Source of the DNA: an uncultured Desulfovibrionaceae bacterium
Lineage (GTDB): Bacteria; Desulfobacterota; Desulfovibrionia; Desulfovibrionales; Desulfovibrionaceae
NCBI GenBank assembly: GCA_949297645.1
Contig: CASFUJ010000004.1
Coordinates: forward strand, 1 to 35,407
Direction of reading: 5' to 3'
DNA length: 35,407 bases
The translations under genes were made by a program, and so were the position numbers. How positions within the stretch are numbered: the stretch's first letter is position 1; every line of letters starts with the position of its first letter. Shown one piece after another: positions 1-35,407 of this stretch. Under the pieces are notes generated by a model. It had not been told where the DNA came from. It made no database searches and saw only the letters and a list, made by a program, of their open reading frames with translations.

Positions 1-711
1 GATGTCCGTAAGTCCGCTCAGGTCCGAGAGCAGCTTGTCGTCAAAGGGCAGGAAGCGGAGATCCATGTCCTTGATGAGCTCGGAGATGGCGAAGTGCTCG
101 CCGGGGTTGGTCATGCTCATGACGTCGAGCTGACCTTCACGCATCATGCTGCCGCATTCGCTGGGAGTGCCGCCGTAGAGTGTAAAGCCACGCTTCTGCA
201 GGTCTTTTTTGGAGTATCCGAGGCAGGAAAAGGTCCAGCGCACGAACATTTCCGCGTTGCCGCCCACCTTGGAGCCGAGGAAGACTCGCAGCGGCTTCTT
301 GCTTTCCACAATATCGCGGACGCTCTTGATTTCGCTGTCCGTAGGAACGGCGAAGATGACGCGGGTCATGTCGTCGAGGTTGGCCAGAGCCTTGACGTTG
401 ACGGGTTTTCTGAAGGGTTCCACGCCGTCATGGGCGGCCTTCATAAAGGTAACGGCGGTAATGCCGATAAGGCTCTTGCCCTGTTCGACACGCATCACGT
501 TGGTGATGCCGCCGCCGGTGAACAGCGTGGTGTCGAATTCAGGATACATGCCGGAAAGCACCTTGGCGTAGGCCCCGAGGCCGACATACCATGCCCCTCC
601 GGGGGCCGAGGCTGCTATGTCCACGCTTTTTTTGTCCGCAGCCTGGGAAGAAAGCGGAGCGACGGCGATGGCAGCGGCACACAGCGTGAGGGCGAGAATC
701 CTTTTCAGCAT
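1..711 (-). CDS. TAXI family TRAP transporter solute-binding protein, partial (3' end beyond left edge)
   Basis: This is the periplasmic receptor that would deliver substrate to the fused TRAP permease of the same operon. The frame is open from the ATG at 709-711 to the left edge, 237 codons without a stop; TAXI receptors are usually about 320-350 residues, so roughly the last third is missing. Residues 1-25 form a signal peptide (MLKRILAL, hydrophobic core, SSQAA cleavage region). The mature part has TAXI-like features: SAPGGAWYVGLGAYAKVL near residues 35-52, a GGGITNVMRVEQG segment, and a VGGNAEM segment. AGGAG before the ATG is a good ribosome-binding site and overlaps the end of the amidohydrolase-fold gene, whose stop lies only 3 bases upstream, so the two are probably translationally coupled. 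The family call rests on overall resemblance and context. The ligand is unknown. Confidence 0.85.
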   Translation of the reverse strand, partial: MLKRILALTLCAAAIAVAPLSSQAADKKSVDIAASAPGGAWYVGLGAYAKVLSGMYPEFDTTLFTGGGITNVMRVEQGKSLIGITAVTFMKAAHDGVEPFRKPVNVKALANLDDMTRVIFAVPTDSEIKSVRDIVESKKPLRVFLGSKVGGNAEMFVRWTFSCLGYSKKDLQKRGFTLYGGTPSECGSMMREGQLDVMSMTNPGEHFAISELIKDMDLRFLPFDDKLLSDLSGLTDI

Positions 712-714
712 ATG

Positions 715-1557
715 TTACTCCTGAGGAAGCTGGATGTTGAACAGTTCAGCAGCATTCTTATAGAGCAGCTTGGGCAGCACTTCTTCCTTGAAGAGTGTCT
801 TGAATATGGAGAGGCTTTCGACAATGGGCATGAGCGGATAGGCGGAGCCGAACAGGAAACGATCCTGCAGCCAGGTGTTGGCGGCTGCTATGTAGTCCTG
901 AGCGCCGGAATTGTTCATGAGGTACATGTCGGGGCACAGCCAGATGTTGTCTTGCCAGAAGCATGCGCCGATGACGGCCTGGACCCAGGGCCATCCGCCG
1001 TGGGAGACCATGAATTTTCCTTTGGGGAAGTCGGCAGCGATGCTGCTGATGATGGCAGGATTACTGTAGGAGACGTCAGGGCCGGCACGTCCGCCGAGCA
1101 TGAGAATGACGGGAATTTTGTGGGCCTGACACATTTCATAGATGGGATAGAGTCTGCGGTCGTTGGCGTACAGCGGCATGGGGCAGGCTCCGGGTTCCAT
1201 GGAGACGGCCTTGAGGGGACCGTTGATGACGTGTTTTTCAATATCGGCCATGGCCGAGGGGATATTGGAGCAGTCCAGACCGGCGGCGCCCAGGATGCGG
1301 CCGCCGAAATGTTCCGTCATTTCCACCACGTCGTCGTTGGAAACATTGTAGCGGAAGTGGCCGTTGCGGCCCGTAGCCAAGGCATAAGTGATGCCGGCTT
1401 CGTCCATTTCCTTGAGCATGAGCTCTTCGGAAACCTGCTGGACGGATTCAGGGGAGGTCAGGCCGAACTTGGCGCTGAAGGCCTTGTTGCCGGCAGGAGA
1501 GGCATACTGCTGCTTGAAGCCTTTGAACGGGGGGCGGAGTCTTACGTCGATGACCAT
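715..1557 (-). CDS. Amidohydrolase-fold (amidohydrolase_2-like) protein lacking metal ligands, module 1
   Basis: A 280-residue protein resembling the amidohydrolase_2/ACMSD TIM-barrel family (PF04909). In that family HxH on strand 1, His on strands 5 and 6 and Asp on strand 8 hold a metal. Here strand 1 reads IDVRLRPP with Arg6 and Arg8 at the HxH positions. Strand 5 (IPVILMLGG, 148-156) has no His. The strand-6 His is kept (His186 in SHGGWPW). The usual GSDYP is GSAYP (237-241), with Ala239 replacing the Asp. A conserved MEPG motif lies at 120-123. Two paralogues in module 2 share these changes. AAGGAG precedes the ATG. The gene sits 67 bases after the TRAP permease and 3 bases before the TAXI receptor. 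It could be a metal-independent enzyme such as a lyase or decarboxylase, or a binding pseudoenzyme. Fold is fairly sure; function is unknown. Confidence 0.85.
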   Translation of the reverse strand: MVIDVRLRPPFKGFKQQYASPAGNKAFSAKFGLTSPESVQQVSEELMLKEMDEAGITYALATGRNGHFRYNVSNDDVVEMTEHFGGRILGAAGLDCSNIPSAMADIEKHVINGPLKAVSMEPGACPMPLYANDRRLYPIYEMCQAHKIPVILMLGGRAGPDVSYSNPAIISSIAADFPKGKFMVSHGGWPWVQAVIGACFWQDNIWLCPDMYLMNNSGAQDYIAAANTWLQDRFLFGSAYPLMPIVESLSIFKTLFKEEVLPKLLYKNAAELFNIQLPQE

Positions 1558-1624
1558 GATTTTCTCCTTGTGGAAAAAGTGTTGCTGTTGTGGAGGAGGA
1601 TTCCTTTGATGTTGAAAAGAACGG

Positions 1625-3544
1625 TCATCTGTCTTCGGGAAGCGTGCATTCTTCTCCGATGACGGGGATGGGGTCCTTTTTGTTGCGGCTGTACTGGCAG
1701 AGGATGACGAAACCCATGCTGGCGAGGCCGATGATGTCGGTGATGAAGCCGGGGTAGAACAGGCAGAGGCCGCCTATGAGGAGCAGCAGGCGTTCGACGA
1801 CGGTGCAGGATCTGAGCAGCCAGTTCTGAAGAGCTCCAGACAGACCGATGACGCCGATGATGGCCGTTATGGTGGCAGTGATCGAGGAGGCAAGGTCGCC
1901 CTGCCAGAGCAGCGACGGCTCGTAGACGAACATGATGGGCACTACAAAGGCCACCACACCGAGCTTCATGGAGGTGAAACCGGTCTTCATGGGGTCGGCT
2001 TCGGCTATATTGGCACCGGCGTAGGCGGCTACGCATACCGGAGGAGTGATGAAGGAGAGGATGGCGTAGTAGAAGCAGAACATGTGGGCGACGATGGGAG
2101 CAAGGCCCATCTTGATGAGCGCGGGGGCACCCAGGGTCGCCACCACGATGTAGGCGGGAGTGGTGGGCATGCCCATGCCGAGGATGAAGCTCGTGATCAT
2201 GAGCAGAATCAGCATGATGAACATGTGCCCGTCGGCCACGTTAGTGAGCACGTTGATGAACTTGAAACCTATGCCGGTGTAGTTGATGACGCCGACGACG
2301 ATGCCGGAGGCCGCACAGCAGGCCACGACCATGAGGGAGGAGGAAGCGGCGGCGTACAGTGTGTCGAGGAAGCGCTTGAAGGTGAATCGGGTGTCCTTGC
2401 GGATGAAGGAGAGCAGCAGTATGGAGCCTGTGGCCATATTGGCGCAGATGGCTGCGCTGCGGCCGTCGAGCATGATGATGACGAGTACGACCAGAGGGAT
2501 GAGGTAGTAAATGCGGGTAAGTATGCTTCTGAGAGAGGGAACAAGCTCGGAGCTGATCAGGCCGAGCCCCCGTCTGCGAGCTTCGAAGTGAATCATGACC
2601 CACAGAGCGAGGTAGTACAGAACGGCGGGCAGCAGAGCGGCTTTGGCCACTTCAAGGTAGGGCACGTTGCAGAATTCGGCCATCATGAAGGCGGCGGCGC
2701 CCATGACCGGGGGCATGATCTGGCCTCCCGTTGAGGCCACGGCTTCCACGGCGCCGGCGAAGTGGGGCTGGTAGCCGCAGTTTTTCATGAGCGGAATGGT
2801 GAACACGCCGGTGGTATAGACGTTGCCCGCGGAAGAGCCGGAAATGGTGCCGAAGAGCGCGCTGGCGAAAATGGCCACCTTGGCCGGACCGCCCTGAGAT
2901 TTGCGCGTGAGGCGGTAGGCCAGATCCATGAAGATACTGCTCATGTTGGAGCCTTCAAGAAAGGCTCCGAACATCATGAAGGCAAAGAGCGTGTTGCATG
3001 CCAGCATGACGGGGATGCCGTATACGCCTTCACCTGTGAGATACATGTTTTCAGCAATGTTCTCCAGCGTCGCGCCGTTGTGGCGGATGAAGGAGGGGAG
3101 CTGATCGCCCCACAGAAAATAGGCGAAGAAGACTATAGCCACGGTGAACAGCGGCAGGCCCGTCATACGTCTTGTGGCTTCCAGAGAAAGGCCGATGAGA
3201 ATATAGGCGAGCACCATGGCTTCCTGAGGCACTTCGTCGATGAAGGCCATGCGCTCCTGCAGTACTTCATAGTTGAAGTACAGATATACCGACGTGGCGA
3301 TGGCGCAGACGACCAGTACAAGGTCGATGAGCAGAAGAATGACCGGTTCCTTCCGCCCCTCTTGCAGTTTTATGGCAGGGTGAAGGAGAAAGATCATGGT
3401 GAGGGCGAAACTCAGGAATATGGCAGCCAGCAGAGAGCCTTCCAGCACGCCATAGCCTACGGTATAGTACAACTGGAAAAGCGTCATGGCTATACCGATG
3501 GGATAGGCGGCTTTTTTCATCGATTCCCGGGAAAGGATGGACAT
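1625..3544 (-). CDS. TRAP transporter fused permease subunit (TAXI type), module 1
   Basis: A 639-residue inner-membrane permease in which the small (DctQ-like) and large (DctM-like) TRAP subunits are fused, as in TAXI-TRAP systems. It should drive ion-coupled uptake of the ligand carried by the neighbouring TAXI receptor. Hydrophobic segments run throughout. The N-terminal part holds about four or five helices, and the DctM-like core contains the conserved stretches GSSAGNVYTTGVFTIPLMK and STGGQIMPPVMGAAAF and the late segment GMGMPTTPAYIV. The C-terminus ends in a PGFITDIIG-type segment like the DUF3394 tail of this family. GGAGGT precedes the ATG. The upstream reductase gene ends 22 bases before the start. 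The permease of module 2 is a clear paralogue. Substrate specificity cannot be read from the sequence. Confidence 0.95.
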   Translation of the reverse strand: MSILSRESMKKAAYPIGIAMTLFQLYYTVGYGVLEGSLLAAIFLSFALTMIFLLHPAIKLQEGRKEPVILLLIDLVLVVCAIATSVYLYFNYEVLQERMAFIDEVPQEAMVLAYILIGLSLEATRRMTGLPLFTVAIVFFAYFLWGDQLPSFIRHNGATLENIAENMYLTGEGVYGIPVMLACNTLFAFMMFGAFLEGSNMSSIFMDLAYRLTRKSQGGPAKVAIFASALFGTISGSSAGNVYTTGVFTIPLMKNCGYQPHFAGAVEAVASTGGQIMPPVMGAAAFMMAEFCNVPYLEVAKAALLPAVLYYLALWVMIHFEARRRGLGLISSELVPSLRSILTRIYYLIPLVVLVIIMLDGRSAAICANMATGSILLLSFIRKDTRFTFKRFLDTLYAAASSSLMVVACCAASGIVVGVINYTGIGFKFINVLTNVADGHMFIMLILLMITSFILGMGMPTTPAYIVVATLGAPALIKMGLAPIVAHMFCFYYAILSFITPPVCVAAYAGANIAEADPMKTGFTSMKLGVVAFVVPIMFVYEPSLLWQGDLASSITATITAIIGVIGLSGALQNWLLRSCTVVERLLLLIGGLCLFYPGFITDIIGLASMGFVILCQYSRNKKDPIPVIGEECTLPEDR

Positions 3545-3566
3545 AATTTACCTCCAATACTCAGGA

Positions 3567-5486
3567 TTACAGGGACCAGGCTGCCAGGAAGCCCTGACGG
3601 ACGGCGGTAATGACCTTACCTGGACGTATGCAGTCGCCGGCGGACTGAACGGGAATACCGGCTTCGACCAGTTGCTGCTGGAGGAGATTGCGGGACCGGT
3701 AGCCGAAGGCCATGACGATAGAATCGAACTCGTCCAGAGAGCGTTCCGTGCGAAGAGCGCTGCGTACCTTTACATGAAGGCCGGAAACTTCCAGTACTTC
3801 CGTGTTGAGCAGTGCTTTGACGCCGAGTTCCTTCAGGCGGGCCATCATGAATATACGGGTACGGGTTTCCATGTCCGGGGCGAGCGTGTCACGAAGTTCG
3901 AGAATGGTGACTTCCCGGCCTTGTTCGGCCAGCATTTCCGCCGTTTCACATCCGACGAGTCCGCCGCCGAGAATGAGGACCTTGTGTCCCGTCTCCCGTC
4001 CCATAAGAACGTCCTGGGCCGTGACGGCTCCGGTATTTTTGCAGAAGCAGGGCACGACGGGCTCACTGCCGGTGGCCACGATGGTCATGTCGGGGTTCAG
4101 GGAGCGTATGAGTTCAACGTCCGCTTCCACGCCGAGGCGCACGTCCATGCCGGACTGTTTCACGGCGTGTTCCATGTAAAGGCGCAGAGTTTCGAACGCA
4201 GTCTTGTGGGGAGGCCTGCATGCCACATGCAGAAGTCCGCCCAAGGTATTCGTGCGTTCGATGAGGGTGACATGATGTCCTTTTTCTTTGGCTGTAAGCG
4301 CGGCTTCCAGTCCGGCGGGTCCGGCCCCGACAACAACGATGTGCTTCGGTTCGGCTACGCGTACATACGGGAATCGCGCTTCCTGGCCGGCCCTGGGATT
4401 CACAGCGCAGGTCACGTTGCCGAAAGGTGCGCTCACGCATCCTTCGTTGCAGGAGAGGCAGGGCGCAATGGAAGAGAATTTTCCGGCCTGACTCTTGGCG
4501 GGCAGGTAGGGATCGGCGATGAGGGGACGTCCCATGACAATCATGTCGGCCTTGCCTGCGGCCAGAATGGATTCGGCCAGCGCCGTATTATGTATGCGCC
4601 CCACAATGGCAACAGGTACACGAGCATTCACGGCTTTACGCACAGCCGCGGCGCGTTCGGCGTTGAAACCTTCGGGAAGCACGGCCGGAGGAATAGTGTA
4701 GCGGTTGGTTTCGCAGGCGCCTACGCTGATGTTCAGGGCGTCTATTCCGTTATCCACAAAGGCCTTGGCGATAGGAAGGGATTTTTCCAGAGTGAGGCCC
4801 GTGCCGTTGAACTCATCCACGCTGAGACGCACGGTGATGGGATAGTCCGGTCCTACGGCCTCCCGGCAGGCACGGAGCACCGCGAGCGGGAAGCGCAGGC
4901 GATTTTCTTCGCTTCCGCCGTATTCGTCCTGGCGGAAGTTGGTGAAGGGAGAGAGAAACTGGTTGAGCAGGTAGCCGTGGGCCCCGTGGAGTTCGACCAG
5001 GTCGAAGCCGGCCTTTTTGGCGCGGGCGGCCGCAGCGGCATAGATTTCTACGAGTTCGGCAATGTCCGCACGGGTAAGTACCCTGGCTCCTTCATAGGGA
5101 GTGACTCCGGGGATATAGGAGACGAGCTTGATGGGGCCGCCGTTGGTCAGCGGATTGGCGGTACGCCCGCCGTGCTGAAGCTGCAGACCGACCTTGCCGC
5201 CGCAGGCATGGATGGCCTGCGTGAGTCTGGTGAGACCGGGGAGCATGGCGTCCGTGTCCGCGCCGAGACCAAACTTGTAACTGTCTCCCTGTCGTTCCAC
5301 ATAGGTGGCCTCAATCATGATGAGACCGACGCCGCCACGGGCTCTCTCCGCGTAGTAGTGGATCATCTGATCCGTCACCTCACCGTTGCTGGCGGCGTAC
5401 TGTGTGACCATGGAGGACATGATGAGGCGGTTTTTCAATGTAAGCGTATTGATGGTGATGGGGGAAAAGAGAATGCTGTTTTCCAT
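3567..5486 (-). CDS. NADH:flavin oxidoreductase / FAD-dependent Old Yellow Enzyme family reductase (2,4-dienoyl-CoA reductase type)
   Basis: First gene of the module-1 operon, 639 residues from the preferred start. Residues 1-340 form the FMN TIM barrel (SPITINTLTLKNRLIMSSM at the start; HGAHGYLLNQFLSP at 167-180 is the active-site strand). Cys343, Cys346, Cys350 and Cys360 form the C-x2-C-x3-C-x9-C cluster typical of 4Fe-4S members. Two nucleotide-binding motifs follow: VVVGAGPAGLEAA near 384-396 (FAD) and LILGGGLVGCETAE near 504-517 (NAD(P)H). This is the layout of 2,4-dienoyl-CoA reductase, trimethylamine dehydrogenase and bile-acid BaiCD/BaiH-type enzymes, which reduce activated C=C bonds or act on amines. 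An in-frame ATG 31 codons upstream (5579) is rejected: it lies on the sigma-54 promoter and lacks the domain, whereas ATG 5486 has a GAGGG site and starts the domain. The real substrate is unknown. Confidence 0.93.
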   Translation of the reverse strand: MENSILFSPITINTLTLKNRLIMSSMVTQYAASNGEVTDQMIHYYAERARGGVGLIMIEATYVERQGDSYKFGLGADTDAMLPGLTRLTQAIHACGGKVGLQLQHGGRTANPLTNGGPIKLVSYIPGVTPYEGARVLTRADIAELVEIYAAAAARAKKAGFDLVELHGAHGYLLNQFLSPFTNFRQDEYGGSEENRLRFPLAVLRACREAVGPDYPITVRLSVDEFNGTGLTLEKSLPIAKAFVDNGIDALNISVGACETNRYTIPPAVLPEGFNAERAAAVRKAVNARVPVAIVGRIHNTALAESILAAGKADMIVMGRPLIADPYLPAKSQAGKFSSIAPCLSCNEGCVSAPFGNVTCAVNPRAGQEARFPYVRVAEPKHIVVVGAGPAGLEAALTAKEKGHHVTLIERTNTLGGLLHVACRPPHKTAFETLRLYMEHAVKQSGMDVRLGVEADVELIRSLNPDMTIVATGSEPVVPCFCKNTGAVTAQDVLMGRETGHKVLILGGGLVGCETAEMLAEQGREVTILELRDTLAPDMETRTRIFMMARLKELGVKALLNTEVLEVSGLHVKVRSALRTERSLDEFDSIVMAFGYRSRNLLQQQLVEAGIPVQSAGDCIRPGKVITAVRQGFLAAWSL

Positions 5487-5561
5487 ATCGCCCTCTGCTG
5501 TGGAACTTGATGTTGGGAACGGCCGTCGATATGTATGGAAACCGGCCGTCACCTGAGAAAA

Positions 5562-5579
5562 ATGCAAGATCCGTGCCAA
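5562..5579 (-). promoter_or_regulatory. Sigma-54 (RpoN) -24/-12 promoter of the module-1 operon
   Basis: On the minus strand the sequence reads TTGGCACG, four bases, then TTGCAT. This matches the consensus TGGCACG-N4-TTGC(A/T) at every conserved position, with the GG and GC elements correctly spaced. It lies about 75 bases before the ATG at 5486 and points at the reductase gene. Transcription should start about 12 bases downstream of the -12 element, near 5553. A sigma-54 activator is encoded divergently just upstream, giving the standard arrangement of an activator and its target operon. Confidence 0.9.
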
Positions 5580-5753
5580 AAGGGGAGAATATAAAAAATA
5601 ATATTTTTCAATATGTTATAGAAAAAAATCATAAAAAGTTCTTTGGACTTTTTTGAATGTTTAAGTGTAGAAAAAGGAGCTGGAATTTGGTATTCATAGG
5701 GGTCATTCATCACAGATCCTGCGGAAAAGGCGAAAAATATATAGGGATGGATG

Positions 5754-5815
5754 TTAATAATATACTGATATTAATTAGTAAAAAGTAAATACAGATTGGT
5801 TGGATAAAACAATCT
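5754..5815. promoter_or_regulatory. Possible activator-binding inverted repeats upstream of the sigma-54 promoter
   Basis: The AT-rich gap 5487-5861 (375 bases) holds no gene. About 175-250 bases upstream of the sigma-54 promoter lie two dyads: TTAATA...TATTAA (5754-5774, 9-base spacer) and AGATTG...CAATCT (5793-5815, 11-base spacer). Enhancer sites for sigma-54 activators typically sit 80-200 or more bases upstream, so either dyad could be the operator of the divergent regulator. Six-base arms in AT-rich DNA can occur by chance, so this is weak. Confidence 0.3.
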
Positions 5816-5861
5816 AAAAAGTGCAGAATGTCCAGCCGCAAAAAACGCGTCGGAGAAGAAC

Positions 5862-7940
5862 ATGTCGGGCAGCGCGACCATGCTTGAAAAACGGAAACGG
5901 ATATTTGAGGAGTGGAAAAAGTTCCAGAATGGAGAAGAGGTGGACCACACGGTAGTCCGGGATTTCGTATATCGTTCCTGGGTGCGCTGCCGGAATCTTC
6001 ATGTAGACCCTTTCCGAGTGATCTATCGGGAGCTAACGCCGGAACAACTGGATGCGGAGACTGAGCGATATGCTTTTTTGCTGGATAGCTCGAAGACCAT
6101 CATGGAGCAGATCTATTCGCTTATTTCCGATTCCCACAGTACCATTTCCCTGGCTACTAGCAAGGGAGTAATTCTGCATACATTGCCGGAGAACGGCATT
6201 GTCAGCAGACGTGGCAGAGTTTCCAGAGAAAAGTACATAGGAACGGTCGGACTGGCCACATGTCTTGAAGAAAAAAAGCAGTTGGAAATTTTTGCTGCAG
6301 AACACTACTGCACAGAAAATCATGATTTCGTATGTTCAGCGGCGCCTATTTTGGATAAGAGCGGTCAGATCATCGGTGTTCTCGGGATCACGTCGCCCTG
6401 CGAGACATTTCATCCCCATACGAGCGGCATGCTTGGGGCCGCCGTATACGCCATTATGGAGCAGCTCGGTCTGCGTGATCTTCTGGGAGAACAGAAGGCC
6501 CTTCTGGAACTCATGGATGAGGGGGTCATCACTCTGGATGCGGGCGGTTCCATCCGCTTCATCAACGCCAAGGCTATGAGCATGCTGCGCCTCCGTACGG
6601 AACCTGTGGGAAAGAACATTGCCGGGGTCATACGCTTCAGTCAGGCGGTAAGGCCCCTTTTTGATGCGAGAAGCGCTTTTCATGACGTGGACACCACGCT
6701 TATGGCGGAGGAGGCGGCGCAGTCCATTTCCTGTGTGCTTTCCGCAGCCGTAAATCATTCCACAGGCGGAATGATTCTCACGCTGCGCGAGTCTGACCGC
6801 ATGCGGGAATTTGCTACGCGTCTTGTCGGAGCCAAGGCGACCTTTTCCTTCAGTGACATTATCGGTGAATCCGAACCTATGAAGGAAGTGCTGCAGAAGG
6901 CTCGAAAAATAGCAGAGTCGGATACCACGGTTCTGTTGCTGGGAGAAAGCGGCACGGGTAAGGAACTTTTTGCCCAGTCGCTGCACAACGCCAGTCCAAG
7001 GCAGGGAAAGCCTTTCGTCGTGGTCAATTGCGGGGCGTTGCCGAGAGAGCTCATACAAAGCGAGCTATTCGGCTATACGGAGGGAGCATTTACGGGGGCC
7101 AGCAGACAGGGCAAGCCGGGCAAGTTTGAGCTTGCCGACGGCGGAACTATTTTTTTGGACGAGATAGGGGAAATGCCGCTGGATGTGCAGGTAAATCTGC
7201 TCCGGCTGCTCCAGAATCGCGAGGTCGTGCGTATCGGCGGGCAGCGTACCAGACTCGTCAATATCCGTATCATTGCCGCAACAAATAAGAATCTGTACCG
7301 AGCTGTTCAAGAACAGACTTTCCGGGAAGACCTGTATTACCGGCTCAATGTTTTTCCTCTGCATATCCCGCCTCTGCGGGAGAGACAGGGCGACGTGGCT
7401 CTGCTCGCTTGGCATTTCATGCAGAAGTTTGCCCGACAGGCAGGCAATTCTTTGAAGGGAATTTCGGAAGATGCGTTGAAGGCGCTTTCAGCCTATGCCT
7501 GGCCCGGAAATATACGCGAGCTGGAAAACGTCATGGAGCGTGCGACCTACATGGCCATCGGAGAGGAGGTGACGACGGCGGATCTTCCAGAATCCATTTC
7601 TGGTGCATCGGCGCATGGGGTTGAGGAAGGTCCGGCAGAGGTCGGTGCCAGGAGCAGCGAAGGACAGGAAAAGGCCGCCATCGAGGCGGCACTCCGTACC
7701 GCACGGGGACATGTAGCCGACACGCTGAAGCTCCTGGGCATGAGCCGCAGCACGTTTTATTACAAGCTCAAACGATACGGCATACGTTCTTCGGACTTTC
7801 GTCGCGGCGGGCCGGAGGACGGCAGCGGGGGACAGGACATCAGCAGGGTGCTGGAACCTCTGCTCACATTGAGGAAGGAAGAGTTGGAGGCTTTGGCCGA
7901 TTTGGCAAGACAGATCTGCAGAAGTAGGGAAGGAGCGTAA
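5862..7940 (+). CDS. Sigma-54-dependent transcriptional activator (GAF-PAS-AAA+-Fis)
   Basis: A 692-residue AcoR/DhaR-like enhancer-binding protein. Residues 1-200 begin with an acidic, basic-flanked helix and RSWVRCRNLHVDP (38-50), then a GAF-like sensor. A PAS-like segment lies near 205-310 (LLELMDEGVITLDAGG). The AAA+ domain has Walker A GESGTGKE (361-368), the sigma-54 contact loop GAFTGA (408-413), Walker B FLDE (431-434) and the arginine region YYRLNVFPL. A Fis-type helix-turn-helix lies near 606-640 (LGMSRSTFYYKLKRYG). A further 50 residues extend past the usual end. GGAG precedes the ATG at 5862; the next Met (codon 7) has no site. It is divergent from module 1 and very likely activates the sigma-54 promoter at 5562-5579. 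The ligand sensed by the GAF domain is unknown and may be the transported substrate. Confidence 0.95.
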   Translation: MSGSATMLEKRKRIFEEWKKFQNGEEVDHTVVRDFVYRSWVRCRNLHVDPFRVIYRELTPEQLDAETERYAFLLDSSKTIMEQIYSLISDSHSTISLATSKGVILHTLPENGIVSRRGRVSREKYIGTVGLATCLEEKKQLEIFAAEHYCTENHDFVCSAAPILDKSGQIIGVLGITSPCETFHPHTSGMLGAAVYAIMEQLGLRDLLGEQKALLELMDEGVITLDAGGSIRFINAKAMSMLRLRTEPVGKNIAGVIRFSQAVRPLFDARSAFHDVDTTLMAEEAAQSISCVLSAAVNHSTGGMILTLRESDRMREFATRLVGAKATFSFSDIIGESEPMKEVLQKARKIAESDTTVLLLGESGTGKELFAQSLHNASPRQGKPFVVVNCGALPRELIQSELFGYTEGAFTGASRQGKPGKFELADGGTIFLDEIGEMPLDVQVNLLRLLQNREVVRIGGQRTRLVNIRIIAATNKNLYRAVQEQTFREDLYYRLNVFPLHIPPLRERQGDVALLAWHFMQKFARQAGNSLKGISEDALKALSAYAWPGNIRELENVMERATYMAIGEEVTTADLPESISGASAHGVEEGPAEVGARSSEGQEKAAIEAALRTARGHVADTLKLLGMSRSTFYYKLKRYGIRSSDFRRGGPEDGSGGQDISRVLEPLLTLRKEELEALADLARQICRSREGA

Positions 7941-7945
7941 AACAG

Positions 7946-7977
7946 AGAGGCCGGGGAGTTCAGACTGCCCGGCCTCT
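7946..7977. terminator. Hairpin terminator between convergent genes
   Basis: A perfect 10-bp stem (AGAGGCCGGG with CCCGGCCTCT) and a 12-base loop lie between the stop of the sigma-54 activator and the stop of opgH, which converge here. On the minus strand the stem is followed by TGTTTTACG, a short T run, so it fits best as the opgH terminator. On the plus strand no T run follows. Confidence 0.7.
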
Positions 7978-8011
7978 GGAGTATGGGAAAAACGTTTCTC
8001 AGTATGCGGAG

Positions 8012-10477
8012 TTAGTTCTGAGCCACGCCCCAGTCATGTCCCTTTTCGGGATGGAGCTGCCACACTTTTCTGTGCAGTTCGTTCAGCAGACGCGGGTCCA
8101 TGAGCAGCGCGGATTTTTCCTGTTTGGAAAGGCCGAAGGGGCCTTTTTCCAGCGCCTTGGCAAGCAGGGCACGACGGGTCTTTTCCCGCTCCTCGCCGAT
8201 GGGTCTTTCCCAGGTGCGGCGACGGATGAGGGCAATGTGCAGCGCGTGTACGCGAGGAATGACCACGGCGCGCGTAAAGCCGCGGGAAGGCGGAATGGTG
8301 AAGGGGGAATAGCGGTCGGGCCGGGCGAGAACGGCGTGCATGTCCGCCTGTTCCGGCTCCTCCTTCAGCTCGGAGGACGTGATGAACAGGCCCATGCGGC
8401 GGGCGGCCAGGCCCCAGCTCACACGGCTTGTGAACACCGAGAGCGGAATGGAGAGGACAAGTCCCACGGCGATGGGAGAAAACCACCAGAAGAAGCCGGG
8501 GTTGATGAGCCACATGAGGCCGCCCCATACGAGGCCGATGAGCGTTCCCCACCAGTGGAAGCGTATGGCGTCGCCCCAGCTTGTGCCCATATCGCTGCGG
8601 TTCTGGGTGTTCCACGACACTTTCCAGCCGAGCAGCGTGGTCACTACGAAGAAGCTGTGGAAAAGCATGCGTACCGGAGCGAGCAGCGTGGATATGAGCA
8701 CTTCGCCGAGCACGCTCATGCACATGCTGCCCGCGCCGCCGAAGTTCTTCGCTCCTCCCTTGCGCAGGGTGAGGATGATGGCGAAGATTTTGGGCATGAA
8801 CAGCATGATGCAGGTACTGGTAAGAAGCAGCAGCGCCCATTTGGGGTACCATGTGGGCCAGATGGGGAACAGCGTCGGGCCGCTGGGGAAGTAGCTGGGG
8901 GGAATGAAGGCTTCGGTGACGGCCTGAATGGAGCTGAACACCAGGAAGAAGAACCAGAGCAGGGCCGAGGCGTAGGACATGATGCCGTTGATGAACAGCG
9001 CGCGGTGCGTGGGGAAGATACCGCCGGAGAAAATGAGACGGCTGTGCTGAAGGTTGCCCTGGCACCAGCGACGGTCTCGGATGAGCTCGTCGATGAGAGA
9101 GGGCGGGGTTTCTTCCCACGAGCCGTCGAGGTCGTAGGCCAGCCACACGCCGTAGCCTGCACGCCGCATGAGGGCCGATTCCACGAAGTCGTGGCTCAGG
9201 ATGTCACCTGCGAGGGGACCGCGTCCGGGCAGGGTGGGAAGCTGGCAGTGCCTGATGAAGGGATCCACGCGGATGATGGCGTTGTGTCCCCAGTACTGGG
9301 CGTCGCCGAGCAGCCAGTAATGCAGACCCGTGGCGAAGACGGGACCGTAGAGGTGGTTGGCGAACTGCTGCACGCGGGCGACGAGGCTGTTCATGTTCAC
9401 GGCGAGCGGAGGCGTCTGAATCATGCCCATTTCCGGGTGCAGCTCCATGGATTTCACCATGCGCACCATGGTTCGTCCGCTCATGACGCTGTCGGCGTCG
9501 AACACGATCATGTACTTGTACTGCGCGCCCCAGCGGCGGCAGAAGTCGGCCACGTTGCCGCTCTTGCGCTTGGTGTTGTTGCGTCTGCGGCGGTAGAAGA
9601 TATGGCCGAAGGTGCCTTCTCTGCGGCAGAATTCGAACCATGCCTCCTCTTCCGCCACCCATGCGTCGGGGCTGGTGGAGTCGCTGAGAATGAAGATGTC
9701 GAACTTGTCGCTTTCTCCCGTCTTCACGAGAGAGTGCCATGTGGCGGCGATGCCCGCCATGTATCTGCGTGTATCTTCGTTATAGACGGGGAAGAGTATG
9801 GCGGTACGGGTGGTGTCCGGAATGACGACTTCGTCGCATCCTCTGGTGGGGGCGAGGCTGTCTGTCTTGCGGGAAAGTACCCAGCAGCCTGCCACGCACA
9901 TCCAGAACCCGATGGAAATCCAGCCGAACAGGATGGCGAAGAGAATGGCGGTGATGAGCTTGACCGCTTCTATGCCCTGCTGCGGCAGAATACCGTACAT
10001 GAGGAAGGCTCCTATGACGGCAGGTACGAGAATGAGCGTCATGAGCAGGGTGCGGCGACGTCCGGCCACACGTTCCCACTCCATCTGCCTGCGCTGACGT
10101 TCGGCGCTGTCTTTCCACGAGGCGGGGGCCTTGATGCCGGAGGGGCGGAAGATGCGGAACAGGCGGCTCAGCGTTTTTTTGAAGATGCTCAGCCAGGGGG
10201 TGCGGTCGAGTTCTTCCGCCAGCATGGTGCTTCGCGTCATGGTCGGGGCGGACATGAGGTGCGGGGCGTCGTCCCCCGGGATGAGCACGCGTCCTTTTTC
10301 CGCCAGAATGGCGTGCAGACAGAGAAGCGCCTCTTCATAGCTGGGATGTTCGGAAGTGCACCTTTTCAGGCTTTCCAGGGCGAGTTCCACGCTTTCCTTG
10401 GGCGACAGGTTCAGACCGCGCGCATAAAGCAGTATGCGGTCGCGGACCCGGAAGTCCATATCCTGATAGGAATTCAT
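8012..10477 (-). CDS. mdoH: Glucans biosynthesis glucosyltransferase H (OpgH/MdoH)
   Basis: An inner-membrane family-2 glycosyltransferase that polymerises UDP-glucose into the beta-glucan backbone of osmoregulated periplasmic glucans. From the chosen start it is 821 residues, close to the roughly 850 of E. coli OpgH. It shows two N-terminal transmembrane segments (about 145-195), the GT2 domain with AILFPVYNED, the FDADSVMSG motif near 327-333 and RRWCQGN near 469-475 (the QxxRW equivalent), then several C-terminal membrane helices. The start at 10477 is chosen because AAAGG lies before it and MNSYQDMDFR begins the conserved region; an open frame runs 37 codons further upstream without support. 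It follows opgG by 136 bases on the same strand, the usual opgGH order. Confidence 0.95.
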   Translation of the reverse strand: MNSYQDMDFRVRDRILLYARGLNLSPKESVELALESLKRCTSEHPSYEEALLCLHAILAEKGRVLIPGDDAPHLMSAPTMTRSTMLAEELDRTPWLSIFKKTLSRLFRIFRPSGIKAPASWKDSAERQRRQMEWERVAGRRRTLLMTLILVPAVIGAFLMYGILPQQGIEAVKLITAILFAILFGWISIGFWMCVAGCWVLSRKTDSLAPTRGCDEVVIPDTTRTAILFPVYNEDTRRYMAGIAATWHSLVKTGESDKFDIFILSDSTSPDAWVAEEEAWFEFCRREGTFGHIFYRRRRNNTKRKSGNVADFCRRWGAQYKYMIVFDADSVMSGRTMVRMVKSMELHPEMGMIQTPPLAVNMNSLVARVQQFANHLYGPVFATGLHYWLLGDAQYWGHNAIIRVDPFIRHCQLPTLPGRGPLAGDILSHDFVESALMRRAGYGVWLAYDLDGSWEETPPSLIDELIRDRRWCQGNLQHSRLIFSGGIFPTHRALFINGIMSYASALLWFFFLVFSSIQAVTEAFIPPSYFPSGPTLFPIWPTWYPKWALLLLTSTCIMLFMPKIFAIILTLRKGGAKNFGGAGSMCMSVLGEVLISTLLAPVRMLFHSFFVVTTLLGWKVSWNTQNRSDMGTSWGDAIRFHWWGTLIGLVWGGLMWLINPGFFWWFSPIAVGLVLSIPLSVFTSRVSWGLAARRMGLFITSSELKEEPEQADMHAVLARPDRYSPFTIPPSRGFTRAVVIPRVHALHIALIRRRTWERPIGEEREKTRRALLAKALEKGPFGLSKQEKSALLMDPRLLNELHRKVWQLHPEKGHDWGVAQN

Positions 10478-10560
10478 GTAGAGACCTTTTGCAGGTGAGG
10501 GTTGCGGAGGGCGGAGGGGAGGGCCCCTTTCACGGAATGTCCGCCCGTGTCTGCCGGAAA

Positions 10561-10596
10561 CGGGAGGATCGGCGGCTATGTCCGGCAATCCTCCCG
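10561..10596 (-). other. Hairpin in the opgG-opgH intergenic space
   Basis: Nine-base perfect arms (CGGGAGGAT with ATCCTCCCG) enclose an 18-base loop, between the opgG stop (10614) and the opgH start (10477). Only three T residues follow on the minus strand, so full termination is doubtful. It may be an attenuator or mRNA-stability element that sets less opgH than opgG, but that role is an inference. Confidence 0.5.
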
Positions 10597-10613
10597 CTCT
10601 TGGAAAAGGGCTG

Positions 10614-12221
10614 CTATGACTGGAGCTGCCAGTCGTACACCCAGGTTTCGGTCAGCGGGTCGGGGAGATTTTCTCCCTTCTTGAGATGGGCCTTGAAGCG
10701 CAGCATGACGGGGCCCTTGCGCGCGGTCATGAGACTCTGCAGCACGCCTTCCTCCTTGGGCAGACGGATTTTGAACTCCAGTCTCCATCCGCCGGTGGCG
10801 TTGTTGCGCAGCAGTCTCTTTTCCAGAAGCGGAATGGGCTCCGGCGTTTCCACGATGCTGGCAAGGCCGGTATCCGCAGGCAGAGTGGCGAGGTCGCCGC
10901 CGGCGAAGTCCACATGGAACGTCATGGTGTCGCCGCTGCGGGAAATGCGGGTGGACGTCACCTTTCCGAGCGTATGCCGCGTAGTCTGCGGCTGCATCCA
11001 GTACAGCTTCCAGCTGTACATCTGCGTGTCGGGGTAACGGAGTTCGGCTTCGGGCTGGTCGGGCCTGTTCTTGTCGCGGGGCTTGTCGGGCGACCAGAAG
11101 GCCACGATATTGTCGTGCATTTCATCTTCCGTGGGGATTTCCACAAGATTCAGCGTGCCGGGGCCCCAGTCTCCCTCGGGTTCCACCCAGAGGGACGGAC
11201 GGCGCTCGTAGCAGGCTTCGATGTCCTGATAGCTTTCAAAGCTGCTGTCGCGCTGCATGAGACCGAAGCCGCGGGGATTCTGGAGCGGGAAGGTGTTGAC
11301 GCTGAGACGCTTGGGATTGGCGAGCGGGCTCCAGAACCAGTGTTTGTCGCCGTTGACGTAGAGCAGACCGTCGGAGTTGTGCACTTCGGGCCGGTAGTCG
11401 CCGGGGCGGCCGTTTTTCTCCTCCCCGTAGAAGAACATGCTGGTAAGCGGAGCAAGGCCGATTTTCTGGAAGTTTTTTGCCCCCTTGCGGGTGAAGAGCG
11501 CACATTTGACTTCCATGACGGTGGGAGAGCCGGGAGTGATGATGAAGCGGTAGGCTCCGGCCATGCTTTCGCTGTCCATGAGAGCGTAAAGGGTGATGCT
11601 GGCTTCACCGGGCAGGGGCTTCACTATCCAGAACTCCCGGAAGTACGGGAATTCCTCGCCCTGAGCCGTGGCCGTGTCCAGCGCGAGACCGCGGGAATAG
11701 ATGCCGTAGCTGGTATCCTTTGCCAGGGCGCGGAAATAGGAAGCGCCGAGGAAAATGGCGAGTTCGTCCTGATAATCCGGGCGGTTGAGCGGGTAGTGCA
11801 GACGAAGGCCCGCGAAGTTCATGTTTTTTGTCTGCGTTACCTGTTTGGCGAGTTCCTCACTTCCGTACTGGAAGAGCGAAGGGTCGAAGGCGACGTCCTC
11901 TACGGTGTCTCCCCGGACGACGTGCACGCGTACCGTTCTGTCGTAGTACAGACCCGGATGGAAAAACTGCACGGTGAAGGGCAGGCCGTCCTCGGACCAG
12001 AGGGCTTTTTCCGGCAGATAGCGGATGCTGCGCCACTCGTCGTAGCTCAGCGACGTGAGGAACTCGGGAACGGGAGTGGGCGGCACATAGGCGGTGCCGG
12101 CAAGATCCTGCGCCATGGCCTGCACATCGGCAAAGGTGAAGGACTCCGCGGCCCGTGAGGAAAGAGGAAGCACGGCGAGAGAGAGCAGCAGGCAGAAGGA
12201 CACAATCATGCGGTGGAACAT
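10614..12221 (-). CDS. mdoG: Glucan biosynthesis protein G (OpgG/MdoG)
   Basis: A periplasmic protein that acts with OpgH to make and branch osmoregulated periplasmic glucans. It is 535 residues from the ATG at 12219-12221. Residues 1-24 are a signal peptide (MFHRMIVSFCLLLSLAVLPL then SRAA). The mature protein starts with the family-typical ESFTFADVQAMAQDLA. Later segments such as ASYFRAL, GLALDTA, FPYFREFW and RDSSFESYQDIEACYERRPSLWVEP match the MdoG family (PF04349). The C-terminal half is immunoglobulin-like in this family. GGGAG about 10 bases before the ATG supports this start; the frame is open 46 codons further upstream but lacks a signal peptide there. It is first of the opgGH pair. 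Length is near the usual 510-530. Confidence 0.95.
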   Translation of the reverse strand: MFHRMIVSFCLLLSLAVLPLSSRAAESFTFADVQAMAQDLAGTAYVPPTPVPEFLTSLSYDEWRSIRYLPEKALWSEDGLPFTVQFFHPGLYYDRTVRVHVVRGDTVEDVAFDPSLFQYGSEELAKQVTQTKNMNFAGLRLHYPLNRPDYQDELAIFLGASYFRALAKDTSYGIYSRGLALDTATAQGEEFPYFREFWIVKPLPGEASITLYALMDSESMAGAYRFIITPGSPTVMEVKCALFTRKGAKNFQKIGLAPLTSMFFYGEEKNGRPGDYRPEVHNSDGLLYVNGDKHWFWSPLANPKRLSVNTFPLQNPRGFGLMQRDSSFESYQDIEACYERRPSLWVEPEGDWGPGTLNLVEIPTEDEMHDNIVAFWSPDKPRDKNRPDQPEAELRYPDTQMYSWKLYWMQPQTTRHTLGKVTSTRISRSGDTMTFHVDFAGGDLATLPADTGLASIVETPEPIPLLEKRLLRNNATGGWRLEFKIRLPKEEGVLQSLMTARKGPVMLRFKAHLKKGENLPDPLTETWVYDWQLQS

Positions 12222-12429
12222 ACGAAGTAACTCCCTGAGTATGAGGGCTCCGCCGCTTGTGCAGCAGCGGCAATCAGGCAATGAAAAAAGGTTCCGCGGC
12301 GTTTCCCGGAAGGCGGTGCGCATGGAAAAGGCGGGGTGTGGCCGGGCATGAGAAAACAAAACATGGCTGAGGTTCTTCTTTCCCCCTACTTAAAGCCGGA
12401 ACGGCTCCATGTCCAGAGATTTTATCCCC

Positions 12430-12458
12430 TTGCGGCACAGGGAAGGCTGCGGTAGGAT
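12430..12458 (+). promoter_or_regulatory. Weak candidate sigma-70 promoter for the orphan ABC ATPase
   Basis: TTGCGG, a 17-base spacer and TAGGAT lie 57 bases before the ATG at 12515. The -10 matches at four of six positions and the -35 at three of six, with ideal spacing. The opgG-ATPase divergent gap 12222-12514 (293 bases) otherwise holds only a 6-bp hairpin (GCCGCT/AGCGGC) and no gene. Confidence 0.3.
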
Positions 12459-12514
12459 GTCTGGCCGAACGGGAGCGGCTTCTCTCCCATAACGATGCTG
12501 GAGCTGGGATAGTT

Positions 12515-13486
12515 ATGAGTGCGTTGCTGGAACTTCGTCAGGTAAGCCGGGAATTTTCCGTGCGAAGAGGCTTTTTCGATTCGCGTCCGGCGAGCGTGAA
12601 GGCTGTGAGCGATGTGAGCTTTCAGCTTTTTCCCGGGGAAACCCTGGGGCTGGTGGGGGAATCCGGCTGCGGAAAATCCACGCTGGCGCGCATGGCCGTG
12701 GGCCTGCTTCTGCCGACGTCCGGACAGGTGCTGCTTTCCGGTCGTCCTCTGGAGGAGTGGACGGCGTCTGAGCGCGCACGATGCATACAGATGGTGTTTC
12801 AGGATCCGTTCTCCTCGCTGGACCCCCGTCAGAGCGTGGGGGCGAGCATCGCCGAGCCCTTGCGTCTTGCGGCGAAGGCGGCGGGAAAGGCGCTCTCCCG
12901 GAAGGAGAGCCGGGAAAAGGTTCGCGACATTCTTGTTCGCGTAGGTCTTCAGTCCGAGCATATCGACAGGTATCCGCACGAGTTTTCCGGCGGACAGCGG
13001 CAGCGCATAGCCGTGGCGCGGGCCATCGTGGCCGGGCCGGGCGCGCTGGTATGCGACGAGCCCGTTTCCGCGCTGGACGCTTCCGTACAGGCGCAGGTTC
13101 TGAATCTTTTGAAGGACATGCAGGACAACATGGGTCTCGGTTATCTGTTCATTTCCCACGACCTCGGCGTCATCGGCTTCATGAGCGACAGAATCGCCGT
13201 GATGTATCTGGGCCGTCTTGTGGAGACGGCGACATGCCGGGAGCTGTTCGACCACGCCGCGCATCCCTACACGGAAGCGCTCATGGCCGCCGCTCCCTCC
13301 CGCGATCCGGCGCGCAGGGGCCGCAGTACCCTTCTCTCCGGTGAAATGCCGTCCCCGTTGTCTCCCCCGGCGGGCTGCGCCTTCCATCCCCGCTGTCCTC
13401 ATGCCCGGCCGATGTGCCGGGAAGAGGAACCTCCGTTTGTTTTCGTCAACCCCGGGCACGCCGTACGCTGCCATTTTCCCCTGTGA
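12515..13486 (+). CDS. Oligopeptide/dipeptide-type ABC transporter ATP-binding protein (OppF/DppF-like), orphan
   Basis: A cytoplasmic ATPase subunit of the OppF/DppF class, 323 residues. Walker A is GESGCGKST (48-56), the Q-loop is [12 protein letters not shown] (94-105), the signature is FSGGQRQ (157-163), Walker B is ALVCDE (177-182) and the switch His is His215 in ISHD. The C-terminal oligo_HPY-type tail is present ([11 protein letters not shown], then GHAVRCHF), which marks peptide/nickel importers. Unusually, no permease, receptor or partner ATPase gene lies beside it: upstream is divergent opgG, and downstream 7 bases away is an ATP-grasp gene. It must either serve transporter subunits encoded elsewhere or be a remnant. 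The ATG at 12515 has only a distant GGAG. Confidence 0.92.
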
Positions 13487-13493
13487 GGCCTGC

Positions 13494-14642
13494 ATGATTA
13501 TTCTTGATAAACAGTATGTATCCCGTGAACTGCGGGACTATCTTGCCGAAAGCCGCGTTCCCGTGCTCCGCAACGAAGCGGCGCTTGCCGCGGCTCCGGA
13601 GGGGACGTTCCGTCTTGTTTCCGATGACGATGCCGACGCGCTGCTGGCCGGGGGCGAGCGCATTTACACCACCTGTGAAAACTCCCTTTCCTGGGTGCTG
13701 AAGCACTCCCCCGACAAAGGGCTGCAGAAGGGTATCGCCCTGTGCAAGGACAAAGCCGCCTTCCGCCGCATGCTCTCGAACATCTATCCCGATTTTCTGT
13801 TCCGCGAAGTGGCCGCGGACGAGCTGGAAAGTCTTGACTTCAGGACGCTGAAGACGCCCTTCATTCTCAAGCCTTCCGTGGGCTTCTTCAGCGTGGGCGT
13901 CTATACCATCTTCAGCGAAGAGGACTGGAAGAAGGCGCTGGAGGACATCCGCCTGCATTCCGGCGAATGGAGGAAACAGTACGATGAGAGCGTGGTGGGC
14001 AACACCCGTTTTCTTCTTGAGGAGTACATAGGCGGCGAGGAATACGCCGTGGACTTCTATTATGACGGAGAGGGAAAGGCCGTCGTCGTCAATATCTTCC
14101 ACCATGAATTCGCCTCGGCCGACGATGTGAGCGACCGCCTGTACTGCTCCGGCGCGTCCATCATCCGGGAGCATCTTCAGCCCTTCACGGACTTTTTCAA
14201 TCGCATGAACGAAGAAATGGGGGCGCGCAATCTGCCCATTCATCTTGAACTTCGGGTGGACAAGGGGAGAATCATTCCCATCGAGGCCAATCCTCTGCGC
14301 TTTGCGGGCTGGTGCCTTACCGACCTTGCCCTGCATGCCTACGGTTTCCGCACCTACGACTATTTCCTGAACGACATTCGTCCCGACTGGGACAGCCTGC
14401 TGAAAGGGAAGGAAGACAGGCTCTATTCCTTCATTGTGCTGAATCCTCCGGCGAATCTGAAAGCGGACGCCGTGTTCAACTACGACAGGCTCTGCGCCTC
14501 GTTCGGCAAGGTCATGGAACTTCGTCGCATTGATTATCATACCGGGCCGGTGTTCGGCTTCCTGTTCACCGATACTCCCGCGTCCGACAGGGCGGAACTC
14601 GACCATATTCTGCGCAGCGATCTGACGGAATATCTCGACTAG
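13494..14642 (+). CDS. ATP-grasp domain-containing protein (probable carboxylate-amine/thiol ligase)
   Basis: A 382-residue ATP-grasp protein. This superfamily couples ATP hydrolysis to joining a carboxylate to an amine or thiol through an acyl-phosphate. The nucleotide-binding Lys lies in [16 protein letters not shown]. The second ATP-contacting strand is [19 protein letters not shown]. The metal-binding end of the fold reads IHLELRV...[13 protein letters not shown], equivalent to the usual E...(I/V)EINPR. The N-terminal 90 residues resemble a pre-ATP-grasp domain. GAGG sits before the ATG, which lies 7 bases after the OppF-like gene, so both are probably one transcript ending at the terminator at 14671. 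It could make or modify a peptide or amino-acid conjugate linked to peptide transport. The substrate is not recognisable. Confidence 0.85.
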
Positions 14643-14670
14643 GCGTCGGAACGATTCAGAGATAGGACGG

Positions 14671-14708
14671 GGCGGAGTCTTCCTGTGAAGGCTTCGCCTT
14701 TTCTTTGT
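14671..14708 (+). terminator. Rho-independent terminator after the ATP-grasp gene
   Basis: A 12-bp stem with two G-T wobbles (GGCGGAGTCTTC with GAAGGCTTCGCC), a CTGT tetraloop and a T-rich tail (TTTTCTTTG). It begins 28 bases after the ATP-grasp stop. The rest of the 340-base gap 14643-14982 is purine-rich DNA with no gene that I can support. Confidence 0.9.
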
Positions 14709-14923
14709 TAATCGGATGCATGTGTCCGGTCGGAATCCTCTTCGCGGGCCGTGGAACGGAAAGCCCGGAGAAGAGGAAAAGGGGGGGAAGGAAGAAGCGT
14801 ATCCGCACAAAGGAGCGGTGTCTGTGCCGTACGGCGGGAGAAGGAGCGCCGTCTTCTCGCCGGAGAGCGGGAGGGCGTTTCGGGCGGGACGCCCGTGCCG
14901 GTGGAACGCGCAGGGAAGGATCG

Positions 14924-14962
14924 TAAAAAAAGCCGCCGGGTTCCGGAACCCGGCGGCTTTTA
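14924..14962. terminator. Bidirectional terminator downstream of secF
   Basis: A perfect 13-bp palindromic arm pair (GCCGCCGGGTTCC/GGAACCCGGCGGC). On the minus strand it is followed by seven T residues, making a strong terminator for the yajC-secD-secF transcript. On the plus strand it is followed by TTTTAT. Confidence 0.92.
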
Positions 14963-14982
14963 TGCGGTCGAAGAAGAAAGGC

Positions 14983-16098
14983 TTACACGATACCGTGTTC
15001 GCCGGGACGTTCGTAGTCGTCCTTCTGCTTCGTCTTGGAGTGGTAGAGGTCCACGTCGCCGAAGGCAATGAGGATGGGGGAGGCGACGAAGATGGAGGAG
15101 AAGGTACCGAAGACGATGCCGAGCGTAATGGTGAGCGCGAAGTCGTGGATGACGTTGCCGCCCAGAAGATACAGGGAAAGGCTGGCCACGAGGGTGGTGG
15201 CGCTCGTCATGATGGTGCGCGAAAGCGTCTGGTTCACGGATTTGTTGATGATGCTTCCCATGGTGGGTTTGGGATTGGCATCAACGGGCACGGCGCGCAG
15301 GTTTTCGCGGATACGGTCATAGACGACGATGGTGTCGTTGATGGAGTAGCCCACGAGGGTCAGCAGGGCCGCGATGACGTTGAGGTCGATTTCCACGCCC
15401 AGCAGGGTGAGAAGGCCCAGCGTGACGATGACGTCGTGAATGAGGGCCAGAATGGCGCCCAGAGCGAAGTTGAGCTTCAGCTTCCAGCAGGAGATGAGGG
15501 TGATGACCATGCCTATGGCCACGCCCCAGAGCCGGTTGAAGCCGAGGTAGGACGCTCCGTACACCGCGCCCCAGAGCACGAGGGCCATGGCTCCCGCCAT
15601 GAACCAGCTGTATTCGAAGCGGCCGGAAATATAGACGGTGATGAGCAGCACGGCGTAGAACAGGGCTTCGATGGCCATGTTGCGCAGGTCATTACCGACC
15701 TTCGGGCCTACGGATTCGAGACGCTGGATGCTGGAGGGGTTGTCCGGAATGCTGGAGCTGAGCGCGGTGGAAACCTGTTCGCGCAAGTCCTGATTTTCCG
15801 CCGCGGGCATGGAGAAGCGCAGCAGATAGTCGCGGTCTTCCGTATCCACCTGCTGGACGGTGAGGCCGGGCAGATCCACGTCCTGAAGGGCCGTTTTCAC
15901 CTGTTCGTCGGGGATGGGCTGCTCGAACTGCACCTGCACCATGACGCCGCCGGCGAAGTCCACGCCGTAGCGCAGTCCGCCGTTCCAGATGATGGCGAAC
16001 ATGCCCAGCAGGATGAAGAAGCCGGAAATGCTGAAGGCTATGCGGCGGAAGCCTACAAAGTCAATATTGGTCTGACGGGAAAGAATTGCGAATGCCAT
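14983..16098 (-). CDS. secF: Protein translocase subunit SecF
   Basis: An inner-membrane partner of SecD that uses the proton gradient to help pull exported proteins through SecYEG. It is 371 residues. The first transmembrane segment (about 15-35) leads into the conserved GVDFAGGVMVQVQF. A periplasmic domain follows, then five C-terminal helices with SINDTIVVYDRIRENLR and NQTLSRTIMTS, hallmark SecF motifs. AAGGGG before the ATG at 16098 and the conserved MAFAIL...IDF start support this start over an open frame 19 codons upstream. It begins 17 bases after the secD stop. Confidence 0.97.
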   Translation of the reverse strand: MAFAILSRQTNIDFVGFRRIAFSISGFFILLGMFAIIWNGGLRYGVDFAGGVMVQVQFEQPIPDEQVKTALQDVDLPGLTVQQVDTEDRDYLLRFSMPAAENQDLREQVSTALSSSIPDNPSSIQRLESVGPKVGNDLRNMAIEALFYAVLLITVYISGRFEYSWFMAGAMALVLWGAVYGASYLGFNRLWGVAIGMVITLISCWKLKLNFALGAILALIHDVIVTLGLLTLLGVEIDLNVIAALLTLVGYSINDTIVVYDRIRENLRAVPVDANPKPTMGSIINKSVNQTLSRTIMTSATTLVASLSLYLLGGNVIHDFALTITLGIVFGTFSSIFVASPILIAFGDVDLYHSKTKQKDDYERPGEHGIV

Positions 16099-16115
16099 GA
16101 AAGGACCCCTTTGTC

Positions 16116-17696
16116 CTAGATGCTGATTTTCCGGCCGGCGGAGCGGGATATCCATGCCTCAAACACGGCGCGGGACACGAAAACGGCCGTGAACATGGAA
16201 GCCAGAATACCCAGTGACAGCGTGACGGCGAAGCCGCGTACCGGACCCGTGCCGAACTGGTACAGAATGGCGGCCGTGATGAGCGTCGTCAGGTTCGAGT
16301 CGATGATGGAGATGCTGGCACGGCTGAAGCCGGCGGTGATGGCTTCCAGGGCGGTCATGCCGTTCTTGAGCTCTTCCCGGATACGTTCGAAAATAAGCAC
16401 GTTGGCGTCCACCGACATGCCGATGGTCAGCACGATACCGGCGATGCCCGGCAGGGTGAGCGTTGCGCCGAAAAACGTCATGCCGGCAAGAAGGATGGTG
16501 ATGGTGAAGCACAGCATGAGGTCGGCGATGAGACCGGAAAGTCCGTAGTAGAGGGGCATGACGAGCACGACGGCAGCCGCGCCCACAAGGGAGGCCTTGA
16601 TGCCGCTGTTGATGGACTCCTTGCCCAGAGAGGGACCGACAGTGCGTTCTTCCAGCACGGAGACGGGCGTGGGCAGAGAGCCTGCGCGCAGTACGATGGC
16701 AAGATCCTGCGCTTCTTCGGTGGTGAAATTGCCGGTGATGGAGGCCTTGCCTCCGGCGATGCGATCCTGGATGACGGGGGCGGAATAGACCTTGCCGTCC
16801 AGCACGATGGCCATGCGCTTCTTGATGTGTTCGCCGGTGATGCGCTCAAAGTTGTTCGCACCGCGGCTGTTGAATTCCAGCGCCACATAGGCCTGACCGA
16901 ATTCATTGAAGGCGGGACGGGCGTTGGTGATGTCCTCGCCGCCCATGAGGGATTCGTTGTCGAGAATGATGGTGCTTTCCGTCTGCGTGCCGTACTGCCC
17001 CTTGACGATGAGAGGGTAGCGGGAGGTGCCGGCGGGCAGCATGATGGCGGAGGGATCCACATCGTCGCGCACGATGTGGAATTCCAGGTGAGCGGTCTGA
17101 CCGATGATCTGGATGGCGCGTTCGGCGTCCGTCATGCCGGGAAGCTGCACCTGTACCTGATTGTCCGACTGTTTGCGGATGTCGGGTTCGGCCACGCCGA
17201 ACTGGTCGATACGGTTGCGGATGGTGCGCACGACCTGTTCCATGGTCATGTCTTCCGTCTGCCTGCGGGCGTCGGAGGACAGATCGAAGGCATAGACGCG
17301 ACCGGAGGCGGAAGTGTCGGCGCTGACCTGCTGCAGGTTGGGGAACCACTTGTGAATCATGGCGTCGAAGGCTTCGGCCTGGTCGGCGCGCGGGAGCGTC
17401 ACTTCAAGCAGGCCCTGTCCGTTGAGACGGGGCTTCATGACGGTGAGCTTTTCCTGCCTGGCGCGATCGCTGATGTCCTGACCGGTGACGGTCAGCGTGT
17501 TCTGTATGGCTTTTTCCACATCCACGCCCAGGGTGAGGTTCATGCCGCCCTTGAGGTCCAGGCCGAGATTGATGCGAGCCTGCATGAACGTGCCCAGAAA
17601 GGAATTGCCGATGGAGGGAAGGTTGGGCAGGGCGTACGCGAGCACCACGAGCAGCACGATGAGGGAGACGGCCAGGCGCAAACGCAGAGCTTTCAT
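16116..17696 (-). CDS. secD: Protein translocase subunit SecD
   Basis: An inner-membrane translocase subunit, 526 residues, acting with SecF and YajC. It has an N-terminal membrane anchor (residues 5-25), the conserved LGLDLKGGMNLTLGV motif, a large periplasmic region with P1-type repeats (VRTIRNRIDQFGVAEP; VQLPGM), and a C-terminal five-helix block with GMSVDANVLIFERIREE and SNLTTLITAAILYQFGTGP. Start 17696 has AAGGAT upstream and matches the usual MK...RL beginning; an 18-codon upstream extension of the open frame is unsupported. Hairpins lie in its 5' leader between yajC and secD. Confidence 0.97.
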   Translation of the reverse strand: MKALRLRLAVSLIVLLVVLAYALPNLPSIGNSFLGTFMQARINLGLDLKGGMNLTLGVDVEKAIQNTLTVTGQDISDRARQEKLTVMKPRLNGQGLLEVTLPRADQAEAFDAMIHKWFPNLQQVSADTSASGRVYAFDLSSDARRQTEDMTMEQVVRTIRNRIDQFGVAEPDIRKQSDNQVQVQLPGMTDAERAIQIIGQTAHLEFHIVRDDVDPSAIMLPAGTSRYPLIVKGQYGTQTESTIILDNESLMGGEDITNARPAFNEFGQAYVALEFNSRGANNFERITGEHIKKRMAIVLDGKVYSAPVIQDRIAGGKASITGNFTTEEAQDLAIVLRAGSLPTPVSVLEERTVGPSLGKESINSGIKASLVGAAAVVLVMPLYYGLSGLIADLMLCFTITILLAGMTFFGATLTLPGIAGIVLTIGMSVDANVLIFERIREELKNGMTALEAITAGFSRASISIIDSNLTTLITAAILYQFGTGPVRGFAVTLSLGILASMFTAVFVSRAVFEAWISRSAGRKISI

Positions 17697-17724
17697 GGTT
17701 GTATCCTTAAAAACAATGATAGGA

Positions 17725-17784
17725 CCGGCCCGGAGGCCGGATACAGACAAAGCCCACGCCTCCTCTCGGAGAAAGGAGGCGTGG
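17725..17784 (-). other. Two hairpins in the yajC-secD spacer
   Basis: Reading toward secD, the first hairpin is a perfect 11-bp stem with a 9-base loop (CCACGCCTCCT/AGGAGGCGTGG, 17754-17784). The second is CCGGCC/GGCCGG with a 4-base loop (17725-17740). Only TTTG follows the first, so it looks more like a partial terminator, attenuator or processing site than a full stop. It could lower secDF expression relative to yajC; this is an inference. Confidence 0.55.
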
Positions 17785-17811
17785 AAGCGAAAGATACCGT
17801 TTTCCGAAATC

Positions 17812-18174
17812 CTACTTGGTTTCGGCGGGAGCGGCTTCGGCCGTCTTGTTCATGGCCTTCGGGTCATAGGTGCCGCTCACGAAGCCGCGGGGCATACGTA
17901 CCTTGGTTTCACCGAGGTCCACCACGAGAATGTCGCCTTCCACATCGACGATACGGCCCAGCAGACCGCCGGAGGTGAGGATGTAGGAACCTTTGCCCAG
18001 GGATTCAAGCATGGCCTTGTGTTCCTTGTTGCGCTTCTGCTGAGGGCGGATCAGCAGGAAGTAGAACACGGCGAACATGAGCAGAAGGGGCACAAGGGAG
18101 GCAAAGGCTCCCATGGGGCCGCTCTGAGCGGCGCCGCCCGCGTTGCCGGCGGCGTAGGCAATGGAAGTGAACAT
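17812..18174 (-). CDS. yajC: Preprotein translocase subunit YajC
   Basis: A 120-residue single-span membrane accessory of the SecDF complex. After an Ala/Gly-rich N-terminus comes one transmembrane helix (LVPLLLMFAVFYFLLIRP) with the typical RPQQKRNKEHKAMLESL junction. A small cytosolic domain follows with SGGLLGRIVDVEGD and LGETKVRMPRG. The start at 18174 is preceded by GGAG; an in-frame extension of 27 codons upstream is rejected because it is not YajC-like. It is first of yajC-secD-secF. Confidence 0.95.
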   Translation of the reverse strand: MFTSIAYAAGNAGGAAQSGPMGAFASLVPLLLMFAVFYFLLIRPQQKRNKEHKAMLESLGKGSYILTSGGLLGRIVDVEGDILVVDLGETKVRMPRGFVSGTYDPKAMNKTAEAAPAETK

Positions 18175-18397
18175 AGAGTCTCCAGAATTGATTTTGCGGA
18201 AGGATGTCCGCGTCATTGACCCCACCTTCTTAACCTGTTGCGCCTTTTTACGCAATGGTTTAAGCGGCCCGCGACCCTGCGCCCGTTATTCTTTTTAGGG
18301 AAGGGCTCCGCGGGAAAGGGCTGGACATTCGCGAAGATTGCGGGAACTATGAACGACGAACAATGAAGGCCGGGAGCCCCCGGCGCAAGGAGCATAT

Positions 18398-19300
18398 ATG
18401 GCCATTATTGCCGACCCTGTGGAACAGGCCCGCATGCAGTCGAAGATTCTTATCGAAAGTCTTCCCTATCTGCGCGAATATCATGGTGAAACCGTAGTCA
18501 TCAAATATGGCGGCCACGCCATGACGGACGAGAGTCTCAAGCTGGCCTTCGCCCGCAACATCAGTCTGCTCAAGCTGGTGGGCATACACCCCGTGGTGGT
18601 GCACGGCGGCGGCCCGCAGATAAACGAGATGCTGAGCAAGCTGGAAATCAAGTCTGAATTCCGTCAGGGACACCGCGTCACCGACAAGGCCACCATGGAC
18701 GTGGTGGAAATGGTGCTGGTGGGCTCGGTGAACAAGAGCGTGGTGAACCTCATCAACAAGACGGGGGCGCGCGCCGTGGGACTTTCCGGCAAGGACGGCA
18801 TGCTGCTTGAGGCCCGCAAGCTCGCCATGACCGTCAGTCACGGGCAACAGCAGCCGCCGGAGATCATCGACCTCGGCAACGTGGGCGAGGTCACGGCGGT
18901 GAACGTGCAGCTTCTGCGCTCGCTCATCAACGACGACTTCGTGCCCGTCATCGCCCCCGTAGGTGTGGATGCCGAGGGCAATACCTACAACATCAACGCC
19001 GACTCCGTGGCCGGAGCCGTGGCCGGTGCGCTTCGGGCGCGCCGCCTTCTCATGCTCACCGACGTGGCCGGTATTCTGGACAAGGAAGGGAAGCTCATCG
19101 AGCATATCGACACGGCCGAGGCCGACCGGCTGCTCGCCGACGGCACCCTGACCGGCGGCATGATTCCCAAAATCAACTGCTGCATGAATGCGCTCCGGCG
19201 CGGCGTGGACAAGGTGACCATCGTGGACGGCCGCGTGGAGAACTGTCTGCTTCTGGAACTTCTCACCGACCAGGGTATCGGCACGGCCATCGTGAAGTAG
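18398..19300 (+). CDS. argB: Acetylglutamate kinase (ArgB)
   Basis: A cytoplasmic enzyme that phosphorylates N-acetyl-L-glutamate, the second step of arginine biosynthesis. At 300 residues it has the family length. Motifs include VIKYGGHAM (phosphate-binding Lys and glycines), [14 protein letters not shown], the GHRVTD region, the [30 protein letters not shown] segment and the C-terminal [10 protein letters not shown]. An AAGGAG site lies 6-7 bases before the ATG. It stands alone on the plus strand, divergent from yajC, and ends at a strong terminator. No other arginine gene is nearby. Confidence 0.97.
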
Positions 19301-19350
19301 GCGCATCCGTGCGGAACATACGTTTATGAAAACCATGCGGTTATGATGGA

Positions 19351-19376
19351 AAAAGGCGGCTTCGGCCGCCTTTTCT
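19351..19376. terminator. Bidirectional terminator after argB
   Basis: The stem AAGGCGGC/GCCGCCTT with a stable TTCG loop is followed by TTTTCTC on the plus strand, ending argB. On the minus strand it is followed by TTTTTCC, so it also serves the convergent exported-hypothetical gene. Confidence 0.92.
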
Positions 19377-19407
19377 CATATTTTTCCGGTAAGAAGAAAA
19401 AGTTGTA

Positions 19408-20034
19408 TCAGCGGGGCAGGCCCAGCAGCTTTTTTATTTTTTTGATGAACGTCGTTCCGTTCCAGAGATAGTACACGGCGTTGTCGGGCGAAAGGTCGCA
19501 GGGGATGCCGTCAGAAGAAAAGGAAGGCAGTACTTCGAGACCCTTGTCGAACACGCAGTAGGTGCAGCTGGAGGACAGGCGTCCGGGCAGATCGCGTCCG
19601 GGCTCGAAGAAGCTGTCCGTGTCCGGCTCTGGAGGCAGGGGCAGGGGCGTGGCATGGCCGCCTGTGCTGATATACCACAGTTCGGAGAGACACACGCCGT
19701 CGTCGTCCTCCGTACGGAAGGCGGCCACGGCTCCGCGCTTTGAGCGGAACAGGCGCAGGCATACCGAGGCGGAACCTTCCGTCGAACCGAAACGCAGTAT
19801 GTCGCGCTCCTCCTCGGTGATGCTCCAGTGCGAATTCATTCCCTGTTCGGCAAGCTGGCTTTTTTCCTTTTCGCTCAGGGGAAAACGGGTGTTTTCGAAA
19901 ATTTCCGTAGGAATGAGGGAAAAGGCCTGACGTGCGGTAAGCACGCGGGTATGGTCCGTGACTTGGGCAGAAGCCTCTGTCCCGCACAGCGGCACAAGCA
20001 GCAGCATAGTCAGTATGACGACCGTCTTGCACAT
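19408..20034 (-). CDS. Exported hypothetical protein
   Basis: A 208-residue protein that I do not recognise. Residues 1-23 look like a signal peptide (MCKTVVILTMLLLVPLCG then EASAQ), so export to the periplasm is likely; the Cys near position 17 is not in a good lipobox. The mature part has an acidic middle (RTEDDDGVC), a proline-rich stretch (LPLPPEPD), four scattered mature-region Cys that could form disulfides, and a basic C-terminus (FIKKIKKLLGLPR). AAGGA lies before the ATG. It is downstream of thiC on the same strand but separated from it by a terminator-like hairpin, and so is probably a separate unit. Confidence 0.7.
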   Translation of the reverse strand: MCKTVVILTMLLLVPLCGTEASAQVTDHTRVLTARQAFSLIPTEIFENTRFPLSEKEKSQLAEQGMNSHWSITEEERDILRFGSTEGSASVCLRLFRSKRGAVAAFRTEDDDGVCLSELWYISTGGHATPLPLPPEPDTDSFFEPGRDLPGRLSSSCTYCVFDKGLEVLPSFSSDGIPCDLSPDNAVYYLWNGTTFIKKIKKLLGLPR

Positions 20035-20055
20035 GATGAACGTCCTTCCGGCAGA

Positions 20056-20083
20056 AAGGCCGCATCATAAGATGCGGCCTTTT
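20056..20083. terminator. Terminator downstream of thiC
   Basis: A perfect 11-bp stem (AAGGCCGCATC/GATGCGGCCTT) with an ATAA loop, 45 bases past the thiC stop. The T runs are short: TTT on the minus strand after the stem, TTTT on the plus strand. It separates thiC from the exported hypothetical gene. Confidence 0.75.
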
Positions 20084-20127
20084 CAGGGAAAGCGGAGCGG
20101 TCCCGGCGGGGCCGCGGCGAGGCCCGG

Positions 20128-21444
20128 TTATTTGTGATGATGGCAGTGGCTGGGAATGGAAGCCGCGGGGTTGCCCTCGCGCATCATGCGCACGGCGCAG
20201 AAGTTGCCGCACATGGCGCAGGCTTCTTCGTTCTTGTGGGGCTCGCGGCGCTTGTCCAGAAGCTCGGGGTCGATGGCTATCTCGCGCATGGTTTCCCAGT
20301 CAAGTTCCATGCGCGCCTTGGACATGCGGGTTTCCTTCGCTCTTGCTCTGGGCGTGCCGAGAGCGTTTTCACCGGCCTGCGCCGCCACGCGGGAGGCCAT
20401 GACACCCTGCTTCACATCTTCTTCGTCAGGCAGTGTGAGGTGCTCGGCAGGCGTGAGATAGCAGAGGAAGTCCACACCGGCACGCACGGCCAGAGCGCCG
20501 CCGATGGCGCCGGAGATATGGTCGTAGCCGGGCGTCACGTCGGTGACCAGCGGACCGAGCACATAAAGGGGAGCGCCGTTCGTCAGCTTCTTGATGCTTA
20601 CTATCTGTGCTTCCACCTCATTGAGACTCACATGGCCCGGGCCTTCAATCATGCACTGCACGCCCTTTTCAAGGCCGCGCTTTGCAAGCTGTCCCAGCAT
20701 GATGACTTCCATCCACTGGGCGGCATCGCCGGCATCGCTGTTCGCACCGGGGCGCAGACCGTCGCCGAGCGACAGGGTGACGTTGTAGCGCAGGGCAATG
20801 TCGAGCAGGCGGTCGAATTCGGTGAGCAGCGGGTTTTCCTTGTCGTTGCGCAGCATCCAGCGGGAAAGAATGCTGCCGCCGCGGGAGACGATACCCATGG
20901 TGCGGCCGCCCTTCGCGCCCCATTCCGCGCCCTGACGGGTGAGACCGCAGTGCAGGGTCATGAAGTCCACGCCCTGTTCGGCCTGCTTTTCCACGTCCGC
21001 GAAAATCACTTCCGGGTCGATGGTGGCGGGGTCTTCGCCGCGGTCGATGTAAATCTGCGCCACGCCGTACATGGGTACCGTGCCGAGAGGCGCGGGGCAG
21101 GCATCCAGCATTTGACGGCGAATATCGTCCAGATCGCCCGCGATGGACAAATCCATGATGGTGTCGGCCTTCGCGTCCAGAGCAATCTTCAGCTTGCGCA
21201 TTTCACCCTTCACGCTGCAGTGGAAGGGCGAGGTGCCGATATTGGCGTTGACCTTCACTCTCGCAGGCTGGCCCACAAGGATGGGGCGGACGTTCTTATG
21301 GTTGGGGTTGCCCAGAAGCACCATGGTGCCCGCTTCGATGGCGGCGCGGATCTGCTCTTCCGTCAGCCCTTCTTCTTCGCACAGGCGGGCCTTGTGTTCT
21401 TCAAACAGACGGGCCAGCGCCTGATTCTTTTCAAAAATGGACAT
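20128..21444 (-). CDS. thiC: Phosphomethylpyrimidine synthase ThiC (short form)
   Basis: A radical-SAM enzyme that rearranges aminoimidazole ribotide into the HMP-phosphate pyrimidine of thiamine. At 438 residues it is the short form seen in many anaerobes, lacking the N-terminal extension of the E. coli enzyme. Conserved blocks include VKVNANIGTSP, MDLSIAGDLDDIR, DFMTLHCG, SRGGSI, LSLGDGLRPG, MIEGPGHV and LGPLVTDVTPGYDHI. The C-terminal cluster is Cys409, Cys412 and Cys416 (CAMCGNFC), spaced CX2CX3C rather than the CX2CX4C of E. coli, followed by a His-rich tail (HCHHHK). The start at 21444 has GGGAGG just upstream; the ATG five codons earlier is not used. glnS is 129 bases upstream. I saw no TPP riboswitch in that spacer. 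Confidence 0.96.
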   Translation of the reverse strand: MSIFEKNQALARLFEEHKARLCEEEGLTEEQIRAAIEAGTMVLLGNPNHKNVRPILVGQPARVKVNANIGTSPFHCSVKGEMRKLKIALDAKADTIMDLSIAGDLDDIRRQMLDACPAPLGTVPMYGVAQIYIDRGEDPATIDPEVIFADVEKQAEQGVDFMTLHCGLTRQGAEWGAKGGRTMGIVSRGGSILSRWMLRNDKENPLLTEFDRLLDIALRYNVTLSLGDGLRPGANSDAGDAAQWMEVIMLGQLAKRGLEKGVQCMIEGPGHVSLNEVEAQIVSIKKLTNGAPLYVLGPLVTDVTPGYDHISGAIGGALAVRAGVDFLCYLTPAEHLTLPDEEDVKQGVMASRVAAQAGENALGTPRARAKETRMSKARMELDWETMREIAIDPELLDKRREPHKNEEACAMCGNFCAVRMMREGNPAASIPSHCHHHK

Positions 21445-21479
21445 ACTGCCTCCCTGCATGAGGAGTTCGTTCTTCAGAA

Positions 21480-21504
21480 GCGGAGTGCGCAGGACGCGCT
21501 CCGC
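21480..21504 (-). other. Hairpin in the glnS-thiC spacer
   Basis: A 10-bp stem with one wobble (GCGGAGTGCG with CGCGCTCCGC) and a five-base loop, about 36-60 bases before the thiC start. There is no T run, so it is not a typical terminator. It could be a leader structure affecting thiC. Confidence 0.4.
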
Positions 21505-21573
21505 CGGTTGCGGTATTGCCGCAGATGACCTTTTCCGCCGGAAGTTTCTGCCGTCTTGCGGCCTCTTCGGGCG

Positions 21574-23277
<1,704 letters not shown>

Positions 23278-23361
23278 GGAGGCCTCATTCGTTTGACTGC
23301 TGCGCGTTCAGGGCGCGCGGGGCAGCGGTGGCGCATATCCTGAAATGACTGACGGCTGCAA

Positions 23362-23390
23362 AGAATACCTTTGTCAGGGATGAAGGTCAA
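23362..23390 (-). promoter_or_regulatory. Sigma-70 promoter of glnS
   Basis: On the minus strand TTGACC, a 17-base spacer and TATTCT face glnS, with the -10 about 85 bases before its ATG. Both hexamers match the consensus at five of six positions. Confidence 0.7.
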
Positions 23391-23415
23391 TTGAGAGAGG
23401 GGGAGCGCAGAAACG

Positions 23416-23439
23416 GAAAAGCCGCCCGGAAAGGGCGGC
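23416..23439 (-). terminator. Terminator of module 2
   Basis: On the minus strand, GCCGCCC with GGGCGGC (7 bp, 5-base loop) is followed by TTTTCC. It lies about 30 bases past the stop of the second TIGR04076 segment and would end the module-2 transcript. Confidence 0.8.
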
Positions 23440-23471
23440 GGAAGAGACTGGAAAAGGTAAGGCGACGTCTG

Positions 23472-23693
23472 CTACGAAACGGCGGGCAGGCGTTTCAGGC
23501 GGAACACGACGGGAGTGAGACCGTCCGTGGAGCAGACATACACGATCCCTTCTCGGAAGCCTGGAACGTTTCCGCCCAGCTGGAGGGAAAGAACGTAGCG
23601 ATTGAGGTCATGCCAGGCGGAAACGGGAAGTCCTTCCGGCTTTTTTCCCTCCTTCTCAACGAAGAAGGTGTCTCCTTCCATCAGTCCGGGGGG
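23472..23693 (-). pseudogene. Out-of-frame 3' part of the second TIGR04076-like domain
   Basis: This segment continues the second TIGR04076-like domain in a different frame from its beginning. In the shifted frame it reads LMEGDTFFVEK, then SAWHDLNRYVLSLQLGGN and VYVCSTDGLTPVVFRLKRL, parallel to WAWNDLYP and CCTDGAMPMIFKIE of the first domain. The frame change falls at six C residues on the minus strand (23688-23693). Removing one C joins both halves into a 236-residue tandem-domain protein ending at 23472. It may be a true frameshift, a phase-variable tract or a sequencing error. No good independent start serves this piece. Confidence 0.65.
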
Positions 23694-24183
23694 ACTCGGG
23701 CGTCTGTATGATGTCCTCGGAAAGGGTGGGGTGTACCTCATCTGCCGAGAAGACTCTTGTCACGGTTATTTTCAGAGGCATGCGAGTGTTGCCTTCTTTG
23801 CGGGGACATGTTTTTTCTCCGGCAATGTCGTGCTCGCCGTGGGCTTCCTGTTGATATTCTATTTTGAAAATCATGGGCATGGCGCCGTCCGTGCAGCATG
23901 AATACTGAATGCCCGGACGCTTTTTCATGGCGAAGTGCCCGCCCGTCTGCATGGCGGTCATGATGGGATACAGGTCGTTCCAAGCCCAGTCGCAGGGAAA
24001 GGGCGGCGTACAGATGCCTTCTGCGTCTATCATGAACGTCTGTCCCGGCTTCAATCGCGCGCACTGCGGCGGAGCGTGGGAAACCTGATCTTCGAGGGGC
24101 ATGGGGAAAAGGTCTTTCGTGCCGACGGTGCGCAGTACCGTTACTTTCAGAGGGTGTCGCCTGGAAGGCTGCGTGGCTGGCAT
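23656..24183 (-). CDS. TIGR04076-like family protein, tandem domain, frameshifted in domain 2
   Basis: A 175-residue frame from the ATG at 24181-24183, which has AAGGAG eight bases upstream. Residues 10-110 form one complete domain resembling the small uncharacterised TIGR04076 family: LKVTVLRT start, GQTFMID, CDWAWNDLYP (64-73), GGHF, then YSCCTDGAMPMIFKIE (94-109). A linker to about 134 leads to a second copy beginning MPLKITVTRVF (135 on). The frame changes at 23688-23693 and ends in about ten unrelated residues. An internal start at 23781 (Met135, AGAAGG upstream) could instead make domain 2 a separate small protein. It lies 121 bases after the TRAP permease and is probably the last part of module 2. 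The molecular function of the family is not known to me; conserved Cys and Trp hint at metal or cofactor binding. Confidence 0.7.
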   Translation of the reverse strand: MPATQPSRRHPLKVTVLRTVGTKDLFPMPLEDQVSHAPPQCARLKPGQTFMIDAEGICTPPFPCDWAWNDLYPIMTAMQTGGHFAMKKRPGIQYSCCTDGAMPMIFKIEYQQEAHGEHDIAGEKTCPRKEGNTRMPLKITVTRVFSADEVHPTLSEDIIQTPESPRTDGRRHLLR

Positions 24184-24304
24184 GGGGGAAGCTCCTTTGT
24201 AGAGCCGGTTCCGCCCGGCGAGGGACTGGGCCGGGCGGAACATTGGAGGCATCGGTGCGGAAGCTGATGCCGGGTCGGGAAAGGAGTCCTTTCCCGACGG
24301 GGGG

Positions 24305-26170
24305 TCAGTTTTTCTGAAGTTTCTGCATGAGCAGAACGAGGGCAAAGCCTCCGAGACCCAGCACATCGGTAATCATGCCCGGGATGATGAGCATGAGACC
24401 CGCCGCAACAAGCACGGCACGCTGCCAGAGCGGAGCGTTGTGCAGAAGATAGCCCTGCAGGCCGGCGGCCAGAGCGATGAGTCCCAGCGAGGCCGAGATG
24501 ATGGCGGGAATGATGTCTGCGGCGCTGCCCTTGAGCAGAAGAGCGGGTTCATACACAAAGAAGAACGGCACAATGAAGGCTATGACGCCGAGCTTTACGG
24601 ACTGGAAACCTGTCTGCATGGCGTTGGCTTCGGCTATGGCTGCTCCCGCAAAGGCGGCAAGGCATACCGGCGGTGTGATGGCGGAAAGGACGGCATGATA
24701 GAGCACAAACATGTTGGCGGCGAGAGGATCGACGCCGAGCTTTATCATGGCAGGTGCCGCCAGCACGGAAACGATGATGTAGGCGGGAGCCGTGGGAACG
24801 CCCATCCCTACGATGAAGCAGGTCAGCATGAGCAGAATGAGCAGAAGAATCAGGTTGCCGTCCACAAAGGAGGTGATGAGATTGATGAATTTGAAACCAC
24901 CGCCGGTGATACCCATGACGCCCACCACGATACCGGCGCAGGCGCAGCAGGCGGTCACCATGAGGGTATTTCTGGCGGCGGAGACGGAGATGTCTCTGAG
25001 GGCCTTAAGGTCGATGCGTGTGCTTTTGCGGAAAAGCCCTACGAGTGCCACGACGATGCAGCCTGCAAAGGCGGCGAAGTTGACGCTTCTGCCCATCATG
25101 AGCACCACGACGAGAAAGACCAGAGGAATCATATAATAGAGGCGGGAGATGACGGCCCGTGCCTCAGGTACTTCTTCCGCCGGTATGGTTCCGAGGTTTT
25201 TCTTTACGGCTTCAAAGTGAATCATGAGCCAGAGAGAGGCGTAGAACAGCAGGGAGGGAAGAAGCGCGGCCTTGACCACGGCCATGTAGCCCACACCTGT
25301 GAGGTCAGCCATAATGAAGGCCGCCGCGCCCATGATGGGCGGCATGAGCTGCCCGCCGGTGGAGGCGCAGGCTTCCACGGCGCCAGAAAACGCGGGAGAG
25401 TAGCCCACACGTTTCATGAGCGGAATGGTGAAGATGCCGGTTCCGTAAACGTTGGCCGGGGCGGAGCCGGAAATGGAACCGAACAGAGCCGAGGCGAAAA
25501 TGGCCACTTTGGCCGGGCCGCCTTTGGCGTTTTTGGTGAGCAGACAGGCGAGGTCGATGAACAGGGTGTTCATGCCCGTGCGTTCAAGGAAGGCGCCGAA
25601 GAGCACGAAGGCGTAAATCATGGTGGCGGCAGCCGCCAGCGGAAGACCGAAGAGTCCGTCAGAGGAAAGAAAGAGCTGTTCGATGAGACCTTCGAAGGTG
25701 ACGCCGTTGTGACGGAAGGGGCCGGGCAGGTCCTGACCGAAGAGCGCATAACAGATGAAGCAGACGCCCACGATGACGAGAGGCATACCGGCGGTGCGTC
25801 TGGTGATTTCCATGGTGAGAAGCGTGGTGACGCAGCCGAAGAAGAGGTCCAGATTTGTGACCTCATCCACATAGCGCACGCGTTCGAGAATGGTTGAGGC
25901 GTTGGCAAAGTAGTAGGCGCTTATGCTGAGGGCAAGCAGCGCAAGGCAGATATCAATCAGAACGCAGACAGTGGGCTCCCTGCCGGTGCCGAATTTTTTA
26001 TGCGGAACATGAAGAAAGGCAAGGGCCAGTACCAGGGAAAGATGCGCCACCTTCTGAAGTGTGCCGTCGAAAATGGCAAATCCACCTGTGGTGTAGATTT
26101 GAAACAGGGCGAGAAAAACGGCAAGAACCGTGAACACGGGTTTAAGAGAGGCTCGCAGCTTGTTTTCCAT
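24305..26170 (-). CDS. TRAP transporter fused permease subunit (TAXI type), module 2
   Basis: A 621-residue paralogue of the module-1 permease, with DctQ-like N-terminal helices fused to a DctM-like core. Conserved core stretches include GSAPANVYGTGIFTIPLMK, STGGQLMPPIMGAAAF and the late segment GMGVPTAPAYIIV. It ends with a PGMITDVLG segment like its paralogue. It sits in the inner membrane and should take substrate from the module-2 TAXI receptor. AAGGAA precedes the ATG, and the second amidohydrolase-fold gene ends 26 bases upstream. In this module the permease comes last of the transport genes, whereas in module 1 it precedes the receptor. Confidence 0.95.
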   Translation of the reverse strand: MENKLRASLKPVFTVLAVFLALFQIYTTGGFAIFDGTLQKVAHLSLVLALAFLHVPHKKFGTGREPTVCVLIDICLALLALSISAYYFANASTILERVRYVDEVTNLDLFFGCVTTLLTMEITRRTAGMPLVIVGVCFICYALFGQDLPGPFRHNGVTFEGLIEQLFLSSDGLFGLPLAAAATMIYAFVLFGAFLERTGMNTLFIDLACLLTKNAKGGPAKVAIFASALFGSISGSAPANVYGTGIFTIPLMKRVGYSPAFSGAVEACASTGGQLMPPIMGAAAFIMADLTGVGYMAVVKAALLPSLLFYASLWLMIHFEAVKKNLGTIPAEEVPEARAVISRLYYMIPLVFLVVVLMMGRSVNFAAFAGCIVVALVGLFRKSTRIDLKALRDISVSAARNTLMVTACCACAGIVVGVMGITGGGFKFINLITSFVDGNLILLLILLMLTCFIVGMGVPTAPAYIIVSVLAAPAMIKLGVDPLAANMFVLYHAVLSAITPPVCLAAFAGAAIAEANAMQTGFQSVKLGVIAFIVPFFFVYEPALLLKGSAADIIPAIISASLGLIALAAGLQGYLLHNAPLWQRAVLVAAGLMLIIPGMITDVLGLGGFALVLLMQKLQKN

Positions 26171-26196
26171 CTTATATTCCTTGTCTTCCGAGCATG

Positions 26197-27066
26197 CTAA
26201 AGTTTCAGAAGCCGGGCGGCGTTTTCGTAAAGGGAAAGCTCGAGACTTTCTGCGTTCCAGTTTCTGTTTGTCCAGTCCGTCACGCTCTGTTTCAGACCTC
26301 GTACGGGATAGCTGCTGGCAAAAAGTACCTGATACTTAAGGAACGTGTTGGCTGCTTTCAGCATTTCCCCGGCCATAGGCATGTCTTCCACATAAAAATA
26401 GCAGTCGGGCGCAAGATAGAGGTTTGGAGTGAACATTGCGGCGCCGATGATGTCGGCAAAAAAAGGCCAGCAGGCATGCATGATGACGAAGTTTACATCG
26501 GGATGTTTACGGCATGCCCTCTGTACGGCATCGGGTCTGGCGTAGCTGATATCCGGGCCGATATGAGGACTGAGCGTCAGGGAGACAATGCCTTCGTACC
26601 GGGCGCACAGGTCGTAGAGTTCGTCCAGACGCGGGTCGTCGGCAAGAAGCGGCGGCGTGCACCAGCCGGGTTCAAGGCTGAGTCCTTTGAATTCCGGACG
26701 GCGCAGGCACCGTTCCGCTTCTTCGACGGCCCCTTGTTCCATGGGGTCTATACCGGCAAGACAGAGGAACCTGCCGGGATAAAGAGTGGAGAGTTCCGTA
26801 AGTTCACTGTTGGACTGGTTGCTGAATCCGTCTCCGGGAAGAAGACAACGTCGTCCCATGACCACGGCTGTGCTTATTTCTGCCTCGCCCATTTCTTCCA
26901 TGAAAAGCGACATGCTGCCTCCATGTTGCAGGGAGGGAACGGGAAGCCTGCCACGGTTTGTGGCCGGTTGACGGCGGGGTTCCACAGGCACGTTCATCCA
27001 GCGCTTCATGATGCCGCTCTCAAGAAAGCTTTTGAACGGCGGGCGTACTCGGAAGTCAATGATCAT
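26197..27066 (-). CDS. Amidohydrolase-fold protein lacking metal ligands, module 2 copy B
   Basis: A 289-residue paralogue of the module-1 protein. Strand 1 reads IDFRVRPPF with Arg6 and Arg8 at the HxH positions. The strand-5 region (EGIVSLTLSPHIGPD, 158-172) has a His only later, in a loop. His197 in IMHACWPFF keeps the strand-6 position. The GSDYP motif is ASSYP (250-254), Ser252 for Asp. LEPGWCTPPL (131-140) matches the conserved EPG motif. It is the most divergent of the three and carries a proline/arginine-rich insert near 25-45. The ATG overlaps the GAGG-containing end of the TAXI gene, 13 bases after that stop. Lost metal ligands make a standard hydrolase reaction unlikely. It may form a hetero-oligomer with copy A; that is an inference. 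Confidence 0.83.
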   Translation of the reverse strand: MIIDFRVRPPFKSFLESGIMKRWMNVPVEPRRQPATNRGRLPVPSLQHGGSMSLFMEEMGEAEISTAVVMGRRCLLPGDGFSNQSNSELTELSTLYPGRFLCLAGIDPMEQGAVEEAERCLRRPEFKGLSLEPGWCTPPLLADDPRLDELYDLCARYEGIVSLTLSPHIGPDISYARPDAVQRACRKHPDVNFVIMHACWPFFADIIGAAMFTPNLYLAPDCYFYVEDMPMAGEMLKAANTFLKYQVLFASSYPVRGLKQSVTDWTNRNWNAESLELSLYENAARLLKL

Positions 27067-27079
27067 GGAACGCAGGGCC

Positions 27080-28078
27080 TCACTTCAGAAGACCGGCTTC
27101 ACGGAAATAGCGGATGGCTCCGGGATGTCGGGGAAGGGTGGTTTCCCCGGCGGCCACGGCGGGCGTGAAGCATGCCCAGCCGGGATTGGCGTCGCCTATT
27201 TCCTTGCCGTGTTCCACCCAGACCTTGGTCATTTTGTAAACGAGGTCCTCAGGCGTATCCTTGCGGCAGAAGATTTCATTGGTGTCGGTCAGACACGGAA
27301 TGTCGGAGCCGACCATACCGTTGAATTCCGTCCCCTTGACCACCGTGGGACGCAGTCCTTTTTCCTTCATTTTTTCCATGACTTCCTGCTTGACGGGAAG
27401 CCAGCGGAGCTTCTGGCCGAGGGCCACTTCCTGCATGAATACGGGTTCGCCCGGTCCGACCCACACAAGCATGTCGATTTGATTATCCTTCATGCTGTTG
27501 GTCACGGTGTCGTAGGCGCTGAAATTGACGGTGCCGCCCCATTTTCTGATGTCGTCATAGGTAATACCATAGGCTTCCAGCACCCAGCGTCCGTACAGCT
27601 CATTTGTCGTTCCCTTGGGAGACATGGCAAGGGAGATGGCCATCTTTTTGTCCCTGATGTCATCGAGCGTTTTGAAGGGAACAGCGTCGCGCGCTATGAA
27701 ATGCAGACGCGTTTCGTCCCCGATACGGAACATGGACAGGAGGTCGCCATGTTTTTCCTTATAAGGGTCGGTGCCGTTGTATGCAGCGTTCAGTGCCATG
27801 GTCTGGGTATGGGAAAGTTCTCCGGCACCTCTCTGCATCCGGGTCGGGTTTGCTACGGCGCCGCCGGGAAGAATGTCCACGTTGGAGCCGGGATATTCTT
27901 TCATGAATGCCTGAGCGAAGGCCGCGTAGGAACGGTTGACGGAGCCGCCGAGAGAAGCCCCGACAATGCGTACGTTAAGATTTTCTTCTGCTCCGGCCGG
28001 AGAGGAGAAGGAGGAGGGGAAAAGTCCGGCAGTCAGAATGAGTCCCGTGAGAGCGAGTGTGGTCGTCAGCTTTTTCAT
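27080..28078 (-). CDS. TAXI family TRAP transporter solute-binding protein, module 2
   Basis: A complete 332-residue periplasmic receptor from the preferred start. The signal peptide is MKKLTTTLALTGLILTAG to about residue 30 (FSSPAGAEE cleavage region). The mature part follows the TAXI pattern: LNVRIVGASLGGSVNRSYAAF, GGAVANPTRMQRGAGELSHTQT, a central DDIRDKKMAISLAMSPKG segment, and a GPGEPVF motif. The start with AAGGAG eight bases upstream is preferred; the frame is open 18 codons further (28132), but that would overlap the amidohydrolase-fold gene before it and bury the signal peptide. Flanked on both sides by amidohydrolase-fold genes. Ligand unknown. Confidence 0.93.
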   Translation of the reverse strand: MKKLTTTLALTGLILTAGLFPSSFSSPAGAEENLNVRIVGASLGGSVNRSYAAFAQAFMKEYPGSNVDILPGGAVANPTRMQRGAGELSHTQTMALNAAYNGTDPYKEKHGDLLSMFRIGDETRLHFIARDAVPFKTLDDIRDKKMAISLAMSPKGTTNELYGRWVLEAYGITYDDIRKWGGTVNFSAYDTVTNSMKDNQIDMLVWVGPGEPVFMQEVALGQKLRWLPVKQEVMEKMKEKGLRPTVVKGTEFNGMVGSDIPCLTDTNEIFCRKDTPEDLVYKMTKVWVEHGKEIGDANPGWACFTPAVAAGETTLPRHPGAIRYFREAGLLK

Positions 28079-28121
28079 TACTGTTCTCCTTGGATGGCTT
28101 AAGCTTTGAAACGGAGAAGGG

Positions 28122-28961
28122 CTATGCTTCAAGCCCGAAGAGTCGGGCTCCGTTCAGGTACATGATTTTATCCGCCACTTCGGGACGGAGGCGGCGAACA
28201 TAGTCTTCCACGGCCTTTTCCAGCGGTATGGCCGGATAGGAGGAGCCGAAGACTATCTGGTCTTGCAATGTGTAGTTTGCCGCGAGAATGTAGTCCGCGC
28301 CGCCCGGGGCGAAGCTCATGGCCCAGGTGTCCGGCGAGAGAAAAACGTTCGGACAGTCCATGGCGACCTTGCAGATGGCCGTCACATAGGGCCATCCTCC
28401 GTGGCAGAGAACGAGCTTGAGGGCGTGGAAGCGGGTGGCAACGTCGTATATGAGTTCCGGTGCGTAATAGCGTGGATCGGAGACACGTCCTCCGAAGGAA
28501 AGCAGTATCGGCACGTTTTTTTCTGCACAGTACTCATATACGGGGAATATGTCGGAATTGTTGACGAACCACTTCACCGGAGTGGTGTAGAGGCCGGGTT
28601 CCATGATGACCGCACGGCACGGACCGTTTACGCAGTACCGTTCAACATCCGCGCACGCCGTTCGTGGATTGAGGGGGTCAATCCACGGTATGCCGAGAAA
28701 GTGGCCGGGAAATTCTTCCATGAGGGCAAGGGCGTCGTCGTTGTCGGCTCTCTGCGGCAGGCGGACGGGCGCGACGCCCCAGGTAATGCCGGCTCTGTTC
28801 ATTTCCTCGACAAGCAGGGCCGTGTCCTTGCGCACTGCCGCTTCGGAAACGGGACCGAGAGCACGCATGGCATGGGATTTTTCCAAAGCCGGCATGTCGT
28901 ACATGAAGGAATTAAGATAGCTCCTGTAGGGAGGACGAAGGCGAAAGTCTATGGCGCGCAT
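28122..28961 (-). CDS. Amidohydrolase-fold protein lacking metal ligands, module 2 copy A
   Basis: A 279-residue paralogue closest in pattern to the module-1 protein. It starts AIDFRLRPPY, with Arg at both HxH positions. Strand 5 (VPILLSFGGR, 150-159) has no His. His187 in LCHGGWPY is kept. The strand-8 motif is GSSYP (239-243), with Ser241 replacing the Asp. MEPG lies at 120-123. AGGA precedes the ATG, and the gene starts 9 bases after the flavoprotein stop. The next gene is the TAXI receptor. The shared EPG, GGR and HGGWP motifs in three copies show the family is under selection, so loss of the metal site is probably functional rather than decay. Reaction unknown. Confidence 0.85.
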   Translation of the reverse strand: MRAIDFRLRPPYRSYLNSFMYDMPALEKSHAMRALGPVSEAAVRKDTALLVEEMNRAGITWGVAPVRLPQRADNDDALALMEEFPGHFLGIPWIDPLNPRTACADVERYCVNGPCRAVIMEPGLYTTPVKWFVNNSDIFPVYEYCAEKNVPILLSFGGRVSDPRYYAPELIYDVATRFHALKLVLCHGGWPYVTAICKVAMDCPNVFLSPDTWAMSFAPGGADYILAANYTLQDQIVFGSSYPAIPLEKAVEDYVRRLRPEVADKIMYLNGARLFGLEA

Positions 28962-28970
28962 GGCGTTTTC

Positions 28971-29600
28971 CTATCGGCAGAAGTTGGCCCGGACGCGTTT
29001 TTCATAGACCGGCGCGGGAATGGTATCTTTGGATGCTTCTATGACTTTCAGCAGCCATGTCATGTTCCTTCCGAGCACCTTCATGGTCTGCACGCCTTCC
29101 GTATCCTGTTCCAGAAATTCTTCGGGTTTCCAGCCGAATACGATATTCCAGTACTGGCTGTTGACGGTGAGAAGATTGGAGCAGTTGAGGTAGTTGCCTA
29201 ACTGCTGAGCCGTGTTGACTGCGCCTGCCCTGCGGCAGACGGCTATGGCTGCTGCGGGTTTGGGTCCCCAGCCTTCAAGATGCTCTGTAGCATAGAGGAG
29301 TCTGTCGAGCGCCGCTTTGAACGGTCCGGGAATACCCATGTAGTGTACCGGGCACCCCAGTATCAAACCGTCGTAGTCGGGAAGCATATCAATAATTTTG
29401 TTGACAATGTCGTTGTGGATGCAATGATGACCATTTGTTCTGCATTTTCTGCAGTCAAGGCATCCTGCCAACGGTTTTACACCGATATGAATGATATCAA
29501 GACCAATATTTTCTTTTTTAAGCTCTTCTTCAACAAGTTGAATGGCGTGATATGTCACGCCTCTTGGATTCTGACTTCCATTAAGAGCAAGAACTTTCAT
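28971..29600 (-). CDS. Flavodoxin-family / iron-sulfur flavoprotein-like NAD(P)H-dependent oxidoreductase
   Basis: A 209-residue cytoplasmic flavoprotein, first gene of the module-2 operon. MKVLALNGSQNPRGVT forms the FMN-phosphate loop of the NADPH-dependent FMN reductase family. Residues 47-60 (GCLDCRKCRTNGHHC) hold Cys47, Cys50, Cys53 and Cys60, spaced CX2CX2CX6C like the compact 4Fe-4S motif of iron-sulfur flavoproteins. GLILGCPVHYMGIPGPFKAALDRL is the conserved second flavin-binding block. The rest (NIVFGWKPEEFLEQD, MTWLLKVIEAS) is typical of the same group. GGAGG lies before the ATG. By position it is the counterpart of the Old Yellow Enzyme of module 1: a redox enzyme that could supply electrons or reduce the imported compound. 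Confidence 0.88.
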   Translation of the reverse strand: MKVLALNGSQNPRGVTYHAIQLVEEELKKENIGLDIIHIGVKPLAGCLDCRKCRTNGHHCIHNDIVNKIIDMLPDYDGLILGCPVHYMGIPGPFKAALDRLLYATEHLEGWGPKPAAAIAVCRRAGAVNTAQQLGNYLNCSNLLTVNSQYWNIVFGWKPEEFLEQDTEGVQTMKVLGRNMTWLLKVIEASKDTIPAPVYEKRVRANFCR

Positions 29601-29686
29601 GAGTAATCCTCCATGAAGTTGTGTATTTGCAGTAAAAAATAGTAGATATCTTTTTTGTTATATACACATTAGTCCATGGTGAGGAT

Positions 29687-29732
29687 ATTATACAAATACT
29701 TTTTTCCCCTACAGGGTATAGATTTTTTCTAT
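29687..29732 (-). promoter_or_regulatory. Probable LysR-controlled promoter of module 2
   Basis: On the minus strand a perfect TATAAT (29687-29692) lies about 90 bases before the flavoprotein ATG. The -35 position (29710-29715, CCTGTA) is poor. Just upstream is a perfect dyad, ATAGA-N5-TCTAT (29718-29732), which fits the LysR-type pattern ATA-N9-TAT/T-N11-A. A good -10, a weak -35 and an adjoining LysR-type box are typical of an activator-dependent promoter. The LysR gene lies just upstream. The remainder of the 321-base gap 29601-29921 shows no gene. Confidence 0.5.
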
Positions 29733-29921
29733 GCCTGAAGGGGCTGCATGTGAGGCAGAGGGAAGCCTGATATCCGGCAGGGCAAGCATCCTGTGGTGGG
29801 GGAGAAGCGGCAGGTGTGAATGGGATTTGCTGGCGGCGCCATGAAGGACATCTGTTCATGCCGCATGGGCGCAAAAGTATGCGGAACGGCGTAAGGCCGG
29901 CAGGGGGAGAGAAAGGTTGCG

Positions 29922-30833
29922 TCAGGCGATGGGACGCGGGACGCCTGTCAGGTCGCAGAGCAGGTCGATGATTTTGCTGCACTGCGGCGTCAGGTAGCTG
30001 TCTTTTCCCCAGATGATGGCCGGACGAAAGATGAGCTTGGGAAGATTGACCCGGCGCACGGCGAGGGAGAAGGCTTTGCGGGGAAGCTCCGTATGGTGCA
30101 GGATGGCGACGGCCGGAAGTTCTTCCAGAGTGTCTATCATCCAGTAGGGGGCAGGCGTGTCCAGAATGATGCGTGGCCGGAGATTTTCTTCCTGCATGGC
30201 AATGATGAAGGGGCGGAAGGTCCCGCTGTTGGACCAGCGCCGTGAGAGCATGAGGGGAAAGGTGGCAAGCGTACGCAAAGACACGGGGTCTTCGTCGGGA
30301 GCGATGAGCAGCGGTGACCATACGGCCACGAAATACTGTTCAGGCAGAGGAACGGACACATAGTTGTTATACATGAGGGGCAGATGGAGGATGGCGAGGT
30401 CCAGCCCGTGGCTCTGCACCTTGTTTTCCAGCGCCATGTTGTCCGTGACCAGAAGGCGTATGCGTATGCCCGGATACTCCTGCTCCATGCGCGGCAGTAT
30501 GGCACGAAGGAACGACAGGCAGAAACCGCTGCATCCCACGCGTACTTCGCCGAAGATGTCGGCGTTGCGTGCAAAGGGATTTCTGATGTTCTGTGCCAGA
30601 TCGTCCACCTGCGTCAGAATCCGCTGGGCTTCCAGATAGAAGGCCTGCCCTCGCTCTGTGACCTGCCATTTGCCGCTCTCTCTGTGAATGAGTATGAGGC
30701 CGAGTTCGTCCTCAAGGTCCTTGAGCGACTGACTCAGAGTGGGCTGGCTGATGTGCAGAATCCTGGCGGCGCGGCTGATCTGGCCTTGCTCCACGATGGT
30801 GCAGAAATACAGAAGGCGGCGGAAGTCCAGCAT
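29922..30833 (-). CDS. LysR family transcriptional regulator
   Basis: A 303-residue LysR-type regulator. The N-terminal winged helix-turn-helix is clear (residues 1-60: MLDFRRLLYFCTIVEQG, then SRAARILHISQPTLSQSLKDLE). A linker helix and a C-terminal periplasmic-binding-protein-like effector domain follow (VRVGCSGFCLSFLRAILPRM, then LRIRLLVTDNM-type strands). It lies just upstream of, and on the same strand as, module 2, with a 321-base gap, and probably controls that operon. No strong ribosome-binding site precedes the ATG, which suggests low translation; the start is fixed by homology. Effector unknown. Confidence 0.93.
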   Translation of the reverse strand: MLDFRRLLYFCTIVEQGQISRAARILHISQPTLSQSLKDLEDELGLILIHRESGKWQVTERGQAFYLEAQRILTQVDDLAQNIRNPFARNADIFGEVRVGCSGFCLSFLRAILPRMEQEYPGIRIRLLVTDNMALENKVQSHGLDLAILHLPLMYNNYVSVPLPEQYFVAVWSPLLIAPDEDPVSLRTLATFPLMLSRRWSNSGTFRPFIIAMQEENLRPRIILDTPAPYWMIDTLEELPAVAILHHTELPRKAFSLAVRRVNLPKLIFRPAIIWGKDSYLTPQCSKIIDLLCDLTGVPRPIA

Positions 30834-30868
30834 GGTGGATGGGGGTAAGAGGGAAGCTTGCTTTCTTC

Positions 30869-30897
30869 AGGATAAAAGGGATGATAGAGCAGGTCAA
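30869..30897 (-). promoter_or_regulatory. Sigma-70 promoter of the LysR gene
   Basis: On the minus strand TTGACC, a 17-base spacer and TATCCT lie 36-64 bases before the LysR ATG. Directly upstream of the -35 is a run of about nine C residues (30898-30906), and beyond it ATAGATTTT (30907-30915), which matches half of the dyad at 29718-29732 and hints at autoregulation. Confidence 0.65.
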
Positions 30898-30915
30898 GGG
30901 GGGGGGAAAATCTAT

Positions 30916-31383
30916 CCTGACTTGGGAGGGCAGGAGAGTCACCATGGACAGGAAGAAGAAAGAGCCGAATTTGGGATGGGCATGAGAAGCCTATTTTTCA
31001 GCAGCGGCCTTTTCGTTACGGCCGACGTACCGGGGCTTTGTTCTGCTGCAGGAAGACTGACGCGTTTTGAGGCGTGCCCCTGAGGAAGAGGCCTGAAGAG
31101 CCCTGTTCCCTTTTGTTCTATTGTTGCCGCCTGTATGAGTATGTACAGAGTTTTTATCGAAACGACGGGAACGACTCTTTCGGTGTGTCGTTGCCATGGT
31201 GCTGAAGGCAGTCGTCATGGAAATGGCCTGCTGAAGAGTATCGCGTCTGTCCGGGGAGTAAGGTTTTGTCAACAACGACAGGAGGAGACGCTTTCTTTTC
31301 TTTGCCGGTAAGATGCGCTATGCTGCGCTCGCCGTGCCCTGTCGCGGCGGACATCATGCGGTGCGGCCGCGGGGAGTGCAGGT
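30916..31383. other. Intergenic region without a supportable gene
   Basis: Between the LysR promoter and menA I see no coding region with a ribosome-binding site and recognisable protein, no RNA gene and no clear terminator. Short open frames here have no support. The menA promoter must lie within it, but no hexamer pair stood out. Confidence 0.5.
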
Positions 31384-32292
31384 ATGGAAACGGAAGTTCG
31401 CAGGGATTCTCTGTATGCGTGGGTGCTGGCCTGTCGGCCGAAGACGCTGGCCGCGGCGCTGGCGCCGGTACTTGTAGGCTGCTCTCTGGCCGTGTGGGCG
31501 GGGTGCTTCCGTCCCGTTCCGGCGCTTCTGTGCATGCTCTTTGCCGTGCTCATGCAGATTGCGTCCAACTTCATCAACGACGTGAGCGACTTCGAGCAGG
31601 GCAACGACAGAGAGGACCGGCTCGGACCGCGCCGGGCCTGCGCGCAGGGCTGGATATCGGCGAAGAAGATGAAGACGGGCATCCTCATCGATCTTGCGCT
31701 CGCGCTCTGCGCCGGACTGCCGCTCGCGTGGTACGGCGGCTGGAACATGGTGGGGGTGGCCCTCATCTGCCTTGTGTGCGCCTATCTTTACTCCGCCGGA
31801 CCCTATCCTCTGGCTGCGCACGGCTGGGGCGACGTTCTGGTGGTGGTCTTCTTCGGTCTGGTGGCCGTGGGCTTCACCTACTATGTGCAGGCCGGGGCGT
31901 GGGCGCCGCAGGCTACGCTGGCCGGACTGGCCGTGGGCGTGTGCATCAATCTGCTGCTCACCATCAATAATTTCCGCGACAGGGACCAGGACCGGCTTTC
32001 CGGCAAGAAGACGCTCATCGCCCGTTTCGGCGCGGAGTTCGGTCTGCGCTACTATCTGGCACAGGGGGGCTTTGCCTGCGCCTTCGCGCTTTGTCTCATC
32101 CCTCACGGTCTGTTCTGGGCCGGGATGCTTCCCCTGGCCTTCCTTGTTCCCCATTACCGGGTGTGGAGCAGCATGGCGACCATCTACAAGGGCCGTGCCC
32201 TGAACCGATGTCTCGGTCTCACCTCCCGCAACATTCTTATTTTCAGCGCGCTCTTTGCCGCAGGCATACTGCTGGACGCCGCCATCAAATAA
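31384..32292 (+). CDS. menA: 1,4-dihydroxy-2-naphthoate polyprenyltransferase (MenA-like, UbiA superfamily)
   Basis: An inner-membrane prenyltransferase that attaches the isoprenoid tail to dihydroxynaphthoate in menaquinone synthesis. It is 302 residues. The first Asp-rich motif is NDVSDFEQGND (65-75) and the second is NNFRDRDQDRLSGKK (195-209), the MenA form of the UbiA pair. RPKTL at 18-22 opens the first helix, and about eight to nine membrane segments follow. GGAG lies seven bases before the ATG. It stands alone here, with no other menaquinone gene nearby. A different UbiA-family role is possible, but the two motifs favour MenA. Confidence 0.9.
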   Translation: METEVRRDSLYAWVLACRPKTLAAALAPVLVGCSLAVWAGCFRPVPALLCMLFAVLMQIASNFINDVSDFEQGNDREDRLGPRRACAQGWISAKKMKTGILIDLALALCAGLPLAWYGGWNMVGVALICLVCAYLYSAGPYPLAAHGWGDVLVVVFFGLVAVGFTYYVQAGAWAPQATLAGLAVGVCINLLLTINNFRDRDQDRLSGKKTLIARFGAEFGLRYYLAQGGFACAFALCLIPHGLFWAGMLPLAFLVPHYRVWSSMATIYKGRALNRCLGLTSRNILIFSALFAAGILLDAAIK

Positions 32293-32334
32293 CTGGCCCC
32301 GGCGTACGGCTCCGCCCCGTGTCTGCCGTTTGGA

Positions 32335-32422
32335 GCGTTTTACCTTTGAAAAAGGTGAAACGCGAGGCGGCGGTTCTGCGTCGCCCGGCCAGAATTGAGC
32401 GGAAAAACTGCGCTTTTTCCGC
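32335..32422. other. Two hairpins between menA and the helicase gene
   Basis: The 325-base gap 32293-32617 lies between convergent genes. It holds a 13-bp stem with GAA loop (GCGTTTTACCTTT/AAAGGTGAAACGC, 32335-32363) and a perfect 9-bp stem (GCGGAAAAA/TTTTTCCGC, 32399-32422). Neither has a clean T run after it. They may act together as transcription stops. No gene is seen in the gap. Confidence 0.45.
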
Positions 32423-32617
32423 GAAACGACAGGCCGTATGGTTTGAAGATACGCAGGGCTTTTCCGCAACGGGGCGGACGTGTCTGGCGGGCGGCATGGT
32501 TTCCGCCGTCATGCGGACGCACGACGGTGTACTGAAAAGACACTGATGCGGCCCGTATCGGAGCGCCCGGTGTTTTTCCTCTCCTTTGCTTCGGAACCGC
32601 TGTTTTTCGGCGGCAGC

Positions 32618-35407
32618 TCAGCACAGGCTCAGCTGGCTGGCCGTGGTCTTCGTGTGCCTTGTCAGTTTCACGGCATGGAAGTGCGAGAGCGGCAGCAGAG
32701 GAGACGGAGGAAGCGCGAGTTTATGCCCGTAGAGCGTGCGGCTTGCGGCGGAGGAGAGAAACACCGCTTCCGAGGCGCGCGTGATGCCCACATAGAGCAG
32801 CCGTTCCTCTTCTTCCACGGAAGGGGGCGTGAAATCGTCCTTCTTGCCGAGCAGTGCGCCCACGCCGCGGAAGGGGAGAAGTCCGTCTTCCGCGCCGGGT
32901 ATGAACACTGCCTTGAACTCCAGTCCCTTGGAGGCGTGCAGCGTCATGAGCTGTACATGTTCCGCCTGCCCCCGCACCATGTCGATGTCCCGGCGGAAGG
33001 AGACGAACTCCAGAAGTTCCGGCCAGCCGCCGTGTTCCTTCCAGGCGAGACGCAGCTTTCGGAAGGCCGAGGAGTCGCCGAAAAGAGGGTCGAAGCGGTC
33101 CGGGCAGCGGGCGAGCACCGCGTCCGGTCCCTGAGCCCAGATCTCCCCGGGCACGTCGTCCAGCCGGTCTTCCCCGCGGGTTTCGGAAGAAGGCACGGCC
33201 GGAGCCATGGCCGCCAGCAGGGGGAAGCGGCTGGCGTCGAGAAAGACGGCTTCCTTGCGGGAATGCTCTTCGTTCCTGTGGAAGCGTGCGGCGGCCTGAA
33301 GCAGGGCGTCTATGCGTTCATCCGCCCAGAAGGCCTCCTCTTCAGGCGCGGAACAGGGAATGCCTCTGCGCTCCAGCGCCGCCCGGATGGGAGGCATGAG
33401 AGCCTTGATGCGGCAGAGCACCGCGATGTCGCCCGGGCTGCACGAACCGGCATCGAGATGGCAGTTTGCCAGCGTTTCATGCAAGTCCGCCTGCTGATGG
33501 GAGGTGCCGCCGATGAGGTAGGCTATGCGGTCGGCAATCCAGGCCGCTTCCCGCTCGGCGCTCGGCGCGCCCATCCACTGCAGCGTGGCGGAGGCGCCGG
33601 TGACGGAGGAAAGTTCCCCGCAGGCTCCGTGTCCGGAAAGGGCGTCGTGGCCGGCCTGAAGAATGGCGGCCGCGGAGCGGTGGCTTTCGGTGAGCCCCAG
33701 CACGAGAAGCTGCGGCCAGCGGGCGCGCAGTGCTTTTTCAATGCCGGAATCCGCGCCGCGGAATCCGTAGATGGACTGATCCGGGTCGCCTATGCCGAAA
33801 AATCCCGAGCCGTCGGCCGGGGCGAGGGCTTCCACCAGCGCCTTCTGCAGGGGAGAGAGGTCCTGCACCTCGTCCACGAGAAGATGTTTCCAGGGCTTGG
33901 CGGCCCCGTAATTTCTGCTTTTGAGTTCGGCAAGCCACGTTTCCGGCAAATCGGTGTAGTCGGCAAGGCCGCGCTCTTTTTTCCAGAGATGGTAGCGCGT
34001 AGCGAAAGGCGCGAGGTCTTCGGGCATGTCCAGCGTTTCCCGGGCCATTTCCAGCCGGTCGTAAAGACGGGAGGCATCCTTTTTGTCGAGCTGCGGGTTG
34101 GCCGCGGCAAAGGCCCTGCGCGCGCCTTCTTCGGAGAGCACCACGGGGGCTTCCCCGGGCCAGCGCTTCAGGGCTAGAGCGTGCAGGGTATCGGTTTCCG
34201 GCAGGACGACGGGTGCGTCGTCTTCCGCCCCGCGAAGCGCGTCGGCAAGACGAAGTTGCATTTCTTCGGCCGCGCGGCGCGTGAAGGTCACGGCCACGAT
34301 GTCCGAGGCGGCCGTGCCTGCGCGCAGAAGACGCACGATTCTGCCGATGAGCGTTCTTGTCTTGCCCGCACCCGGGCCCGCGAGTACCAGCACGGGACCG
34401 GGCCCGGCTTCCAGCGCCCTTTTCTGCATGGCGCTGAAGCCGTCGAGGGAGAATTTTTTTTCGTGAGCCTTCACCGGGGCGACGGAAGGCTTTTCTTTGT
34501 CAGACGCACTTTTTTTTTGAGCGTTTCCGGCGCTTTTCGGCAGGGGAGAGCGCCTGGCGGCGGGTACTTTCTCAAGAAGCGAGGGGCCGTTCTCCTGCGC
34601 TTCGAACAGACGTATGGTACCGTATTCGCCGTCGTATCCGGCATGGCGGATGACCCTGCCTGAGCGCATGCGGGACACGGCTTCGCCGAGTTCCGGCCAG
34701 GCGTGACGCAAATCGTTTTCCGGCACGTCCTGAAGAATGGTCATTTCCGCGCCGAAACGTTCCAGCAGACCGGCGTATTTTTCCTGAACTTTTCTGGTTT
34801 TTGCGCCGCAGTGCAGAATTTCGCCGAGTATTTCCGGCAGGGGAATGAGGGACTGGAAATCCTTGCCCGGATGGGGCGGGGCCGTGCGGTCGGCAAGCGC
34901 AAGAACGCGGTGCAGCACGCCCACGGTGAGGGGCTTGCCGCACACGGGGCAGATGTCGCCGAGCTTCATGCATTCGGCAGGCTCCAGCACCACGCCGCAG
35001 GCGCGGTGCCCGTCCAGATGATACTTGCCTTCTTCGGGGAAGAACTCCAGTGTCCCGGCGTAGCGCGTGTCGCCGGGTTTTTTATGCAGGGCGTCGAAGA
35101 TGCCGTCGTAGCTTGCCGCGCCGTCAAAGAGCGTGGCTTCCCGTGCGAGGTTCTCTCCGGAATGGGCGTCGGAGCTTGAGACCATGAGCAGATTGTCGAG
35201 ATGGCTCCAGCATCGGTTCATGTCCGGGTCGGAGGAGAGGCCGGTTTCCGCGGCGAAAATATGGGGGGTCAGGTCCTCGAAACATTCGTCCAGACTGTCG
35301 AAGCCGGATTTGGAGCCGAAGAGCGCGAACCACGGCGTCCAGATATGGGCGGGAATCATGTAGGCGCGGGGGATGTCCAGTACCATGGCGAGCAGATCCT
35401 TCACGTC
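32618..35407 (-). CDS. EndoQ-like (PHP/zinc) nuclease fused to UvrD/Rep-type helicase, partial (5' end beyond right edge)
   Basis: At least 929 residues; the frame is open to the right edge, so the true start is outside. The N-terminal part resembles the C-terminal half of EndoQ/TIGR00375 proteins, which nick DNA 5' of deaminated bases: HIWTPWFALFGSKSGFDSL, the PHP metal motif SSSDAHS (about 79-84), then a zinc-type set of four Cys near 138-157 followed by GKPLTVGVLHRV. A Lys/Ser/Pro-rich linker (about 272-320) leads to a superfamily-1 helicase: motif I AGPGAGKT (about 344-351), motif Ia AVTFTRRAAEEM, motif II VDEVQD, motif III GDPDQSIYGFRG, motif V TLHASKGLEFK and motif VI LLYVGITRA. It should unwind and cut damaged DNA in one polypeptide. 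A GTG near 35404 is not credible as a start because it lies inside the nuclease domain. Confidence 0.9.
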   Translation of the reverse strand, partial: DVKDLLAMVLDIPRAYMIPAHIWTPWFALFGSKSGFDSLDECFEDLTPHIFAAETGLSSDPDMNRCWSHLDNLLMVSSSDAHSGENLAREATLFDGAASYDGIFDALHKKPGDTRYAGTLEFFPEEGKYHLDGHRACGVVLEPAECMKLGDICPVCGKPLTVGVLHRVLALADRTAPPHPGKDFQSLIPLPEILGEILHCGAKTRKVQEKYAGLLERFGAEMTILQDVPENDLRHAWPELGEAVSRMRSGRVIRHAGYDGEYGTIRLFEAQENGPSLLEKVPAARRSPLPKSAGNAQKKSASDKEKPSVAPVKAHEKKFSLDGFSAMQKRALEAGPGPVLVLAGPGAGKTRTLIGRIVRLLRAGTAASDIVAVTFTRRAAEEMQLRLADALRGAEDDAPVVLPETDTLHALALKRWPGEAPVVLSEEGARRAFAAANPQLDKKDASRLYDRLEMARETLDMPEDLAPFATRYHLWKKERGLADYTDLPETWLAELKSRNYGAAKPWKHLLVDEVQDLSPLQKALVEALAPADGSGFFGIGDPDQSIYGFRGADSGIEKALRARWPQLLVLGLTESHRSAAAILQAGHDALSGHGACGELSSVTGASATLQWMGAPSAEREAAWIADRIAYLIGGTSHQQADLHETLANCHLDAGSCSPGDIAVLCRIKALMPPIRAALERRGIPCSAPEEEAFWADERIDALLQAAARFHRNEEHSRKEAVFLDASRFPLLAAMAPAVPSSETRGEDRLDDVPGEIWAQGPDAVLARCPDRFDPLFGDSSAFRKLRLAWKEHGGWPELLEFVSFRRDIDMVRGQAEHVQLMTLHASKGLEFKAVFIPGAEDGLLPFRGVGALLGKKDDFTPPSVEEEERLLYVGITRASEAVFLSSAASRTLYGHKLALPPSPLLPLSHFHAVKLTRHTKTTASQLSLC

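Follow-up and report, generated by a model that had tools for sequence, protein, structure and literature searches.

A subfamily of amidohydrolase-fold (PF04909) proteins with R-x-R in place of the metal-binding H-x-H motif: candidate metal-free enzymes acting on small organic anions

A large subfamily of PF04909 proteins, represented here by a 280-residue protein from Mailhella (Desulfovibrionaceae), appears from its sequences to have lost the canonical metal site of the amidohydrolase barrel in a coordinated way, a conclusion that is well supported, and the Mailhella protein is itself probably a metal-free enzyme. The reading put forward, with slightly better than even confidence, is that the whole metal centre has been swapped for an anion-binding acid/base site, with which these proteins would act on small carboxylate or sulfonate anions. 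The genes are annotated merely as amidohydrolases, and the residues that they encode rule out the textbook metal mechanism; the subfamily spans at least three phyla (160 proteins), makes up the majority of the PF04909 proteins in some gut bacteria, and lies in operons that appear to serve the uptake of organic acids or the cleavage of isethionate, by which hydrogen sulfide can arise in the intestine.

The Protein and Its Altered Metal Site

The stretch of DNA analysed, hereafter the window, is 35,407 nucleotides long, and the gene, at 715 to 1557, has an ATG start and encodes the N-terminus MVIDVRLRPP; the nearest named relatives of the protein come from Mailhella MAGs (87% identity). Membership of PF04909 (Amidohydro_2) is clear from the Pfam profile search (100.9 bits, curated cut-off 26.4), and no curated NCBIfam model matched the protein. 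Long antisense open reading frames in the window, such as 94 to 1662 on the plus strand, were read as shadow ORFs.

Four of the five canonical metal ligands are lost, and His186 on strand 6 is the only one kept. A sequence-only reading had described the R-x-R in place of H-x-H, the missing strand-5 His, the Ala in place of Asp and the surviving His186, as well as the recurrence of the substitutions in two paralogues of the window; the alignment bears out both points, the two paralogues having Ser where the Asp would be and retaining E-P-G. A third gained arginine, Arg64, had been overlooked. Residues were counted across about 220 aligned PF04909 proteins, including 160 R-x-R members and 27 H-x-H controls, and the counts below are given in that order.

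715 to 1557, minus strand: R-x-R amidohydrolase-fold protein, 280 aa (ORF call, PF04909 profile, alignment and predicted model)
1534 to 1542, minus strand: codons of Arg6 to Arg8, the R-x-R replacing the strand-1 H-x-H; R6 and R8 invariant in a 79-member alignment and in all 13 copies of the same genome
1366 to 1368, minus strand: codon of Arg64, a residue acquired by the subfamily, where strand 2 ends (Arg in 155/160 and 5/27)
1195 to 1197, minus strand: codon of Glu121 at the end of strand 4, in the E-P-G motif (Glu/Asp in 159/160 and 0/27)
1099 to 1101, minus strand: codon of Met153, the usual site of the strand-5 metal His (His in 0/160 and 23/27)
1000 to 1002, minus strand: codon of His186 on strand 6, the sole canonical metal ligand kept (158/160 R-x-R proteins)
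841 to 843, minus strand: codon of Ala239, the usual site of the strand-8 metal Asp (Asp in 0/160 and 26/27)

The R-x-R set was selected by R6 and R8, so the invariance of these two residues proves nothing and the independent evidence lies in the remaining columns, where Tyr212 is also widespread (151/160). The motifs proposed earlier hold in part: Glu/Asp121 is near-universal and Gly123 occurs in only 107/160 proteins, so that EPG is better written E/D-P-(G), while in HGGWP only His186 and Pro190 are near-invariant. The window protein falls in the R-x-R subfamily (BB4693 type) by its R-x-R, Arg64, Glu/Asp121 and His186, by the lack of the strand-5 His and strand-8 Asp, and by its clade. The sequence-only reading had staked its claim on the absence of another intact His/Asp/Glu metal site, and inspection of the R-x-R sequences made no such conserved cluster evident.

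In a tree built with the trait columns left out, the 56 representatives of the main R-x-R clade form one branch (SH-aLRT 99) and, together with the alignment counts, this strongly supports the distinct subfamily, with its canonical metal site fully lost, that had been proposed. Seven more R-x-R rows fall outside the main clade, six of them in a clade with sequences like I-D-F-R-F-R-P, and one origin for all R-x-R proteins is not proven. Partial loss of the metal site is found in related groups (loci L109-L118, L207, L218 and L087-L094): the C-x-T proteins (L109-L112) keep His153 and have Ala at 239, the R-x-I proteins (L113, L117, L118) retain both His153 and Asp239, and the V-x-N proteins (L087, L088, L093, L094) retain the strand-8 Asp. 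These partly degraded groups suggest a stepwise erosion of the metal site.

Predicted Structure and Solved Relatives

The AlphaFold2 model of the protein, obtained from the 79-member alignment, has a mean pLDDT of 97.3 and a pTM of 0.94 and is an amidohydrolase barrel, whose best solved match is 3irs (Bordetella BB4693; Z 41.9, rmsd 1.5, 274 residues), followed by 3cjp (Z 24.8) and by the metal decarboxylases 2dvu, 3s4t, 4ifk and 4l6d (Z about 21-22; 2dvu 22.5). The amidohydrolase_2 fold, on which the earlier claim also depended, was in this way upheld. By the DSSP assignment of the model, R6 and R8 follow strand 1, E121 follows strand 4, H186 strand 6, and D210 and Y212 strand 7, with R64 where strand 2 ends; all seven residues should therefore face the active-site mouth of the barrel.

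BB4693 of Bordetella bronchiseptica (3irs, 3k4w) shares with the window protein the R-x-R, Arg64, Glu121, His186 and the strand-8 Ala at 39-40% identity; it is uncharacterised and, unlike the desulfovibrionaceal protein, has a beta-proteobacterial host. The subfamily is thus already in the databases through these solved structures, and a literature search returned no open paper naming BB4693, nor one naming 3IRS together with amidohydrolase. A metal could sit at a non-canonical place in 3irs. The metal-dependent PF04909 decarboxylases, namely gamma-resorcylate/2,6-dihydroxybenzoate decarboxylase (2dvu, 3s4t), ACMSD (4ifk) and LigW (4l6d), act on small acids and have the same barrel and strand-6 His, but hold their metal by H-x-H, His and Asp, of which the window protein keeps the strand-6 His only. 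LigI, the 2-pyrone-4,6-dicarboxylate lactonase, is a metal-independent amidohydrolase barrel with an acidic substrate that retains H-x-H and the strand-8 Asp; the window protein, which has neither, is set apart from it. A preprint on a Bilophila metallo-BSH was discarded as irrelevant, being concerned with PF07969, another, metal-dependent family.

Gene Context in the Window

The gene lies in a minus-strand operon, next to a sigma-54 activator on the plus strand, that encodes in order a flavoenzyme, a fused TRAP permease, the R-x-R protein and a TAXI-like receptor, the last separated from the amidohydrolase stop by 3 bases.

1 to 711, minus strand: probable TAXI-type periplasmic receptor of the TRAP transporter, truncated where the contig ends (24% identity with the receptor at 27080 to 28132, which Pfam confirms as TAXI)
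1625 to 3544, minus strand: fused TRAP permease (TIGR02123, 647.5 bits, cut-off 320.65)
3567 to 5486, minus strand: FadH/BaiCD-like flavoenzyme of the old yellow enzyme (OYE) family (best model NF041087, below its cut-off)
5563 to 5578, minus strand: sigma-54 promoter preceding the operon, matching the -24/-12 consensus with 0 mismatches (0.03 such sites expected in the window)
5862 to 7940, plus strand: divergent NtrC-like sigma-54 activator (sequence reading: GAFTGA-containing AAA+ region, C-terminal HTH)

The nearest solved structures to the flavoenzyme are NCR (6qkg) and 2,4-dienoyl-CoA reductase (1ps9), and the perfect -24/-12 site (5578 to 5563) lies about 77 bases upstream of its likely start. 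Similar cassettes with R-x-R genes occur at other Mailhella loci, many of them preceded by perfect -24/-12 sites, and homologues of the sigma-54 activator recur beside R-x-R genes. Perfect sigma-54 sites precede many flavoenzyme-TRAP-amidohydrolase operons and also isethionate operons, which suggests a common mode of regulation. The operon of the window copy contains no sulfonate gene, and no IslA-type glycyl radical enzyme adjoins it.

The two paralogues lie together further along the window:

23656 to 24366, minus strand: TIGR04076 family protein adjoining the cluster (58 bits, cut-off 33)
24305 to 26170, minus strand: fused TRAP permease (TIGR02123, 628.3 bits)
26197 to 27066, minus strand: R-x-R paralogue in the TRAP-TAXI cluster (PF04909, 74.3 bits)
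27080 to 28132, minus strand: TAXI receptor (NMT1_3, 128.4 bits)
28122 to 28961, minus strand: R-x-R paralogue (PF04909, 82.6 bits)
28971 to 29600, minus strand: FMN reductase adjoining the paralogue (PF03358, 98.4 bits)
29922 to 30833, minus strand: LysR regulator (PF00126 and PF03466)

Occurrence and Copy Number

The genome that contains the window (a 2.49 Mb draft) has 15 PF04909 matches, 13 of which carry the R-x-R in the form I-D-x-R-x-R-P. Its Mailhella genus mates have up to about 26 R-x-R copies per genome, a Peptococcaceae gut MAG has 21 profile matches, and 14 copies are found in a genome of the same order as a beta-proteobacterial locus (L038). R-x-R copies are also present in Roseomonas and, borne on plasmids, in Cupriavidus, Methylobacterium, Azospirillum, Hydrogenophaga, Desulfolutivibrio, Aliarcobacter and Caballeronia. 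Among 297 phylum-wide genomes, 50 have matches at 1e-40, the weaker matches being H-x-H or intermediate relatives.

Most Mailhella and Peptococcaceae genomes tested contain dsrA. However, a tie between R-x-R copy number and dsrA, taken as the marker of sulfite respiration, was rejected owing to multi-copy genomes without the gene: G006 (18 R-x-R matches, rated 100% complete) showed none, unlike the other Mailhella tested, and it is absent also from G496 (14 copies) and G411 (9 copies), with only a trace in G348 (8 copies).

Gene Neighbourhoods and the Sulfonate Link

In a one-contig relative (G018) a TRAP permease lies within 6 kb of 12/16 R-x-R genes, a count reached in 0/5000 circular shifts, and an OYE-family gene is near 7/16 (reached in 24/5000). 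In Burkholderiales-order genomes and in Roseomonas TctC receptors are found near R-x-R genes, and elsewhere the neighbours are ssuD with sulfonate ABC genes, or a dicarboxylate symporter.

A paralogue on another contig of the same genome (C8), unlike the window copy, belongs to an IslA-type locus, where DctP, DctM, a glycyl radical enzyme, its activase and the R-x-R gene are consecutive. The glycyl radical enzyme scores 1522 bits against the isethionate sulfite-lyase 7kq3 and, since it also passes the cut-off of the NCBIfam model of a related enzyme, the Desulfovibrio-type sulfopropanediol enzyme, it is labelled IslA/HpsG-type. In one R-x-R clade such an enzyme or its activase stands beside 18 of 22 loci, from two phyla; the enzyme itself is present in 16 and the activase only in two more, near a contig or stretch edge. 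The 22 loci vary in gene order, and two of them come from the Peptococcaceae group. This pairing of an I-D-F-R-F-R-P-type R-x-R clade with isethionate-type glycyl radical enzymes extends over several genera, and the Peptococcaceae group shares it (L048, 9037-16602; L238-L257); two more R-x-R genes of G018 adjoin related glycyl radical enzymes. A separate clade adjoins ssuD in Azospirillum, Aliarcobacter and Methylocystis.

In Methylobacterium nodulans the order is a succinate-dehydrogenase-like set, fumarase, the R-x-R gene, a molybdopterin oxidoreductase/cytochrome c pair and a sulfite exporter, and the dehydrogenase-fumarase set recurs in Cupriavidus P-10; in both genera these loci are plasmid-borne, and the R-x-R gene comes directly after the set (L230, 4592-8834; L231, 2892-8834). 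Overall, a sulfonate marker is found within 6 kb of 24/127 R-x-R genes with neighbourhoods, a biased fraction as the IslA-linked loci were fetched on purpose, and the sulfonate link is one theme among these genes and not a rule.

In Bilophila wadsworthia the published IslAB cluster includes a TIGR04076 protein and an amidohydrolase with no role assigned, HMPREF0179_00649 (PMC8667426). As in the IslA-linked R-x-R clade, the amidohydrolase gene is inside an isethionate cluster, and it possibly belongs to that clade; the TIGR04076 family is common to the Bilophila cluster and the paralogue cluster of the window (23656 to 24366).

Proposed Function and Alternative Explanations

In the proposed mechanism R-x-R proteins would bind no catalytic metal, the arginines that replace the metal histidines abolishing cation binding and creating an anion site. 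Arg6, Arg8 and Arg64 would cluster at the mouth of the barrel and grip a small imported substrate by its carboxylate or sulfonate, His186 and Glu/Asp121 would serve as general acid/base, and the reaction would be that of a lyase, hydro-lyase or isomerase, without need for metal-activated water. The window operon, expressed from its sigma-54 promoter, would bring in the substrate by the TAXI receptor and the fused TRAP permease, for cytoplasmic processing by the window enzyme and the FadH-like flavoenzyme; paralogues would carry out related chemistry on other anions, one clade taking part in isethionate-type sulfonate breakdown. The earlier suggestion that the two arginines serve a carboxylate substrate is consistent with the invariant pair, with Arg64 and with the organic-anion transporters linked to the genes, but in part of the family gene context gives sulfonates at least equal support. 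That all copies share one chemistry is an assumption, given their widely differing contexts.

It is rather unlikely that the R-x-R proteins have no catalytic role and serve to sense or bind imported organic anions, feeding, for instance, the adjoining sigma-54 or LysR regulators. The loss of the canonical ligands and the regulators and transporters that often adjoin the genes agree with such a role, and a binding or regulatory role would equally conserve the pocket residues; nevertheless, up to 26 copies in a genome, within apparently catabolic operons and in several cases last in order after the catabolic enzyme, as well as conserved residues capable of acid/base chemistry, speak against it. 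Slightly less probable is that the subfamily still uses a metal, held in a rebuilt site by His186 together with Glu/Asp121, Asp210 or other residues in a new geometry: His186 and Glu/Asp121 are indeed almost invariant and position 210 is Asp in most members, but it is Ser in 36/160, a second conserved His is absent, and three arginines in the same mouth would disfavour a cation.

A shade more doubtful again is an alpha-hydroxysulfonate lyase that splits carbonyl-bisulfite adducts, such as the acetaldehyde adduct possible after isethionate cleavage, into sulfite and the carbonyl. This activity would tie together the contexts seen with IslA, with SsuD and in M. nodulans, since the neighbouring IslA-type enzymes, SsuD and SfnG yield a carbonyl and sulfite and M. 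nodulans has the succinate-dehydrogenase-like set and fumarase along with the oxidoreductase pair and the sulfite exporter, and a sulfonate would suit the arginine cluster. However, most copies, the window copy among them, have no sulfonate gene nearby, the adducts fall apart without an enzyme too, the relative with 18 copies showed no dsrA, and the flavoenzyme and TctC contexts are not obviously covered. Ordinary pseudo-enzyme decay after gene duplication, to which the lost ligands and the lineage-specific expansion might point, is highly improbable and was rejected because the new residues are fixed across at least three phyla, in intact reading frames placed in operons.

The metal-free acid/base reading is favoured over decay: very many copies strongly conserve one and the same set of polar residues, which argues for catalysis. 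A broader version is unlikely: that the subfamily is a new metal-free catalytic class for organosulfonates or bisulfite adducts as well as carboxylates, providing a missing step in pathways by which gut sulfidogens release sulfite, and expanded separately in Mailhella and the gut Peptococcaceae. Tandem pairs of divergent R-x-R genes are common (L027, L030, L031, L034, L053, L065), and their products may form hetero-oligomers.
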